Of a stretch of 64,000 nucleotides of DNA, positions 1 to 64,000 are shown one piece after another. Below the pieces are notes generated by a model. The model was not told the DNA's origin. It searched no databases and was given only the letters and a program-made list of their open reading frames with translations. The first letter of the stretch is position 1, and each line of letters begins with the position of its first letter. The position numbers and the translations under genes are program-made. Source of the stretch: Bacillota bacterium (GTDB taxonomy: Bacteria; Bacillota; SHA-98; Ch115); the NCBI GenBank assembly GCA_013178415.1, contig JABLXA010000002.1, positions 124,001-188,000 on the forward strand, written 5' to 3'.

Positions 1-1640
<1,640 letters not shown>

Positions 1641-1683
1641 TCATCTCCTTAAGAACAATAATCACTGGGCCATGCCAATTCTA

Positions 1684-1713
1684 ACTATAATACTCTTATG
1701 GATCAGAAGTCAA
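1684..1713 (-). promoter_or_regulatory. Sigma-A type promoter of nifJ
   Basis: On the minus strand TTGACT (1708-1713) and TATAGT (1684-1689) are separated by 18 bases, about 50 bases before the nifJ start. It is read from the sequence only; no start site is known. Confidence 0.6.
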
Positions 1714-1729
1714 TTTTCAGGCCAGATTT

Positions 1730-2374
1730 TCAGACGCCGGCATTCATTGGCAACCGGCGCTCATAGCAGCGTCTGACCGGAGAGAATGAAAAGCGATGGA
1801 TCGGGCAGGGCCCATATCGGGCGAGGGCATCTAGATGAGATTGAGTCGGATACCCCTTATGAACCGCGAAACCGTATTGTGGGAAAAAATCGCCCATTCG
1901 CACCATGATCCGATCTCGCGTCACCTTTGCTACCACAGAGGCTGCCGCTATTGAAAAGCAGAAGGCATCGCCATGGATTATGCCTTTCTGCGGGTAATTC
2001 AGACCCGGAATGGGATATCCATCAACGATCACATAGTCGATTGGCGCCGTCAGGCGATTTATTGCCCTCTTCATAGCCAGATAGGTCGACTGCAGGATAT
2101 TGATCTTATCGATCATGCGGTGAGAAACGATGCCTATGCCAATTGCTTGCGCGCAGCCAAAGATGCACTGGTAGATTTCTTCTCTCTGTCGCGGGGTCAT
2201 TTTCTTCGAATCCCGCAGGCCGGGAATGGTTAACCCAACTGGCATGACAACAGCCGCAGCCACCACCGGACCAGCCAGAGGACCGCGGCCCGCCTCATCG
2301 ATTCCGACGATGAATCTGTGACCTTCCTTGCGCAAATTCTCCTCAATATCCCACATATCGAAATCCGATCTCAT
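1730..2374 (-). CDS. rnhB: Ribonuclease HII
   Basis: Endonuclease that cuts RNA in RNA-DNA hybrids and removes single ribonucleotides from DNA. The family opening GIDEAGRGPLAGPVV carries the first two acidic catalytic residues (D26, E27), followed by DSKKMTPRQR and later by IVDGYPIPG and AAASVVAKVTRDR, all typical of RNase HII. The ATG at 2374 (GAGG, 4 bases before) gives 214 residues; a TTG at 2395 would add 7 residues but has a poorly placed ribosome-binding site. It is the last gene of the ffh-rpsP-trmD-rplS-lepB run and begins just after lepB ends, as rnhB does near rplS in Bacillus. Confidence 0.95.
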   Translation of the reverse strand: MRSDFDMWDIEENLRKEGHRFIVGIDEAGRGPLAGPVVAAAVVMPVGLTIPGLRDSKKMTPRQREEIYQCIFGCAQAIGIGIVSHRMIDKINILQSTYLAMKRAINRLTAPIDYVIVDGYPIPGLNYPQKGIIHGDAFCFSIAAASVVAKVTRDRIMVRMGDFFPQYGFAVHKGYPTQSHLDALARYGPCPIHRFSFSPVRRCYERRLPMNAGV

Positions 2375-2399
2375 TAGGCCTCGGCTCGGTTTCAAGCCC

Positions 2400-3014
2400 T
2401 CATTCAGATGCCTCTGCCGTCAAAGGATTGCGTATCAAGCCCATCCTGCCGGGTGGCCAATAGATCAAAAATGCCTGCCCAACTACGTTTCTGAGCGGCA
2501 CAAATCCTACGTCAGAAAACCGAGAATCCTCGCTGTTATTCCTGTTATCCCCCAAAACGAAGATCCTCCCGTCGGGAACAACCTCCGGCCCCCAATCACC
2601 CAGCGTCGAATCTAGGATATACCCCTCTTCCAGCGGCTCTCCATTCAAGAAAACTGTGCTGTTGCGTATGAGTATCTCGTCCCCGGCGACGCCGATGACT
2701 CGCTTGATGAACTTGCGCCTTGGGTCTGCCGGAAACCGAAACACCACTATTTGTCCCCGGGCGGGCTTGGCAAACCGGTAGATGAATTTATTGACCAAAA
2801 GCCTTTCACCATTGTGGAGGGTAGGCTCCATCGAGCTACCCTGAACCACAAAGGACTGCGCAACAAATGTAATGATAAATGCCGCAAGGATGATGGCAAC
2901 CACAAACGCCTGGACATATTCGAGAACCTCGGACTTAAGCGTAGAATGGCCACCCCGCTCTCCTGAGGCAGTTTTATCTGTGGTAGAAGTGCTTTCTTTC
3001 ATTTTTGCCGCCAT
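2400..3014 (-). CDS. lepB: Signal peptidase I
   Basis: Membrane protease that removes signal peptides from exported proteins. A single N-terminal membrane segment (about residues 32-52, rich in V, A, I) is followed by SFVVQGSSMEPTL with the catalytic serine, then by RKFIKRVIGVAGDE with the general-base lysine, and by GDNRNNSEDSR near the C-terminus; these are the S26A signature boxes. At 204 residues it has the usual Gram-positive length. It starts 2 bases after the rplS stop, in the position where many Firmicutes have lepB between rplS and rnhB. An ATG at codon 5 is an alternative start. Confidence 0.95.
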   Translation of the reverse strand: MAAKMKESTSTTDKTASGERGGHSTLKSEVLEYVQAFVVAIILAAFIITFVAQSFVVQGSSMEPTLHNGERLLVNKFIYRFAKPARGQIVVFRFPADPRRKFIKRVIGVAGDEILIRNSTVFLNGEPLEEGYILDSTLGDWGPEVVPDGRIFVLGDNRNNSEDSRFSDVGFVPLRNVVGQAFLIYWPPGRMGLIRNPLTAEASE

Positions 3015-3016
3015 CC

Positions 3017-3367
3017 CTATCCATTACGTCTCTTTTCCGCGACACGAGAGGCCTTGCCGACTCTCTCTCTTAGGTAATAGATCTTCGCCCTACGAACCCT
3101 TCCCTCACGCACTCTTTCGATCTTCTCCAGGTTAGGAGAATGAACAGGGAAGGTCCTCTCTACTCCCACGCCGGAAGAAACCTTCCTGACGGTGAATGTC
3201 TCGGTAGCCTTCTTTCCGCTTCGACGCAGGACGACCCCATCGAAGACCTGTATCCTCTGACGTCCGCCTTCTACCACCTTGACATGGACACGCACCGTGT
3301 CTCCGGGGCGAAAATCAGGGATATCGTCTCGCAACATACCTTGCTCTATCGTATCAATGATGTCCAA
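3017..3367 (-). CDS. rplS: 50S ribosomal protein L19
   Basis: Large-subunit protein at the 30S-50S interface. The sequence [39 protein letters not shown] and [15 protein letters not shown] is diagnostic. I place the start at TTG 3367 (116 residues), 8 bases after a GGGGGG run, because it gives the family's usual N-terminus (M-D-I-I-D); a GTG at 3376 would add three residues. It lies between trmD and lepB in the ribosomal/export operon. Confidence 0.95.
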
Positions 3368-3429
3368 CAGCCACACCCCCCAACTCTACCTGCGCTGCCA
3401 CAAAAAACCCGCAGAAATGCCGAAAACTA

Positions 3430-4206
3430 TTATATCGTACCTTCTTCCCCCAGGGAAAGCCCTTCCTCCTGGGCGACCTCACGGATGAGCATCCGATCTT
3501 CGGCCGTGAGTGATCCGAAGTCTATGAGATCGGGTCTTCGCAGCAATGTCCGGCGCAGTGATTCTTTACGCCTCCAGAGCCTTATCTTCTCATGATCTCC
3601 GCTCAAAAGGATCTCAGGGACTTTCATGCCTTCAAATTCTCTGGGTCTCGTATACTGAGGATACTCAAGGAGCCCATCGCAAAAAGACTCCGAAATAACG
3701 GACTCCTGGCTGATAGCGCCGGGCAGCAGGCGCACTACAGCGTCCACTAAGACCATGGCGGGCAACTCACCGCCGGTGAGAACATAATCCCCGATAGAGA
3801 TCTCGTCATCTGCCAGACACTGCCGTATCCTTTCGTCCACGCCCTCATAATGGCCTGCTATTATCACAATGTACGGGTACGTGGCAATTTCTTTGGCTAT
3901 GGCCTGGCAAAATCTCCGTCCTTGAGGAGACATGAGGATAACCCGTGGCCCGGGCCTTCCCTCAGACTCGGCGCGCCCTTTGAGATGCCGGATTGCACCA
4001 AAGACTGGCTCAGGCTTCATAACCATGCCTGCGCCACCGCCGAAAGGGTAATCATCGGTCACCTTATGTTTATCAAGGGCGAAATCACGAATGTTGATGA
4101 TACATATCTCGACGATCCCCTTTTCCTGAGCCCGCTTCAATATGCTTTCAGAGAAGGGACCATTGAACATTTCCGGAAAGAGGGTCAAGATATCTATCTT
4201 CATCAT
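3430..4206 (-). CDS. trmD: tRNA (guanine37-N1)-methyltransferase
   Basis: Methylates G37 next to the anticodon using S-adenosylmethionine, preventing +1 frameshifts. The protein begins [14 protein letters not shown] and contains the trefoil-knot motif [28 protein letters not shown], as well as [16 protein letters not shown]. It is a 258-residue protein, normal for the family. It starts 3 bases after khpA ends, so there is no room for rimM, which usually lies just upstream; rplS follows after 62 bases. Confidence 0.95.
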
Positions 4207-4209
4207 CGC

Positions 4210-4437
4210 TTACACGATCTCCACCATTACCCTTTTCCCATCACGCGCTCCCACCGCCTTGGCCAGCAGTCGTATCGCCTTGGCGGTCCGGCCTTGCTTT
4301 CCGATCACCTTTCCCATGTCATCCGCAGATACCTTGAGTTCGATAACGGTCGCGTCTTCCTTCTCTGTCTCGCTCACTTGCACTTCGTCCGGCTTGTCAA
4401 CTAACGCCTTTGCAATATATTCAACTAGTTCCTTCAT
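4210..4437 (-). CDS. khpA: KH-domain RNA-binding protein KhpA (YlqC)
   Basis: Small RNA-binding protein that acts with KhpB in Firmicutes and affects cell elongation and mRNA levels. It has 75 residues, almost all one KH domain; VIGKQGRTAKAIRLL carries the GxxG loop (GKQG). The start ATG lies 9 bases after GGAGG. It sits between rpsP and trmD, the conserved position of ylqC. Confidence 0.93.
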   Translation of the reverse strand: MKELVEYIAKALVDKPDEVQVSETEKEDATVIELKVSADDMGKVIGKQGRTAKAIRLLAKAVGARDGKRVMVEIV

Positions 4438-4458
4438 TCAATAGGACCTCCGTACAAT

Positions 4459-4758
4459 TCAGGCTTCCTGCGCCGTGGCCCCCTGACCACCCGCCTCATC
4501 AGCCCCGCTTGCTCGATTTAAAATCCCAACCTTAGAGAGAATGTTAGAAACCGCCTCTGAAGGGCGGGCCCCTTTGCTCAGCCATTCCCTCGCTTTCTCT
4601 TCATTGATCTTTACAGTCTCAGGATTCGTCCTGGGATTATAATGCCCAAGAATCTCTATGAATCGTCCATCGCGCGGATAGCGAGAATCCGCCACCACAA
4701 CTCTGTAATGTGGCTGTTTCTTAGCTCCAACCCTTGCCAGCCGTATCACTACTGCCAT
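4459..4758 (-). CDS. rpsP: 30S ribosomal protein S16
   Basis: Small-subunit assembly protein. [20 protein letters not shown] is the diagnostic start, followed by [23 protein letters not shown] chose the ATG at 4758 since it is preceded by AGGAGGTG at good spacing and matches the family's N-terminus; an in-frame ATG 20 codons earlier gives an unrelated leader. At 99 residues it carries a short Ala/Gly/Gln-rich tail. It follows ffh by 66 bases, in the order ffh-rpsP-khpA-trmD; ylqD and rimM of the Bacillus operon are absent. Confidence 0.96.
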
Positions 4759-4824
4759 GCATTCACCTCCTCTCAAGCAATAAGGAGAATTAATAAAAGA
4801 ATCCTGCTCCGATATCATCCCATA

Positions 4825-6168
4825 TCACCTAAAAAACGGGAAATTCATAGGCAACCCCCGTTTTGCCGCCTTCTCCATCTCCCCCATCTGTCGCATCAGC
4901 TTCTTGACCTGCTCAAATTGACGAAGGAGAGAATTGACGTCCTGCACCGAGACACCGCTGCCCTTTGCAATCCGCCGCCTGCGACTGCCATCGATGATGG
5001 CTGGATTCCTTCTTTCCTGCGGCGTCATGGACGATATAATGGCTTCGATACGATTGAGCTGCTTCTCGTCCACCTTGAGATCCTTAAGTGCCTTTGATGT
5101 CCCGAAACCTGGTATCATGGCCAGGAGCTGATCCAAAGGACCCATACGCCTTACCTGGTTCAGTTGATCTACAAAGTCATCCAGCCCAAATTCCTTTGAG
5201 ACTGCCTTTTGCACAAGCCGCCTCGAAGATTCGGCATCTATGGCGGCCTGGGCTTTTTCCAACAGGCTTTCAATATCCCCCATCCCAAGTATCCTGGAGG
5301 CCATACGGTCGGGATGGAATGACTCCAATGCATCAAGCTTTTCCCCGACACTCACGAATTTAATAGGCTTCGATGTGACTGCCCGGCAGGAAAGAGCCGC
5401 GCCGCCTCTTGCATCTCCATCCAGTTTGGTCAGGATGACACCGTCGACCCCAACAGCTTCATTGAATGTCTTTGCCACATTCAATGCGTCCTGTCCGGTC
5501 ATGGCATCCACTACAAGGAGGACCTCATCAGGCGTGACCGCCCGCTTCATCTCCACCAGCTGCTCCATCAGTTCTTCATCTATGTGCAAGCGCCCCGCGG
5601 TGTCGATCAACACCACATCACACGCCATATCCTTCGCCTTTGCGAGACTCGCTTTCGCGATATTCACCGGGTCAATCTTATCCCCCATTGAAAATACCGG
5701 TACATTGAGCCGCTCCCCGAGAACCTGGAGCTGGGTGATGGCAGCAGGTCTTTGCGTATCACAGGCCACCATGAGGGGACGTTTCCCTTGAGCCTTGAAC
5801 AGACGGGCTAGCTTCGCAACAGTGGTGGTCTTCCCCGACCCTTGAAGGCCGACCATCATGAGAATAGTTGGGCGATTAGACGCAAAGGAGATCTTGCTCT
5901 CCCCGCCACCCATGAGGTTGGTCAGCTCCTCGAAGACGATCTTTATGACTTGCTGCGCAGGCGTGAGGCTGGAAAGGACATCCTGCCCGATGGCCTTTTC
6001 TTTGACCCGGGCTATGAAATCTTTGACCACCTTGAAATTCACATCAGCCTCGAGAAGGGCAAGACGCACTTCCCTGAGGGCTTCGTCGACATCCTTTTCC
6101 GTCAACTTACCTTTGGATCTCAGCCTCTTGAATGCCTCTTGAAGCCTCGCAGTAAGATTTTCGAACAT
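4825..6168 (-). CDS. ffh: Signal recognition particle protein Ffh
   Basis: GTPase subunit of the signal recognition particle; binds signal sequences as they leave the ribosome and docks with FtsY at the membrane. N domain about 1-95; G domain with GLQGSGKTTT (107-116), DTAGR and TKLDGDARGG; methionine-rich M domain from about 300 to the end (QVRRMGPLDQLLAMIPGFG, LMRQMGEMEKA). The ATG at 6168 is placed after AGGGAG; a GTG at 6177 is too close to it. It has 447 residues, normal length. The ylxM gene that often precedes ffh is not present between ftsY and ffh. It has its own promoter at the end of ftsY. Confidence 0.97.
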   Translation of the reverse strand: MFENLTARLQEAFKRLRSKGKLTEKDVDEALREVRLALLEADVNFKVVKDFIARVKEKAIGQDVLSSLTPAQQVIKIVFEELTNLMGGGESKISFASNRPTILMMVGLQGSGKTTTVAKLARLFKAQGKRPLMVACDTQRPAAITQLQVLGERLNVPVFSMGDKIDPVNIAKASLAKAKDMACDVVLIDTAGRLHIDEELMEQLVEMKRAVTPDEVLLVVDAMTGQDALNVAKTFNEAVGVDGVILTKLDGDARGGAALSCRAVTSKPIKFVSVGEKLDALESFHPDRMASRILGMGDIESLLEKAQAAIDAESSRRLVQKAVSKEFGLDDFVDQLNQVRRMGPLDQLLAMIPGFGTSKALKDLKVDEKQLNRIEAIISSMTPQERRNPAIIDGSRRRRIAKGSGVSVQDVNSLLRQFEQVKKLMRQMGEMEKAAKRGLPMNFPFFR

Positions 6169-6228
6169 GAATAGCACTTCTCCCTTTTACGGCTCTCATC
6201 TTTGAACATTGCTTCTATGAACAAAGAG

Positions 6229-6257
6229 AGTATACAATCCTGGAAGCGCAAAGTCAA
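6229..6257 (-). promoter_or_regulatory. Sigma-A type promoter of the ffh operon
   Basis: Minus-strand TTGACT (6252-6257), exactly 17 bases, TATACT (6229-6234), about 60 bases before ffh. The -35 box overlaps the last codons of ftsY. It would drive ffh, rpsP, khpA, trmD, rplS, lepB and rnhB. Confidence 0.65.
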
Positions 6258-7285
6258 TACCGGTTCCCACCATTATCCAGCATCGCGACAGTATCGCTCT
6301 GATCAAAAAGCGCTTCCACAAACATCACGGGATCAAAAGGCCGTAGATCTTCTATGCCTTCCCCGACGCCGACCAGTTTCACCGGGACGCCAAGCTCATC
6401 CTTGATTGCCACTACGATGCCTCCTTTTGCAGTACCATCTAATTTTGTGAGAACGATACCGGTCACTCCCACTCCTTCGGCAAAGGTCCTGGCCTGCGAA
6501 ATGGCATTTTGGCCGGTCGTGGCATCCAAAACCAGCAATACCTCATGAGGTGCCCCGGGGAGGGCCTTTCCCACCACTCTTTTGACCTTTTTCAATTCTT
6601 CCATCAAGTTGACATTAGTGTGGAGGCGACCTGCAGTATCGATCAAGAGGTAATCCATGCCCCTAGCCTTTCCGGCCTCCACAGCGTCAAAGGCCACCGC
6701 GGCTGGATCTCCTCCGGCCTCGTGGCTTATGACGACGGCCCCCGCCCTCTCTCCCCAGATTTGGACTTGCTCTATGGCCGCAGCTCTAAACGTATCGGCC
6801 GCCGCTATCATGACCTTCTTGCCCTGAGATCTGTATTTTGCCGCGAGTTTTCCAATGGTGGTGGTCTTGCCCGTCCCATTGACCCCGACGAACATGATGA
6901 CCGTGAGGGCCCCATGCCCTGCTGAAGCTATCTCCGCGCTCTCCCCGCTAAGGATGTTCAGGATCTCTTTCTTTAAAGTCTCGAGTACCTGCCCGCCATT
7001 GTTGCCGGATTTTGATGCTTGTTGTTTTACCTCCTCGATGAATCTGTAGGCCCGTGCAGCCCCTATATCGGATTCAATAAGTATCTCTTCGATCTCATCC
7101 AACAATTCCCTGTCTAATTTATTCTTGCCGCTCACCGCCGCCACTATCCGCCCGATGAAGCCCTCCCGGGTCTTGGATAGTCCCTGCTTGAGTCTGGCGA
7201 AAAATCCTTTGTTTGCCGCCTTTGTCTGCTCCACTGAGTATTCCTTCTCTCGTCCTGATTGTTGTCGACTATTATCATATATCAT
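6254..7285 (-). CDS. ftsY: Signal recognition particle receptor FtsY
   Basis: Membrane-associated GTPase that receives the SRP-ribosome complex. After a short charged N-terminal part come the NG domains: GVNGTGKTTTIGKLA (P-loop), TFRAAAIEQVQIW, DTAGRLHTNVNLMEEL, TKLDGTAKGG and the closing VGEGIEDLRPFDPVMFVEALF. It has 343 residues; like Bacillus FtsY it lacks the long acidic N-terminal domain of Escherichia coli. Its ATG overlaps the smc stop by 4 bases (ATGA), so the two are probably translationally coupled. Confidence 0.97.
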   Translation of the reverse strand: MIYDNSRQQSGREKEYSVEQTKAANKGFFARLKQGLSKTREGFIGRIVAAVSGKNKLDRELLDEIEEILIESDIGAARAYRFIEEVKQQASKSGNNGGQVLETLKKEILNILSGESAEIASAGHGALTVIMFVGVNGTGKTTTIGKLAAKYRSQGKKVMIAAADTFRAAAIEQVQIWGERAGAVVISHEAGGDPAAVAFDAVEAGKARGMDYLLIDTAGRLHTNVNLMEELKKVKRVVGKALPGAPHEVLLVLDATTGQNAISQARTFAEGVGVTGIVLTKLDGTAKGGIVVAIKDELGVPVKLVGVGEGIEDLRPFDPVMFVEALFDQSDTVAMLDNGGNRY

Positions 7286-10200
7286 GCCGTTGCCTGATCA
7301 CCAAGGCTCAGAGAGATCACCTTTGATACGCCGGATTCTTCCATGGTGACCCCATATATAGCCTCAGCGGCTTCCATCGTGGTCTTGCGGTGCGTTATCA
7401 CAATAAGTTGGGACTTCGTGGAAAAGTCCTTTAAAAAATCGACGAAACGATTGAGATTTGCCTCATCCAGGGCCGCATCCGTTTCATCAAGTATTGCCAC
7501 GGGACCCGACCCGATATTAATGGCCGCAAACGCCAGCCCAATGGCAGACAAAGCTCTTTCGCCTCCAGATAGCAAGGACAAAGAAGTGGGACGCTTGCCT
7601 GGCGGCTGGGATACGATGGATATATCGGATTCGAGAGGCATATCAGGATCTTGCAGAACGAGATCTGCACGACCTCCCCCGAAAAGCCTCAGAAATATGG
7701 ACTGAAATTCCCGTCTAATTAATTGGAAGGCGCGTTGAAACCTCCTCGCCATGATCCCACTCATATATTCGAGCACTGAATCTATACCTTCTATTGCCAT
7801 CTTGAGGTCATCTCTGCACCTGGAGAGTTCATCATGACGCGACCGCAGATTCTTATATTCATCAATAGAGGGTAAATCCACAGGGCCGATAGATTCCAAT
7901 CTCTGCCTGAGCTCATCGATCTCACTCTTTGCTTTATCTCTGTCGATGTATGGAGGCGCAAGCCTCATGGCATCCTCCCGCGTAAGGCCATATTCCTCCA
8001 GGAGATATCCCCCCAACCTTTCTACGTCAGATGCCAGTTTCGCACCCTCGATGTCAACCGAATGAGCGCGATCCTGAAAGGTCCTTATCTGGAGGCGAAG
8101 AGCGCCGGCCCTTTCTTCAACCTCTTTGCTCTGATCTTCCATAAGGCGAATGGACTCAGACATATTGCCAAGACGCGCCTTGAGAGCCTCAATTCTGCCG
8201 GTTACATCAAAACAAAGCTCTTCACTCTCTGCTATCTTTCGCTCAGCATCGGTAATGCGTCCATGGATGGCATGTATCTCCTTCTCAGCCTGGTTTACCG
8301 CAGCGGAAACCTCAGCTATAGAGTTTTCAACTCTTGCAATGGTATCCAGGATACCTGACTTTTCCTGGCTCAGGCCCGCTCTCTTGATCTTGGATTCAGT
8401 AATCCTGTCATTGATATCAGATAATCTCTCGTTTAGCGAAGTTCTAGCGGATGCCAGTGCATCTAGCTTTCCCTCGAGGCTACGCCTTTTTTCTTCCAGT
8501 TCCTTCAGGGAATTCATTATCATAGCCTCTTGTTGATGGTGATCAGAGGATTTCCCAGCATATCCTTCCAGTTCCCGCTGGCATGAGACCATGACCTTTG
8601 ATATCCTGGATATAGACTGTTCAACCTGGGACTTCTCTGCCTCCAGCCGGATCATCTTTTCTTTCGAGTCGCTTATCTTTTTCTCTTCATCGAATATCTT
8701 CTTTCGCAACTCGGCAAGTCTGGCCTGGAGAGATCCGTTGAGTCCTTCTAGTTCTCTGACATGCCTCAACTGTGAATCCAGCTTCGCCTTCTTTGTCTCG
8801 AGAAGCCTCCGCCGGCTCAAGATCCCTCCGGATGAAGCCTTGCTGCGGCCTCCACTTATGGCCCCGCCTGGGAAGATGATATCGCCGTCCAGCGTTACTA
8901 TCTTGAGCCGGGAATGCATCTCTCTTGCAGCATGGACTGCCGCATCGAGATCCCGCGCCACCACTACCCTGCCCAAGAGATGGTCACGCACAGACTGATA
9001 CGCCTCCTGGCATTCAACCAAAGAAGATGCCGCCCCTATGATCCCCGGAAGACGCAGCACCCTGACATCCTCGCCGGAGAGCCCCTGGGGCGCTATGAGA
9101 TCAAGGGGAAGAAAAGTTGCCCGGCCGGCAAGGTTTTGAGTGAGATGCCTGATAGCCGCCTTGGCATCTTCGGTCTTTCGAACCACGATATCCTCAACGG
9201 CCCTCCCGAGGGCCGCCTCAATGGCCACCTCATATCCTTCCTTTGCCTTCAATAGCTCGCCGCAAGACCCGATCACACCTTCAAGAATCCCACGAGCCGA
9301 AAGAGCGAGGATGGCTCGCGGCCCGCTGGAATAGCCATCGTGACTCTCTAAAGCCTTCTGGAGAACATCCACCTCGGATCTGAGTCTGGCGACAGATGCT
9401 AGAAGGCTCTCCTGCTCCTTGACAAGTCGAGCCCTTTCTTCTTCCTTGCGTTTCTCCTCCCGCCTGAGATTTGAGATTTGGTCCCGGCTCTTTTCCAGTT
9501 CCGATTTGCCATCCCGCAGGAGTTCTTCCAACTGGCACAGTCGCTCCATGAGCCTGTCCCTTTCGGATTCCTGCTCTTGGTATTCTCTTTTCAGCCTCTG
9601 GATGGCATTTTCCTGAGATGCCATCAGATCCTTTGATGCGCGAAGGTCATTTCGCAGCTTTGATTCTGAGGCAAGGACCTCGATGACGTCTGCCCTGGCC
9701 GCCTCTTGTTCACTGGATATTTCTTCTAGATCCCGGACAACCTCGGCTTTTTCTTTTTCAAGAGTCGCCATCTCCTCTGCCAGAATTCTGAGCTGAGTCT
9801 CGATGGCATCAAGTCTAGCTGCGCGCTGGTCAAGCTCCTGACTCAAAGAATCCCGCCTCGAGACGGCCTTGTCCCTGTCTCGAATCGCTATCTCCAACTG
9901 CTGCAGCAGTGAATCTTTTCTTTCCCTTGACCAGGCGGCATCCTTTCTTGCCCTTTCAACCTCGGATGTCTTCTCGAGAAGCTCAGCCTGAAGAGCATCC
10001 TTGTCAGAAATGGCCGTGGCTATGCTTTCCCTCAGGGCAGCGCGGCGTTCCTGATTTGATTTCAATTCTCCTTCCAGGATCCTGATTTTATCTTCTAGAG
10101 AAGCCTTGTTCTCAAGGCATTCTCTCATAGAATCAAGTGAGGCGACCAGGTCATAAGAATAAAGGGATACCTCGAGAGACTCGAGCTGAGACCTGCACCG

Positions 10201-10848
10201 CGAGAATTCCTCTGCAGCGCGGGCCTTTATGGATAGGGGCCCAAGCTGGCGCTCGATCTCGCCTATGACATCATTGAGTCTCAGAAGATTGATCTTCGCC
10301 TGATCCAGCCTTCTTCTGATCTCGTTTCCCCTTGCCCTGGCGCCAGCGATACCGATCGCTTCTTCGAAAAAAGCCCTGAGGTCCTCCTGTTTCGCGCTCA
10401 ATATGGCATCTATCTTGCCTTGTTCGATCACCGAATACCCTTCCCGCCCAAGCCCGGTGCCAGCGAAAAGCCGGTGAATATCGCGCAACCTGCAAGGCGC
10501 CTTGTTTATGAAATATTCACTCTCACCTGAACGGTAGAGCTTGCGGGTCACAGATATCTCCGAAAATCCCAAAGGCATTTCATTTTCGCTGTTATCCAGG
10601 ATGACCGTGACCTCAGCTAGCCCCAGCCCTTTCCTCCCATCACTGCCTGAGAATATCACGTCCTCCATTCTGGCGCCTCTGATGAGCCGTGCACTGTCGA
10701 TTCCCATGGCCCATCGAATGCTCTCCAGGATATTGCTTTTGCCGCTTCCATTGGGCCCCACTATGGCGTTAAAACCAGGGATCAATTCAAGCTCAACTTT
10801 ATTGGCAAAGGATTTGAATCCATAAATCTCGAGACGCTTGATGTACAA
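7282..10848 (-). CDS. smc: Chromosome segregation ATPase SMC
   Basis: Condensin ATPase that compacts and segregates the chromosome with ScpA and ScpB. MYIKRLEIYGFKSFA opens the head; GPNGSGKSNILESIRWAMG is the Walker A region; two long coiled coils flank a hinge at about 515-680; the second head half has the signature LSLLSGGERALSAIGLAFA and the Walker B ILDETDAALDEANL. At 1188 residues it is full length. I start at TTG 10848, which is 7 bases after GGGGG and gives the usual M-Y-x-K-R-L; a TTG two codons earlier is too close to the ribosome-binding site. It lies in the Bacillus-like order rnc-smc-ftsY-ffh, with two extra genes after rnc. Confidence 0.97.
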   Translation of the reverse strand: MYIKRLEIYGFKSFANKVELELIPGFNAIVGPNGSGKSNILESIRWAMGIDSARLIRGARMEDVIFSGSDGRKGLGLAEVTVILDNSENEMPLGFSEISVTRKLYRSGESEYFINKAPCRLRDIHRLFAGTGLGREGYSVIEQGKIDAILSAKQEDLRAFFEEAIGIAGARARGNEIRRRLDQAKINLLRLNDVIGEIERQLGPLSIKARAAEEFSRCRSQLESLEVSLYSYDLVASLDSMRECLENKASLEDKIRILEGELKSNQERRAALRESIATAISDKDALQAELLEKTSEVERARKDAAWSRERKDSLLQQLEIAIRDRDKAVSRRDSLSQELDQRAARLDAIETQLRILAEEMATLEKEKAEVVRDLEEISSEQEAARADVIEVLASESKLRNDLRASKDLMASQENAIQRLKREYQEQESERDRLMERLCQLEELLRDGKSELEKSRDQISNLRREEKRKEEERARLVKEQESLLASVARLRSEVDVLQKALESHDGYSSGPRAILALSARGILEGVIGSCGELLKAKEGYEVAIEAALGRAVEDIVVRKTEDAKAAIRHLTQNLAGRATFLPLDLIAPQGLSGEDVRVLRLPGIIGAASSLVECQEAYQSVRDHLLGRVVVARDLDAAVHAAREMHSRLKIVTLDGDIIFPGGAISGGRSKASSGGILSRRRLLETKKAKLDSQLRHVRELEGLNGSLQARLAELRKKIFDEEKKISDSKEKMIRLEAEKSQVEQSISRISKVMVSCQRELEGYAGKSSDHHQQEAMIMNSLKELEEKRRSLEGKLDALASARTSLNERLSDINDRITESKIKRAGLSQEKSGILDTIARVENSIAEVSAAVNQAEKEIHAIHGRITDAERKIAESEELCFDVTGRIEALKARLGNMSESIRLMEDQSKEVEERAGALRLQIRTFQDRAHSVDIEGAKLASDVERLGGYLLEEYGLTREDAMRLAPPYIDRDKAKSEIDELRQRLESIGPVDLPSIDEYKNLRSRHDELSRCRDDLKMAIEGIDSVLEYMSGIMARRFQRAFQLIRREFQSIFLRLFGGGRADLVLQDPDMPLESDISIVSQPPGKRPTSLSLLSGGERALSAIGLAFAAINIGSGPVAILDETDAALDEANLNRFVDFLKDFSTKSQLIVITHRKTTMEAAEAIYGVTMEESGVSKVISLSLGDQATA

Positions 10849-10943
10849 TATCAATCCCCCGCAGCGCCGACATGAACGATATCGGGGCGGTTATTCTCTT
10901 GCTACAGAATGATTCTAGCATACGGGTGCAGGAAAGGAAACCC

Positions 10944-11627
10944 TCATATGACAACTCGAACTCTCAGATACAGATCTTCCCGTTTCCTGACGTTGTCTGG
11001 CACCTGGGGACTCACGAGGGAACCGTACATGTCAATGATCCTGCCAATTTTCGCCCGCGCCCTGGTGCGCGCATTGTCCACCGACTTCGCGTCCACTCCA
11101 ACCTTGCGTTCTATTTCGCTGAGGGAAAATCCTCTGGCGAGCAACACCACTACCGCATATTCAAATAATGACAAATGGTTTTTGAGGACCTGGGTCAGTC
11201 TCTGGCTGATCCATTTATTCTCATAGATCTCCACGGGGTCAAGCTCCGTGCTGCCAAGGAGATCCTGTATCGTGCGATTTTCCTCATGGTCGAGGTGAGC
11301 CTGCAGGGATAGAGCGCCCGTCAAGGCCCTCTGTTTATTGTTATTGACGCGTCGGACGTAGTTATAGATCTTCCTCATGACGCAAAGATAGGCGAATGAG
11401 CTAAACTTAGTCTTATCCTGGCGGTTGTCATATTCCTTTATAGCATCCAGCAGACCGATCAAACCCTCCTGTATCATATCTTCAATACTGTCCTTGCCCC
11501 TTGGACACGAGGTTTTCACAATATGCCTCACCATGGGAATATATTTCTTTATGAGAGCCTCCTTTGCCTGCTCATCGCCTTCCCTGGCCCGGCTCAATAG
11601 CTTCTTGTCTTCTTCTTGGTTCGTCAT
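10944..11627 (-). CDS. SigH-like RNA polymerase sigma factor (sigma-70 family)
   Basis: Probable alternative sigma factor. Region 2 is visible in DSIEDMIQEGLIGLLDAIKEYD and KFSSFAYLCVMRKIYNYVRR; after a linker the C-terminal region 4 helix-turn-helix reads LSLFEYAVVVLLARGFSLSEIERKVGVDAKSVDNARTRARAKI, much like the SigH (Spo0H) sequence, where the same KSVDNA(L/R) element occurs. The ATG at 11627 follows GGAGGG at good spacing (227 residues). Conserved SigH lies near secE/nusG in Bacillus, so this may be a paralogue rather than the initiation sigma factor. It lies downstream of spoVS but behind a terminator, so it probably has its own expression. Confidence 0.85.
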   Translation of the reverse strand: MTNQEEDKKLLSRAREGDEQAKEALIKKYIPMVRHIVKTSCPRGKDSIEDMIQEGLIGLLDAIKEYDNRQDKTKFSSFAYLCVMRKIYNYVRRVNNNKQRALTGALSLQAHLDHEENRTIQDLLGSTELDPVEIYENKWISQRLTQVLKNHLSLFEYAVVVLLARGFSLSEIERKVGVDAKSVDNARTRARAKIGRIIDMYGSLVSPQVPDNVRKREDLYLRVRVVI

Positions 11628-11638
11628 ATTGATCCCTC

Positions 11639-11685
11639 CGGAGGCAGATGTGGTCAAGCCTTTGATAAATGTATATTTGCCTCCG
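11639..11685 (-). repeat. 8-bp inverted repeat in the leader of the sigma-factor gene
   Basis: CGGAGGCA and TGCCTCCG are perfect inverted copies 31 bases apart; the hairpin would end directly against the GAGGG ribosome-binding site of the sigma gene, and its CCTCC could compete with it. A role in translation control is only inferred. Confidence 0.35.
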
Positions 11686-11711
11686 CCGGGATATATTCGC
11701 TGAAGCGCTCC

Positions 11712-11751
11712 AAAAGAAAAGCCCGCTATCCTGACGCCAGGATAAACGGGC
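11712..11751 (-). terminator. Rho-independent terminator after spoVS
   Basis: Minus-strand hairpin with two stacked stems, GCCCG/CGGGC outside and ATCCTG/CAGGAT inside, followed directly by TTTTCTTTT. It lies about 60 bases after the spoVS stop and separates it from the sigma-factor gene. Confidence 0.85.
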
Positions 11752-11813
11752 CAGACTATTGGACCAGCATGTACTATCGGACCAGCTTTTCGGATTGTTT
11801 CCCCCGTTCGGGC

Positions 11814-12074
11814 CTACCGAGGCTCCACAATGAACTTGATTGCGGTCCTCTCCTCCCCATCAATCTGAATTTCAGCAAAAGCAGGGATTGCAACAAGATC
11901 GATTCCATTGGGCGCGACAAAACCTCTTGTGATCGCAATGGCCTTCACAGCTTGATTTACTGCTCCAGCCCCCACCGCTTGCACTTCTGCCGAGCCTTTT
12001 TCCCTGAGGACAGCAGCAAGGGCACCCGCTACAGACTTGGGCTTAGATTGGGCTGATACTTTCAGTATCTCCAT
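11814..12074 (-). CDS. spoVS: Stage V sporulation protein S
   Basis: Small Alba-like protein needed for late sporulation stages and used as a marker of endospore formers, though also found in a few non-spore bacteria. Of 86 residues, MEILKVSAQSKPKSVAGALA, VGAGAVNQAVKAIAI and FVAPNGIDLVAIPAF match the highly conserved family almost throughout. It stands between rnc and the sigma gene, followed by a strong terminator. Confidence 0.96.
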   Translation of the reverse strand: MEILKVSAQSKPKSVAGALAAVLREKGSAEVQAVGAGAVNQAVKAIAITRGFVAPNGIDLVAIPAFAEIQIDGEERTAIKFIVEPR

Positions 12075-12149
12075 TCACCTACCCTCCCTAGGTCTCCCGT
12101 AACCAGTCGCTTTTGCTATCTGTTATTTGTTATTCAACACTCTCCCAGA

Positions 12150-12944
12150 TTATCCTTCTGAATGCAGATTTTCTCGGGATTCATTAGATGATAGCGATGG
12201 CCGATCGAAATTCCCCGGGAAGCAGTTATGGGAAAGGAGCGCCTCACGTCTCAATATCCTGTCCAGGGCGTGGGAGGCGGCATCTTCTTCGGCTTCTTTC
12301 TTACATTTTCCTTTGCCCTCACCAAGGATATCCCCGTCGAGAACGACCATGACATGGAAAATCTTGGCGTGGTCTGGCCCTTCCTGGGAAATGCATCTAT
12401 ACGTCGGAGATTTCTTGACCTCTTTTTGAATAAGCTCCTGGAGCCTAGTTTTGGGGGTTTTCCAGGCGCTTATATGTCCCGAAGAAGGGAGCGACGGGGA
12501 GATCTCTCGCAGCACGAAATGAGATGTCACGCCAAACCCTCTATCCAGATACATGGCGCCCACGATGGCTTCAAAGAGATCCGCCAGGATCGACGCTTGA
12601 TATCTTCCTCCTGTGATCTCGAGGCTCTTGCCCAGGCGCAAGAAGTTGCTCAATCCAAGCCGCGAAGCAATGCCCGAGAGGGTTGCTTCGCTCACGGCAA
12701 AGGCCACGAGACTAGAAAGTTTTCCCTCATCTTCACCCGGGTAGCTTTCGAAAACATGCTCCGTGACACAAAGTTTGAGCACCGCATCGCCCAAAAACTC
12801 CAGGCGCTCATTGTTACCGACATTCGGCTCCCCATCAAACGAACTGTGGGTGGTGGCGCGGAGCAAGAGCCTCTTATCTCTGAAGGAGACTCCCAAAATC
12901 CTCTCAAGTTCACCAAGATCGTGGGCACCCGGATCAGCGTTCAC
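12150..12944 (-). CDS. rnc: Ribonuclease III
   Basis: Cuts double-stranded RNA, maturing rRNA and other transcripts. The signature NERLEFLGDAVLKLCV (about 43-58) and the acidic pair in GGRYQASILADLFEAIVGAMYLD form the active site; the C-terminal double-stranded-RNA-binding domain runs from about 160 to 230 and includes GKGKCKKEAEEDAASHAL. It has 264 residues, with about 25 unconserved residues at the C-terminus. The start is a GTG 22 bases after fabF; it is the last gene of the fap/fab operon, as rncS follows acpA in Bacillus. Confidence 0.96.
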   Translation of the reverse strand: MNADPGAHDLGELERILGVSFRDKRLLLRATTHSSFDGEPNVGNNERLEFLGDAVLKLCVTEHVFESYPGEDEGKLSSLVAFAVSEATLSGIASRLGLSNFLRLGKSLEITGGRYQASILADLFEAIVGAMYLDRGFGVTSHFVLREISPSLPSSGHISAWKTPKTRLQELIQKEVKKSPTYRCISQEGPDHAKIFHVMVVLDGDILGEGKGKCKKEAEEDAASHALDRILRREALLSHNCFPGNFDRPSLSSNESRENLHSEG

Positions 12945-12966
12945 CCTGGAAGAACCCCTCCTATTT

Positions 12967-14217
12967 TCATGACTCGAACCTCTTCAGCACGATGCTGGCA
13001 TTATGTCCCCCGAAACCGAACGAATTTGACATCGCCACTCTTACGTCCGCCTGCACTGGCTGGTTTGGCACATAATCCAGATCGAGCTCCGGGTCAGGGA
13101 ATTCATAGTTGATAGTAGGCGGAATCATACCAGATGAGATGGAATAAATACAGGCTATAGCCTCCACCGCCCCTGCGGCGCCCAAAAGGTGCCCTGTCAT
13201 TCCCTTTGTGGAACTCACCTTGAGCTTATAGGCATGTTTCCCGAACACCTGCTTGATAGCCAGGGTTTCGCATCTATCATTGAGCGGGGTTGACGTCCCG
13301 TGGGCATTAATGTAATCCACATCGCTCGGGGCCAGGCCGGCATCTTTAAGAGCGAGTGACATGGCCCTTGCGGGTTCTCTGCCCGTGGGGTCTGGTTCGA
13401 CGGTGCGGTAGGCATCACAGCTCTGCCCAAACCCGGCTACCTCGGCATAGATCCTGGCACCCCTGCGCATGGCCGATTCCAACGATTCAAGGACCAGGAT
13501 GCCGGCCCCCTCGCCCATGACGAAACCATCTCTCTCCTTATCGAAAGGTCTCATGGCATGGGCGGGATCATCGTTGCGCTTGGACATGGCGCGGAGCGCA
13601 CAGAATCCGGCAAAGCTCAAGGGCGTTATGCCAGCCTCTGTTCCGCCGGCGAAGATCACATCAGCTTCCCCTGACGAGACTATGCGAAATGCCTCACCGA
13701 TAGCGTGAGTAGAGGCAGCGCATGCTGTAGTCAACGTGAAATTAGGCCCCCTGGCTCCCAGTGTGATTGCAACCTGTCCGGATGCCATATTAGGGATCAT
13801 CATGGGAATGAAAAAAGGGCTTACTCTGCGGGGACCCTCCTCGCGGAGGACCCCCGCCTGTGCTTCAAATATCCGTATGCCGCCTATGCCACATCCCATG
13901 ATCACGCCGACCCTATGCGAAAGCTCTGGGTTGATGTCGAGATTTGCATCTACCACCGCCTGCTTTGCGGCAGCTATCGCAAACTGAGTAAATCTATCAA
14001 GTCGATAGGCTTCTCGAGGGTTCATATAGTCATCTGGGTTGAAATCTCTGACTTCTCCTGCCATCTGAGTCCGGAATCCGGAGACATCAAAGCTTTCCAC
14101 TTTCCCTATGCCGTTTTTACCCTGAGACAAACCCTCAAAAAACGCGTCCTTTCCAGAACCTATTGGACTGATCACACCTATGCCGGTTACAACAACTCGA
14201 TGGCTCAAACCTCTCAC
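12967..14217 (-). CDS. fabF: 3-oxoacyl-[acyl-carrier-protein] synthase II (KAS II)
   Basis: Condenses malonyl-ACP with a growing acyl-ACP. Active-site cysteine in TLTTACAASTHAIGEA, first histidine in NAHGTSTPLNDRCE, lysine and second histidine in STKGMTGHLLGAAGAVEA. The N-terminus RVVVTGIGVISPIGSGKDAFF is standard. It has 416 residues; GTG 14217 and TTG 14208 are both possible starts. It lies downstream of acpP, so the cluster covers initiation (FabH), malonyl transfer (FabD), reduction (FabG) and elongation (FabF); no fabZ or fabI is in the window. Confidence 0.97.
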   Translation of the reverse strand: MRGLSHRVVVTGIGVISPIGSGKDAFFEGLSQGKNGIGKVESFDVSGFRTQMAGEVRDFNPDDYMNPREAYRLDRFTQFAIAAAKQAVVDANLDINPELSHRVGVIMGCGIGGIRIFEAQAGVLREEGPRRVSPFFIPMMIPNMASGQVAITLGARGPNFTLTTACAASTHAIGEAFRIVSSGEADVIFAGGTEAGITPLSFAGFCALRAMSKRNDDPAHAMRPFDKERDGFVMGEGAGILVLESLESAMRRGARIYAEVAGFGQSCDAYRTVEPDPTGREPARAMSLALKDAGLAPSDVDYINAHGTSTPLNDRCETLAIKQVFGKHAYKLKVSSTKGMTGHLLGAAGAVEAIACIYSISSGMIPPTINYEFPDPELDLDYVPNQPVQADVRVAMSNSFGFGGHNASIVLKRFES

Positions 14218-14288
14218 CCCAGACCCTAGTCTCCGATTGTCTATTATAGACGTCCATATCGCATTCGGCGGCGCCTCTCCTCGACGCT

Positions 14289-14552
14289 TTATTCCTCTTC
14301 CTCGAGATGCTCCCGGATGAAATCAACGATGTCGCCGACGGTCGTATCTTCAGCCAGGTCAACATCGAGATCTCCCAGGTTGTACTCGCGATCAAGCTCA
14401 TCAGCGATGCTCATCCTGGTGGCCGAGTCTGCATATAAATCATTCATGGTGGCGTCGAGGGTGACGAGAGACTCATCAACCCGTGCCTCACGGACAATGA
14501 TTTCTTTCACTTTATCGAAAATGGCCTCAGCCTTGGGATCTAGTTCTCCCAT
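14289..14552 (-). CDS. acpP: Acyl carrier protein with divergent helix II
   Basis: Carries the growing acyl chain on a phosphopantetheine arm. It is an acidic 87-residue protein between fabG and fabF. The attachment serine is S43 in NDLYADSATRMSIADEL. In ordinary ACPs the motif is ADSLD followed by a helix with VEL and acidic residues; here Leu after the Ser is Ala, then Thr-Arg-Met-Ser replace the usual residues, though the pattern EL..E.(F/Y) and the closing DTTVGDIVDFI are normal. The ATG at 14552 is 8 bases after GGAGG; a GTG three codons earlier is inside the ribosome-binding site. Position and length favour the housekeeping ACP; whether it is fully exchangeable with it is unknown. Confidence 0.9.
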   Translation of the reverse strand: MGELDPKAEAIFDKVKEIIVREARVDESLVTLDATMNDLYADSATRMSIADELDREYNLGDLDVDLAEDTTVGDIVDFIREHLEEEE

Positions 14553-14599
14553 GATTGTCACCTCCCTTCGAGGAACTCTATCTATTAGGATAAGAACCC

Positions 14600-15343
14600 T
14601 TACATGGACATTCCGCCATCCACCGCAATTACCTGCCCGGTTATATATGCGGCATCATCTGACGCCAGGAAGACAGCGACCTTGGCGACTTCCTCGGGCA
14701 TACCGGGTCGCCCCATGGGAACCATGTTGAGAAGGGCCGTTCTTGCCTTTTCTGGCATGCTTTCAGTCATTTGGGTCACGATATACCCAGGCGCGATGGC
14801 ATTGACGGTCACGCCCCTCGCCGCGAGCTCCCGCGCAGAAGTTTTGGTAAGGCCTATCAATCCCGCCTTGGAGGCCGCATAATTGGCCTGGCCTGGGTTC
14901 CCCATGATGCCTACCACCGATGAGATGTTGATTATCCTTCCGGACCTTTGCCTGAACATCTGGTGCCCGACTATTTTCGTGCACAGGAAGGCTCCCTTGA
15001 GATTCACATCCAGTACTTCCTGCCAATCCTTTTCGCTCATCCGGAATATAAAATTGTCTCTGGTTATGCCAGCGTTATTCACCAGGATATCGACCTTGCC
15101 GAAATGTTCAAGACATGCCTTTAACATGGTCTCGATCTCAGCGGCGTTGGTTACGTCCATCTTCATGGCTATGGCATTTCCGCCGCGGGCCATGATCTCG
15201 TCCCTGACCTTCTCAGCTCCAGCCGGGTCTGTATTGCCGAGGGCCACCACACTGGCCCCCTGAGAGGCCATCTCAATGGCAATAGCCCTCCCAATTCCCT
15301 TGGAGGCACCGGTAACCACTGCTACCTTATTCATTAGCTTCAT
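14600..15343 (-). CDS. fabG: 3-oxoacyl-[acyl-carrier-protein] reductase
   Basis: NADPH-dependent reduction of 3-oxoacyl-ACP. Short-chain dehydrogenase fold: TGASKGIGRAIAIEM (cofactor-binding glycines), LVNNAGITRDN, the serine in NISSVVG, and Y-x-x-x-K in NYAASKAGLIGLTK; the C-terminus AYITGQVIAVDGGMSM is characteristic. 247 residues. The ATG overlaps the end of fabD by 17 bases. Confidence 0.96.
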   Translation of the reverse strand: MKLMNKVAVVTGASKGIGRAIAIEMASQGASVVALGNTDPAGAEKVRDEIMARGGNAIAMKMDVTNAAEIETMLKACLEHFGKVDILVNNAGITRDNFIFRMSEKDWQEVLDVNLKGAFLCTKIVGHQMFRQRSGRIINISSVVGIMGNPGQANYAASKAGLIGLTKTSARELAARGVTVNAIAPGYIVTQMTESMPEKARTALLNMVPMGRPGMPEEVAKVAVFLASDDAAYITGQVIAVDGGMSM

Positions 15344-16298
15344 GTTGCATACAATCCTCCCTCAGGATCTCAAGTAGTGATTCTAAATATCCTGGGGCAT
15401 CAAGGGCGACCATATGGACTTTTTGGGGCATCCGCCTCAAGAATCCGGTCAGGACCTTTCCGGGACCTACCTCGATGAAAGTGTCCATCCCACTTTCAAT
15501 CATGAAGCTCATAACATGCTGAAATCTTATAGGCCTCTCCACCTGGCGCGCAAGATATCCCCTGATATCCTCCGGATCAGATAAAGGTTTCGCTTCTGTA
15601 TCAGACACGAATGGCGTCTCAGGCCTCCCAACCGGGGTCTGGCGGAGGATGCGGGACAGCTCAGGCACTACTCCTGCCATGAGTCTAGAATGAAACGGGC
15701 CGCTCACTGCTAGAGGAATGGCCCTCCTTGCCCCGAGCTCCATGGCAACCTGGGTGGCAAAGTCCACGGCACGCTTCTCGCCAGATATCACGATCTGGCC
15801 GGGGCAGTTGAAATTGGCAGGATCAACTATCCCTATATGGCTCGCCCTCTCGCACGCGACACGGACTTTTTCCTCATCGAGGCCGAGGATGGCTGTCATG
15901 GCTCCCATTCCAGGCTCCACCGCCTGCTGCATCAGCTGTCCCCTCTGTCTCACCAGCCTCACAGCGTCCTGAAACTGTAAGGCGCCTGCCGCGACAAGCG
16001 CGCTATATGCTCCGAGACTGTGCCCCGCTGCCATGTCGGGCTTGATTCCATGCAAGGCGAGGAGCCTCAACATGGCCACACTCACTGTCAATATCGCAGG
16101 CTGCGCATTCTCTGTCAGCGTTAGTCTGTCCTCCGGGCCTTCAGATATGATCTGGGATAAAGGGAAGCCCAGAGCGGCGTCAGCCTCATCAAATGTCGAT
16201 ATGACCTCATGGCCGCTAGATCTGAGGAATTCCCCCATTCCCACGTACTGAGACCCCTGGCCGGGGAAGAGGAAGGCTATTCTATGCCCGGCGTTCAT
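15327..16298 (-). CDS. fabD: Malonyl CoA-acyl carrier protein transacylase
   Basis: Transfers malonyl from CoA to ACP. FLFPGQGSQYVGMG at the N-terminus, catalytic serine in AGHSLGAYSALVAAG and histidine in AVSGPFHSRLM; the closing EVGPGKVLTGFLRR is typical. 323 residues, normal. It overlaps fabG and fabH by 17 bases each, so the three are tightly coupled. Confidence 0.97.
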   Translation of the reverse strand: MNAGHRIAFLFPGQGSQYVGMGEFLRSSGHEVISTFDEADAALGFPLSQIISEGPEDRLTLTENAQPAILTVSVAMLRLLALHGIKPDMAAGHSLGAYSALVAAGALQFQDAVRLVRQRGQLMQQAVEPGMGAMTAILGLDEEKVRVACERASHIGIVDPANFNCPGQIVISGEKRAVDFATQVAMELGARRAIPLAVSGPFHSRLMAGVVPELSRILRQTPVGRPETPFVSDTEAKPLSDPEDIRGYLARQVERPIRFQHVMSFMIESGMDTFIEVGPGKVLTGFLRRMPQKVHMVALDAPGYLESLLEILREDCMQHEANE

Positions 16299-17316
16299 GC
16301 TTGCACCACCTTAATACGACAGATCCCCAGGTGAGTCCTGCACCAAATGCTGTAAGCAATACCATGTCTCCATCAGAGATAGCCCCCTCACGCGCTGCCT
16401 CGTCAAGGGCTATGGGTATGGAAGCCGCAGATGTATTTCCATACCTCTCTACGTTAGAATAGACCTTGTCTTTGACGCCGAGCCTCTCGGCCGCTATATC
16501 CATGAGCCTTCTGTTTGCCTGGTGAGGGATGAACAAGGATATATCATCAGGGGATAAACCAGCCTTTTCAATCGCCTGCTGAGAAGCATCCGCAAGGATC
16601 CTGACGGCAAATTTATATACCGGATTGCCTTCCATCTTCAAGTAATGAAGTCGCTCATCTACGGTCTTATGGGATGCCGGAAGCAGTGATCCTCCAGCTG
16701 GCAGCTTCAGCATTTCTCCATGACTTCCGTCCGCTCCAAGCACGGCAGAGATGAGCCCCGGTTCGCCTGATGCTGGGCGGAGAACGCAAGCTCCTGCCCC
16801 ATCGCCGAATAAGACGCAGGTGTTTCGGTGAGTCCAGTCGACAATTCGAGAGAGGGTCTCTGCGCCTATTACCAGTACGGTGTCATAGAAACCCGAGCTT
16901 ATGAATTGGGCGCCATTCACGAGGCCATATACAAACCCGGAACAGCCCGCTGAGATATCAAAGGCCGCGGCATTGATTGCCCCAAGCTTCCATTGAGTCA
17001 GGCATGAAGCGGATGGGAAGAACATATCAGGAGTCACTGTGGCAACGATTATAAGATCAACATCCCTGACGTCGACACCCGCATCCTCGAGGGCCCGCCT
17101 CCCGGCCTCCACCGCAAGATCAGAGGTCGTCATTCCCTCCGGAGCTATGCGACGCTCACGTATACCTGTCCTTTCGGTAATCCATTGGTCACTGGTATCC
17201 ACCATTTTCTCCAAGTCGGCATTAGTAAGGACCTTGTCTGGCACAGCCATTCCAGTGCCTGCGATCTCAACCCCTCTCGCCACCGTCGAAGTCTTCTCGA
17301 AAATCACAGAGGCCAT
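16282..17316 (-). CDS. fabH: 3-oxoacyl-[acyl-carrier-protein] synthase III
   Basis: Starts fatty-acid synthesis by condensing acyl-CoA with malonyl-ACP, setting straight or branched chains. Cysteine in DISAGCSGFVYGL, histidine in FIPHQANRRLMD, asparagine in VERYGNTSAASIP. The N-terminus has GVEIAGTGMAVPDKVLTN. 344 residues, about 15 longer than Bacillus FabH at the N-terminus. It lies 44 bases after plsX; the start follows AGGTG. Confidence 0.97.
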   Translation of the reverse strand: MASVIFEKTSTVARGVEIAGTGMAVPDKVLTNADLEKMVDTSDQWITERTGIRERRIAPEGMTTSDLAVEAGRRALEDAGVDVRDVDLIIVATVTPDMFFPSASCLTQWKLGAINAAAFDISAGCSGFVYGLVNGAQFISSGFYDTVLVIGAETLSRIVDWTHRNTCVLFGDGAGACVLRPASGEPGLISAVLGADGSHGEMLKLPAGGSLLPASHKTVDERLHYLKMEGNPVYKFAVRILADASQQAIEKAGLSPDDISLFIPHQANRRLMDIAAERLGVKDKVYSNVERYGNTSAASIPIALDEAAREGAISDGDMVLLTAFGAGLTWGSVVLRWCKHERRA

Positions 17317-17360
17317 ATTTACATCACCTGGTTCAGTATATATTGATGGATTTTGCTATT

Positions 17361-18368
17361 CTACTCTGCTTCTTTGATTTCACTCAACCCGTCTCGTATT
17401 TTCTCAATGATCTGTGCCTCCACCGAATCCCTGGCAACTCTGATGGAATTCTTGATGGCCCTAGCATTTGATCTACCATGCGCGATCACCACGACATTGT
17501 TCAGGCCAAGAAGCACCGCCCCCCCATACTCTGAATAATCCATCTTCCTCTTTATGCCCTTGAGGACGGGTAGGAGCAAGAGACCGCCAGCCTTGCCCCG
17601 GAGCCCGGTGGTTTCTATACCGTCCTTGATCATAGCCACGATGGCAGTCCCAAGGCCTTCCGCTAGTTTCAAAACGATGTTTCCTGTAAAACCGTCAGTC
17701 ACGATGACATCTGCGCCGCCATGAGGGATATCTTTGCCCTCGATGTTCCCGATGAAATTGAGACTTGTTGCGGCGATGAGTTCCCGGGCCTCTCTCGTCA
17801 ATTGGTTACCTTTTCCTTCTTCCTCACCATTGTTCAAAATCGCGACCCGCGGATGATCGATGCCCATGACCTTGTTCATGTATATACTTCCCATGATGGC
17901 GAATGACACCAGGTGATGCGGTCTGCAATCGACATTTGCCCCAGCGTCGATGAGGAAACAGCACCCGTCCACTGTTGGGAAAACCGTGCCAATGGCTGGT
18001 CGCTCTATCCCGGGGATACGCTTTATCCGGAGGAGCGCGCTTGCAAACGCAGCGCCGGTATTGCCTGCAGAGACCATGGCGGAAGCGCCGTTTCGCGCCA
18101 CCAGGTCGCTTGCCACCATCACCGAAGAATCGCGATAATGCCTCAAAGATTCGGCCGGATGGTGTTCATCCATGGGAACAACCTGGGATGCATGGGCGAT
18201 TTCTAATCCTTGAGAAGGAGCCCCTGATTTCTCTAATTCATACTCAAGCCTCTCCTTATCTCCTGTTAGCACAACTTCTACGCCTAGACTTTTCACAGCC
18301 TCGATGGCCCCACGAACAAGCTCTTGCGGAGCAAAATCTCCTCCCATGGCATCTAAAGCTATTTTCAT
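17361..18368 (-). CDS. plsX: Phosphate acyltransferase PlsX
   Basis: Makes acyl-phosphate from acyl-ACP, the first step of phospholipid synthesis in most Gram-positive bacteria. MKIALDAMGGDFAPQELVRGA is diagnostic, along with SAGNTGAAFASAL, RPAIGTVFP and DGFTGNIVLKLAEG. 335 residues. The ATG follows the fapR stop without a gap (TAA-ATG), the conserved fapR-plsX pairing. Confidence 0.97.
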   Translation of the reverse strand: MKIALDAMGGDFAPQELVRGAIEAVKSLGVEVVLTGDKERLEYELEKSGAPSQGLEIAHASQVVPMDEHHPAESLRHYRDSSVMVASDLVARNGASAMVSAGNTGAAFASALLRIKRIPGIERPAIGTVFPTVDGCCFLIDAGANVDCRPHHLVSFAIMGSIYMNKVMGIDHPRVAILNNGEEEGKGNQLTREARELIAATSLNFIGNIEGKDIPHGGADVIVTDGFTGNIVLKLAEGLGTAIVAMIKDGIETTGLRGKAGGLLLLPVLKGIKRKMDYSEYGGAVLLGLNNVVVIAHGRSNARAIKNSIRVARDSVEAQIIEKIRDGLSEIKEAE

Positions 18369-18983
18369 TTAGAGCCCCTCCCGAGTGAACATGACAAAAT
18401 CCCCTGAAAACACTTCTTCATTTCCCACTCTGGTTACAACATGGACTCTATGTCTACCATCTTCCTTTGACATTACTCGCGCGGTCGCGATAAGTCTGTC
18501 TCCTGCATATACAGGCTTTTTGAATCTGATGCTGGCTGAGCCCGTCAGGACCACCTCTGCATCCACGATGGCCACCGCCAGAGAGTTGGCCTGGGCAAAG
18601 ATATGATGCCCTCGGACGATCCGGGTGCGTGTAAAACTCATCTCGGGAGTTGTATCGAGGATGGAAGTTCCTTCTTCCCCCAGCTTTACGCTGATGAGCT
18701 GGCCTATGACTTCACCGGCAGTGAGTGCCTTGACCTTTGAATATGCCTCATGAGCCAACCGTCTGATTCGTTCCCGGGCCTCAGGTATCCCCATCTCCAA
18801 CCGATCGAGTCGTATCGTCTGCACGCTTACATCGAGCCTGGATGCCAGTTCAACATCAGTTATAAATGGATTTTGGGAGATCACATCCGCAAGGGCCTTC
18901 TGGCGCTCTATCTTCGATTTCCCTGCGAAAGATCCGGAAGAACCCACTCTGTCGCCCCCCAGGACGGAGTGCCAGCGGCGCAA
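18369..18983 (-). CDS. fapR: Transcriptional repressor of lipid synthesis FapR
   Basis: Malonyl-CoA-responsive repressor of fatty acid and phospholipid genes. N-terminal helix-turn-helix (about 22-65: QNPFITDVELASRLDVSVQTIRLDRLEMGIPE) joined to a hot-dog effector domain (RTRIVRGHHIFAQANSLAVAIVDAE, TGSASIRFKKPVYAGDRLIA, EEVFSGDFVMFTREG). 204 residues against 188 in Bacillus. The start is a TTG at 18983, 4 bases after AAAGGTGA. It heads the operon fapR-plsX-fabH-fabD-fabG-acpP-fabF-rnc, and a fitting operator lies 50 bases upstream. Confidence 0.95.
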   Translation of the reverse strand: MRRWHSVLGGDRVGSSGSFAGKSKIERQKALADVISQNPFITDVELASRLDVSVQTIRLDRLEMGIPEARERIRRLAHEAYSKVKALTAGEVIGQLISVKLGEEGTSILDTTPEMSFTRTRIVRGHHIFAQANSLAVAIVDAEVVLTGSASIRFKKPVYAGDRLIATARVMSKEDGRHRVHVVTRVGNEEVFSGDFVMFTREGL

Positions 18984-19031
18984 GAATCACCTTTCGCCAT
19001 GGCTGTCCGCCCACGATTATAGGACCAGCTA

Positions 19032-19048
19032 TTAGGACCTGCTACTAA
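19032..19048 (-). promoter_or_regulatory. Probable FapR operator
   Basis: The 17-base TTAGTAGCAGGTCCTAA (minus strand) is an imperfect palindrome with TTAG and CTAA ends, the length and ends of the known FapR box. It begins 4 bases after the -10 box and so covers the expected transcription start, which fits repression. Identification is by pattern and position only. Confidence 0.65.
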
Positions 19049-19052
19049 CGGT

Positions 19053-19081
19053 AGTATATAGCATATGATGAGATTCCGCAA
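19053..19081 (-). promoter_or_regulatory. Sigma-A type promoter of the fapR operon
   Basis: Minus-strand TTGCGG (19076-19081), 17 bases, TATACT (19053-19058), followed by the FapR-like box. The leader before the fapR TTG start is about 65 bases. Confidence 0.65.
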
Positions 19082-19128
19082 CAGGAATGTCTACAAAAAA
19101 TCGCTAGTTACGAATCTTTGGTCAGCCT

Positions 19129-19223
19129 GGAAGGAAAAGCGACCCGCTACTATACCGTTCTCAGGAGAGACTCTCGCAAAGCAAGACTTCTCCTGCCGGG
19201 AACTCGTATAGCGAGCGGGTCGC
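19129..19223 (-). terminator. Long two-part hairpin ending in a T-rich tract, after rpmF
   Basis: On the minus strand GCGACCCGCT (19214-19223) pairs with AGCGGGTCGC (19139-19148), with a further TATA pairing inside; a second inner stem is formed by CAGGAGA and TCTCCTG (19162-19168 / 19189-19195). TTTTCCTT follows directly. It most simply ends the yceD-rpmF transcript ahead of the fapR promoter; at 85 bases it is large for a terminator. Confidence 0.7.
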
Positions 19224-19252
19224 GGAAACGAACTTCTGGGCTGGAACAGCCG

Positions 19253-19447
19253 CTACCGGCCAGCTGCCGGCTCTTTCACCTTTATGACCTCCCGGCCATT
19301 ATAAAATCCACATTCCGGGCACACCCTATGTGGTAGCTTCGGTGAATGACACTTTGGGCACTCAGCGAGCCTGGGGGCCTCCATTTTCCAGTTTGCACGC
19401 CGTTTGCGAGTTCTTGATTTGCCAAAACGTCCTTTGGGATTTGCCAT
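19253..19447 (-). CDS. rpmF: 50S ribosomal protein L32
   Basis: Large-subunit protein. 64 residues: MANPKGRFGKSRTRKRRANW then a zinc ribbon with CPKC and CPEC (about 30-46), so the zinc-binding form of L32. It follows yceD by 31 bases, the widely conserved yceD-rpmF pair. Confidence 0.96.
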   Translation of the reverse strand: MANPKGRFGKSRTRKRRANWKMEAPRLAECPKCHSPKLPHRVCPECGFYNGREVIKVKEPAAGR

Positions 19448-19478
19448 AGTCGCACCTCCTCCTCGCCAAGCGCAAGGG

Positions 19479-20078
19479 TCATCCCTTTTGCTCTGGTGAT
19501 CTTAGCTTCTTCAAAGCTTCTGCAAGTGGAGCCATCCTGAGATCCTGGGTAACGGGCTCACAATTGCATGGACCTTCGTTCAAATCCTTCCCACAGGTGG
19601 GGCATAATCCCTTGCAATCCTCTTTGCATATTACCTTCATGGGAATCGCTATACTCAAGGTTTCCTTAACGGCAGGCTCAATTTCAATGACTTCGTCATA
19701 GAAAGTCCTTATCTCAGGGTCATCTGACCACACATCTTCCGGCGCGCCATCTCCATATTCCTGTCCCTCATCTTCATGTCCCTTATCTGCTCCACGGGAC
19801 GGAGGCTTGTGAATATGTCGATATTCCTCTTCAAATTCGGCCTCGATCGACAGGGCGACTTCCTTCAAGCACCTATCGCAAATCATGGGCACTATAGCAT
19901 TCAATCTGCCATGTAAGACAACCAACTTACCGGTGTTAGTGGCCGTAACGTCGATCTCGACTGGTTCGTCAAGCTGCACTTCCCTGCCATTGGCAAATAA
20001 TGAACCGATCCTCTCCCGCAGGGAAAATCGCTTGCTATTGCCCTTTTCTTTGAGAACATCCCGAACATCTAGTTCCAT
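19479..20078 (-). CDS. yceD: YceD/DUF177 family protein
   Basis: Member of the conserved YceD family, linked in bacteria and plastids to 23S rRNA accumulation; molecular function is not settled. 199 residues: central CDRCLKEVALSIEAEFEEEY, an acidic insert about 90-120, and a C-terminal cysteine cluster KEDCKGLCPTCGKDLNEGPC suited to bind zinc. Preceded by a full-consensus promoter and followed by rpmF. Confidence 0.9.
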   Translation of the reverse strand: MELDVRDVLKEKGNSKRFSLRERIGSLFANGREVQLDEPVEIDVTATNTGKLVVLHGRLNAIVPMICDRCLKEVALSIEAEFEEEYRHIHKPPSRGADKGHEDEGQEYGDGAPEDVWSDDPEIRTFYDEVIEIEPAVKETLSIAIPMKVICKEDCKGLCPTCGKDLNEGPCNCEPVTQDLRMAPLAEALKKLRSPEQKG

Positions 20079-20108
20079 TCTAACACACCCTCAAAGCCAC
20101 CGCGTCTA

Positions 20109-20137
20109 ATTATAGAGGCAGCGGCACCCTATGTCAA
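20109..20137 (-). promoter_or_regulatory. Full-consensus sigma-A promoter of yceD-rpmF
   Basis: Minus-strand TTGACA (20132-20137), 17 bases, TATAAT (20109-20114); all twelve consensus bases match. The expected start is near 20102, about 25 bases before the yceD ATG. Confidence 0.85.
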
Positions 20138-20178
20138 TCCGCAACTGCAATGCTGCAATGCCGCAACGCCATGGATGA

Positions 20179-21021
20179 TTATTTGGCCGCCAAATATATC
20201 ATCCTCTGATGCTCCGGGTCCACACGTCTCGATCCATGGGTCCTGCTGCCAAGGAAGTGGATACAGAAATGGCCATTTATGCCGTTTCCCTTTACCTCGC
20301 CATTTCCATGAGGCATTCCATTCATCGAGGCTGCAAGACGCCTGGATCCAAGATGCACGATGACGGCCCGTCTTTCCCAACTCCACCTGCCGCCAAAGGC
20401 CCTCTTCACTCTATTGGTATCCTCGGCCATGAGCGGCTCGCAATCGGCATGGAGATGACCACCGCGCCTTCTCATTGTAAATTGAAGCCCGGTTTCCACA
20501 TCAGTAACCTTGAATACTCCCTGCAGGATCTTATTTGCCATCGTCCAGGGAATGATCTCGATCCCATGTTCTTTTCCCCTGGAAGAAACACCCTTTGAGG
20601 AAAGTGCGAGCTCTAGGGCCCTGTATGTGCTGGGCCCTACGACGCCATCAACGTAGAGTGAGCGTGACCTCTGGAATGCCTTTACGGCGCGTTCTGTGCC
20701 ATTCCAGAAGTAACCATCCAAGGCGCCTCCATAGAAACCTAGCTTCTTGAGCTTGTCCTGTAGCTGCCTCACCGATTCGCCCCGCATGCCGATACGCAAT
20801 AGCGGCGCGCTGGTGACGGGATCGGCCTTTGTCATCTCGCTGCCAGCCTGACTCACCGGGGATAAAAGGAACAGGAGCAGCAAAATGATATTTATGGTCA
20901 GCCGGCGACCCCCACGCAAGGCCAAGTTTGCCTCACCATCCTTTCGCCACGCAGAGGTCATGACTTCAGGGTTGAAACCTATGACCTCCGTAAGAACACC
21001 CAATGACAACTCATTCACCAT
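20179..21021 (-). CDS. Peptidoglycan-binding protein with an unassigned C-terminal domain
   Basis: Probably exported or membrane-anchored. A hydrophobic segment (about residues 41-59, LTINIILLLLFLLSPVS) is followed by a peptidoglycan-binding domain type 1 (about 80-145: GMRGESVRQLQDKLKKLGFYGG, DGYFWNGTERAVKAFQ, DGVVGPSTYRAL). The last ~110 residues hold conserved-looking HLHADCEPL, GGRWSWERRAVIV and HFCIHFLGSRTHGS; I do not recognise a named family, and the L,D-transpeptidase motif is not present. I use the ATG at 21021, which overlaps the ylbL stop by 11 bases; an upstream TTG is possible. The His/Cys residues could be catalytic or metal-binding, but this is inference. Confidence 0.75.
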   Translation of the reverse strand: MVNELSLGVLTEVIGFNPEVMTSAWRKDGEANLALRGGRRLTINIILLLLFLLSPVSQAGSEMTKADPVTSAPLLRIGMRGESVRQLQDKLKKLGFYGGALDGYFWNGTERAVKAFQRSRSLYVDGVVGPSTYRALELALSSKGVSSRGKEHGIEIIPWTMANKILQGVFKVTDVETGLQFTMRRRGGHLHADCEPLMAEDTNRVKRAFGGRWSWERRAVIVHLGSRRLAASMNGMPHGNGEVKGNGINGHFCIHFLGSRTHGSRRVDPEHQRMIYLAAK

Positions 21022-22021
21022 CAGAATGCTTTTTCCTCCCTGCAAGTCTATCCAAAAACGTTAGCATATCATCGATTTTGGATACCTCGATCACCTTGAC
21101 AGTGGTAGCCGCCATTCTCGCCTCCTCAGCGTTTTCTTTTGGCACAAAGAAGAATTCAGCTCCTGCCTTTTCTGCCGTCCTTATCTTTTGCTTCACCCCT
21201 GCAATCGGCCCTATTTTTCCATCGATATCAAGAGTCCCGGTCCCTGCCACGATGTGCCCCGAGGTCAGATCCCCCCGAGTGAGTTGGTCGAGCATTTCCA
21301 GGCAAAACATGGAACCGGCGGAAGACCCCCGTATATCTTTTGATCTTACTTCTATCTTTACCGGAAATTCGTATTCAATGTAAGGAGCTATCAGCACCCC
21401 GATAGCAGCTTTGCTTTTATCATCATGCCTGGGAATCGTCTTGATTCTGGTGGATATGACCTTGCCATCGCGAAGCAGTATGAGAGATACCTCATCTGAA
21501 ACCTTGTGCCGCTGGATAGCTTCAATGGCCTCTTGCGCGGTCCTGACCGGCCTAAAATCCACTTCACGGATTACATCGCCAGGCCTCACTTTCCCATGGG
21601 CCGGACTACCCTCCATAAGATCTTCCACCATTACTTGAACAGACGTCTTTACCTCATAGCCCGCCTTCCTCAAAGCCACGGCCTCGGCTATCATTTGACT
21701 CTCTCTCATCAGGTTTTCCATTATCTTTAGATACTTCTCCATGGTTATGCCTGGAGGTATTTCCCTCGTCTTCGGCACGAAATCAACATAAGGTGACATG
21801 GCCGCAGCAATGATGGAGAAAATGGTTGCAGGCTCGCTGGATACTGAGGTCAGAAGGAACTTGCCGGTTGATTCCTTACACCCGGTTTCCACGGTCACCA
21901 TATCCTTGAGGTCTACAGCAAGGCCAGGCATCACCACGAGAAAGTGCTGATAAAGGAATGCCTGTATCGACATGACGAGAACCAGTCCGGAGAGAAGAAC
22001 CCCGAGAGCCTTCCTTTTCAC
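21011..22021 (-). CDS. ylbL: PDZ-Lon type membrane protease, YlbL/SepM family
   Basis: Membrane-anchored serine protease facing the outside. One N-terminal membrane segment (about 7-26), a PDZ domain (about 122-200, GSPAHGKVRPGDVIREVDFRPV) and a C-terminal Lon S16 domain. The catalytic Ser-Lys pair is S234 in GSSAGSMFCLEMLD and K277 in GKIGPIAGVKQKI. 336 residues, as in the family. GTG start after GGGAGG. It lies directly after the patatin gene, the ylbK-ylbL order of Bacillus. In Bacillus YlbL takes part in degrading the division inhibitor YneA; the target here is unknown. Confidence 0.92.
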   Translation of the reverse strand: MKRKALGVLLSGLVLVMSIQAFLYQHFLVVMPGLAVDLKDMVTVETGCKESTGKFLLTSVSSEPATIFSIIAAAMSPYVDFVPKTREIPPGITMEKYLKIMENLMRESQMIAEAVALRKAGYEVKTSVQVMVEDLMEGSPAHGKVRPGDVIREVDFRPVRTAQEAIEAIQRHKVSDEVSLILLRDGKVISTRIKTIPRHDDKSKAAIGVLIAPYIEYEFPVKIEVRSKDIRGSSAGSMFCLEMLDQLTRGDLTSGHIVAGTGTLDIDGKIGPIAGVKQKIRTAEKAGAEFFFVPKENAEEARMAATTVKVIEVSKIDDMLTFLDRLAGRKKHSDGE

Positions 22022-22026
22022 AGGAA

Positions 22027-22824
22027 TTACATCCTCCCTATTCCCTTCAAAATATCTGGAAGAGCCTTTCTGGCAGCCGCATCCCCCATACTGATCAAAT
22101 CCTTAGCCATATCCAGTCTAGTGGGCCCTATTCCGGTCACGTCTATTGGGATAACCACGTCCGCCTCAACGATCCGGTTTTTCAGTATCTCCATTTCCAT
22201 GATCTCGATTGCCGTAGCAATCACATCAAATATACTTCGCATCTTTTCCCTGGCTGCCCTGCCAAATACACTGGATGCGATCACCAGATCCGCTCCCATT
22301 TCCCTCACGACATTGATGGGCACACGATTCAGGACCGCCCCGTCTACCAGAAGCCTGTTCCCCAGGCGCAAAGGCACGGCGACTCCTGGAATGCTCACAC
22401 TGGCCCTGATTGCGTCGGCCACGAGGCCTTCCTTTAATACCACTTCCTCGCCAGATTCAATATCCACAGCAACCGCCGCAAATGGGATGGATAGTTCGTC
22501 AAATCTCATATCGTGTGTGAGCAACCGGACAAACTCCCTTATTTTCTCGCCACTTACAAGTCCCATTCTTGGAACACATAAGTCGACAAGGAGATCCCAC
22601 CTGATGCTGGTGGCAAGCTTCTCGATGGATTTGAGATCACGGGTGGCAGAATAGATGCCTCCAATGAGAGCGCCGGCGCTGGTGCCCGCTATGTAGTCTA
22701 TGGGTATATCTGCCTCCTCCAGGACTTTGAGCACTCCTATGTGAGCCAATCCGCGGGCCGCGCCAGCGCTGAGGGCCAGACCCACCCTCGGCCTATCCAT
22801 AGCCGGCCTGACATATTGCGACAT
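22027..22824 (-). CDS. Patatin-like phospholipase, YlbK/RssA family
   Basis: Putative lipid acyl hydrolase with a Ser-Asp dyad. Oxyanion loop in ALSAGAARGLAHIGVL, nucleophile elbow G-T-S-A-G in DYIAGTSAGALIGG, and aspartate in LLVDGAVLNRVPI. 265 residues. ATG after GGGGGGAGTG. It is 5 bases before ylbL and matches ylbK in gene order. The substrate is not known. Confidence 0.9.
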   Translation of the reverse strand: MSQYVRPAMDRPRVGLALSAGAARGLAHIGVLKVLEEADIPIDYIAGTSAGALIGGIYSATRDLKSIEKLATSIRWDLLVDLCVPRMGLVSGEKIREFVRLLTHDMRFDELSIPFAAVAVDIESGEEVVLKEGLVADAIRASVSIPGVAVPLRLGNRLLVDGAVLNRVPINVVREMGADLVIASSVFGRAAREKMRSIFDVIATAIEIMEMEILKNRIVEADVVIPIDVTGIGPTRLDMAKDLISMGDAAARKALPDILKGIGRM

Positions 22825-22900
22825 CTCACTCCCCCCTCATGTAGAGGCTATTTCTATCTATTCGGCAGCGCAACCATAACGACGGTGGCGCCATGATGAC

Positions 22901-22936
22901 GGTATGGGCACCTACTCAGAGCAGGCGCCCTATACC
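22901..22936 (-). terminator. Imperfect hairpin after the beta-lactamase-like gene
   Basis: On the minus strand GGTAT-A-GGGCGCCT pairs with AGGTGCCC-ATACC (about 12 pairs, one bulge), about 35 bases after the stop. No T-run follows, so its role as a terminator is uncertain. Confidence 0.4.
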
Positions 22937-22969
22937 ATTGATATGTCCAGTCTTTAGCGTTGCCAGATT

Positions 22970-23905
22970 TTAACCGAGTCGCGTCTGGTAATCGTAGACA
23001 ATACGGGATATATGCGCTATATTGGAGAAACCCTCGTCAACGTCATATACACCCTGGGATAACACAGCCAGTATATATGGCCTATCAGTAAATACTATGC
23101 CCACATCATTCGCTACTCCGGAGATATCTCCCTCCTTGTGAGCAACGATGATATTCGGAGGAAGCTCACCAGGAAGACCCACATGGTATATTGGATGGGC
23201 CATATCGTCGAGCAGCCTGCTACCCTCGCGCGGGTGCTTTTCCGCGAATGCCAGCACGGCTTCGACATACTTTCCCATATCCTTGGCCGTCGTGATATTC
23301 TGACCGTCAGGATAGACGGTCTCTCCCCCGAGATCTTTCATGAACTCTATTATATTGTCCCGGCCCAGGTATCTCATCAGCATCCTGTTGGCGATATTGT
23401 CGCTTATGGTTATGGCAAGACTCGCCAGGGTCCTCAATGAATAGGTGTCACCATCCCTTGCGGCGAATTGAAGGATTCCTGCGCCGTCCTGATAGTCGAG
23501 CTCGCTATCATATGCGATTCTCGTGTCCCAATCCAGTTTCCCCTCTGCCACCAATTTGTTGAGATAAAGGACCACCGGCACTTTCACAGTGCTGGCGGCA
23601 GGAATCGGCTGATCGGCGTTGATCTCTATAGTGCGACCTGATTTCAGATCTTTGAAGTATACCCCATAGATAGCATCCCTGCTATTTGTATAAGATAACA
23701 GCTGCTGCCTCAATGCTTCATAGTCCGGAGACGATTCTCGAGCCCCGGCAGGCATCGGCTCATGACGAGACATAACTGCGGATGGTGGCTCAAGATGCTG
23801 GCGATCAGTATATATCTCGATTCCCGCTAATGCGAGCATCAGCGCTGAAATCGCGGCAGCAATTGCCATAAATTTCTTCAGAAATGACACGAATTTCCGC
23901 ACCAT
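22970..23905 (-). CDS. Exported serine hydrolase with class A beta-lactamase fold
   Basis: Penicillin-recognising serine enzyme, likely anchored outside the membrane by an N-terminal segment (about 12-30). It shows S-x-x-K in AASTVKVPVV (S105, K108) and S-D-N in TISDNIANRML (168-170); the third box is HKEGD (about 255) in place of the usual KTG. The E166 region of true beta-lactamases is not clear, so it may be a carboxypeptidase or a wall-hydrolysis accessory instead. I use the ATG at 23905, just after GGGGGTGAG; upstream in-frame ATGs would run through the promoter and leader hairpin. 311 residues. It is divergent from ylbJ. Confidence 0.82.
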   Translation of the reverse strand: MVRKFVSFLKKFMAIAAAISALMLALAGIEIYTDRQHLEPPSAVMSRHEPMPAGARESSPDYEALRQQLLSYTNSRDAIYGVYFKDLKSGRTIEINADQPIPAASTVKVPVVLYLNKLVAEGKLDWDTRIAYDSELDYQDGAGILQFAARDGDTYSLRTLASLAITISDNIANRMLMRYLGRDNIIEFMKDLGGETVYPDGQNITTAKDMGKYVEAVLAFAEKHPREGSRLLDDMAHPIYHVGLPGELPPNIIVAHKEGDISGVANDVGIVFTDRPYILAVLSQGVYDVDEGFSNIAHISRIVYDYQTRLG

Positions 23906-23930
23906 CTCACCCCCTGTTATCACACTGCGC

Positions 23931-23961
23931 AAAACAAAACCCCAAGGAAAAGCCCCTGGGG
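23931..23961 (-). terminator. Terminator-like hairpin within the leader of the beta-lactamase-like gene
   Basis: Minus strand: CCCC-AGGGGCTTTTCCTT-GGGG hairpin followed by TTTTGTTTT, lying between the promoter (23985-24014) and the gene start (23905). A terminator in this place suggests attenuation or a regulated leader; it could also block antisense transcription. Confidence 0.6.
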
Positions 23962-23984
23962 CATTCTTGACGCCAGTTTGTTTT

Positions 23985-24014
23985 ATTATAATCCACCCGG
24001 CGTGCCGCTGCCAA
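23985..24014 (-). promoter_or_regulatory. Sigma-A type promoter of the beta-lactamase-like gene
   Basis: Minus-strand TTGGCA (24009-24014), 18 bases, TATAAT (23985-23990). The expected start leaves a leader of about 75 bases that contains the hairpin above. Confidence 0.6.
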
Positions 24015-24100
24015 TGAGAAAACTTGGAAATACATCCATTGCGGCATAGCCGTCCTACTCCAGAAATATACATAGTATCAGCATAGAGGAGGGATCTGTC

Positions 24101-25360
24101 TTGAGAAGACGCCTTGTGAGTGATCGTAAAACTGCATATCTTATGGCCGCAATTGGTCTTCTCGTAACGATTTCCATTATCATATATCCAGAGCCGGCAT
24201 TCAAGGCATCCCTCGATGGCTTAAGGGTATGGTGGGAAATTGTATTTCCAGCCCTCATGCCGTTCTTCATAGCCGCCGAGGTGCTTATGGGGCTTGGGGT
24301 CGTTCACTTCATTGGAGCCCTGCTCGAACCCCTTATGAGACCCCTTTTCGACGTCCCTGGAGTCGGGGCATTTGCCATGGCAATGGGTCTAGCCTCTGGA
24401 TATCCCATCGGAGCCCGTATCGCAGCCAGACTCAGGAGGGAAAACCTCTGCACACAGGTGGAGGCTGAAAGGCTCGTAGCCTTCACCAATACTGCCGATC
24501 CTGTCTTTATGGTCGGAGCCGTGGCTGTAGGCATGTTCCATTCGCCATCACTCGGAGGGATCATTGCAGGCGCTCACTATATATCGAGCATAATAATGGG
24601 TGTGATCATGCGTCTCCACGGACCAAATGTACAGGAACGACCGGCGTTCGTGAGGCCTTCCATGCGGCAGGGCTATTTCAAGAAAGCGTTTGATGATCTC
24701 TATAACGCCCGCAGAGCTGATGGCCGTCCTTTCGGTCAGCTTTTCGGAGATGCGGTGCGAGATTCTGTCACAACGCTCCTTGTAATTGGCGGCTTCATCA
24801 TGATGTTTTCTGTGATCATCCAGGTGCTCACCGCTGCAAATATAATACAAATCGTTTCCAGGCCCGTCGCATGGCTGCTATCGAGCCTTGGGATGAGCCA
24901 GTCTCTGGCCCCGGCCCTCGTGAGCGGCATATTTGAGATAACGATAGGAACTGAATTGGCAAGCCGCGCCGAGTGTGCGATGACACTCAAGGTCATGGCG
25001 GCCTCAGCCATAATCGCGTGGAGCGGACTATCGGTGCTTGCGCAAGTCACGAGCATGACAAATGGTACAGATATTCGTATCAAGCCATATATAATCGCCA
25101 GGGTGCTCCATGCGCTCATCGCGGCCTTGATCACGCTGCTCCTCATGGGGCCTGCGGGGGCAACCATAGGAGGGGTTGTGGTTCCGGCCATCGTCGCCAA
25201 CATCTCTGTACCAAGAATGAATATCCTTGCCAGGATGACATGGTCAAGCGCATACCTTGCCACGACCCTCGGCTACCTATTGATTGCCGCCCTTATCGTA
25301 CAGATAGCCAGGACGGCCAGGATCTTCGGTTTCTGGGTAGTGCAAAAGACCAGGAAATGA
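24101..25360 (+). CDS. ylbJ: Sporulation integral membrane protein YlbJ
   Basis: Polytopic membrane protein required for spore cortex formation in Bacillus; its transport activity is not defined. 419 residues with about nine hydrophobic segments: two at the N-terminus, gate-like motifs MGLASGYPIGARIAARL and FTNTADPVFMVGAVAVGM near 95-150, and a second half with ITIGTELASRAE. These are family hallmarks (nucleoside-transporter-like gate repeats). TTG start, 8 bases after GGAGG. It is the only plus-strand gene in this block; neighbours match the Bacillus ylb cluster. Confidence 0.93.
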   Translation: MRRRLVSDRKTAYLMAAIGLLVTISIIIYPEPAFKASLDGLRVWWEIVFPALMPFFIAAEVLMGLGVVHFIGALLEPLMRPLFDVPGVGAFAMAMGLASGYPIGARIAARLRRENLCTQVEAERLVAFTNTADPVFMVGAVAVGMFHSPSLGGIIAGAHYISSIIMGVIMRLHGPNVQERPAFVRPSMRQGYFKKAFDDLYNARRADGRPFGQLFGDAVRDSVTTLLVIGGFIMMFSVIIQVLTAANIIQIVSRPVAWLLSSLGMSQSLAPALVSGIFEITIGTELASRAECAMTLKVMAASAIIAWSGLSVLAQVTSMTNGTDIRIKPYIIARVLHALIAALITLLLMGPAGATIGGVVVPAIVANISVPRMNILARMTWSSAYLATTLGYLLIAALIVQIARTARIFGFWVVQKTRK

Positions 25361-25447
25361 TCCGGAATATCCATTCCGCTCCCGGCAGTATCAGCGTATG
25401 GGCGATGTCGCCCCGGCATCCAGTTCGTCCTATGAGTAAGACTTACA

Positions 25448-26005
25448 TTACTTGGCAGCAACCAACTTGGAATGATTTGCACCGCCTTGCGCTGACATTT
25501 CAGCCTTCGGCACAGGCGTCCCGGTCGACCCGGAAGCATTCCCTGAAGGCATCTCGCGCTTATTCAGTTCTTCTATGCCCTTTTCCACGACTTTTTGGGC
25601 GCGGGCCAAGCTCTCCAGCAGACTTTTGAGAGTGCTAGCGGCATAACTGTCGGCGCCCTTTCTTATTTCCTCCGCCTGGCTTCTGGCCTCAGTCACGATT
25701 TCCTGGGCATACTCTCTCGCCTTCTTGCCTATTTCGGAATCCTTAATAAGCTCTTGCATCCGCTGGCGAGCGGAACCCAAGAGTCTTTCGGCCTCCATCC
25801 GAGCATCGGTAAGGAGCCTGTCGCGATCCGCCAAAAGAGTCTGGGCGTCCTTGATAGCGTCAGGAAGTGCTATTCGAAGGTCATCCACAAGGTCAAGAAG
25901 CTGCTCAGCATCAACAATAACCTTGCTGGAAAGCGGTACCCTCTTAGACCTTTCGATCAAAGATTCGATAGCATCCAGAATCTCCATTATCTTTGCGCCG
26001 GTCAT
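25448..26005 (-). CDS. Coiled-coil protein of unknown function
   Basis: 185 residues, almost entirely helical. After MTGAKIMEILDAIESLIERSKRVP comes a long charged helix (about 45-145) rich in Ala, Glu, Arg and Gln, resembling the stalk subunits of F- and V-type ATPases (AREYAQEIVTEARSQAEEIRKGADSYA shows the heptad-like pattern). The C-terminal 35 residues are Ser/Gly/Thr-rich. ATG after GGGGGTG. It lies 30 bases after coaD, where related Clostridia often have a similar coiled-coil gene. There is no membrane segment. The function is not known; scaffold or DivIVA-like roles are guesses. Confidence 0.7.
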   Translation of the reverse strand: MTGAKIMEILDAIESLIERSKRVPLSSKVIVDAEQLLDLVDDLRIALPDAIKDAQTLLADRDRLLTDARMEAERLLGSARQRMQELIKDSEIGKKAREYAQEIVTEARSQAEEIRKGADSYAASTLKSLLESLARAQKVVEKGIEELNKREMPSGNASGSTGTPVPKAEMSAQGGANHSKLVAAK

Positions 26006-26035
26006 CTCAACACCCCCAGGATCTTCCCATGATCT

Positions 26036-26521
26036 TCATTGATTCTTCCGGAATTTCTCCCGGAGTCTGACTTCCACTGGCCTTGGAACAAGCCCACGTA
26101 GGCATCCGCCGAATCTCGCCAGGTCCTTGACTGCGCTTGAGCTGAGAAATGCATATTCATTATTGGTCATCATAAAGATAGTTTCTATAGAAGGCTCGAG
26201 TTTCCTGTTTATCGAGGCCATTTGAAACTCATAATCAAAATCAGATATAGCCCTGAGGCCCTTCAAAATCGCCTGTACACCCCTGCTTCGAGCGAAATTC
26301 ACGAGAAGGCCATCAAATGATTCAATGGTGACCCTATCAAGATGACGCGTAACTTCTCTTAGCATGTCGGTGCGTTCCTCTACCGTAAACAAGGCCTGTT
26401 TGGCGGGATTTGTCAGGACCGCCACAATGATCTCGTCGAACATCTGATGACCTCTTTCAATGATGTCCAAGTGGCCACAAGTTACGGGATCAAAGCTACC
26501 CGGGTACACTACTCTAAACAC
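26036..26521 (-). CDS. coaD: Phosphopantetheine adenylyltransferase
   Basis: Fourth step of coenzyme A synthesis: 4'-phosphopantetheine + ATP to dephospho-CoA. The nucleotidyltransferase motif is [19 protein letters not shown] (T-x-G-H) at the N-terminus and [15 protein letters not shown] near residue 130. 161 residues, normal. GTG start, after GGGAG. It follows rsmD, the conserved rsmD-coaD pair. Confidence 0.96.
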
Positions 26522-26577
26522 CCAAGATCATCTCCCGATGGTTTCTACGTATAGTCCTATCTTGTCGTGCAAATCCT

Positions 26578-27141
26578 TCAGATTTCATCCTGGCGCAAAT
26601 AGAATGACAACTGCGTGTCTCCATACCTCTCTGTGCGAGAGAACTTCAAATGAGCGGTTGAAGACGGAACCAAATCACGACTGCCATGCTCCAGCACAAC
26701 AACTCCGCCGGCGCGCAGGATCCCGGCCTGATCTATCTGGCCCAGGATAGATGAATGAAGCCCCCGTCCATATGGCGGATCCGCAAAGATGATGTCGAAT
26801 CGAACGCCTTTCTGACCTAATATCTGGCAAGCCCTCGCCGCATCATTTCGATACACTCTAGCCCTGTCGGAAAATCCACACAGCTCAAGGTTTTCACGAA
26901 TAATCTCCACATGGCGCGCATCCAGCTCCACGAACACGACCTGGTTTGCACCCCGGCTCAAGGCCTCGATACCAACCCCACCTGCACCTGCAAAGAGATC
27001 AAGAAAGCGGGAATCGACCACAAGATCCCCGAGTATATTGAAAAGAGCCTCTTTCACACGGTCAATGGTAGGGCGGACACCACGCCCCGAAGGTGTTTTG
27101 AGCCTACGCCCCCTATCGCTTCCGGCGATGATCCTCACCAT
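26578..27141 (-). CDS. rsmD: 16S rRNA (guanine966-N2)-methyltransferase
   Basis: Methylates G966 of 16S rRNA with S-adenosylmethionine. Begins MVRIIAGSDRGRRLKTPSG; has VKEALFNILG, the SAM loop FLDLFAGAGGVGIEALSRGA and the catalytic IIFADPPYGRG. 187 residues. I use the ATG at 27141 behind GGGGGTAAG; an ATG 11 codons upstream is less likely. Confidence 0.95.
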   Translation of the reverse strand: MVRIIAGSDRGRRLKTPSGRGVRPTIDRVKEALFNILGDLVVDSRFLDLFAGAGGVGIEALSRGANQVVFVELDARHVEIIRENLELCGFSDRARVYRNDAARACQILGQKGVRFDIIFADPPYGRGLHSSILGQIDQAGILRAGGVVVLEHGSRDLVPSSTAHLKFSRTERYGDTQLSFYLRQDEI

Positions 27142-27397
27142 GTAACTTACCCCCAGTGGCAGGTTGGATCCCATTATTTACTATTAACAAAAAAGAATAA
27201 AATCAATTATGCCGAGCAAAATAACACTGAGAGAAGCGATGAGGAGGCGTGATCCTAGAGGCACATGCTCAGGAGAACCCTCCCCCATAAGCTCTTCCTC
27301 CGGTTTCTCCTCTCCCACGAGGTGGCGGCCATTGGGCCGTCATCTTTTTGTCTGGCAGATCCCCGGGACATCATCAACTATTGAAATTTTTCCGAAA
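27142..27397. other. Intergenic region between recG and rsmD
   Basis: 256 bases without a credible gene. An A/T-rich stretch (about 27175-27215) could carry a weak promoter for rsmD (TTGATT on the minus strand, no good -10). A small GGCGGCC/GGGCCGTC hairpin at 27328-27345 is followed by ATCTTTTT on the plus strand, with no plus-strand gene to end. Confidence 0.4.
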
Positions 27398-29611
27398 TCA
27401 GGCCCCTGCCTGCGGGAGCAGCGAGATAAAGCGTCGAAAAACTTCTCTACCAAGCCTCTCAAGACATCTTCCCGGGGAGAGCTCATCTATATCGATTTCA
27501 AGGGCGGCAGCCGCGGCACTCTCAAGAATGCTCAGATCCTTTGTAGAGATATCCACTCTGAGGTCGGGAATCCCGTGCTGTCTTACCCCAAATAACTCAC
27601 CGGGTCCTCTGAGTCGCAGATCCTCCTCGGCTATCAGAAAGCCATCGGTGGTCCTCTGTATGGCCTGAAGTCTCTGCCTGGAGACCGGATTATCGGCTCT
27701 GGCTATCAATATGCAATATGATCTATGCGGGCCCCGCCCGACACGACCTCTCAATTGATGAAGCTCCGCGAGCCCAAATCGATCCGCATCTTCTATGACC
27801 ATGACGGTGGCATTCGGGACATCGACTCCCACCTCGATGACAGTAGTAGAAATCAGGACATCCAGCTTCCCGTCACGAAATTGCCTCATCACTTCTTCTT
27901 TTTGGCGTCCTCCCATTTTGCCATGAAGCAGGCCTACCCGCATATCACGGAATACCCCTGCCTTGAGTCGTTCGGCCTCGGCCGTCGCGGCACGGGCATC
28001 CATATCCTCAGATTCCTCTATCAGTGGGCATACGATATATGCTTGTCTGCCAGAGGCCACCTGCCCGCGGATGAAATCATAGACTTTAGATCTCCCGGAG
28101 GGTTTCACCCAATGGGTTTCGATGGGTGTCCTGCCGGGAGGCAGTTCGTCTATTATGGAGATGTCAAGGTCCCCATAGACGACGAGCGCCAGGGTCCTTG
28201 GAATGGGCGTGGCAGACATGACCAACACATGAGGGTTTTCGCCCTTGGAAGCCAACATGATCCTCTGGTTGACCCCAAAACGGTGCTGCTCATCGGTGAC
28301 AACCAGTCCCAGGCGCTTGAACGTCACATCATCCTGTATGAGGGCATGCGTTCCAATTACGACCTGAGATGCGCCTGAGCCTATCTCTGCAAGAGACAGA
28401 TTCCTTTCCCTGGCGGACAATCCCCCAGTCAAGGAAATGATGGAGATCCCCAGTGGCTGTAACAGTCGCTCTAGCGATCTACGGTGTTGCTCGGCCAAGA
28501 TCTCGGTGGGCGCCATGAGCGCGGCCTGATATCCGCTTTCTACCGCCTTGACGATGGCAAAAGCTGCGACTATGGTCTTCCCTGACCCTACATCTCCCTG
28601 AATGAGCCGCGACATGGGAACATCCCTCTCCATGTCGTCGCGAATCTCACCGATGACGCGCTCCTGAGCCCGAGTAAGATTGAATGGCAAGAGTCCCCTG
28701 AACCTTCTGACAAGATCTCCGTCCGAAATACAGGGCATCCCGCTACCAGGAACCCTGTATTGGGATCTTCGCAGCCGCAGGGCCAGTCGCAGCAGAAATA
28801 GCTCCTCAAAAGCCAGCCTGCGTCTTGCCTCTTCGGCACAATCCAAATTCCTTGGGAAATGAACGTTTGCAAAAGACCAGTGTCTCTCTGGCAATCCATG
28901 ACGCGCCAGGATCTCGATCGGGATCACTTCATCGAGCTCATCGCTGTAAGACTTAAGGGTATTTGAGACGATCTTGCGCATCGTCCTTTGCCCGAGCCCG
29001 CGGGTCAGGCCATATATAGGCACCACCCTGCCAGTAGAAAGGAGTTCGTCCTCTGCAGATACTTTGGTAGGACCTGCCTTCTGTTCATCCCTTCGAGCGC
29101 CATGTATTTCTTCAAAATCAGGGTTCACCATGGCCAAGCGACCATATGAATGCTGGACGACGCCGCTGACATAGACCAGAGCGCCCTTTGAGGGCGCCAT
29201 GCTGAACCTTGGGCGCATCTTAGCATTCCTTGTTCTCATGAAGAATACGATATCTATCGTTCCAGTGTCATCCCGTACTCGGGCGATATTGAGCCAGAGA
29301 CGGCGGTCCCGGGCGCTTTGCTTTACTTCCACTGATATCACTTCGCCCATCACGGTCACCGTTTCCCCGGCGATCACCTGTTCAATGGGCTTTATGGTGG
29401 AGAAATCTACGTAACGTCTCGGGAGATACCACAAAATGTCATCCACTGTCTCGATCCCAAGCGCCATAAAACTGGAAGCCCTGGCTTGTCCAACTCCACG
29501 CACTGAAGAGATAGGATCATCGAGATGCGAACGGATGCCAGAAGAGCCAAACAATTTTCGGCCGATGTCATTCAGCTGAAATGATGTAGAAATAGAGTGG
29601 TTGGCCGCCAT
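27398..29611 (-). CDS. recG: ATP-dependent DNA helicase RecG
   Basis: Rescues stalled forks by driving branch migration. Wedge/OB domain in the first ~270 residues (SSVRGVGQARASSFMALG, DTGTIDIVFFMRTRNAKMRPRF), then helicase motifs: LIQGDVGSGKTIVAAFAI, MAPTEILAEQH, VTDEQHRFGVNQR, VLVMSATPIPRTLALVVYGDLD, TTVIEVGVDVPNATVMVIEDADRFGLAELHQLRGRVGRG. The start at ATG 29611 (737 residues) overlaps the end of yloV by 44 bases; a start 17 codons earlier is possible, and neither has a clear ribosome-binding site. Same order (yloU-yloV-recG) as in Bacillus, minus the serine dehydratase genes. Confidence 0.96.
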   Translation of the reverse strand: MAANHSISTSFQLNDIGRKLFGSSGIRSHLDDPISSVRGVGQARASSFMALGIETVDDILWYLPRRYVDFSTIKPIEQVIAGETVTVMGEVISVEVKQSARDRRLWLNIARVRDDTGTIDIVFFMRTRNAKMRPRFSMAPSKGALVYVSGVVQHSYGRLAMVNPDFEEIHGARRDEQKAGPTKVSAEDELLSTGRVVPIYGLTRGLGQRTMRKIVSNTLKSYSDELDEVIPIEILARHGLPERHWSFANVHFPRNLDCAEEARRRLAFEELFLLRLALRLRRSQYRVPGSGMPCISDGDLVRRFRGLLPFNLTRAQERVIGEIRDDMERDVPMSRLIQGDVGSGKTIVAAFAIVKAVESGYQAALMAPTEILAEQHRRSLERLLQPLGISIISLTGGLSARERNLSLAEIGSGASQVVIGTHALIQDDVTFKRLGLVVTDEQHRFGVNQRIMLASKGENPHVLVMSATPIPRTLALVVYGDLDISIIDELPPGRTPIETHWVKPSGRSKVYDFIRGQVASGRQAYIVCPLIEESEDMDARAATAEAERLKAGVFRDMRVGLLHGKMGGRQKEEVMRQFRDGKLDVLISTTVIEVGVDVPNATVMVIEDADRFGLAELHQLRGRVGRGPHRSYCILIARADNPVSRQRLQAIQRTTDGFLIAEEDLRLRGPGELFGVRQHGIPDLRVDISTKDLSILESAAAAALEIDIDELSPGRCLERLGREVFRRFISLLPQAGA

Positions 29612-31298
29612 ATTGGACTTCAATTTCGCAGTTGGGATACTCCTCCTGGATCCGTTCGGCAAGCTTGCTGGCCTCCTCTTGAGTCATCTTTTCCCCATAA
29701 TAGATCGTCACAAGTTCGGTATCCTCAGTTATGATTTCCCTGACCAAATCAAGTGCAACCTTCTGGCGATCCTTTCCTACCGCCTTCAAGTCCCCGTCCG
29801 CCAACCCGATTATATCATTTTCCTCAATGGTGAACCCATTAACGGCGGAGTTCCTGACAGCGTAGGTGACTTCCCCTGTCCTGACACCTGCAATCTGTCT
29901 CTCCATTTTTACCCTGGCAGACTCAAGGTCCGCATCTGGTCCAACGGCGAGGAGCGCCGCAATCCCCTGGGGAATGGTCTTCGTAGGGACGACCAGGATT
30001 TCCTTTTCGGAAACGTTCCTTGCCTGCTCTGCAGTAAGGATCACGTTCGAGTTGTTGGGCAGCACGATAACGCGCCTGGAAGGAGCCTTTTCGGCAGCCT
30101 TGACTATATCCTCGATGCTCGGATTCATAGTCTGACCGCCCTCGATCACTTCGTCCGCCCCAAGGCTTCTCAAGATCTCCCGCAGCCCTTCGCCAAACGC
30201 TACGGCCACTATGGCAAATCTTTTCTCAGCCTCCGGGGCCTCAGCTTTTGTCTCTCGGGCTTTTTCCGAGACTTCCTTATTCTGGAGCACCATGTTGTTG
30301 ATCTGTATCTCGGTCAGATCTCCGAGCCCGACACAGTATTGCAGCACGATCCCCGGATCATTCGTATGGACATGAACCTTGGCCACATCTTGAGTTCCAA
30401 CCACAAGGAGACAGTCTCCATAAGCGGCAAGGTCCTGCCGCATATTATCGAGAGGCAGTCCACGCCCCTTTAGTATGAATTCTGTGCAATACTTGTAATT
30501 CAGTGTCTCTGGGTGAGCCCTGGCTGCAAGCTCCTGAGCTGGAGCGCGCGATCCCTCCTGAATTACGATTGGGGTCTGGGCATACCGCCCCATGCGCTGA
30601 GGCTCGCTTTTCGTCTGACCCCTTTTCCGTGGCATGGCAACGACATGCTCCCTTGCGCCATCGAGTGACTGATAGACTCCGGTAAGACCCGCGATGGCTC
30701 CCTCGAGGAAGATCACCAGGCCCTTGCCTCCGGCGTCCACAACCCCGGCCTCCTTGAGTATTGGTAGGAGTTCGGGTGTTCTATTCAGGGCCTCCTGGGC
30801 TGACTTAAGCGCGGCTTTCGCCACCTCACATATGTCTTTGGTGCCGAGGCTGGCTAAATATGCGCCCCTGGCAGCTTCTTTGGCCACAGTCAGCATGGTC
30901 CCTTCCACAGGTTTCATGACAGCCTTGTATGCAACCCTGGCAGCCTCTTGAAGGGCTCTTGCCAGATCCTGAGCCGTCATCACATCCTGATCTTTGAGAG
31001 AGCTGGAAAAACCGCGAAACAACTGGGAGAAGATCACGCCTGAGTTCCCTCGCGCTCCCATGAGTGAACCGGTAGAAGCAGCCTCCGAGACTTCGGCCAC
31101 CCTTGGCATCCTGTCCTCCAGCGCCTGTACCTCCTTGACCGCCGCCGTCAACGTCAGGTACATATTCTTACCCGTATCCCCATCAGGCACAGGAAATACA
31201 TTCAGTTCATCCACGATGCCGGCATTCTTGCCCAACCAATCTGTGCCGGACAAAATCGCCTTCGCTAGATCCATCCCGGTAAGGTATTCAGAATTCAA
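29568..31298 (-). CDS. yloV: Fatty acid kinase catalytic subunit FakA-like (YloV, DAK phosphatase family)
   Basis: In Staphylococcus the homologue FakA phosphorylates fatty acids bound to a FakB (DegV) protein. The N-terminal DhaL domain has DELNVFPVPDGDTGKNM and SLMGARGNSGVIFSQLFRG; a middle region KYCTEFILKG and a C-terminal domain follow, ending YPNCEIEVQYGGQPLYFYIISAE. I use TTG 31298 (8 bases after GGGAGG; 576 residues), which gives the usual N-terminus; an ATG at 31343 lies inside yloU. No fakB is in this window. It follows yloU by 25 bases. Confidence 0.92.
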   Translation of the reverse strand: MNSEYLTGMDLAKAILSGTDWLGKNAGIVDELNVFPVPDGDTGKNMYLTLTAAVKEVQALEDRMPRVAEVSEAASTGSLMGARGNSGVIFSQLFRGFSSSLKDQDVMTAQDLARALQEAARVAYKAVMKPVEGTMLTVAKEAARGAYLASLGTKDICEVAKAALKSAQEALNRTPELLPILKEAGVVDAGGKGLVIFLEGAIAGLTGVYQSLDGAREHVVAMPRKRGQTKSEPQRMGRYAQTPIVIQEGSRAPAQELAARAHPETLNYKYCTEFILKGRGLPLDNMRQDLAAYGDCLLVVGTQDVAKVHVHTNDPGIVLQYCVGLGDLTEIQINNMVLQNKEVSEKARETKAEAPEAEKRFAIVAVAFGEGLREILRSLGADEVIEGGQTMNPSIEDIVKAAEKAPSRRVIVLPNNSNVILTAEQARNVSEKEILVVPTKTIPQGIAALLAVGPDADLESARVKMERQIAGVRTGEVTYAVRNSAVNGFTIEENDIIGLADGDLKAVGKDRQKVALDLVREIITEDTELVTIYYGEKMTQEEASKLAERIQEEYPNCEIEVQYGGQPLYFYIISAE

Positions 31299-31323
31299 GC
31301 AAGGAACCTCCCTATCGGCAGGT

Positions 31324-31698
31324 CTAACCCTTTTTCTGTCCAACTGACCCCACCCTCACTCCCTGCACAATGACATCTACCCGCCGCACCTTGAGCCCCG
31401 TCATGCTTTCCACCACGTAGCAGACCTTGCTCATGGCATTGTTGGCGACCTCAGGAATCTTGACGCCATATTCGACGATAACATAGAGGCTTATAGCAAC
31501 CTCATTCCCATCGAGCTTTACCTCAACACCTCGACCCAGATTGTCTCTACCTAGAAGCTCCGCAATCCCATCCTGGAGATTTCTTGAAGCCATGCCCACC
31601 AGGCCATAACATTCAGTTGCTGCCATGCCAGCAATGGCGGCTATGACCTCATCGGAGATGTTTATCTGACCGAGTTCTGTGCTCATTTCCTTGCCCAT
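31324..31698 (-). CDS. yloU: Asp23/Gls24 family envelope stress protein YloU
   Basis: 124-residue Asp23 family protein: GQINISDEVIAAIAGMAATEC, VEVKLDGNEVAISLYVIVEYGVKI and a C-terminal VRRVDVIVQGVRV. Members sit near the membrane in Gram-positives; the exact role is not known. ATG after GGAGGG. It pairs with yloV, as in Bacillus rpmB-yloU-yloV, with rpmB divergent here. Confidence 0.92.
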   Translation of the reverse strand: MGKEMSTELGQINISDEVIAAIAGMAATECYGLVGMASRNLQDGIAELLGRDNLGRGVEVKLDGNEVAISLYVIVEYGVKIPEVANNAMSKVCYVVESMTGLKVRRVDVIVQGVRVGSVGQKKG

Positions 31699-31837
31699 GC
31701 CGTATCCCTCCGCCCTCGTGCAACGAAACTATTCGCCGCCTGCCGCGCATTTCCTCTTGGGAGTTGTCCCGGACAATGTCCGAGCCACCACGAAATGGAA
31801 AGCTGATTCCCTCAAAAGCTTCTTGCTCCTTAAATAG

Positions 31838-31864
31838 ATTATATTCATTTGGCGTAAAAGGCAA
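31838..31864 (-). promoter_or_regulatory. Possible promoter of yloU-yloV-recG
   Basis: Minus-strand TTGCCT (31859-31864) and a perfect TATAAT (31838-31843), but only 15 bases apart; about 140 bases before yloU. The -10 box is good, the spacing poor. Confidence 0.4.
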
Positions 31865-31908
31865 GACATACTCATTTCCTCGCACAGAGACGCGTGAAGG
31901 AGGCGATG

Positions 31909-31992
31909 ATGGCTGATGATGAAAGTGGAAATCCCGGCAAAGATGCGGCGAAAATGCTAAGGATTGCGGTTGCGCTACGCTGGGGCGTGTGA
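31909..31992 (+). CDS. Possible 27-codon micro-ORF ahead of rpmB
   Basis: ATG-GCT-GAT... to TGA encodes MADDESGNPGKDAAKMLRIA plus seven residues. A strong AAGGAGGCG site precedes it at good spacing. Its second half overlaps the rpmB promoter (31970-31998), so if made it must come from an upstream start. No plus-strand gene lies immediately upstream. It may be chance. Confidence 0.3.
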   Translation: MADDESGNPGKDAAKMLRIAVALRWGV

Positions 31993-31998
31993 TAGAAT
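31970..31998 (+). promoter_or_regulatory. Sigma-A type promoter of rpmB
   Basis: TTGCGC (31970-31975), 17 bases, TAGAAT (31993-31998), about 50 bases before the rpmB ATG. Confidence 0.6.
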
Positions 31999-32047
31999 AA
32001 GCGTGTCATTTTGCATGATCAAGCGTACATGATAAGGAGGCCGTTAA

Positions 32048-32239
32048 ATGCCCCAGATTTGCTATATTTGTGGTAAGCATTCACAGACAGGGAATAAAGT
32101 CAGCCACTCAAACATCAAGACTAAGCGGCAATGGCGCCCGAATATCCGCCGTGTAAAGGCGGTTGTCGACGGAACCGTGAGACATATCAGGGTATGCGCT
32201 AAATGCCTCAAGGCGGGAAAAGTAAAGAGGGCGATCTGA
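32048..32239 (+). CDS. rpmB: 50S ribosomal protein L28
   Basis: 63 residues: MPQICYICGKHSQTGNKVSH, then TKRQWRPNIRRVKAVVDG and RVCAKCLKAGKVKRAI. The two C-x-x-C pairs show the zinc-binding form. ATG after AAGGAGG. It is the only plus-strand gene here, divergent from yloU. Confidence 0.96.
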   Translation: MPQICYICGKHSQTGNKVSHSNIKTKRQWRPNIRRVKAVVDGTVRHIRVCAKCLKAGKVKRAI

Positions 32240-32285
32240 AAGCCTAGGCGACAAGTTCCAAAGAGGATTTAGAGAGGAAATTCAG

Positions 32286-32309
32286 AGCGCCGGCGCACTG
32301 TCCGGCGCT
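32286..32309 (+). terminator. GC-rich hairpin after rpmB
   Basis: AGCGCCGG and CCGGCGCT (8 perfect pairs, 8-base loop) lie between rpmB and the convergent gene. Only a weak TTGTG follows, so termination is likely but not certain; it could serve both strands. Confidence 0.5.
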
Positions 32310-32331
32310 TGTGAATGCAGATGGGTTTTGA

Positions 32332-32688
32332 CTACATGATCGCCTGAGTGCCATTATCCAGGGTGGTATTGTCCTCCATGGGTTCTTCTACCAGCGTGTT
32401 GTCTTGGTTCACGCTTTCCTCACGTTTATCCGGAAGCAACTCTGGTATCGTCAATATTCCTGAAATCGCACCCAGGAGAATGAAATTTTCCATCTGTTGT
32501 TTGATTAACCCCATTACCTCATTTTGCAGTACTCGGGTGTCGATTTCTTTCTGACCTGTCGCCTGGAGCTGCTGATTGGCGATCTCCAAGAATGTATCGA
32601 TCAACTGCTGGGCCCTGGGTCTCATAAACGGCCTCAGGGCCGCGATCAGATTGAGTTCATCCTCGGTAATGGTACGAGGCCCTGCCAT
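32332..32688 (-). CDS. Protein of unknown function, third gene of the ybaB operon
   Basis: 118 residues, no recognised family. A helical N-terminal part (MAGPRTITEDELNLIAALRP, then RPRAQQLIDTFLEIANQQLQ) is followed by VMGLIKQQMENFILLGAISG, which is mildly hydrophobic, and an acidic C-terminal tail (EESVNQDNTLVEEPMEDNT). The start at 32688 is 8 bases after GGGGGG and removes an overlap with the gene upstream. Soluble, likely part of a complex with its operon partners. It shares the ALRPF/RELVL type start of the next gene only loosely. Confidence 0.6.
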   Translation of the reverse strand: MAGPRTITEDELNLIAALRPFMRPRAQQLIDTFLEIANQQLQATGQKEIDTRVLQNEVMGLIKQQMENFILLGAISGILTIPELLPDKREESVNQDNTLVEEPMEDNTTLDNGTQAIM

Positions 32689-32717
32689 CTTGCCATCCCC
32701 CCTCGTATCTCTGAGTA

Positions 32718-33317
32718 TCATCCTCTTTTCCACTGCTTGCGCCAGTCTAGGGGACTATCTCGGCTGGCTTCCCTTGCTTCACCAGAATGAGTCTCGGCTT
32801 TTTGCGGACTTTTGGTCTGGTCCCCTTCGGTCGCTGGCTGGGGGCTTTTGGATTGATCCCCTTCAGAGATGGATTTCTCGACGGCGGTTTTCTCGGGAGG
32901 CGATTTCCCAGCCGCAGGCTTGCTCAGGCTGGTGAGTTTCCTCTGCCCCGCGCCCGACATCTGATTTGCCAGCAAACTTGCCATAGTCTGTATCATCGCC
33001 GGCGACACCTTGTCACCCAAACCCAACTGGCCGGCAAGGTTCGAGATGATCGAAATCAGATCTGGCGCCGTACCTTCATGCGACGAGACCATATGAGAAG
33101 TCCCTGGCGCATCCACCGCTTTGTCATCAGCATCATGAGCCAACTCGGGGACACATCCCAGATTGGCGGGACGCCTTGATCTTATGAGATCCACTATCCC
33201 AAGCAGGTTGAGGAGACTCAGCATTTCCAGAAGTTCGTCTCCGGTGAGAGCTGACTGTCCACGGGACAGGACCAACTCCCTCAAAATGGAGAATAGACGA
33301 TAATCATCATCGGCCAT
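32718..33317 (-). CDS. Protein of unknown function, second gene of the ybaB operon
   Basis: 199 residues. An N-terminal helical domain (about 1-50, RLFSILRELVLSRGQSALTG then EMLSLLNLLGIVDLIRSRRP), a second small helical stretch about 85-120 (PDLISIISNLAGQLGLGD), then a Pro/Ser/Lys/Glu-rich tail. Residues 152-174 hold an imperfect tandem repeat of EGDQ(S/T)KSPQ(P/K)A. The end is charged (WRKQWKRG). ATG 9 bases after GGAGG. No family recognised; the tail looks disordered. It lies 21 bases after ybaB. Confidence 0.6.
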   Translation of the reverse strand: MADDDYRLFSILRELVLSRGQSALTGDELLEMLSLLNLLGIVDLIRSRRPANLGCVPELAHDADDKAVDAPGTSHMVSSHEGTAPDLISIISNLAGQLGLGDKVSPAMIQTMASLLANQMSGAGQRKLTSLSKPAAGKSPPEKTAVEKSISEGDQSKSPQPATEGDQTKSPQKAETHSGEAREASRDSPLDWRKQWKRG

Positions 33318-33338
33318 CCCACCTTACCTCCTTGCCAT

Positions 33339-33650
33339 TCATGGGGTCTCATTCGGTGGGCCGCCCATGGCGTTGAATACCTCTGAGACAGCAAGTCCCC
33401 TAGATTTGCCAATGGCCTCATTGATAGCCTGCAATAGAAGTTTGCGAAGCATCGGCAGATTTTCTGAGCTCAGAAGCTTCCCATCGACGACAATGTCGGA
33501 TACCTCACCAAATCCATTTGCAGTGACCTTTACCAGACCACCACCAGCCACACCTTCAACTGTTTTAGCTTTGAGACCGGCTTGAATATCCTGAGCCTTG
33601 CCCTGGATATTTTGCAAGCCATCTAGAAACTTACTGAAGTCCTGCCCCAT
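33339..33650 (-). CDS. ybaB: YbaB/EbfC family nucleoid-associated protein
   Basis: 103-residue DNA-binding dimer family. SKFLDGLQNIQGKAQDIQAGLK, VEGVAGGGLVKVTANG and PMLRKLLLQAINEAIGKSR match the fold (charged helix, three strands, helix). The usual ybaB lies between dnaX and recR; this one heads an operon with two unknown genes and may be a second copy. ATG after GGAGGG; upstream in-frame ATGs extend through the control region and are not used. Confidence 0.8.
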   Translation of the reverse strand: MGQDFSKFLDGLQNIQGKAQDIQAGLKAKTVEGVAGGGLVKVTANGFGEVSDIVVDGKLLSSENLPMLRKLLLQAINEAIGKSRGLAVSEVFNAMGGPPNETP

Positions 33651-33853
33651 AAAGACCCTCCTCTCATGCACATTAAGAGTATATTCAGGTGCCATCGCCT
33701 TAGTTCCAGGATGTTTCATATCCTGCACAACCCAGTAACATTTGAGGATGAACCACCATACTATGTAAGCGAAGGCGAGGTTGCGAGGAATCGTGACCTG
33801 CATAAATGAGCATACATAAACGCCGCTCGATTCTGTAGAAAGGAGGAGACGAT

Positions 33854-33976
33854 ATGAAACCGCTCAATCCCGATTTCTTCTGGCTGATAATAATCATCCT
33901 GTTGTTGTTCTTCTTCTTTTTCTTCCTGGTTCCCCTTGATGTGAAAAAGACTGAGCCTGCTGACGAAAAGGAATAA
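33854..33976 (+). CDS. Small membrane protein, 40 residues
   Basis: MKPLNPDFFWLIIIILLLFF... to PADEKE: one very hydrophobic segment (about 9-27, including a run of Phe) with a charged, mostly acidic C-terminus (DVKKTEPADEKE). AAAGGAGGAG precedes the ATG at good spacing. It is followed 57 bases later by another micropeptide gene. Function not known; such peptides are common in spore formers. Confidence 0.65.
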   Translation: MKPLNPDFFWLIIIILLLFFFFFFLVPLDVKKTEPADEKE

Positions 33977-34033
33977 TGACCTGTCTCGTGACCCAAAGTC
34001 TAGTTTCGATTATCTCTCGCAGGAGGAAGGATC

Positions 34034-34114
34034 ATGGAAACCAAAGGGATAATCTTCTGGTCCTGGATAATCTGGGTGGCAGTCCTGGTGATCTTGCTTC
34101 TGATAATCTTCTAG
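34034..34114 (+). CDS. Membrane micropeptide, 26 residues
   Basis: METKGIIFWSWIIWVAVLVI followed by LLLIIF: after a short charged start the peptide is one hydrophobic helix with three Trp. AGGAGGAAGG precedes the ATG at good spacing. The strong ribosome-binding site and tandem arrangement with the preceding gene argue against chance. A hairpin follows at 34155-34186. Confidence 0.6.
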   Translation: METKGIIFWSWIIWVAVLVILLLIIF

Positions 34115-34154
34115 GGGAGAGTCCATGGGAGTCCCAAAACCCGTTTCTCGGTCC

Positions 34155-34186
34155 ATTGCCCGCGGCCCCTTCATGGCGCGGGCAAT
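34155..34186 (+). terminator. Hairpin after the micropeptide genes
   Basis: ATTGCCCGCG and CGCGGGCAAT form 10 perfect pairs around a 12-base loop, 40 bases after the second micropeptide. No T-run follows. Confidence 0.45.
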
Positions 34187-34214
34187 CCCATATGTACCAC
34201 GAATCGTCTTACGA

Positions 34215-34243
34215 TGGACATGTTATAGCATATACTATACAAT
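34215..34243 (+). promoter_or_regulatory. Sigma-A type promoter of galT-glgA
   Basis: TGGACA (34215-34220), 17 bases, TACAAT (34238-34243); five of six bases match in each box. About 90 bases before galT. Confidence 0.55.
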
Positions 34244-34331
34244 GTTTTTGAAATCTCCGCAGGTCGCGAATGAATAAAATCACCTGCTCTGCCGGACCTT
34301 ATAACATAGAATGAGGTGAGCAGGACATCCA

Positions 34332-35372
34332 ATGAGTGAATTGAGAGCGGATCCTATTTCAAGATGCTGGACCATCATCGCAAAAGAGAGAGGAAAACGG
34401 CCCCACGACTTCAAAGTTGAAAGGGAAGTCCGGCAAGGGGGGTCGAGGGTATGCCCATTTTGTGAGGGGAATGAAGGCATGACCCCGCCCGAAGTATTAG
34501 CCCTGGGACGAAATACCGACCTGAGGGATAGTCCTGGATGGTCAGTGAGGGTCGTCCCCAATAAATTCCCTGCTGTCTCGCCCAATGAGGAGGATTCCCC
34601 AGTCGCCATGGATGGACTCCTGCGTCACATGCCCGGAGTGGGAGCCCATGAGGTTTTAATAGAATCTCCCGACCACGACGCCACATGGGGAAGCTACAGC
34701 GATGGACAGCTTGAAGATATCTTTCGCGCGGTGCTCCTTCGCATGAAAGAGCTTAGGAAAGATGGACGGTTCAGATATTTTCAATTTTTCAAGAACTCCG
34801 GACGGATTGCCGGGGCATCACTTGAGCACGCCCACAGCCAGATAATAGTAACACCTATAATTCCTGTGGCGGTGCGTGATGAACTCAACACAGCACATGA
34901 ATATTACGAGGCGACGGGTGAGTGCTTATTCTGCGCGATAATTCGAAAGGAAAGGCAGGAAGGCACGAGAGTCGTTGATCAGAATTCAAGTTTTGTGGCA
35001 TTCTGTCCATATGCTTCACGTTTCCCTTATGAGATCCAGATCTTCCCCATCCTACACAGCCACGATTTTGAAGCCTTGTATGATGATCCTTCGGGGCTAG
35101 CCGGGCTCTCAAAGCTGCTCAAGGGGGTAATGGCAAAGCTGGAGGATGCCTTTGAATTTCTTCCCTATAATCTCCTGCTCCATACCGCGCCTTGGGAGCC
35201 AGGGTATGGGGAAACCTATCACTGGCATATCGAGATCTTGCCTAGGCTCACTATCATAGCGGGATTTGAGCTTGGAACCGGATTTTATATCAACCCTACG
35301 GCTCCGGAGCTTGCAGCCGAGGAACTGAGATATGATCTGGTTTCTGCTGTCCGCTCAAGGGAGGAACTATAG
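34332..35372 (+). CDS. galT: Galactose-1-phosphate uridylyltransferase family protein
   Basis: Histidine-triad transferase that moves a nucleotidyl group between sugar phosphates. Zinc-type CPFC (41-44), the active-site ASLEHAHSQIIV with HAHSQ at 166-170 and the second half with CLFCAI and YHWHIEILPRL. 346 residues, normal. It is joined to glgA (stop and start share one base) rather than to galK or galE, so it may work on glucose-1-phosphate in glycogen metabolism; some members of this family are ADP-glucose phosphorylases. The sequence alone does not settle this. Confidence 0.85.
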   Translation: MSELRADPISRCWTIIAKERGKRPHDFKVEREVRQGGSRVCPFCEGNEGMTPPEVLALGRNTDLRDSPGWSVRVVPNKFPAVSPNEEDSPVAMDGLLRHMPGVGAHEVLIESPDHDATWGSYSDGQLEDIFRAVLLRMKELRKDGRFRYFQFFKNSGRIAGASLEHAHSQIIVTPIIPVAVRDELNTAHEYYEATGECLFCAIIRKERQEGTRVVDQNSSFVAFCPYASRFPYEIQIFPILHSHDFEALYDDPSGLAGLSKLLKGVMAKLEDAFEFLPYNLLLHTAPWEPGYGETYHWHIEILPRLTIIAGFELGTGFYINPTAPELAAEELRYDLVSAVRSREEL

Positions 35373-36865
35373 TGGATATCGACAGGAAACAGGAATTCGA
35401 CGATACATTCAAGATTCTGATAGCATCTTCCGAAATCGCGCCTTTCGCGAAGACAGGTGGTCTCGCAGATGTAGCCGGTTCCCTGCCCAAAGCCCTCGCC
35501 ATCCATGGAAATGACGTCAGGCTGGTAATGCCGCGCTATAGGGGGATCACTGATGTCTCCACATTGGCCGATCTCCCGGTATGGATCGGATGGAGAAAAG
35601 AGACTGCCATAATCAGGCAATCATTTATCCGGGCCAAATTGGATGACATCGAGAAAATGATCCCGGTATATTTCATCGACAATTACCAGTATTTCGATCG
35701 GGATAACCTGTATGGCTATTTTGATGAAAGCGAGCGCTTCGCGTTTTTCTCTAAAGCGATCCTAGAAATGTTGAAGGTCATCAATTTCTGCCCCGACATC
35801 ATTCATCTCAACGATTGGCAAACGGGCCCCGTAGCCTTTTTACTCAAGGAACATTATTCACAAGATCCTTTCTATAGGCAGATCTCTACTGTTTTCACCA
35901 TCCACAACCTTCAGTACCAGGGCAATTTCCCTCGCGAATGCCTGCAACTCCTAGACGTGGGGGATGAATACTATACCCCTGAGCTTCTCGAGTTCTATGG
36001 AAATATAAGCTATATGAAGGCAGGCTTACTATATTCCACCCTAATAAACACTGTCAGCAAAACTTATGCAAAAGAAATTCAGATGCCGGAATTCGGATAC
36101 GGAATGGATGGTGTATTGCGAAAACGACAGCAGGATCTCTTCGGCATCTTAAATGGGATCAACTACCATGAATTCAATCCTGAGACCGACCCAAGGATAT
36201 ACAAGAATTACAGCCTGGAAGACCTAAATGGTAAACGCCAGAACAAATATGAATTGCAGAGGGAGGTAGGACTCCCGACAGCAGATGTGCCGGTCATCGG
36301 AATGGTGTCACGTCTTGTAGCGCAAAAAGGCTTTGACCTGCTGGACGAAGTGATAGACGAACTCCTCGGCATGAATCTACAGATGGTGATCCTCGGGAAA
36401 GGCGAAGACAGGTATGAGGAACTCATTCTTTCATTGAAGAAGCGCAATCCTGAGAAGGTTGCCGCCGTAGTAGGCTTCAATTCGGCTCTCGCCCAGAGGA
36501 TCTATGCTGGTTCAGATATGTTCTTGATGCCTTCACAATTTGAACCATGCGGCCTGGGCCAGCTGATAAGCCTGAGATATGGAACCATTCCTATAGTACG
36601 AGCCACAGGTGGACTCGCAGACACGGTACATAACTATGAACCCGAACGCGGCATCGGAAATGGCTTCAGTTTCGTGGAGTATAAAGGCGAAGCATTAATA
36701 GACGCAGTGAAGAGGGCCCTTGCGATCTATCGAGACCGGGCAACATGGGAAAGACTGGTCCGCCATGCCATGGAATCTGATTTCTCGTGGAACAAGTCAG
36801 CGGTAGAATATATGGCTCTTTATGGGCTTGCCAGAAACCGACTGAAAACCCTGGCCATAACATAG
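35372..36865 (+). CDS. glgA: Glycogen synthase (ADP-glucose type, GT5)
   Basis: Transfers glucose from ADP-glucose to the glycogen chain. N-terminal domain with KILIASSEIAPFAKTGGLADVAGSLPK (the K-x-G-G-L motif), HLNDWQTGPVAFLL; C-terminal domain with VSRLVAQKGFDLL, the phosphate-binding SQFEPCGLGQL and RYGTIPIVRATGGLADTV. 497 residues, usual length. GTG start, 7 bases after GGGAGG, overlapping the galT stop. No other glycogen genes are in the window. Confidence 0.95.
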   Translation: MDIDRKQEFDDTFKILIASSEIAPFAKTGGLADVAGSLPKALAIHGNDVRLVMPRYRGITDVSTLADLPVWIGWRKETAIIRQSFIRAKLDDIEKMIPVYFIDNYQYFDRDNLYGYFDESERFAFFSKAILEMLKVINFCPDIIHLNDWQTGPVAFLLKEHYSQDPFYRQISTVFTIHNLQYQGNFPRECLQLLDVGDEYYTPELLEFYGNISYMKAGLLYSTLINTVSKTYAKEIQMPEFGYGMDGVLRKRQQDLFGILNGINYHEFNPETDPRIYKNYSLEDLNGKRQNKYELQREVGLPTADVPVIGMVSRLVAQKGFDLLDEVIDELLGMNLQMVILGKGEDRYEELILSLKKRNPEKVAAVVGFNSALAQRIYAGSDMFLMPSQFEPCGLGQLISLRYGTIPIVRATGGLADTVHNYEPERGIGNGFSFVEYKGEALIDAVKRALAIYRDRATWERLVRHAMESDFSWNKSAVEYMALYGLARNRLKTLAIT

Positions 36866-36887
36866 TGCCCCGCGCGATGGCGAAGGT

Positions 36888-36920
36888 GGGGCCCTTTCTA
36901 CGGCCCCCCGCTCCGCGGGG
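36888..36920 (+). terminator. Overlapping GC-rich hairpins between glgA and the HD-GYP gene
   Basis: GGGGCC pairs with GGCCCC, or CCCCGC with GCGGGG, mutually exclusive. Located between two convergent genes; no T-run. Likely termination for both. Confidence 0.45.
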
Positions 36921-36940
36921 TCATGGGCGGACTCTTTGAT

Positions 36941-38056
36941 CTAGGATCTAAGGCCATGAAGGATTGTAATATCCCGGTGCCTGGAAAGGTCGATCTCTAT
37001 TACCCCAGCACATCTTCCTGATCGGCCTTCTGGACCCTCATGATGGGATTTGCCCGAAGGAGCGTCACGCAGGATCCTTACTACCGGCCGCTCCAGGTTG
37101 TCTCCATTTATGTCCACGACAACGGCAGTATCGCCAGTTGAGAGGCTGACCAGGGTACCTATGGGATACGGAGGTATATAGGAGAAAAGCATCTGAACCA
37201 GCCGGGCATCAAATGTCTTTCCCGCCTCCTTTTTGAGAAATTGCAGTGCCTCTGATGGCAGATAGGCTCTTCGGTAAATCCTGTCAGATGTCAGCGCGTC
37301 ATATACATCAACGACTGCGGCTACTCGCGAGAATTCCTGGATCGACTCGAGTGTGAGCCGCCGGGGATACCCGGAACCATCGCATCTCTCATGGTGCTGA
37401 AGGCAAATTGCCCTCGAGACGGCACATACCTCATCATCCTCAGACAGAATCTCAAATCCCAGCTCAGGGTGAGCCTTCACCTGCTGAAACTCCCATGGGT
37501 CGAGGGCTCCAGCCTTGTTGAGAATATCCTTCGAGATTCTCATCTTCCCTATATCATGCATCAAGAGACCGATGCCGAGGTTGCGAAGCTTGGCATCACT
37601 ATAGTCAAGCCCTATGCCCAATATCATCCCCAGGACGGCACAGTTTACTGAATGCTCATATGTATAGTTATCATAGGATTTGAGGCTTATTATGGATACG
37701 ATGGTCCTCATCCGTGATCTGAGCTCATCAATTATGGCGCCGACTATATCGTAGACCTCCGAATGGATCACATGCCTACGAGACGAGAACTTGGCACTTG
37801 CAGCTTTGTCGAGTATCTCTCTGGTCACGTTGATTGCTCGCGCCCTGATCTCATCACTGATGACATCCCTCGAATCTACATCATAGGTCGCGTCATCTTC
37901 CACATAAATCATCATTATCCCGCGAGCCATAAGACGATCGATATATCCGCTGGTGAGTTCGACGCCCCTGGCAAGCCATTTCTGCCCATCAGGTCCATGT
38001 ATTGGCCTTGCCAGGCGCATCCCTGGTGTGACTCTATCTAGGGACATAAGCCTCAT
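36941..38056 (-). CDS. HD-GYP domain protein, probable c-di-GMP phosphodiesterase
   Basis: Likely breaks down cyclic di-GMP. N-terminal ~100 residues (RVTPGMRLARPIHGPDGQKWLARG, typical of an N-terminal domain of HD-GYP proteins), then HD-GYP: LLMHDIGKMRISKDILNK (H167-D168), KAHPELGFEIL and HHERCDGSGYPRRL (221-234), then RVAAVVDVYDALTSDRIYR. The C-terminal ~70 residues are unassigned (GTLVSLSTGDTAVVVDINGD). 371 residues, no membrane part, so soluble. ATG after GGAGG. Not clearly linked to its neighbours. Confidence 0.88.
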   Translation of the reverse strand: MRLMSLDRVTPGMRLARPIHGPDGQKWLARGVELTSGYIDRLMARGIMMIYVEDDATYDVDSRDVISDEIRARAINVTREILDKAASAKFSSRRHVIHSEVYDIVGAIIDELRSRMRTIVSIISLKSYDNYTYEHSVNCAVLGMILGIGLDYSDAKLRNLGIGLLMHDIGKMRISKDILNKAGALDPWEFQQVKAHPELGFEILSEDDEVCAVSRAICLQHHERCDGSGYPRRLTLESIQEFSRVAAVVDVYDALTSDRIYRRAYLPSEALQFLKKEAGKTFDARLVQMLFSYIPPYPIGTLVSLSTGDTAVVVDINGDNLERPVVRILRDAPSGKSHHEGPEGRSGRCAGVIEIDLSRHRDITILHGLRS

Positions 38057-38181
38057 CTCTTACCGCCTCCGCTGCCGCCACCACCACAACATCTGAGGTT
38101 TCTTTTTTTGCATCGAAAATTCCTGCTGATATATGCCGAATTATATAAGTTCTTATTCCTATATAGCGGAAAATATCGAAA

Positions 38182-39687
38182 TTAGACTGCTACCCTCTTC
38201 CACTTTCCAGCTTTGAACCGGGCATAGATTATGGCAGAACGGGCCAACTGATCCATCGCCATGGCCATCCAAGCTCCCAATAGCTCAAGGTTGAGGACTA
38301 CAGCGAAAAAGTAGCCCAATGCCACCCTGACCACCCAAATGCCAATGAATGTCGAATATAATGGCCATTTGGTGTCCCCTGCGCCCCTGAGCCCTCCCGC
38401 CAGTATAAATTGCGTGGACTGTGCAGGCTGCACCAGGGCCAAGATCTTGAGGACCATGGCAGACCTGGAGATCACGGCCGGGTCACTGGTGTAGAGAGAG
38501 GCTATCTGCCTGCTGAAGAATATAAAAATAAGCGCGGTGCACCCTGACACGATCATGCCCAGCCTCCTGGCCTCCATGGCTCCCTTCTCTGCCAGGGCCG
38601 TTTTCTTCGCTCCCAGTCCCTGACCTACCAGGGTGGTTGCGGCTATGCTGAAAGCCTGGCCCGGCGTGAAGGATAGAGACTGGATATTCATTCCGATCTG
38701 GTGAGCGGCAAAGACCACGGTTCCGAAGCTCGACACTACCCTAACAAAGACAAGCTGACCGCCGCGTAATATGAACTGCTCTATCGCCGCAGGCACCCCG
38801 ACCCGCAGAATCCTCTTTATAAGAGGAAAATCCGGCCTATAAGAATCTTTCAGCGACAAGTGCAGGATGAAATGTCCAGAATATATAACCCTGAGAACCA
38901 TTATGCAGGCCACAAACCTGGAGAAGCTCGTCGCTATGGCAGCGCCTGCGACTCCAAGACGAGGAAATCCGAAATTGCCATATATCAACAGGTAATTCCC
39001 TATTATATTGACGATGTTCGCTGTCACATTCACCTTCATGGGGGTCTTGGTATCACCAGCACCTCTAAGGGCTGCAGAGATTGCCATTGTGATGGTTGCG
39101 AATATCATCCCTGCGGAGACTATTTGCATATATGATGTGCCAAGGGGGATCACTTCCTCCTCCGCGCCCATCAACACTATCACAGAGTGGGATATCAATA
39201 TTCCCAGAAGACTTGTCATGAGCCCCATAACGATGGTAACTGTGAGCGTCTGTCTCGTGGCATTGCACGCAGTAGCTCGATCCCTCGCCCCTATAGACCG
39301 CGCCACAATGGCTGTAGTCCCAACGTTGAGGGCCATGAAGGCCGCCTGTATAAAAAACATGGGTTGGTTGGTGAGACCTACGGCAGCTATAGCAGCCGGT
39401 CCCTGACTCCCCATGCGCCCGACCATGATCATGTCTGCCATCCCGATAAGAGACATAAGAAACATTTCCACAAGGGCGGGTCCGGAGAGCGCTATGACTC
39501 TCCGTCTGAGGTCAGATGTGATTTCAGCAGTCCCAGGGGAAATAGGCGCCCCAACAGCGTGCCCAGATTTGGTTTCCGCAACTCTATCAGCCCTATCGGA
39601 CCTATTTATAGATAATCCTGTAGATAACCCGGTCCCCGGTGAGGCCACCGTTTCTGATGACGAATCATAACTTGCATCCTGCGCCAT
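38182..39687 (-). CDS. MATE family efflux transporter
   Basis: Drug or metabolite export driven by Na+ or H+. Twelve hydrophobic segments in two halves (LSGPALVEMFLMSLIGMADMIMVGRMG at the start, EQFILRGGQLVFVRVVSSFG in the second). 501 residues, because of a hydrophilic ~55-residue N-terminal extension rich in Ser/Gly that MATE proteins usually lack. ATG after AAAAAGGAG. It follows the marR gene by 5 bases, so it is probably its target. Confidence 0.9.
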   Translation of the reverse strand: MAQDASYDSSSETVASPGTGLSTGLSINRSDRADRVAETKSGHAVGAPISPGTAEITSDLRRRVIALSGPALVEMFLMSLIGMADMIMVGRMGSQGPAAIAAVGLTNQPMFFIQAAFMALNVGTTAIVARSIGARDRATACNATRQTLTVTIVMGLMTSLLGILISHSVIVLMGAEEEVIPLGTSYMQIVSAGMIFATITMAISAALRGAGDTKTPMKVNVTANIVNIIGNYLLIYGNFGFPRLGVAGAAIATSFSRFVACIMVLRVIYSGHFILHLSLKDSYRPDFPLIKRILRVGVPAAIEQFILRGGQLVFVRVVSSFGTVVFAAHQIGMNIQSLSFTPGQAFSIAATTLVGQGLGAKKTALAEKGAMEARRLGMIVSGCTALIFIFFSRQIASLYTSDPAVISRSAMVLKILALVQPAQSTQFILAGGLRGAGDTKWPLYSTFIGIWVVRVALGYFFAVVLNLELLGAWMAMAMDQLARSAIIYARFKAGKWKRVAV

Positions 39688-39692
39688 TATGC

Positions 39693-40172
39693 CTACTCCT
39701 TTTTTGAATCCTTATCAGGTGAGAACATTATTTCGTGGAGTTTCTCAAGGCTTCGAACGAGCTGAACGCGCTCTGCGGATGACAGGTGAACTAGAACGCT
39801 CGATAGATAGATGTGTCTTCTCGCCAAGACCTCCTCCAGCAGTCGTCTGCCCTTATCCCTTATCCTGATCCTTACCACTCTGCGATCGAGAGGATCTCTG
39901 ATCCTCTCAACCAACTCGGTTGCCTCCATCCTGTCGACAAGGTCCGTAATAGTGCTAGGGGCCAGATACATGCTCTCGCATAGTTCGCCCATGGATAGGG
40001 CCCCGTCCTTGAGGGCCAGGAGAGCATGAAACTGAGGAGGGGTGACTCCATAATCCGAGAGCGCCTCTTTGCCCTTCTTTCGAACCATCAGGCTGATTTC
40101 GCGAAGCAGAGTATCGACGTGAGCCACGGACTCCGAGGAAAGATCATCTTGTATCCCCGCTTCCCATTCCAT
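39693..40172 (-). CDS. MarR family transcriptional regulator
   Basis: Winged-helix repressor. 159 residues: ALSDYGVTPPQFHALLALKDG, then the recognition helix LSMGELCESMYLAPSTITDLVDRMEATELVERI and the wing RDPLDRRVVRIRIRDKGRRLLEEV. The operator palindrome upstream and the MATE gene directly downstream suggest local autoregulation. ATG after GGAGG. Confidence 0.92.
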   Translation of the reverse strand: MEWEAGIQDDLSSESVAHVDTLLREISLMVRKKGKEALSDYGVTPPQFHALLALKDGALSMGELCESMYLAPSTITDLVDRMEATELVERIRDPLDRRVVRIRIRDKGRRLLEEVLARRHIYLSSVLVHLSSAERVQLVRSLEKLHEIMFSPDKDSKKE

Positions 40173-40261
40173 TCAAATGCCTCCTTCAATACCTTCATGG
40201 CAAACGATGCAATCTCGGAAGGGTTGCCTCAGAAGGGTTTCATTCAAAGAAGGGGTATATT

Positions 40262-40278
40262 ATTTCGTAATACGAAAT
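40262..40278. promoter_or_regulatory. Probable MarR operator
   Basis: ATTTCGTAATACGAAAT is a perfect 17-base palindrome, with a further half-site TACGAAAT at 40287-40294. It lies just downstream of the marR promoter -10 box, over the expected start region. The match to the local regulator is inferred. Confidence 0.7.
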
Positions 40279-40294
40279 TATCTGGGTACGAAAT

Positions 40295-40323
40295 ATTTTA
40301 CTCCCATAAGAATCATAAGTCAA
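40295..40323 (-). promoter_or_regulatory. Sigma-A type promoter of marR-MATE
   Basis: Minus-strand TTGACT (40318-40323), 17 bases, TAAAAT (40295-40300). The operator follows within 20 bases. Confidence 0.65.
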
Positions 40324-40443
40324 GGATTATCAAGGCATTCTCGGAGAATCATGGAGTCTTTTTGGAGAATTTCTGGAGAAGTGCTATAGCGCCATAACGA
40401 CGCCATCAGCCAGGTGAAGTAGGTGAAGGCCGCAGCGCACGGC

Positions 40444-41586
40444 TCAGAGTCTCTTTTCGATGATTCCTCCGCCGAGCACAACATCGCCCGAATATAGGAC
40501 AGCGGACTGGCCGGCTGTAACTGACCGTTGAGGTTCCTCAAAGGTGACTTTTATCCGATGTGTATGATGCCCTTCAGAATCCCGATTGCCACTATCCGCC
40601 GGGAGGTCGGCATATGGGGATACGATGGCCCAAACAGGCTCCGCGGTATAGCGGATTTTGACCTCTGCGCGGAGTGGCGCATTGAGCTCGGAAATAGCTA
40701 TCCAGTTGACCTGGGTGGCAATGAGCCCCTCAGAAAACGCCTCTCGAACCGTGCCCACGATAAGTGTATTTGTAGCAGCGTCGATGTCAATCACGTAAAG
40801 AGGCTCACTGGCAGTAATACCAAGGCCTTTACGCTGGCCTATCGTGTAAAACCCGATACCGCGATGAATGCCGAGCACCTTTCCGCTCGAGTCCACAATC
40901 CGCCCCGGCCTTGCGACTCCTGGAGAATAAGTCTCGAGAAATCTCCTGTAGTCATCATCAGGGATGAAGCAGATTTCCTGGCTTTCGGATTTTCTCGCCA
41001 CCCAGTCAAATCCAAGCTCCGCAGCTAACCTGCGGGTCCTGTCCTTGGTGAAATCTCCCAACGGCATGAGGGTGGATGCCAGCTGCTCCTGTGAGAGACC
41101 ATAGAGGACATAAGTCTGGTCTTTTCGCCGATCTTCGGCCCTTTTCAGCAAATACCTTCCCCTATTCTCATCATACCTTATCCGCGCATAGTGACCAGTG
41201 GCAATATAATCGGCCCCCAATTCCCTAGCCCTCATTAACAAAAGCCCGAATTTCATCTCCTCGTTGCATCGTATGCATGGGTTTGGAGTCCGTCCCCTCT
41301 CGTACTCAGAGGCAAAGTATCTGACGACCCTCTTCTCGAATTCCTCTTCGAAATTGAGCACATAGAAAGGAATGCCGAGCCTGGCCGCCACCCGTCTCGC
41401 GTCCTCCACTGCGGCCAACGAACAGCAACTTCTCTCGGTATTCTCCTGTTCAGCTCCTGGTTCGGCCCATAGCCTCATTGTCACGCCTATGACGTCATAT
41501 CCTTGCCTCACAAGAAGCGCGGCGGCTAGGGAACTATCGACCCCTCCGCTCATGGCGACAACGACTTTTTTCTTGCTCTTTCCCAT
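40444..41586 (-). CDS. mnmA: tRNA-specific 2-thiouridylase
   Basis: Makes 2-thiouridine at U34 of Lys/Glu/Gln tRNAs with ATP and sulfur relayed from a cysteine desulfurase. PP-loop VVVAMSGGVDSSLAAALL, first cysteine in RTPNPCIRCN, second cysteine in KSESQEICFIPDDDY, then IGQRKGLGI. The ATG at 41586 gives 380 residues and the usual M-G-K-S-K-K-K-V start, but no good ribosome-binding site lies before it. Directly upstream, in the same frame, is the relic of a cysteine desulfurase; an ATG at 41631 would add 15 residues of it. Confidence 0.94.
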   Translation of the reverse strand: MGKSKKKVVVAMSGGVDSSLAAALLVRQGYDVIGVTMRLWAEPGAEQENTERSCCSLAAVEDARRVAARLGIPFYVLNFEEEFEKRVVRYFASEYERGRTPNPCIRCNEEMKFGLLLMRARELGADYIATGHYARIRYDENRGRYLLKRAEDRRKDQTYVLYGLSQEQLASTLMPLGDFTKDRTRRLAAELGFDWVARKSESQEICFIPDDDYRRFLETYSPGVARPGRIVDSSGKVLGIHRGIGFYTIGQRKGLGITASEPLYVIDIDAATNTLIVGTVREAFSEGLIATQVNWIAISELNAPLRAEVKIRYTAEPVWAIVSPYADLPADSGNRDSEGHHTHRIKVTFEEPQRSVTAGQSAVLYSGDVVLGGGIIEKRL

Positions 41587-41652
41587 CTCTTCTATTGGTT
41601 CGATGGTGCCGACTTCATTATTGGAATGCATTATTGAGATTAAGATAGTCTC
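41587..41652 (-). pseudogene. Relic of a cysteine desulfurase (iscS/nifS) gene
   Basis: Between the rarA stop (41657) and mnmA, in frame with mnmA, the translation reads ETILISIMHSNNEVGTIEPI followed by EE. This is the strongly conserved IscS/NifS segment (family form: VSIMHANNEVGTIQPIEE), about a third of the way into the ~400-residue enzyme. Nothing before or after it resembles IscS. In B. subtilis the order is tcdA-rarA-cymR-iscS-mnmA, so the relic lies exactly where the full gene would be. An AAAGGAG lies just before it but 18 bases from the next ATG. Confidence 0.8.
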
Positions 41653-41656
41653 CTTT

Positions 41657-43081
41657 CTACACCTCTTTTCGGGCTTCCCTCGATGTGCGGAGCAACCTTT
41701 CCTTGATAGCCATCTCTGAACTATTCTCCTGAGGCTCATAATATATCTTACCCACAAGATTGTCGGGAAGATACTGCTGGGGGACATAATGGCCGGGATA
41801 ATCGTGGGGGTAGAGATACCCCTTACCATGGCCAAGTCTGGCGGCCCCTTTATATGATGAATCCCTGAGATGAATGGGCACTGGTTCGAGACGTTGATTT
41901 CTCACGTCGGCCTGAGCCTTTTCTATGGCAAGATAAGCGGAATTGCTCTTTGGAGCTGAGGCGAGGTATATGGTGGCCATCGCCAGTGGTATCCTTGCCT
42001 CTGGCCACCCAACGAAATCAGCAGCATTGGCCGCCGCCATCGCGATGACCAGAGCCTGCGGGTCAGCAAGACCAATGTCTTCGGCGGCCGAAATGACAAG
42101 CCTCCGCGCCACGAACCTGGGATCTTCCCCCGCCTCGATCATCCTGGCTAACCAGTAAATGGCCGCGTCGGGATCTCCCCCTCTGATGCTCTTGATGAAT
42201 GCAGAAGCTGTATCATAATGGGCATCTCCGGCTCGATCATAGATGATCGATCTTCGCTGCACGGCATCTTGTATTATCTCAATGGTCAACTTTCTTACCC
42301 CGTCCGCGTCAGGTATCGCCGTATTGGCCGCTAATTCCAGAGCATTCAAGGCCACCCTCGCGTCTCCGTTTGCCACCTGGGCCATATAGATAAGCGTTTC
42401 ATCGTCGACACTGATCTTCATGCCACCGAGACCACGCTCTGGATCCTCCAGCGCAATTCTGAGGATCTTCAATACCTCGTCATCAGTCAGTTGCCTCAAC
42501 TGGATGATACGCGAACGCGAGACGAGAGGAGGATTTACCTCAAAGAAAGGATTTTCGGTAGTGGCGCCGATGAGGATCACGGTCCCATCCTCCACTGCGG
42601 GCAGGAGGGCATCCTGCTGAGATTTGTTGAATCTGTGGATCTCATCTATGAACAGAATTGTGCGCCTTCCAAGAGCCGACTTGAATTTGCCTGCGGTCTC
42701 CACGACTCGCCTGATATCTGCGACCCCAGCCGTCACCGCGTTGATCTGTATGAATTCACACCTGGTGGTATTGGCAATGACTCTCGCGAGAGTAGTCTTA
42801 CCGCAACCTGGGGGCCCGTAGAGGATGAGGGAAGACAGCCTGTCCTGCTCAATGGCGCGGCGAAGAGGTTTTCCGTCGCCGATGACATGTTCCTGACCTA
42901 TAAATTCGTCGAGAGTCCTTGGACGCAACCTTGCAGCGAGCGGGAGATCAAGATTCTGCCTGGGCTTGCTAACGGTGGCCTCACTTCCATGCTCACCCTT
43001 TATAGAGGACTTTCCTCCATCGCTCTCATCTAGAAAGGGGCCACTTCCGTCAAATAGGCTGCGATTCAATTTGATCACCAC
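41657..43081 (-). CDS. rarA: Replication-associated recombination protein RarA (MgsA, AAA+ ATPase)
   Basis: AAA+ ATPase of the clamp-loader family acting at stalled forks. RLRPRTLDEFIGQEHVIG, Walker A ILYGPPGCGKTTLARVIA (about 87-104), Walker B TILFIDEIHRFNKSQQDALL, sensor VILIGATTENPFFEVNPPLVSR, and the C-terminal helical region YWLARMIEAGEDPRF. 474 residues, longer than most by ~35 at the N-terminus. GTG start after GGGAGGG, overlapping the tcdA stop by 32 bases. Confidence 0.95.
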   Translation of the reverse strand: MVIKLNRSLFDGSGPFLDESDGGKSSIKGEHGSEATVSKPRQNLDLPLAARLRPRTLDEFIGQEHVIGDGKPLRRAIEQDRLSSLILYGPPGCGKTTLARVIANTTRCEFIQINAVTAGVADIRRVVETAGKFKSALGRRTILFIDEIHRFNKSQQDALLPAVEDGTVILIGATTENPFFEVNPPLVSRSRIIQLRQLTDDEVLKILRIALEDPERGLGGMKISVDDETLIYMAQVANGDARVALNALELAANTAIPDADGVRKLTIEIIQDAVQRRSIIYDRAGDAHYDTASAFIKSIRGGDPDAAIYWLARMIEAGEDPRFVARRLVISAAEDIGLADPQALVIAMAAANAADFVGWPEARIPLAMATIYLASAPKSNSAYLAIEKAQADVRNQRLEPVPIHLRDSSYKGAARLGHGKGYLYPHDYPGHYVPQQYLPDNLVGKIYYEPQENSSEMAIKERLLRTSREARKEV

Positions 43082-43787
43082 CTGGCAGGTCCCTCCCCAG
43101 GAGGTCTCTCACGACCACCGATGCAAGCACCATTCCTGCCACCGGAGGGACAAATGAAATACTCCCCGGGGTCCTTCCTACAACCTTGAGTGGCTGCTCA
43201 GCGGAAAGCACCACTTTAACGCCTGAAAGGATACCTGCCTTCCTCAAGAGGGATCTCACGGCCCTGGCCAGGGGACATGTGTGGGTGTCGGAAATATCTA
43301 CTACACGAAACTTTGTGGGATCAAACCGATTTCCCGTCCCCATGGCCGAAACAACCGGCACATCCCTATCCCTGCACGCTTTGATTATAGCGACTTTGGC
43401 ATTCACGTCATCAATAGCATCTACCACATAATCAATCTTCTGCTCCAGGAATTCATGGATATTATCACATGATACTTTGCTGCGTATGGGAATGATTTGA
43501 GCGCCCGGGTTGATATCTTGGAGCCTTTCTCTCATGGCTTCAACCTTTGGGATACCTAGGCTGCTCCTGGTGGCGACCAACTGGCGATTCAGGTTGGAAA
43601 GCTCGATGACGTCATGATCAACGATGGTGAGACATCCAATGCCAGCTCTTATGAGGGCTTCCGCGGAAAAAGAACCCACGCCGCCTAATCCAAAGACAAT
43701 TACTCTGCTTTTTTGCAGTCCTCTGATTCCATCTTCGCCAATAAGAAGGGCCGTCCGGGAAAGCCACCCCAGGTCAGGTTCATTCAA
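43050..43787 (-). CDS. tcdA: tRNA threonylcarbamoyladenosine dehydratase TcdA (ThiF family)
   Basis: ATP-dependent cyclisation of t6A to ct6A in tRNA. E1-like fold: VIVFGLGGVGSFSAEALIRAGIG, DHDVIELSNLNRQ, VDAIDDVNAKVAII, and the DISDTHTCPLARAVRSLLRK element. 245 residues. Start is a TTG at 43787. Gene order aspS-6S RNA-tcdA-rarA matches the Bacillus yrvM-yrvN block. Confidence 0.93.
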   Translation of the reverse strand: MNEPDLGWLSRTALLIGEDGIRGLQKSRVIVFGLGGVGSFSAEALIRAGIGCLTIVDHDVIELSNLNRQLVATRSSLGIPKVEAMRERLQDINPGAQIIPIRSKVSCDNIHEFLEQKIDYVVDAIDDVNAKVAIIKACRDRDVPVVSAMGTGNRFDPTKFRVVDISDTHTCPLARAVRSLLRKAGILSGVKVVLSAEQPLKVVGRTPGSISFVPPVAGMVLASVVVRDLLGRDLPGGDQIESQPI

Positions 43788-43814
43788 GGCCCAGCCTAGC
43801 CCCCTCTAAATGCC

Positions 43815-44018
43815 AAAAACCCCACCGTGCCGTGTCGGCCGACTGTTTATATCCCTGCGCTCTGCAGGTGGGTGCCCTCCCGGCAGCTTTGCGCGTCCAC
43901 TAAGACCCGAGGTGGCATGCGCTCCACTGCCGGAGACCAGGCTCCCGATGTGTCGGTGTTGGAACAAAACTGTCTAGCCCGCTTCGCACACGGTAGGGCA
44001 TTTCATTTCTTTGCTCCG
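43815..44018 (-). ncRNA. ssrS: 6S RNA
   Basis: A ~200-base RNA gene with no ORF, between aspS and tcdA, where the 6S-1 RNA of Bacillus lies. The ends close with CCCTACCGTG (43989-43998) and CACGGTGGGG (43820-43829), ten pairs, directly followed by TTTTT. A terminal arm is closed by CCGGCAG/CTGCCGG (43880-43933), with more stems between, giving the long rod with an internal open region typical of 6S RNA, which imitates an open promoter and binds sigma-A RNA polymerase. A good promoter lies at 44024-44052. Ends are estimated. Confidence 0.85.
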
Positions 44019-44023
44019 TAACG

Positions 44024-44052
44024 ATAATATCATAAGACACTCATAATTTCAA
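44024..44052 (-). promoter_or_regulatory. Sigma-A type promoter of the 6S RNA
   Basis: Minus-strand TTGAAA (44047-44052), 17 bases, TATTAT (44024-44029). The expected start is near 44018. Confidence 0.7.
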
Positions 44053-44078
44053 TATCCATGCACTTTCCATAGATCAAC

Positions 44079-45974
44079 TCACATGGTTCGTATATGAAGT
44101 TCATCTAGTTGGCGCCGGGAAATTTCAGAAGGCGCTCCTGTGAGAAGGCAAGTGCCCTTCTGAGTCTTTGGAAAAGCAATTACATCGCGGATTGATTCCC
44201 TTTCCGCCAGGAGCATGATGAACCGATCAAGGCCAAAGGCTATGCCACCGTGCGGTGGACACCCGTAGTCGAGCGCCTCCAGGAGAAACCCGAACTTATC
44301 CTCTGCCTCAGCCCGGGAAATCCCGAGAGCATCAAAAATGGCTTCCTGGGTGTCTCGCCTATGATTCCGGATTGAACCTCCCCCAAGCTCCACCCCATTT
44401 AGCACGAGGTCATAGGACTGTGCCTTCACCGACAAAGGGTCTGTGGCGAGGAGGTCAAGACCACCTTCCACGGGGGAAGTGAAAGGATGGTGGACAGCCA
44501 CATTCCTTCCTTCTTCTTCGTCATATTCAAGGAGAGGGAATTCTGTCACCCACACAAAAGCGAGCTTCCCCTCAGGTATCATGCCCAGGTTTTGGGCCAG
44601 ATATATTCTGAGCCTGCCAAGAGATTCATTTACCACATCAACAGGCCCCGCCACGATCAGGATCAGATCACCCGGGCCTGCCTTGCATATACCATTGATC
44701 TCTGCTATTTGCTCTGGGCTCAGGAACTTTGCTATTGGAGACCTCACCTTCAGCGCGTCGTTTCTCTGTGTTTTCTTACAATCATCTGTAGCAGCGTCTT
44801 CTCCCGCGTCGATAACTCCATCAGGAGCATCCAGCGCGATCCAGGCGAGCCCCTTCGCTCCAAATTCTTTCACAAACTCCCCGAGATCATCGAGCTGTTT
44901 CCTGGTAAAGGCCGCGCCACCTTTTAGGGCTATAGCTTTTACCCGTCCGCCATGTGCTATGGCATCCCGGAAGACCTTGAACTCCCCTTTGGCGGCGACT
45001 TCAGAGATATCCTCGAGCTCCATGCCAAACCGGATGTCGGGCTTATCCTGACCATATCTGGACATAGCAGTATCATAGCTCATCCTCGGGAACGGGGTGT
45101 GGACCTTTACCCCCGTAGCTGCCTCGATTACGCTCGATATGAGGCCCTCCGCCAAATTCATGACATCTTCCCTGGTGACAAATGACATCTCGATATCCAG
45201 CTGGGTAAACTCTGGCTGGCGATCAGCCCTTAAATCTTCGTCACGGAAGCAGCGGACTATCTGAAAATATCTATCCATGCCCCCGGCCATCAAAAGTTGT
45301 TTGAAAAGCTGGGGTGATTGTGGGAGAGCATAAAACCTGCCGGGATTCACCCGGCTTGGAACCACATAGTCCCTGGCCCCTTCTGGAGTGCTACGAGTAA
45401 GCATAGGGGTCTCGATCTCCCAAAACCCCTGCTGATCCAAATACTTCCTGATCTCCATGCAGACCCTGTGACGAAGCTGTAAATTCCTCTGCATATCAGG
45501 ACGTCTCAAATCCAGGTACCGGTATTTGAGACGCAGCGTTTCATCAGCATTCACATTCTCTACAATATAAAAGGGCGGAGTCTTCGAGGTATTCAGGACT
45601 TTTATGGAATTCGCATGTATTTCCACATTCCCCGTAGGAATGTCAGGGTTTACAGTCCCTTCCGGACGCGCAGAGACCTGTCCCTCCACCTCTATGACAT
45701 ATTCCCCTCTAAGTGTCTCGGCAACTTTGTAAGCTGCCGGCTCCTCGTCAGGGTTGAATACGATCTGGACTATGCCTGAGCGATCGCGGAGGTCTACAAA
45801 AATCAATCCACCGAGATCCCTCTTCCTATGGACCCAACCCGCTAGCGTTATATGTTCCCCGACGAGGGAAAGATTTACCGTTCCACACATGGCGGACCTG
45901 ATGCTGGTAGCCATATGCGAGTCCGTGCATCGTTTCCTTGAAAGCGGCACATCATCTTTACAATTCGGTTTCAT
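44079..45974 (-). CDS. aspS: Aspartyl-tRNA synthetase
   Basis: Class II synthetase charging tRNA-Asp (and, in the non-discriminating form, tRNA-Asn). OB-fold anticodon domain LAGWVHRKRDLGGLIFVDLRDRSG, motif 2 in YFQIVRCFRDEDLRADRQPEFTQLDIE, motif 3 in GIAFGLDRFIMLLAERESIRDVIAFPK, with the bacterial insertion domain between. About 631 residues against ~590, so a few extra residues at the N-terminus (TTG 45983 or ATG 45974, after AGGAG). It follows hisS almost without gap, as in many Firmicutes. Confidence 0.96.
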   Translation of the reverse strand: MKPNCKDDVPLSRKRCTDSHMATSIRSAMCGTVNLSLVGEHITLAGWVHRKRDLGGLIFVDLRDRSGIVQIVFNPDEEPAAYKVAETLRGEYVIEVEGQVSARPEGTVNPDIPTGNVEIHANSIKVLNTSKTPPFYIVENVNADETLRLKYRYLDLRRPDMQRNLQLRHRVCMEIRKYLDQQGFWEIETPMLTRSTPEGARDYVVPSRVNPGRFYALPQSPQLFKQLLMAGGMDRYFQIVRCFRDEDLRADRQPEFTQLDIEMSFVTREDVMNLAEGLISSVIEAATGVKVHTPFPRMSYDTAMSRYGQDKPDIRFGMELEDISEVAAKGEFKVFRDAIAHGGRVKAIALKGGAAFTRKQLDDLGEFVKEFGAKGLAWIALDAPDGVIDAGEDAATDDCKKTQRNDALKVRSPIAKFLSPEQIAEINGICKAGPGDLILIVAGPVDVVNESLGRLRIYLAQNLGMIPEGKLAFVWVTEFPLLEYDEEEGRNVAVHHPFTSPVEGGLDLLATDPLSVKAQSYDLVLNGVELGGGSIRNHRRDTQEAIFDALGISRAEAEDKFGFLLEALDYGCPPHGGIAFGLDRFIMLLAERESIRDVIAFPKTQKGTCLLTGAPSEISRRQLDELHIRTM

Positions 45975-45983
45975 ATGAAACAA

Positions 45984-47276
45984 TCAACTCCTGAGGCATC
46001 TTCCTATTAATGCTTCCACTAGTCCATCGAAGGAAACACGCGTCTGCGCTCCAGTTGCCATCTCTCTGATAGTGGCCTCATTTGCTGCGATCTCGTCCTC
46101 TCCCAGGATCACCACATACCTGAACTTCCCTCTATCTGCGAATTTCATCTGTGCTCTCAGGCTTCTTCCCATATGATCGATGTCGGCGGAAACCCCTGCT
46201 CTCCGCAGATCAATCGCTGCCTTGAACGCTATAAGCCTGGCATCATCACCAAGGGCCGCGATGAATACATCAGGGCCAGAGACGCCCTCGTCGGGGGCTT
46301 TCCGCGCAGTCATGAGCTGGATGATCCTGTCCATCCCGGCGGCAAACCCTGCGCCAGGTGTAGGGGATCCCCCACACTCCTCCACCAGGCCATCATATCG
46401 CCCGCCGCCACCGACAGCATCCTGAGCCCCAAGATCCCGTGAGATCACCTCAAACACCGTCTTGGTGTAATAATCAAGCCCTCTTACGATCCTTGGATCA
46501 ACAACATAATGAATCCCGGATATGTCCAGGAATCTGCTAAAAGATTGGAAGTGATCCCTGCACTCATCGCACAGATGGTCAAAGATATTCGCAACGTTTT
46601 TTGTAAGGTCCCGGCATTCTGGATTCTTGCAGTCCAGGATCCTCAGGGGATTTCTTGTGAGACGCCGCAGACAGTCTTCACATAGCCTGCCCATTACGGG
46701 TTCCAGGCCCTCTCTGATTGCATCTCGATATTTCGGCCGGCATTCAGGGCAACCAATGGAGTTCACATGAACTTCCAAATCCTTGAGGCCCATTCTAGAC
46801 AAAATCTCGACGAAAACATCTATCAGCTCGGCGTCGATGGCTGGATCCTGTGCCCCGATGGCCTCGGCTCCGAACTGTCGAAATTCTCTATACCTTCCAG
46901 CTTGCGGCCGTTCATATCTGTACATCCTGCCGATATAATAAACCTTTATTGGCTGGGGCAGAGCATACATCTTATGTTCGAGGTATGACCTCACTACAGA
47001 AGCCGTTCCTTCCGGTCTCAGCGTGATGCTCCGCCCCGCCCTATCGAGGAAGGTGTACATCTCTTTCTCGACTATATCCGTGGTCTCCCCTATACCTCTT
47101 TGAAACAATTCAGTATGCTCGAAGATAGGCGTCCGGATCTCCAAGTATCCTGCGGCCTCCATAACACTACGGCAAACCCTTTCCAACTCGCGCCAAGGTT
47201 CAATCTCAGCCGGCAGAATATCCCTCGTACCTCGCGGCGCCTTGAATTCTTTCTGGCGTTCATCTGGGACACTCAC
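45984..47276 (-). CDS. hisS: Histidyl-tRNA synthetase
   Basis: Class II synthetase. APRGTRDILPAEIEPW, motif 2 in ITLRPEGTASVVRSYLEHK and GRMYRYERPQAGRYREFRQFGAE, histidine loop RGLDYYTKTVFEVI and the C-terminal anticodon domain from about 330. It also has a cysteine cluster about 170-250 (CPECR, CEDC, CKNPEC, CDEC) usual in Firmicutes HisRS. 430 residues. GTG start after GGAAG. Confidence 0.95.
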   Translation of the reverse strand: MSVPDERQKEFKAPRGTRDILPAEIEPWRELERVCRSVMEAAGYLEIRTPIFEHTELFQRGIGETTDIVEKEMYTFLDRAGRSITLRPEGTASVVRSYLEHKMYALPQPIKVYYIGRMYRYERPQAGRYREFRQFGAEAIGAQDPAIDAELIDVFVEILSRMGLKDLEVHVNSIGCPECRPKYRDAIREGLEPVMGRLCEDCLRRLTRNPLRILDCKNPECRDLTKNVANIFDHLCDECRDHFQSFSRFLDISGIHYVVDPRIVRGLDYYTKTVFEVISRDLGAQDAVGGGGRYDGLVEECGGSPTPGAGFAAGMDRIIQLMTARKAPDEGVSGPDVFIAALGDDARLIAFKAAIDLRRAGVSADIDHMGRSLRAQMKFADRGKFRYVVILGEDEIAANEATIREMATGAQTRVSFDGLVEALIGRCLRS

Positions 47277-47281
47277 GTCTT

Positions 47282-48499
47282 CTACTTCCTTCCTGTGCTG
47301 GAACTCGGGCTCGAAGCCGGGCTCGGGCTTGAAGTCGAATTCGAACTCGGAGACTGGCTCGCATTCGAACTCGGAGCCTGCCCTGAGCTTGAGCCTTGCA
47401 TGCGCTCCAGGATCTTTTGGATCTCCTGGATCTTCGATGTCTCAGCCTTCACGTCGGCATCCCTGCCCATGGCTCTATAGGCAGATTGAATCCGGAAGTG
47501 CAGGAGCATATCAGTGTAAGACAAATCAGATGCCTTCTTGAGTTCCGCTGCTGCTAAATCCGGCTTACCAGTTCTGCGATAGGCCTCCCCAAGATAGAAA
47601 TGGACATAGGGATCATCCGGAGCGAGCTTTACAGCCTGCTCGTAATTTCTTATGGCAGAATCCAGGTCGTTCTTCCGTTCATAGGCCAAGCCCAGATTCA
47701 GGTGATACTCAGCATTTTCAGGATCTCCATTTACGGCAGATTGGAAAGAAGCTATCGCCTTATCAATATCACCCTTCTGAAGGTTCATGAAGCCTTCTAT
47801 CTGCCTATCATTGACTTTGATGTCAGCCTTTGCCTTCAGGTCTCTAAACCATCTGTCAAGCTCTTTGGCTTGGGCCTCAGTCAGAAGCTCCTTCCTGAGT
47901 CCTTCTTTGGCCTTGTCAAATTCAGGCCCCTTAGGTTCCTTCTTGTATTTTTCTTGATATGCTTTGGCTACGGCCTCGTCGGAGACCACAGCCTTCCCCT
48001 TCACCTTTTCGATCAACGCGTCAAGAGTAAGCTGCTCCCGGATGGCTTGGGTCAACTGCGGCACAGTGATTCCGGCTCTTGCAAGGGCGGCGTTGAATTC
48101 CTTTTCACTGGCGAATTGCTTCTTCTGTTCATCTAGTTTTGCCCTTACCTCCTTAGCAGGAACCTTGATCCTGTCCCTTCTCGCCGCATCATTCAATAGT
48201 GATCTAGTTATCATCTGATCCAGGACGGCAGAACGAATAGGACCATACATATCCAATGAAATGGTGGCCCCCTGTTCTCGCTGAGAGAGCAAGGTATTAC
48301 GATATAGATTCTCAAAATCCACCCTTGATATAGGCTGCCCGTTTACGATTGCTATAGCACTTCCTTCTCCTTCTACAGGATGTCTGCTACCTAACCTGAT
48401 CCCGGTATACAGGAGACTCCCAACGAAGGTAACGATAATGAATGATATGATGCCAGTTGCCACCCGCGACTTGGTTTTTTTACTGAATCCTCTAAACAA
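47282..48499 (-). CDS. Membrane-anchored SurA N-like chaperone with TPR repeats
   Basis: 405 residues. An N-terminal membrane segment (about 14-33, VATGIISFIIVTFVGSLLY), then a SurA/PrsA N-terminal chaperone-like domain (about 45-200: AIVNGQPISRVDFENLYR, ALARAGITVPQLTQAIREQL), then two or three TPR units (LQKGDIDKAIASFQSAV, NAEYHLNLGLAYERKNDLD, and following), and a Ser/Pro-rich tail. The peptidyl-prolyl isomerase domain of SurA is missing. Start at TTG 48499: it is 7 bases after GGAGG, and the promoter start near 48523 excludes most longer leaders. Facing outside the membrane is inferred. It heads the operon with hisS and aspS. Confidence 0.8.
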   Translation of the reverse strand: MFRGFSKKTKSRVATGIISFIIVTFVGSLLYTGIRLGSRHPVEGEGSAIAIVNGQPISRVDFENLYRNTLLSQREQGATISLDMYGPIRSAVLDQMITRSLLNDAARRDRIKVPAKEVRAKLDEQKKQFASEKEFNAALARAGITVPQLTQAIREQLTLDALIEKVKGKAVVSDEAVAKAYQEKYKKEPKGPEFDKAKEGLRKELLTEAQAKELDRWFRDLKAKADIKVNDRQIEGFMNLQKGDIDKAIASFQSAVNGDPENAEYHLNLGLAYERKNDLDSAIRNYEQAVKLAPDDPYVHFYLGEAYRRTGKPDLAAAELKKASDLSYTDMLLHFRIQSAYRAMGRDADVKAETSKIQEIQKILERMQGSSSGQAPSSNASQSPSSNSTSSPSPASSPSSSTGRK

Positions 48500-48529
48500 A
48501 AAAACCCCTCCCCTACTCTGCACCAGTTT

Positions 48530-48558
48530 ATTGTATTGTTTTTCCAGAAGGATGTCAA
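48530..48558 (-). promoter_or_regulatory. Strong sigma-A promoter of the SurA-TPR/hisS/aspS operon
   Basis: Minus-strand TTGACA (48553-48558), 17 bases, TACAAT (48530-48535). Expected start near 48523, about 24 bases before the chosen TTG start. Confidence 0.8.
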
Positions 48559-48652
48559 TGGATATCTCGACGGCGTCCCGGTGGCCCGTCTCGATAGCAA
48601 AGGAGCGCCCGGATTTCCCTGAAGTGGGATTTCTTTGGCGGCACGCCCCTTG

Positions 48653-49102
48653 CTAAAAGAGCCTCTTACTATCCAGGAGGATAGTAACAGGTCCTTCGTT
48701 GTGAATCTCGACAAGCATGTTAGCGCCAAATTCCCCTGTGTTGACCGCAAGACCAAGACTTCGCAATCTCTCCACGTAATATTCATACAGCGCCAAGGCA
48801 TGATCCGGAAGCGCGGCATCCGAAAATCCAGGGCGCCTCCCCTTGCGACAGTCTCCGTACAAAGTGAATTGGGAAATAACAAGAACCTCGGCCCCGAGAT
48901 CAAGAGCCGAAAGGTTCATCTTCCCATTTTCATCTGCAAAAATCCTTATATTAGCTGTTTTCTCCGCCAGATAATCCGCGTCTTCCTGACGATCGTCTCG
49001 TCCCACGCCTACCAGTACAACGAGTCCTCGCTGGATCGACGATGTGATCTGGGAATCAATACTTACACTGGCGCATTTTACGCGCTGAATTACGGCTCTC
49101 AT
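48653..49102 (-). CDS. dtd: D-aminoacyl-tRNA deacylase
   Basis: Removes D-amino acids (and glycine from tRNA-Ala) from mischarged tRNA. MRAVIQRVKCASVSIDSQI, LVISQFTLYGDCRKGRRPGFSDAA and GEFGANMLVEIHNEGPVTILLDS are all close to the family; the usual NDGPVT is NEGPVT here. 149 residues, normal. I use ATG 49102, as this is the family N-terminus. It follows rel by 40 bases. Confidence 0.94.
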   Translation of the reverse strand: MRAVIQRVKCASVSIDSQITSSIQRGLVVLVGVGRDDRQEDADYLAEKTANIRIFADENGKMNLSALDLGAEVLVISQFTLYGDCRKGRRPGFSDAALPDHALALYEYYVERLRSLGLAVNTGEFGANMLVEIHNEGPVTILLDSKRLF

Positions 49103-49142
49103 GTCAAACCATACACTCTGGCCCGGCAAGAGCTCATGCACG

Positions 49143-51317
49143 TCAATTGGCAATCCGAATCGATCGCTCCGCCCTGTGTACGTCAAGGACCCCCTTCACG
49201 CGGCTGATACGGTTCATCACATTGTTCATATGCTCAACATCTTCGATATCAAGCACCATATTTACGAAGGCCATGCCATCAGGGGTTGTCTTAGCGCTCA
49301 TGGAGCTGACGTTCGTCTTGACCTCTGCCACGGCGCTCATGATATTGGACAGAAGACCGACCTGATCCAGCGCGTCGATTTCGATCTCAACCGGATACGA
49401 TGCCGCAGAGCCCAGATCCCATTCCACCGGTACCCTGCGCTCAGGAGCAGCGATCAATAGCCTCGCGTTGGGACAATCCGCGCGATGGATGGAGACTCCG
49501 CGGCCGCGGGTGATATAGCCGACGATGGGATCCCCGGGAACCGGATTACAGCACTTGGAAAGCCGGACGAGGACGTTATCCATCCCATCCACCTTAACCC
49601 CTTGGCCCTTGCTGACTGCTTTCCTTGGCAGCTGGGGAACCGGCTGAAGGACCTCCGGTTCCTTGGGCACCGGCAAGAGCGGCAAGATCTTTGTTATGAC
49701 CTGCTGCGGCGAGAGCTTGCTGTACCCCACCGCGGCAAGCAGGTCGTCACTCGATAGGAATCCGAACCTCTTGGCTACATCAAGGAGCCTTTCCTCTTTT
49801 AGCACATCATGACCATCGATACCTTGTTTCTTTGCTTCCCTTTCCAGGAGTTCTCTGCCTCTGGGTATTATCTCCTGACGATGCCCCTCTTTGATCCATT
49901 GTCGTATCTTGTTCCGGGCCTTTGATGTCTTGACAAAGGCCAGCCAGTCCTGGCTCGGCCCATTTGCGACCTTAGACGTCAAGATCTCCACGATGTCACC
50001 ATTTTGGAGCCTATAGTCAAGAGGGACGATCTTGCCATTTACCTTCGCGCCTATGCACCTACTGCCAATGTCAGTATGAACGTCATAAGCGAAGTCAACA
50101 GGCGTCGATCCGGCCGGCAAACTTTTGACATCGCCCTTAGGGGTGAAGACGAATACCTCATCTTCGAATAGATCGATCTTGAGGGTTTCGATGAATTCCT
50201 GGCTATCCCTCATATCCCTCTGCCATTCCAATAATTGCCTGAGCCACGCGATCTTGCGCTCAAATTCGCTGTCCTGGCGCTGTCCTTCCTTATACCTCCA
50301 ATGGGCAGCAATACCATATTCGGCAGTCCTGTGCATTTCCCATGTGCGGATCTGGACTTCCAATGGTTCCCCAGCAGGACCGATCACTGTAGTATGGAGG
50401 GACTGGTACATGTTAGATTTCGGCATAGCAATATAGTCTTTGAACCTGCCAGGAATTGGCTTCCATAGATTATGCACTATTCCCAGGACCTCATAGCATT
50501 CCTTGACAGTATCTACCACCGCCCTTATAGCTATCAAGTCATAGATTTCCTCAAAGGAGCGTCCCCGTTTCGTCATCTTTTCATAGATGCTGTAAAGATG
50601 CTTTGCGCGACCCTGAATCTCGGCATGGATGCCCACTTCTGCCAGTTGCTTGGCCAGTATCGACTTAGCCTCTTCTATATATCCCTCGCGCTGCCTGCGC
50701 TTCTCCGCCACCTTCTCGACCAGGCTGTAATAATCCCCGGGCTGCAAATATCTAAAGGCCAGGTCCTCGAGCTCCCATTTGACCCGCCACATTCCAAGCC
50801 GGTGGGCAAGGGGAGCAAAGATCTCCAGAGTCTCCCTGGAGATCCTTTTCTGTCTTTCTGTGGGAAGATGGCGCAAGGTACGCATATTATGAAGCCTATC
50901 GGCCAGCCTTATGAGTACGACCCTGATATCTTTAGCCATGGCCAGGAACATCTTACGAAGGTTTTCAGCCTGTTGCTGCTCTCTGGTCATGAACGGGAAC
51001 CTGCTGAGTTTGGTCACCCCGTCTACCAGGAGGGCGATTTCATCGCCGAATGCGGCCTTGATATCGTCCAAGGCAGTCTGGGTATCTTCGATGACATCGT
51101 GAAGCAGCCCAGCGGCAATAGTTGTAGAGTCGAGTTCCATTTCCGCGAGAATCTCCGCCACACCCAATGGATGAAAGATAAAAGAATCCCCCGAGTCGCG
51201 GTACTGTCCTTCATGCGCTTTCGCGGCGAACCAGTACGCTCTCATTATGATGTCTATATTACCATCAGGGTTATAGCTCCTGACTTTCTCGAGGACACTC
51301 TCCACCGTCGACCCCAC
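49143..51317 (-). CDS. relA: Bifunctional (p)ppGpp synthetase/hydrolase Rel
   Basis: Stringent-response enzyme. The hydrolase HD domain has HPLGVAEI and LLHDVIEDT (H73, D74), intact, with DRLHNMRTL; the synthetase domain has YDLIAIRAVV and GRFKDYIAMPKSNMYQSLHT; then TGS (VFTPKGDVKSLPAGSTPVDFAY) and a C-terminal ACT domain (about 650-724). 724 residues, the length of a Rel enzyme able to both make and hydrolyse (p)ppGpp. GTG start after AGGGGG. The apt gene that often lies between recJ and rel is missing. Confidence 0.96.
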   Translation of the reverse strand: MGSTVESVLEKVRSYNPDGNIDIIMRAYWFAAKAHEGQYRDSGDSFIFHPLGVAEILAEMELDSTTIAAGLLHDVIEDTQTALDDIKAAFGDEIALLVDGVTKLSRFPFMTREQQQAENLRKMFLAMAKDIRVVLIRLADRLHNMRTLRHLPTERQKRISRETLEIFAPLAHRLGMWRVKWELEDLAFRYLQPGDYYSLVEKVAEKRRQREGYIEEAKSILAKQLAEVGIHAEIQGRAKHLYSIYEKMTKRGRSFEEIYDLIAIRAVVDTVKECYEVLGIVHNLWKPIPGRFKDYIAMPKSNMYQSLHTTVIGPAGEPLEVQIRTWEMHRTAEYGIAAHWRYKEGQRQDSEFERKIAWLRQLLEWQRDMRDSQEFIETLKIDLFEDEVFVFTPKGDVKSLPAGSTPVDFAYDVHTDIGSRCIGAKVNGKIVPLDYRLQNGDIVEILTSKVANGPSQDWLAFVKTSKARNKIRQWIKEGHRQEIIPRGRELLEREAKKQGIDGHDVLKEERLLDVAKRFGFLSSDDLLAAVGYSKLSPQQVITKILPLLPVPKEPEVLQPVPQLPRKAVSKGQGVKVDGMDNVLVRLSKCCNPVPGDPIVGYITRGRGVSIHRADCPNARLLIAAPERRVPVEWDLGSAASYPVEIEIDALDQVGLLSNIMSAVAEVKTNVSSMSAKTTPDGMAFVNMVLDIEDVEHMNNVMNRISRVKGVLDVHRAERSIRIAN

Positions 51318-51337
51318 AGACTATCCCCCTCAATGGC

Positions 51338-51366
51338 ATTATATCTCATTCAACAGGGCCAGTCTA
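51338..51366 (-). promoter_or_regulatory. Sigma-A type promoter of rel
   Basis: Minus-strand TAGACT (51361-51366), 17 bases, TATAAT (51338-51343). The expected start is about 15 bases before the GTG start. Confidence 0.55.
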
Positions 51367-51438
51367 GCTCCAGGACGGATCCACAGTGCCAGCATTAGCG
51401 GCGACTCATCGCTTGACGAGCGACGGCTTCCGACCGAC

Positions 51439-53166
51439 TCACCCTTGACTTGCGAGGAAGTCTTTTGCATTGAGTCTGACATTCCTCGTCCCATTCCATT
51501 CGTTGATCTCCGGACAAAATGCGATATCCAGGGTGCCACCGCCTAAGCGATAAAGGTCCTGAGCGCGGTCCCCCATGCCAAAACCAATTACATCCCTGAT
51601 CTGGTCGCCATCCCCGACCCTCATCCTGATATGCTTCCCATCAGCGCCTATCTGACGGTACTCCAGCACCTTTACGTTTTTGACCGCCACTACGGGCGCC
51701 GGGTTACCTGCGCCAAAGGGACTGAGAAGCTCCATTTCGCTCGCCAGGCCCTCGCTTATCTCCTCAAGGCTCGCTACAGCGTCAACATAAAGCTTTGGCG
51801 GCCGGATCAGGTCCCAAGGGATCCTGGAGTCGGCAGTTTCCAGGAATCTCCTAGTGAAGACCCCGATATCTTGAGCACGTATCGTCAAGCCCGCAGCAAG
51901 CTCATGTCCACCAAATCCGATAAGGGTCTCCCTGCAGTCATTCAGGGCCTGGTAAAGATCGAAACCCGGTATGCTGCGACCTGACCCACGTCCCTCATCT
52001 CCGTCGATGGAAATCAGAATAGCGGGCCGATGGAATATCTCCACAAGCCGCGATGCAACTATCCCAATGACACCCGGATGCCATCCCTCCTGAGCTAAGA
52101 CGATGGCCTTTTGTGACGACATGTCACCCTCTGTTTCTATCTTGGCCAGCGCTTGCTGGAGGATTTCAGATTCCACTGCCTGGCGCTCCTGATTGATCGA
52201 ATTCAATGTCTCAGCTATTTGATATGCCTCATCAGGCGAATCTGTGAGAAAAAGCGATATGCCCAGTTCTGGGCTTGCAAGACGGCCTGCAGCATTGATC
52301 CTTGGAGCAAGGCCAAAGGCTACATTCCAACTCGAGATCTTTTTTCCAGACAGCCCTGATGTCGCCAGTAGAGCCGCCATTCCAGGCCTCTTCGCGGAGG
52401 ATATGCCTTCAAGGCCATTTCTGACGATTACGCGGTTTTCTCCGAGCAAAGGCATCACGTCGGCTATGGTCCCAAACGCAGCCAAATCGAGATATTCAGA
52501 AATCATCGTCCCGTCAGTCAGATGGCCCGCAAGGGTTAGTTCTATTGCCCGCGCCAACTTGAGGGCAACTCCGACCCCTGCCAGATTATGAAAAGGATAA
52601 GCAGAATCGCGCCTCTTGGGGTTTATGACGGCCATGGCATCAGGCATCACATTGTGGGGTTCATGATGGTCTGTGATCACAAGATCCAGCCCCAGGTCTC
52701 GGCAGCGTCTTGCTTCCTCGAAAGCAGTTATTCCGCAATCGACTGTAATCATCAAGGAGACGCCATCGGCGGCAGCCTTCTCCACCGCATCCATATGCAA
52801 CCCATAGCCATCTTCGAGACGATGGGGAAGATGATAATCAACATTGGCTCCAAACTGCCTCAGAAAGGATACAAGTAATGTCGTTGCGGTTATTCCATCT
52901 GCATCATAGTCTCCATGAATCCTGATCTGTTCTCCGCCTCGAATTGCGGTAGCCACACGCATGGCGGCCTTGTCCATATCTCTTAGCAGAAAGGGATTGT
53001 TGAGCTGACTCAAGTCAGGATTCAAGAAATTTCTGGCTTCATTGGCGTCAGTTATTCCTCTTGCGATCAATATCTGCGCAGTAACCGGAGAGACCCCCAG
53101 ACTCTTAACCAGCCTATCAATAGCCTCCGGTTCTGCAGTATGAAAAAGCCACTCTCTCGTTTTCAC
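51439..53166 (-). CDS. recJ: Single-stranded-DNA exonuclease RecJ
   Basis: 5'-3' exonuclease of recombination and repair. DHH motifs: RIHGDYDADGITATTLLVSFL, TVDCGITAFEEA and VITDHHEPHNVMPDA; DHHA1 region with GRGSGRSIPGFDLYQAL and GFGGHELAAGL; OB domain at the C-terminus (SPFGAGNPAPVVAVKNV). 575 residues, like E. coli RecJ, without the extra C-terminal domain of Bacillus RecJ. GTG start after AGGAGG, overlapping the preceding gene by 4 bases. Confidence 0.95.
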   Translation of the reverse strand: MKTREWLFHTAEPEAIDRLVKSLGVSPVTAQILIARGITDANEARNFLNPDLSQLNNPFLLRDMDKAAMRVATAIRGGEQIRIHGDYDADGITATTLLVSFLRQFGANVDYHLPHRLEDGYGLHMDAVEKAAADGVSLMITVDCGITAFEEARRCRDLGLDLVITDHHEPHNVMPDAMAVINPKRRDSAYPFHNLAGVGVALKLARAIELTLAGHLTDGTMISEYLDLAAFGTIADVMPLLGENRVIVRNGLEGISSAKRPGMAALLATSGLSGKKISSWNVAFGLAPRINAAGRLASPELGISLFLTDSPDEAYQIAETLNSINQERQAVESEILQQALAKIETEGDMSSQKAIVLAQEGWHPGVIGIVASRLVEIFHRPAILISIDGDEGRGSGRSIPGFDLYQALNDCRETLIGFGGHELAAGLTIRAQDIGVFTRRFLETADSRIPWDLIRPPKLYVDAVASLEEISEGLASEMELLSPFGAGNPAPVVAVKNVKVLEYRQIGADGKHIRMRVGDGDQIRDVIGFGMGDRAQDLYRLGGGTLDIAFCPEINEWNGTRNVRLNAKDFLASQG

Positions 53167-53513
53167 AAATTGACCTCCTGATCAAAATGCCTTACGGATT
53201 TCAACTGAGCCCTGAGGCTGGCGACCTCTTGTTCGAGCCTGTCTATCTCCTGCATCATTTCCCCGGCATCCACCTCCAGCCTGCGCCTCTGTCCTTCAGA
53301 CTGACGAAGCCGGAAGGTCAATCTGATTTGCCTCGCCAGCACCGTCAAGCCCATGATTGCCGCACCAGCAGCCGCAGATGTGAGTATCACCATAACGATA
53401 GATGTCTCGGCTTCCCACCTCAGGAACCTCACAGCTACAAGAGTAGGGTTCTGTACAGCAAATACGGCGACAAAGAGCCCGAAGACGAGCGCCGCGATCA
53501 CATAAAAGACCAC
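53163..53513 (-). CDS. LapA-type (DUF1049) membrane protein
   Basis: 116 residues: two membrane segments (about 2-20 and 37-58) with QNPTLVAVRFLRWEAETSIVMVI between, as in LapA/YciS-type proteins, then a coiled coil (QSEGQRRRLEVDAGEMMQEI, then DRLEQEVASLRAQL). Start GTG 53513 is placed after AAGGTGG; an upstream start at 53588 would add 25 polar residues. It overlaps recJ by 4 bases. In E. coli the LapA pair supports lipopolysaccharide assembly; in a Gram-positive this role cannot apply, so the function is open. Confidence 0.75.
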   Translation of the reverse strand: MVFYVIAALVFGLFVAVFAVQNPTLVAVRFLRWEAETSIVMVILTSAAAGAAIMGLTVLARQIRLTFRLRQSEGQRRRLEVDAGEMMQEIDRLEQEVASLRAQLKSVRHFDQEVNL

Positions 53514-53593
53514 GCTACCGCCACCTTGCCTCAAAATATTATCCTGGACAACAACTCTATTCTGCACCAAATGCGCGGGATCCTGCAAGAGGA

Positions 53594-55348
53594 TTATATC
53601 CTAAAAGGAGAGCCTTCTTTTCTGACGAGGCTTACTAGAATATCGCGATCGAATTCGTCGAGGACATAGAATCGTCCGCCGGACACTTCGCAGAGCCGCC
53701 TGAGGAATTCACGGTTTGGCTGGAGTCCGATACAGACAAATGGGACCTTCTCCTGGGCAATGCGCTTCGCCGCCGTTATCGCATCCTTGGCAGGATCGGC
53801 CGTCCATCGATTCATAGTAGGAATTCCGTCAGTGATCAAAACCATGAGGATATTCTTCAATTTCTTGGCCTTGATGAAATCCAACGCTTCGCAAATCCCT
53901 GAGGCGAGCGGGGTCAGCCCCGCGGGACGTATTGCAGATAGACCGTTTTCGATTACCCTGGGATTGCGGGTTGACGCAATCCTCAGCGAAACGGCCCGTT
54001 CCTGGAATGTGAGAACCGTGATACGAAAATCGGTGGCCAATGCAAGATGCCTGACCAGATGCTTCGCAGCTCTGATCCTCTTCCCCACCATGCTGGCGCT
54101 GGAGTCCACCAATAGACAGATCTCCGGCCCCCGGGAAGGCCGACGTTTTCCCACTCTAAGATCATCCCTGGTCAGAAAAGAGCGCGTATCTCCGGTCATT
54201 CCACGACGGACCAGCGCGGCTATGGCAGTCTCCGGCACAGCGATCGCATCAGCCAATTCATGTTCCATAAGCGGACGCGCCTCTTTTGACAATCGGCCGT
54301 ATTCCCTTCTATGGGTCCTCATAGGGCCCTTCTCTGTCGCATGAAATCCACATGATAAAGGAATCTTCCTGAGCAACCTGCGTACACCAGCCTCTACCGA
54401 TATGAAGTTGGATCTAAGCAGTGTCTCTACCTCCGCACCCCTTTCGGTAAGTATCGTTCTGAACCTATCTCGTTTTACAAGTCCCAGAGATTCCAGCCTC
54501 CCTGCAAGATCTTCCACATCGCCGATATCTTGAGTCACATCCGCAGGCATGACTGCCATTGAGCTCTTGACAGCTTCTAGGAAAGAAAGGAGATTCGCCG
54601 CCCCGCCAAATTCCTCGGCGAGACCGGAGATCGCCTCCAGTTTCATCTCAGCCCCCATGGCCGCCCAGTCCGCCCCCATTCCTGAGGCACTATGAGATGT
54701 GAGCTTTGAATCAAAGAGACTTGAGTATTGCTCAAGATTCTGTGGGGTCCCCTTTGTCTCGCCTGTGCCGACGATTCTCTCTATTTTCCGGATTTCAAGC
54801 CCCTGGCGCATGATCACCTTCTCAATCGCATCTGCTAAAAAGACTAACAGTGAAAGACATGATTCCGGAACCATGAGAGCAAGATGGACATGGTTTTTAT
54901 GAGCCCGCAGGAGAGAAGGCTTCTTGCCATAGTTAAGGGCTCCAGTCACCCTTCCTCCTCCAGTGCCGGTCTGGATATCGATGAAATCCAGTATCTCGCT
55001 GGTGGAGGGTATAGCAAGTCCCCTTATTTTCTGAAACATCGGATCCCCGAACCATGATGTGACCGTATGCCGAACGGCCTCGGCAACGGCAATGTGATCC
55101 ACCTCTCCGACTTCGTGGAAGATGTCCATATGCAGAACTTCATCTTTCCTGGGTCGGAAGTAGAATACTTGCCCTGCGTCATTCAATGCGTTTATATAGA
55201 CTACTGTGGGCTCTTGAGGGAGCAGGGTATGGACCTTGCGGCTGAGCACCGTTGACTCCCCGATTCTCACTCCGCGATCCTGACGCAGCTCGGCAAGAAG
55301 CAGCCTGGAGAGGCGCATAAGGTCTGAAGACCCCACATCATCTCTCAT
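53594..55348 (-). CDS. VWA-domain protein, partner of the upstream AAA+ ATPase
   Basis: 584 residues. The C-terminal third is a von Willebrand factor A domain: EICLLVDSSASMVGKRIRAAK with the metal site D-x-S-x-S (about 410), then LTPLASGICEALDF and LITDGIPTMN. The first ~350 residues are unassigned (VVYINALNDAGQVFYFRPRK, GGGRVTGALNYGKKPSLLRA). It starts in the stop of the ATPase gene (ATGA). Such AAA+/VWA pairs act as metal-chelatase or remodelling machines. No chlorophyll or cobalamin genes are near, so the substrate is unknown. Confidence 0.82.
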   Translation of the reverse strand: MRDDVGSSDLMRLSRLLLAELRQDRGVRIGESTVLSRKVHTLLPQEPTVVYINALNDAGQVFYFRPRKDEVLHMDIFHEVGEVDHIAVAEAVRHTVTSWFGDPMFQKIRGLAIPSTSEILDFIDIQTGTGGGRVTGALNYGKKPSLLRAHKNHVHLALMVPESCLSLLVFLADAIEKVIMRQGLEIRKIERIVGTGETKGTPQNLEQYSSLFDSKLTSHSASGMGADWAAMGAEMKLEAISGLAEEFGGAANLLSFLEAVKSSMAVMPADVTQDIGDVEDLAGRLESLGLVKRDRFRTILTERGAEVETLLRSNFISVEAGVRRLLRKIPLSCGFHATEKGPMRTHRREYGRLSKEARPLMEHELADAIAVPETAIAALVRRGMTGDTRSFLTRDDLRVGKRRPSRGPEICLLVDSSASMVGKRIRAAKHLVRHLALATDFRITVLTFQERAVSLRIASTRNPRVIENGLSAIRPAGLTPLASGICEALDFIKAKKLKNILMVLITDGIPTMNRWTADPAKDAITAAKRIAQEKVPFVCIGLQPNREFLRRLCEVSGGRFYVLDEFDRDILVSLVRKEGSPFRI

Positions 55349-56826
55349 TTTGCTCTGAGGTCCTCCTCAGTAAAGATGAGGCGTGAGATCTCAAAGGAGC
55401 TTATAGGTCTTGCGGGGATGGGCGGGGAAGGCACGCCATCTTCTGGAGGTTCCGTGAGTTTTGACTCTCCTCCTCTTTGCCCGATCCCTTCCCTGGCATC
55501 TCTAAATGAGCCATCACCGCTGGTACCCTGGCGGCCAGTTGAATCCTCTGGCATGACAGCCCTGACATGGACATCATATTTCGATGACGCCCTTGCGCTT
55601 CCAGTCAGGCTCCGGGTGATACGACTCAATATCTCAGAGAAACCACCTGTGGTCATCCGTCGTTGTTCCGGTGCCGTCTTTGGCGGGGAATCTGGCTCAG
55701 ATTGGCCCTTCTGTCCCTCTGCTACCCCACCTGCAAGCATCCCGGCCTCCCGGCCTTCCCTGGAATTTGAACCCTGTTCTTCAATAAATTTTAAAATATT
55801 GGTAAGAGTAGATATATCGACCCTGTGTCTCAAGGCCAAAGGAGCGACGATCTTGATGTCCTCCAGGTTGATCTGCCGCCTGCCTTCCAGCGCCGCCCTG
55901 GCTATAGCGCCCAGCCTTATCGACTCTATAGCCCTCAGACTCTCGAGACCAAAATCTATGTAAATCTCCGCCAGCAGTCGCATGAATTGAGTGCCAAAGT
56001 CGACATTCGCCATCTCCCCGGAACGTTGAAGCAGAAGTTCCCGGAATGATAGTCCGGGGTCAGCTTGGATAGGCAAGTCCCCGCCGGGTCTCTCTCTATA
56101 TCTCAATATAGAATTGGCTTCCAGGATTTCTTTTACGGTATCCACCTCTCCTGGACGCCCCATCGTCACCAAAAAATCGAATCTATCTGAAAGCTGCCGC
56201 CTTACGTCCTCCAGCGGACCTGGTTCCTCATCCGGATTGGAGGCTCCCCACACAGCGAGTGTAATTGGCATCTCGAAGCTGGCAAAGCCCACTTCCTCGA
56301 TCTGGAGCCTGCCGGGTTTGGTGCCCATGACATCTAGCAATATATCAGTAAGCTCAGGGGATGTGTCTGCAAGACGGTTTATCTCATCTACAAACACTAT
56401 GCCCCTATTGGCCCTTGGGAGGATCCCGGGCAGGAGCGCTGCCTCGGCTTTCTCAGCGGATGCGAGGCGGCCCAGGTCAATACTCCCGACGACAGTGCCT
56501 ATCTTGGCGGAATGTGAGATCTCCAGAAATGGCATCCTGATCCATTCTGTGCCAATCCCTCGAATCTCATCCTGCGTCATGGAACGATGTACTGGACAAT
56601 GTGGGTAAGCTGGGTCGCAATTATAGGGACATCCCTTTATCCGCTCTATACGAGGAAGAATATCCTTTGCGCTGCGGATTATCGTCGTCTTTCCGGTGCC
56701 CCGTAGACCTTCGACATGTATATGAATCGGAAGGCCGCCAAGGAGGGAGAGCGTCGAAATCTCCAGAGCTGTAAAAAGCGATCTGTTGCCATCATGTCGT
56801 ATGAGATTGAAGTATCTGCCCATCAT
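55345..56826 (-). CDS. AAA+ ATPase of magnesium-chelatase subunit I / MoxR type
   Basis: 493 residues. Walker A in HVEGLRGTGKTTIIRSAK (39-50), an unusual Cys/His cluster C66, C70, C77, H80 (GCPYNCDPAYPHCPVH), Walker B RGIVFVDEINRLADTSPEL (D147, E148), the pre-sensor FEMPITLAVWGASNPDEEPGP and RRQLSDRFDFLVTMGRP with the arginine finger region. Lid domain to about 350, then a linker rich in Gly/Ser/Pro that ends with RPISSFEISRLIFTEEDL. Overlaps the VWA gene by 4 bases, so a co-acting pair. The Cys/His cluster could hold zinc or an Fe-S centre (inference). Confidence 0.82.
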   Translation of the reverse strand: MMGRYFNLIRHDGNRSLFTALEISTLSLLGGLPIHIHVEGLRGTGKTTIIRSAKDILPRIERIKGCPYNCDPAYPHCPVHRSMTQDEIRGIGTEWIRMPFLEISHSAKIGTVVGSIDLGRLASAEKAEAALLPGILPRANRGIVFVDEINRLADTSPELTDILLDVMGTKPGRLQIEEVGFASFEMPITLAVWGASNPDEEPGPLEDVRRQLSDRFDFLVTMGRPGEVDTVKEILEANSILRYRERPGGDLPIQADPGLSFRELLLQRSGEMANVDFGTQFMRLLAEIYIDFGLESLRAIESIRLGAIARAALEGRRQINLEDIKIVAPLALRHRVDISTLTNILKFIEEQGSNSREGREAGMLAGGVAEGQKGQSEPDSPPKTAPEQRRMTTGGFSEILSRITRSLTGSARASSKYDVHVRAVMPEDSTGRQGTSGDGSFRDAREGIGQRGGESKLTEPPEDGVPSPPIPARPISSFEISRLIFTEEDLRAK

Positions 56827-56994
56827 CGTCCCGTATCATCCGGACATCACCGCTATCTGATATCCGGATCTTCCGGTAGCACCTCCAATGGCCAATATTG
56901 GCGTAAGAAATCAGCATTAGTATTATGGCCACTGCCACTCTGTGACATACCGGAAACTGTAAAAGGAGATATGGCTCATTATGTAAATCCTGGA

Positions 56995-57049
56995 GACAAA
57001 AAGAAAGCCCTCCGGATGTCCATAGCCTTCTATAGAACTCCGGGGGCTT
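56995..57049 (-). terminator. Rho-independent terminator after secF
   Basis: Minus-strand stem AGCCC-CCGGA / TCCGG-A-GGGCT (ten pairs, one bulged base, 22-base loop), followed by TTTCTTTTT. It ends the secD-secF transcript before the AAA+ gene. Confidence 0.75.
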
Positions 57050-57095
57050 CGACAGATTCTTCAATCTCGTCCGGAGAGTAACCCATAAACACTGA

Positions 57096-58013
57096 CTATG
57101 CCTTCGCCAGGGCGGCCCTCTTCTCTCGCTCGCGCTCCCAGTTCTTCCAGTCTAGCCATATGCTAGAGGCAATGAAGATGGAAGAATAGGTTCCCGAGGT
57201 AAGCCCTATGATGAGCGCCAGCGCGAAATCCCTTATGGTAGCGCCGCCGAACATATATACAGCGACTACTGCCAGGAGCGTCGTGATAAGCGTATTAAGA
57301 GTCCTAGTCATTGTCTCGAGTATACTCCTATTCACAAGTTCAGCGAGACCTTCCCCTCTTCTCCTGATCTTTAGATTTTCCCTTATCTTATCGTAAACCA
57401 CGATCGTGTCATTGATCGAGTACCCTAGGATAGTCAAGATGGCTGCCATAAATGGGCTATTGACCTCACGTCCCATGAGGGAGAACGCGCCCAGCGTGAT
57501 CAGGACGTCATGCACCAGCGCTATTACAGCGGCAGTCGCAAATTTGAACTCAAACCTGGCGCTCACATATATCAGAATACCTATCGAACCAATTATGCAG
57601 GCAACCAGCGCCCGCCTCAGAAGCTCGCCGCCGATTATAGGTTCAACCATTTCAGACTCAACGACATTTACCTTACCGAGACGCTCACCCAGGACATTGA
57701 GGACCCTTTCTAGTTGCTCATCGTTGAATGGCCGGCCATTTACATGGGCACGGACCTGGACGTCACTGGTCCCCTTTACCGGCTGGACAACTGCTTTATC
57801 CAGGTGAAGATCGGATAATTCCTGACTTACCAGTACGTTCATCACCTGCGCCGCACTCACAGGGCTTTCAAATCTAAGCCGTATCAACGACCCGCCAGTG
57901 AAATCCACCCCCAGGTTGAGCCCCTTTATGGACAAGGAGATGACACTCAGCAGGATCAAAATGCCTGAGATCGCAAGGAAAAGTCGCTTCTTGCCGATAA
58001 TATCTATGCCCAT
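57096..58013 (-). CDS. secF: Protein translocase subunit SecF
   Basis: Helps SecYEG release exported proteins, using the proton motive force. Six membrane segments; GLNLGVDFTGGSLIRLRFESP at the start, ALVHDVLITLGAFSLM, ILTILGYSINDTIVVYDKIREN (family motif) and RTLNTLITTLLAVVAVY. 305 residues. It lies 11 bases after secD. Confidence 0.96.
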   Translation of the reverse strand: MGIDIIGKKRLFLAISGILILLSVISLSIKGLNLGVDFTGGSLIRLRFESPVSAAQVMNVLVSQELSDLHLDKAVVQPVKGTSDVQVRAHVNGRPFNDEQLERVLNVLGERLGKVNVVESEMVEPIIGGELLRRALVACIIGSIGILIYVSARFEFKFATAAVIALVHDVLITLGAFSLMGREVNSPFMAAILTILGYSINDTIVVYDKIRENLKIRRRGEGLAELVNRSILETMTRTLNTLITTLLAVVAVYMFGGATIRDFALALIIGLTSGTYSSIFIASSIWLDWKNWEREREKRAALAKA

Positions 58014-58024
58014 CGTGTCACCTC

Positions 58025-59218
58025 CTATGCCCCGAAATAGGCTACATATTTGTCGGGGTTTCTGTCAACTATCGCGCTCATTATCGTTCGCGTCACCACA
58101 ACGGCGGTAAACATGCTGATCAAGACGCCCAGCCCGAGTGTAACGGCAAAACCCTTGACAGAACCAGTTCCATATAGATATAGAACCGCTCCGGTAATCA
58201 GGGTCGTAATATTGGAGTCCAGAATACAGTTGAGCGCCCTGTCATGACCCGCTCTTATCGCAGCCCCTAGTCTCTTGCCGCCGCGAATCTCTTCCTTTAT
58301 CCTTTCGAAGATTATTACATTGGCGTCAACAGCCATTCCGACTGAAAGGATCAGACCCGCGATGCCTGGCAACGTGAGAGTCGCATGTAATCCGGCGAGA
58401 GATGCCATTACAAGAACGCCATATATGAGCAGGGCAATATCAGCCATGAGCCCTGGCAGCTTATATATCCCGAGCATATACAGCAACACCAATCCGACAC
58501 CGACTACGGCTGCAACAGCGCTCTGTTGTATCGACTCCTTCCCGAGCATCGGCTCGAGCACCTCGCTGTGGAGCAGCTTCATCGGCACGGGAAGGGCGCC
58601 GGCCCGGAGCATCATCGCCAGGTCCTTGGCAGTATTCATGCTCTCTATCCCCTGGATGATCCCCTTGTCTTTGATCACCGCCTGAACCTGCGGGTTACTC
58701 AACATCTGGTTATCCAGAAGTATTGCTATCCTGCGCCCCAGATTTTCCCTAGTTGCGATCTCGAACTTCTTAGCCCCCTCGGGGGTTAACTCAAAATGCA
58801 CTGAGGGTCTTCCGTACTCATCAGGACCGGCAGTGGCATTGCGCAAATCCGCCCCGGTCATGACCACCCTCCCTGATTCATCCTTGAATTCAAGCTGGGC
58901 TGTCTGCCCGATAATCTTCTTGGCACGATCAGGGTCTCTGACTCCTGCCAGTTCCACCACCACGCGACGGTCACCCTGGCGGTAAATCACTGGCTCAGCG
59001 AGTCCCATCTGATCGATACGCCTCTCAATGACTTCTTTTGCCCGCATGACTGCGTCCTCGTCCACTTTGACGGCATCAGTGTCCTGGGCTTCCAGCACGA
59101 GCCTCGTGCCGCCCCTGAGATCCAGGCCCAGATTTAACGGACGATAATAGATAGTCACAGCGCAAAATACCGTTAAAACCAGGATCCCAATGAGCTTCCA
59201 TAAATTGGTTCTATTCAT
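58025..59218 (-). CDS. secD: Protein translocase subunit SecD
   Basis: Partner of SecF. N-terminal membrane segment, PLNLGLDLRGGTRLVLEAQD, P1 domain with RRVVVELAGVRDPDRAKKIIG, then five membrane segments with GLILSVGMAVDANVIIFERIKEEIRGG. 397 residues, with a shorter P1 than in E. coli. The promoter just upstream matches the full consensus; the leader is about 120 bases. Confidence 0.96.
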   Translation of the reverse strand: MNRTNLWKLIGILVLTVFCAVTIYYRPLNLGLDLRGGTRLVLEAQDTDAVKVDEDAVMRAKEVIERRIDQMGLAEPVIYRQGDRRVVVELAGVRDPDRAKKIIGQTAQLEFKDESGRVVMTGADLRNATAGPDEYGRPSVHFELTPEGAKKFEIATRENLGRRIAILLDNQMLSNPQVQAVIKDKGIIQGIESMNTAKDLAMMLRAGALPVPMKLLHSEVLEPMLGKESIQQSAVAAVVGVGLVLLYMLGIYKLPGLMADIALLIYGVLVMASLAGLHATLTLPGIAGLILSVGMAVDANVIIFERIKEEIRGGKRLGAAIRAGHDRALNCILDSNITTLITGAVLYLYGTGSVKGFAVTLGLGVLISMFTAVVVTRTIMSAIVDRNPDKYVAYFGA

Positions 59219-59347
59219 CGATCCGCCGCCAGCTATCCCCTCCTGCCAATCTCAGAGACTATAGATCCAAAAGATATACCATAAACCCCGAGGATATCGA
59301 GAGAGGACCGCGACGACTCCCCCCTTCGGTCAAAATCGCACAAACTC

Positions 59348-59376
59348 ATTATATAGGGCAGGGGAAGGCTTGTCAA
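59348..59376 (-). promoter_or_regulatory. Full-consensus sigma-A promoter of secD-secF
   Basis: Minus-strand TTGACA (59371-59376), 17 bases, TATAAT (59348-59353). All twelve bases match. Confidence 0.85.
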
Positions 59377-59449
59377 TCAAAGGAATTGTGCACTATAAGA
59401 GCAGCGGATCAGGCCTTTTCGTCTTTCCGGCAATCACGAAGCCCTGCTC

Positions 59450-60304
59450 TCACCCCTTGAGTCCTGTTATCACGATCCCTTGTATGAAATATCTCTGTGT
59501 AAAGAAAAACAGCACAAGACATGGAAGAGCGACTACCAATGACGCAGCCATAAGGAGGTTCCACGCCGTCATGCCATACATGCCGGTAAACCGGCTCAGA
59601 GCCAGGCTTACCGTGAGCTTATCCCTGCTGTTCAAGTAGATGAGGGGACCCATAAAATCATTCCAGTTCCACATGAACCCGAATATGGCAACTGTCGCCA
59701 GAGCTGGCTTGGTGAGCGGCATAAGCACTCTCCCGTATATGCCCAGGTAACCGCACCCATCTATCTTGGCCGCATCATCGAGTTCAATGGGTATGGTCAT
59801 GAAAAATTGTCTGAGAAGGAAGATGAAAAACGCGCTGCCGAAAAAATTGGGCACTATTAATGGCTTGAAAGTATCTACCCAATTCAGTTGTTTGAAAAGA
59901 ACAAACAGCGGAATCATGGTAACCTGAGACGGAATCATCATGGTAGCCAGCACCAAGATAAACAGCATATCTCTGGCTCGTGCTCTCAATCTAGCAAAAC
60001 CATAGGCTACCAGCGATGAGGAAAGGAGCTGGCCGAACATAGATGAAAAGGTGACAATTACGGTATTGGTGAAATACCGGCCAAATGGTAGGAATGTAAG
60101 AGCCCGGACGAAGTTGCCCCAGAGGAACTTAGTGGGAATCCACTGAGGCGGGAAAAGGTAGACTTCGCCATCCTCCTTTAGGGCGGTGGATAACATCCAG
60201 AAAACCGGAATGAGGATAACTATGCTTGCAATGACCAGGGTAGCATAGACAAATATCCGGCCTAGCAATTCTGTCTTACGTTTGCTTCTAGCCAACGAAT
60301 TCAA
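59450..60304 (-). CDS. Sugar ABC transporter permease, MalG type
   Basis: 284-residue inner component of a carbohydrate importer (CUT1 family). Six membrane segments; the conserved loop that contacts the ATPase reads ELDDAAKIDGCGYLGIYGRVLMPLTKPALAT (E-A-A-x-x-D-G pattern in its MalG form). Last gene of a minus-strand cluster: partial rhaB, rhaI, binding protein, two permeases. No ATPase gene is present; such importers often share a MsmK-type ATPase encoded elsewhere. Confidence 0.92.
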   Translation of the reverse strand: MNSLARSKRKTELLGRIFVYATLVIASIVILIPVFWMLSTALKEDGEVYLFPPQWIPTKFLWGNFVRALTFLPFGRYFTNTVIVTFSSMFGQLLSSSLVAYGFARLRARARDMLFILVLATMMIPSQVTMIPLFVLFKQLNWVDTFKPLIVPNFFGSAFFIFLLRQFFMTIPIELDDAAKIDGCGYLGIYGRVLMPLTKPALATVAIFGFMWNWNDFMGPLIYLNSRDKLTVSLALSRFTGMYGMTAWNLLMAASLVVALPCLVLFFFTQRYFIQGIVITGLKG

Positions 60305-60317
60305 CCCCCTTCCCGGC

Positions 60318-61226
60318 CTATCGCCCGCGGGCAGTGCCTTCGTAATATACCCAGAGCGGCGAAGACTTGAATACCAGGAGAGTAAGCGCCAATATTATCA
60401 GAAATAGGATCCATGCCAGAGCTGAGGCATAGCCCATGCTAAAGAACTGGAATGCGTTCTGGTATATATAGAGCACATAGAAGAGAGACGCATAATGCGG
60501 GCCGCCACCTGTCATCACATAAGCCTGGGTGAAGACCTGAAATGAGCCGATTATGCCCATTATGAGATTGAACAATATTACAGGACTCATCATGGGCAGA
60601 GTGATTCTCATAAGCTTATTCCATGGGGTGGCCCCATCTATCTCGGCTGCTTCATACAATTCCGTGGGCACACCCTGAAGCCCAGCCAAATATATCACTA
60701 TACCTCCACCGATGCCCCAAAGGCTCATGATGATCAATGCCGGCAACACCCACTCTTCGCTCATTATCCAGGCAGGCCCATGAATGCGAAAGAGGATCCA
60801 AAGAAGATAGTTGAGTATCCCGAATTCGGGGTTGAATATCCACATCCACAATAGAGATACAGCAACGCCAGAAATAACCGATGGCATGTAAAAGATCGTC
60901 CTGAACCAGGCAAGGCCACGGACCTTTTGGTTGAGCAACAGGGCTATGGCAAGCGATGCCATCATGTCAAGAGGCACGCCAAAGAAAGAGTAAATAGCCG
61001 TGACTTTGAGCGATTGCCAAAATAGAGGATCTGACAACAGCTTTGCGAAATTCCCGAGCCAAATCCATTGAGGAGGGTTCACGATATCATAGTTGCAAAA
61101 GCTAAAAAAGAGTGATGCTACGATGGGGCCGGCCGTAAATGCGATAAATCCGATCAACCATGGGGAAATAAAGAGATAAAATGCAGCCTCTTCCCGCCTC
61201 GCCATATGGCTGAGATGCGTCTTCAT
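60318..61226 (-). CDS. Sugar ABC transporter permease, MalF type
   Basis: 302 residues, six membrane segments. ATPase loop ELYEAAEIDGATPWNKLMRITLPMMSP is close to the CUT1 consensus E-A-A-x-I-D-G-A. N-terminus EAAFYLFISPWLIGFIAFTAGP. It lies 13 bases before the MalG-type gene, and pairs with it. Linked to rhamnose genes, so L-rhamnose or a rhamnoside is a likely substrate (inferred). Confidence 0.92.
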   Translation of the reverse strand: MKTHLSHMARREEAAFYLFISPWLIGFIAFTAGPIVASLFFSFCNYDIVNPPQWIWLGNFAKLLSDPLFWQSLKVTAIYSFFGVPLDMMASLAIALLLNQKVRGLAWFRTIFYMPSVISGVAVSLLWMWIFNPEFGILNYLLWILFRIHGPAWIMSEEWVLPALIIMSLWGIGGGIVIYLAGLQGVPTELYEAAEIDGATPWNKLMRITLPMMSPVILFNLIMGIIGSFQVFTQAYVMTGGGPHYASLFYVLYIYQNAFQFFSMGYASALAWILFLIILALTLLVFKSSPLWVYYEGTARGR

Positions 61227-61260
61227 AGCCTGATCAATCCTGCCTATTATTAGATTTTGG

Positions 61261-61293
61261 GGGCCATGGCATAAGAGGTTTATGCCATGGCCC
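61261..61293 (-). repeat. Perfect 14-bp hairpin between binding-protein and permease genes
   Basis: GGGCCATGGCATAA and TTATGCCATGGCCC with a 5-base loop. No T-run follows. Hairpins at this position are common in importer operons, where they protect the binding-protein mRNA and reduce permease expression. Confidence 0.7.
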
Positions 61294-61318
61294 GGATTTA
61301 TGAAGACCTGGATAGTGC

Positions 61319-62383
61319 CTATTTCTTGCGCAGGCTCTCGAGATTTTCCTTTATGGCACTGTTGAGCTTGGGTATCATAGTGTCAACAACCTCTTTGGCG
61401 CTCTTTTTGCCAAGCCATAGAGGATCGATTTCAGCATTCCAAATTGACTGGAGTTTATAAAAGCCAAATATGGTATGTTCCGCGTCTTCCTGAGCATAAG
61501 TGAACGCTCCATCCAGGACCTGATCAAGCTGTTCCTTGGTATTCACTACATATGGGCTTATATGATCGATGTACATTCCCCTCAGAGACGGACGCGACAC
61601 TATCCTGCCGGTGCGTTGCCCGAAGATCTTTTGCACCTCGTCGCTTACCAGATACTGGACAAACTCCCATACTTCTTCAGGATGTTTTGTCTTGCTGGAG
61701 ATCTCCATAGGATCTGTGTATAGGCAGACCTTTCTTTCAGGGTGAGAATATGGGACTGCCGCTATTCCCCATTTAAAGTTCTTGGGCAGCGGCTGCCATA
61801 TGGCCCAGTCGCCGCTCATGACCATGCCGACCTTGCCTGTCTTGAGAACAGGGCCCATCTGCTCAATGACCTGCAACTGCGCAGGAGTGGGACTCACCTT
61901 GTGCTTGTATGTGAGATCAGCCTTGTTCTGCAGCGCGGTTACCAAAGCCTTGTAATTTTTCTGGTCATCGAGGGCGACCTTGGTGGGTGGACCCGAGATG
62001 TAGGATTCCTTGGGAAACATGTCTCCGCCCCAACCCCAGGCAAGTTCGAAGATATCCCTCGTCTCAACGACTCCATATTCATCTATCCTGCCGTCTCCGT
62101 TCACGTCCCGCGTCAACTTTTTCGCGGTTTCGATCATCTTCTCCCATGTCCAGGTTTTATCCGCCCAGTCGGTCGGAGGATAGGAGACTCCGGCTTTATC
62201 AAACAATGTCGCATTGAAGAAGCAAGCTGTGTATGCTTGAAGAAATGGGATACCGCGTAGCTGGTCCTTATAAGTCGCGCCTTCTAGGGCTACTTTGTAG
62301 AAATCATTCATCCGCAGGGTTTTCTCATGCTTCTTGGCGAGGGAGGTCAAATCCATATTCATGCCACGAATGGCATGATCCAT
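61319..62383 (-). pseudogene. Truncated sugar-binding protein of the ABC transporter
   Basis: The open frame has 354 residues of an extracellular solute-binding protein (CUT1 type): FFNATLFDKAGVSYPPTDW, DGRIDEYGVVETRDIFE, VKTGKVGMVMSGDWAIW in the form VLKTGKVGMVMSGDWAIW, HPEEVWEFVQYLVSDEVQKIF. It lacks the signal peptide, lipobox and about 60-100 N-terminal residues, and begins mid-domain with MDHAIRGMNMDLTSLAKKHE. An in-frame stop lies six codons upstream of the first ATG, and the other frames stop soon. A GGAGGTGAT site 40-50 bases upstream has no ATG behind it. Either a recent deletion or an assembly error; without export the protein cannot serve the transporter. Confidence 0.75.
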
Positions 62384-62582
62384 ATGTGAAAAGACATGGC
62401 GCTATCGCTAGAACGGCGAAGCGTATATCACCTCCGATCCCGGGACGATCTTAAGCTCCCATCTTTTCGCCTGGAATAGGCCAGGACTCTATCCAAAGCC
62501 TGACCTACTCCAAATAGTCCCAACTATTCTATTTAATTCTCCTCTGGAATAGATTTTCCTCCTGAGTAACGAAATCCGGCAG
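62384..62582. other. Spacer between truncated binding protein and rhaI
   Basis: 199 bases without an intact gene. On the minus strand a GGAGGTGAT (about 62427-62435) is followed by ATACGCTTCGCCGTTCTAGC, which reads I-R-F-A-V-L-A in one frame and continues A-I-A-P-C-L-F; this looks like a signal-peptide start with its ATG changed. Two further AGGAGG-like stretches lie nearer rhaI. Confidence 0.4.
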
Positions 62583-63782
62583 CTATTTTGACACATTTCT
62601 AGTAGATACAATTTTCTCATGATATCCGCCTGAATAATAGGCAGCTATCGGATCCTCCGGCAGACCTTCTTCTACCCGGAACTTGGCCAGGAGCGGGCGC
62701 ACATCCGTCTCAAAAGCATCTCGCAGTATGGATTCGGCTCCCAGCACATCACCGTCCGCCTGGGCCCTTGCAAGGGCGACACGATCCACAAGAAGCGCCT
62801 TGGCCAGTGCCGTTTGAATATTGATGACAGAGCGGATCATGGCAGGAATCTTTGGCTCTATATTATGGCTCTGGTCTATCATATACCCTATTCGGGAGGC
62901 ATGGTCGGAAATTGAAGGATCATCATCTTCGAGCGCATCTACCAGTTCATTGAAGATCAGGAACAATTGATAGGGGTTGCTGCTACCGGTAATCAGGTCG
63001 TCGTCAGCATATTTCCGGTCATTGAAATGGAAACCGCCCAACCGGCCCTCAAATATGAGAGTCGCAACGATATGCTCTATGTTGGCTCCATGCAAATGGT
63101 GACCCAGATCAACCAATACCTGGGCTCGGGGGCCAAGGCGCATAGCCAAGGCATAGGCTGATCCCCAATCTGCGACATCGGTATGATAGAACGCAGGCTC
63201 AAAGGGCTTATATTCTATCAGGAGGCGCATCCCCTCCGGCATCGCCGCATATGTCTCCTCCAGAGCCTCTATAAGCCACTCACGACGTTTGCGGAAATTC
63301 CCCTGGCCAGGGAAATTCGTACCATCGGACAGCCACAGGCTGATCATAGATGAATTCACCTCTTTGGCTATCTGGACGCATTCCAGAAGATGATTCCTGG
63401 CCCGCCTCCTGATGCTGGCATCCGCATGGCAGAGGCTCCCTAGCATATATTCATGATCCTGAAAAAGATTGGGATTCACAGCACCAACCTTGAGTCCCAG
63501 GCTTTCAGCCCTGCGCTTCAGGGCCCCATAGTCATCGACTTTATCCCATGGGATATGTATAGCCACAGACGGACAAGCGCCTGTCAGCTGATGCACAAGA
63601 GCAGCATCTTCTAGTTTTTCCCATATATCCCGAGCCGCCCCAGGCTGTGGGAACACCTGAAATCTGGTTCCGGCATTTCCATATCCCCATGATGGAGTTT
63701 CCACCTTAAAATCGCGAAGCCTCTCTCTAAAAGTCTCAGGGTTTATTCCCCGCCCTCGAAGAGTCTCCCAAGCATCCGTCAT
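62583..63782 (-). CDS. rhaI: L-rhamnose isomerase, RhaI type
   Basis: TIM-barrel isomerase converting L-rhamnose to L-rhamnulose, of the Pseudomonas stutzeri-type family (not E. coli RhaA). SWGYGNAGTRFQVFPQPGAARD, SVAIHIPWDKVDDYGALKRRAE, NSSMISLWLSDGTNFPGQG, LIEYKPFEPAFYHTDVADWG (glutamate ligand), VLVDLGHHLHGANIE (aspartate) and GGFHFNDRKYADDDL are the metal-binding parts. 399 residues. It lies right after rhaB, ahead of the transporter. Confidence 0.93.
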   Translation of the reverse strand: MTDAWETLRGRGINPETFRERLRDFKVETPSWGYGNAGTRFQVFPQPGAARDIWEKLEDAALVHQLTGACPSVAIHIPWDKVDDYGALKRRAESLGLKVGAVNPNLFQDHEYMLGSLCHADASIRRRARNHLLECVQIAKEVNSSMISLWLSDGTNFPGQGNFRKRREWLIEALEETYAAMPEGMRLLIEYKPFEPAFYHTDVADWGSAYALAMRLGPRAQVLVDLGHHLHGANIEHIVATLIFEGRLGGFHFNDRKYADDDLITGSSNPYQLFLIFNELVDALEDDDPSISDHASRIGYMIDQSHNIEPKIPAMIRSVINIQTALAKALLVDRVALARAQADGDVLGAESILRDAFETDVRPLLAKFRVEEGLPEDPIAAYYSGGYHEKIVSTRNVSK

Positions 63783-63823
63783 CGCAAAAGACCTCCCGTC
63801 AATTCAATGATGAGTAACGATGA

Positions 63824-64000
63824 TCAACCCCGCTCGATGAGAATCTTGAATCTCGCATATGCCTCTTCCCATGCGCCCCTTGCTTCCTCGCGCGGCTCGA
63901 ATTCTTCGAGCTGAAACGAAGCTCGGATTATTTGGCGAATCTCTGTCATATCCTTTACCTCGCCCAATGCCATAGCTTGGACCAACAGGTTGCCAATAGC
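63824..64000 (-). CDS. rhaB: Rhamnulokinase, C-terminal end (cut by window edge)
   Basis: The last 59 residues are visible: AIGNLLVQAMALGEVKDM, RQIIRASFQLEEFEPREEAR and WEEAYARFKILIERG, stop at 63824. AIGNLLVQA-MA-GE is the typical RhaB C-terminal element in the FGGY kinase family; the kinase phosphorylates L-rhamnulose, the product of RhaI. It is 41 bases upstream of rhaI. Confidence 0.85.
   Translation of the reverse strand, partial: AIGNLLVQAMALGEVKDMTEIRQIIRASFQLEEFEPREEARGAWEEAYARFKILIERG

Follow-up and report, generated by a model that had tools for sequence, protein, structure and literature searches.

The window (the whole stretch of DNA analysed here, 64,000 nucleotides from a Bacillota bacterium) contains an operon-like run of three genes on the minus strand, with a gene of the YbaB/EbfC family in first position. 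Two tiny hydrophobic open reading frames (ORFs) diverge from it on the plus strand. The features are as follows.

33339..33650, minus strand: YbaB2 (P0001), a YbaB/EbfC-family paralogue and gene 1 of the operon; 103 aa; matches to PF02575 and TIGR00103; orthologues in the genomes G001-G003.
33651..33675, minus strand: ribosome-binding site region of ybaB2 (AGGAGG).
32718..33317, minus strand: P0002 (NLL family); 199 aa; conserved N-terminal LLxxLSLLNLLGI helix, a later [NS]PxxL-type helix, a variable linker that includes an EGDQ repeat, and C-terminal LDWRKQWKRG; no Pfam or NCBIfam family.
32332..32688, minus strand: P0003 (KPF family); 118 aa; motif ALRPFMRPRAQQLID, hydrophobic stretch at about residues 69-82, acidic tail.
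33854..33976, plus strand: divergent tiny hydrophobic ORF 1; 40 aa, starting MKPLNPDFFWLIIIILLLFFFFFFLVPLD...; AAGGAGG site.
34034..34114, plus strand: divergent tiny hydrophobic ORF 2; 26 aa, starting METKGIIFW...

NLL and KPF are names given here to the families of P0002 and P0003, with the signatures LLxxLSLxNLLGIxxFL (N-terminal) and ALKPFLSPKGQxxxD, respectively. The initial annotation had placed a ybaB-type gene and two further ORFs with good ribosome-binding sites at this locus, and we found both the ORF coordinates and the sites (AGGAGG, AAGGAGG and GAGGGGGG for ybaB2, P0002 and P0003, respectively). The intergenic gaps measure 21 bp between ybaB2 and P0002, and 29 bp between P0002 and P0003. 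Identity to G001, a genome of the same family, is 62% for ybaB2, 42% for P0002 and 51% for P0003; the corresponding pN/pS values are 0.25/0.81, 0.37/0.80 and 0.33/0.71. Since pN is far below pS in each case, the three behave as real genes under purifying selection.

The EGDQ repeat and basic end attributed to one protein (P0002), and the acidic tail attributed to the other (P0003), were likewise seen. The repeat consists of units of 11 residues (EGDQSKSPQPA / EGDQTKSPQKA). We rejected it as a functional motif, since it has not been conserved even in the nearest relative, G001, and has the look of a variable linker. All four genomes of the order share the C-terminal LDWR[RK]QWK; G002 and G003 each have two NLL-type proteins and carry it on the second. 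The tiny ORFs recur in the order as well: ORF 1 has a counterpart upstream of ybaB2 in 4/4 genomes, as does ORF 2, which starts with METKG in three of them and with LEPKG in G001.

In the window, the operon sits among housekeeping genes: its neighbours are an Asp23 gene, a FakA-like gene and, as judged by eye, rpmB, recG, galT and glgA. No known germination or spore gene was identified within 5 kb of the operon in the window's own genome, where sleB-ypeB is about 112 kb away. Among the known spore genes identified, the closest is about 7 kb away and encodes the sporulation membrane protein YlbJ (24101-25360, plus strand; TIGR02871, 347 bits, cut-off 304.65).

The assignment of P0001 to the YbaB/EbfC family is clear, with matches to PF02575 (E 2.3e-19, 69.8 bits against a cut-off of 25.5, positions 4-89 of 91) and TIGR00103 (60.1 bits, cut-off 49.45). 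PF02575 membership extends to 16/16 YbaB2 paralogues, and the best solved relative of P0001 is 1ybx (E 5.8e-12), followed by 5yrx, 1j8b, 1pug and 3f42. The gene order dnaX-ybaB-recR is typical of the family but not universal. The possibility raised in the initial annotation of a second ybaB beside recR is realised: an ordinary, better-scoring copy sits in a dnaX-ybaB-recR arrangement on another contig of the genome (G000:C22), whereas P0001 has neither gene nearby and differs from it as a divergent second copy, sharing one operon with the NLL and KPF families.

The same division of copies was observed in 15 paralogue-bearing genomes, hand-chosen across families. Fourteen have exactly two YbaB genes, and the remaining one (G359, 87% complete) shows the paralogue only. 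The ordinary ybaB has recR beside it in 14/14 genomes and dnaX in 13/14, and neither gene was found beside the paralogue in any of the 15. A first scan of genome contig records with P0001 as query returned no relative. The paralogues have longer branches than the ordinary copies and are fast-evolving; a tree of 29 YbaB sequences gives three changes for YbaB2 on long branches, and is compatible with a single origin or with several. The core of the fold is kept (V42 in 15/15 paralogues, L28 in 14/15, N81 and G40 in 13/15 each). Helix 1 is altered: the basic residues K9, K12 and K16, a criterion drawn from the present alignment, are conserved in 5, 2 and 4 of the 15 paralogues, compared to 14, 14 and 13 of the 14 ordinary copies. 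No paralogue in this alignment retains all three lysines, and P0001 keeps K9, with D at position 12 and N at 16. In net charge, paralogues range from -7 to +3 (mean about -1.9) and ordinary copies from -9 to -3 (mean about -4.6), so that the paralogues are on average less acidic.

The other two proteins fall in no described family among those searched, in agreement with the initial annotation, which had left them unassigned. Neither 27 KPF members nor 21 NLL members gave a credible match in Pfam or NCBIfam (best E over the two sets 0.0068 or weaker). A sequence search of the PDB yielded titin as the best match for KPF (E 0.049) and no match for NLL. The AlphaFold2 models of P0003 (pLDDT 66.3) and P0002 (pLDDT 60.7) are mostly helical and of low confidence, and Foldseek with the P0003 model found no PDB fold at E <= 0.001. 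Profile comparison indicated no relation between KPF and NLL (probability 7%). By eye, an NPxxL-type helix is present in both.

Aiming to place the gene set in the phylum, we searched 398 genomes. KPF was found in 22 with a profile built from the four genomes of the order and in 71 with the 27-member profile, and a whole-genome profile search found NLL in 89; conservation among spore formers, which the initial annotation suggested checking for the operon, thus holds for the gene set. The two families coincide in 47/398 genomes, compared to 15.9 expected if they were independent, and one or the other is present in 113/398, more than a quarter. Both are nearly confined to genomes with Spo0A (PF08769; 345/398 genomes), which is present in 70/71 KPF genomes and 86/89 NLL genomes (Fisher p 0.0002 and 0.0005, respectively, values that overstate the strength of the association because the genomes are related). 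The exceptions are G290 (61% complete) for both families, and G061 (90%) and G089 (84%) for NLL. At the present sensitivity, 235/345 Spo0A genomes have neither family, among them the 12 genomes of family f3, from the window's own class. The module may be missing from B. subtilis. From this comparative genomics, which gives strong support, the KPF/NLL/YbaB2 gene set is very likely linked to spores.

The neighbourhood of the module loci provides a closer view of this link. We counted seven spore genes (SleB, YpeB, SpoVT, GerA, GerB, GerC and PdaB-like) within a radius of 5 kb for the 90 genomes, out of 113 positive ones, whose loci were retrieved and matched, the Pfam identity of these neighbours being tested on a single example per gene. 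One or more of the seven were present in 44/90 genomes and none in 46/90. The cortex-lytic pair SleB-YpeB (PF07486, PF14620) is the most frequent tested neighbour, with both genes found together in 34/90 genomes from 10 families. SpoVT follows (6/90, at KPF-only loci), then GerA/GerB/GerC (2/90) and the PdaB-like gene (2/90), which is Polysacc_deac_1 by Pfam. In the commonest layout, ypeB-sleB is divergent from KPF-(YbaB2)-NLL. All 14 titled contig records (from Thermosediminibacter, Fervidicola, Thermovorax, Tepidanaerobacter and metagenome-assembled genomes) have sleB-ypeB divergent beside KPF-NLL, in a search whose query was built from sleB-linked members and in which at least seven of the 14 belong to genomes that had already entered the count. 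In two genomes of the window's order, G002 and G003, gerA-gerB-gerC (PF03323, PF03845, PF05504) follows the operon on the same strand.

Within the module, 41/70 NLL genomes have YbaB2 no more than 1.5 kb from NLL and always on its strand, and in 29/70 it is absent nearby; G281 carries an additional NLL on the opposite strand. Neither recR nor dnaX was found at the YbaB2-NLL loci of the 41 genomes. Early linkage counts were partly circular, as loci identified through KPF had supplied the first NLL and YbaB2 profiles; the whole-genome NLL search, unrestricted by place, recovered the same loci again, together with YbaB2-NLL pairs without KPF.

KPF and NLL match no Pfam family, hence they are neither SleB nor YpeB, and the literature searched does not describe them as belonging to the SleB-YpeB system. 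No sequence relation to the Ger receptors was found. Among the matches listed for open-licence PMC searches on YbaB/EbfC, sporulation, germination and sleB/ypeB topics, no paper on the ybaB2-NLL-KPF set was found by title or abstract start. A trypsin-like protein was also observed near sleB and within 5 kb of the module in 28/90 genomes (e.g., L041:5204-6226, with Trypsin_2 at E 1e-4, below the cut-off). In a spore study of Moorella thermoacetica (PMC8745062), the genes listed as spore-related include sleB, ypeB and one for a protein of chymotrypsin type, which fits the neighbourhood of the module; its main text contains none of the terms YbaB, EbfC and nucleoid.

Many loci also encode tiny membrane segments. 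We counted ORFs that have a ribosome-binding site and encode a FLILxLL-type run within 1.5 kb of module loci, and found them at 45/95 loci, compared to 0/14 ordinary ybaB loci and 1/67 distant stretches of the same loci. Among the 45, the run forms a separate tiny ORF in 34 and is fused to a module protein in 16, five loci having both; L160 has one further fused case outside these classes. The window is left out of the 45, because its ORF 1 and ORF 2 miss the strict pattern. The fusions suggest that KPF acts at a membrane. In being very short, with one hydrophobic run and a link to spore genes, these segments resemble the YjcZ-type tiny membrane proteins of spore formers. Of ten tiny or fused members tested, none came close to a curated cut-off in Pfam or NCBIfam. 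A promoter consensus scan of 48 upstream regions, compared to simple letter shuffles, gave no excess of SigG, SigF or SigA sites and a slight excess of SigE-type sites (17 versus 9.6 expected; uncorrected p 0.02 in four tests on related sequences), which would, if real, point to expression in the mother cell.

A spare ybaB and two unnamed families that recur in spore formers, often beside genes for waking the spore, probably act in sporulation or spore germination as a component not described before. Tentatively, we read them as a spore module that would be located at a spore membrane, linked to the cortex or to germination, and organized around YbaB2 as a dimeric hub. The operon of the window would then be the order-specific version of a widespread module, presumably expressed in the developing spore. 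YbaB2 would derive from a duplicated YbaB that retained the core of the fold, gave up most of the basic residues of helix 1, and now serves as a hub to which the helical NLL and KPF proteins bind. KPF may anchor the assembly at a spore membrane, most probably the inner membrane, either with its C-terminal hydrophobic segment or by way of the adjacent tiny membrane proteins, and the assembly may help to position or retain the cortex or the germination apparatus (SleB/YpeB, Ger receptors). Weighing against this reading are the housekeeping setting of the window copy, the outcome of the promoter scan, the 29/70 NLL genomes that lack YbaB2 near NLL, the 46/90 genomes with none of the seven spore genes close by, the 235 Spo0A genomes with neither family, the confinement of SpoVT neighbours to KPF-only loci and the low confidence of the P0002 and P0003 models. 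A more specific version is somewhat doubtful: that KPF, NLL, the repurposed YbaB and the FLILILLL mini-proteins make up a new inner-spore-membrane assembly, present whole or in parts in 113/398 genomes, by which the interior of the spore is coupled to the cortex-lytic and germinant-receptor apparatus. The parts of the germination machinery are poorly known in spore formers outside Bacillus, and two nameless families whose gene order ties them to sleB-ypeB, ger operons and spoVT lend themselves directly to deletion tests. The module may also offer a case of a nucleoid-associated protein fold that was duplicated and then turned to another use.

The initial annotation had proposed that the three proteins could form a complex with DNA. 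Accordingly, YbaB2 could be a spore-specific nucleoid-associated protein, with NLL and KPF modulating its packing of the spore chromosome, a role we consider rather unlikely. The link to spore formers, the family match of all 16 paralogues, their lower average acidity and the basic tail of NLL in the window's order would all suit it. According to a study on Borrelia EbfC (PMC2720974), it is as dimers that YbaB/EbfC proteins bind DNA, and helices 1 and 3 differ naturally between orthologues; yet, in the same study, some substitutions in one or other of these helices of EbfC abolish binding to DNA while dimerisation is unaffected. Because the basic helix-1 residues are mostly lost, and with the lower acidity set against this, DNA binding by YbaB2 appears doubtful from its sequence. 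YbaB2 is moreover absent near NLL in many genomes, and the association with membrane segments, together with the neighbouring genes, points to the spore membrane and the cortex.

It is unlikely that the module is an assembly factor for the coat or other outer layers, with KPF, NLL and the tiny proteins as structural components made in the mother cell. The slight SigE-type excess and the variable linkers are consistent with such an assembly factor, and a SipL/SPOCS-LysM protein is encoded near NLL in L160 (PF12673, E 1.7e-21), and proteins that look similar by eye accompany the module in L103, L113, L157, L174 and L177 (L177 was tested and is below the cut-off). The commonest tested neighbours are, however, SleB-YpeB, followed by SpoVT and the Ger genes, which have forespore or inner-membrane functions in B. 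subtilis.

Finally, a non-spore small-protein chaperone or envelope-stress set that lies near spore genes by chance, and owes its Spo0A link to shared ancestry in the phylum, would account for the KPF-type proteins near groES-groEL in four genomes, the S8 protease gene nearby in nine (at two NLL loci and at seven KPF loci, of which two are groEL loci), the housekeeping surroundings of the window copy and an association that is modest, given the high frequency of Spo0A and the non-independence of the genomes, but is quite improbable in view of the adjacency to sleB-ypeB in 34 genomes of 10 families, compared to about 0.4 genome by a simple length ratio (a rough estimate), and of the separate contexts with gerABC, spoVT and PdaB-like genes.

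Several KPF loci have particular arrangements. KPF-type proteins are encoded upstream of or divergent from groES-groEL in L091, L092, L112 and L114, and a subtilase gene lies beside them in L090, L093-L095 and L099 (PF00082, E 1.3e-64 for L094); these subtilases weakly resemble the germination Csp proteases, far below the cut-offs of the latter. Where weak KPF matches stand apart from NLL, beside groESL, spoVT or the S8 protease gene, the KPF domain may be all that is shared. One lineage has three KPF genes in a row before YbaB2-NLL (L041, L042 and L046), and in another two KPF domains are apparently fused in one protein (L050, L053 and L054). A MurF-like protein is encoded within 5 kb of the module in 7/90 genomes; this Mur ligase gene is directly downstream of KPF in L048, L088, L089, L108, L124, L162 and L181 (Pfam tested for L048), and is perhaps a paralogue for a spore-wall ligase. 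A search of the window's genome for 16S rRNA gave no match. In the window itself, the sole Rfam match at the gathering threshold is a 6S RNA (RF00013, 96.4 bits) at 43815-44002 on the minus strand.
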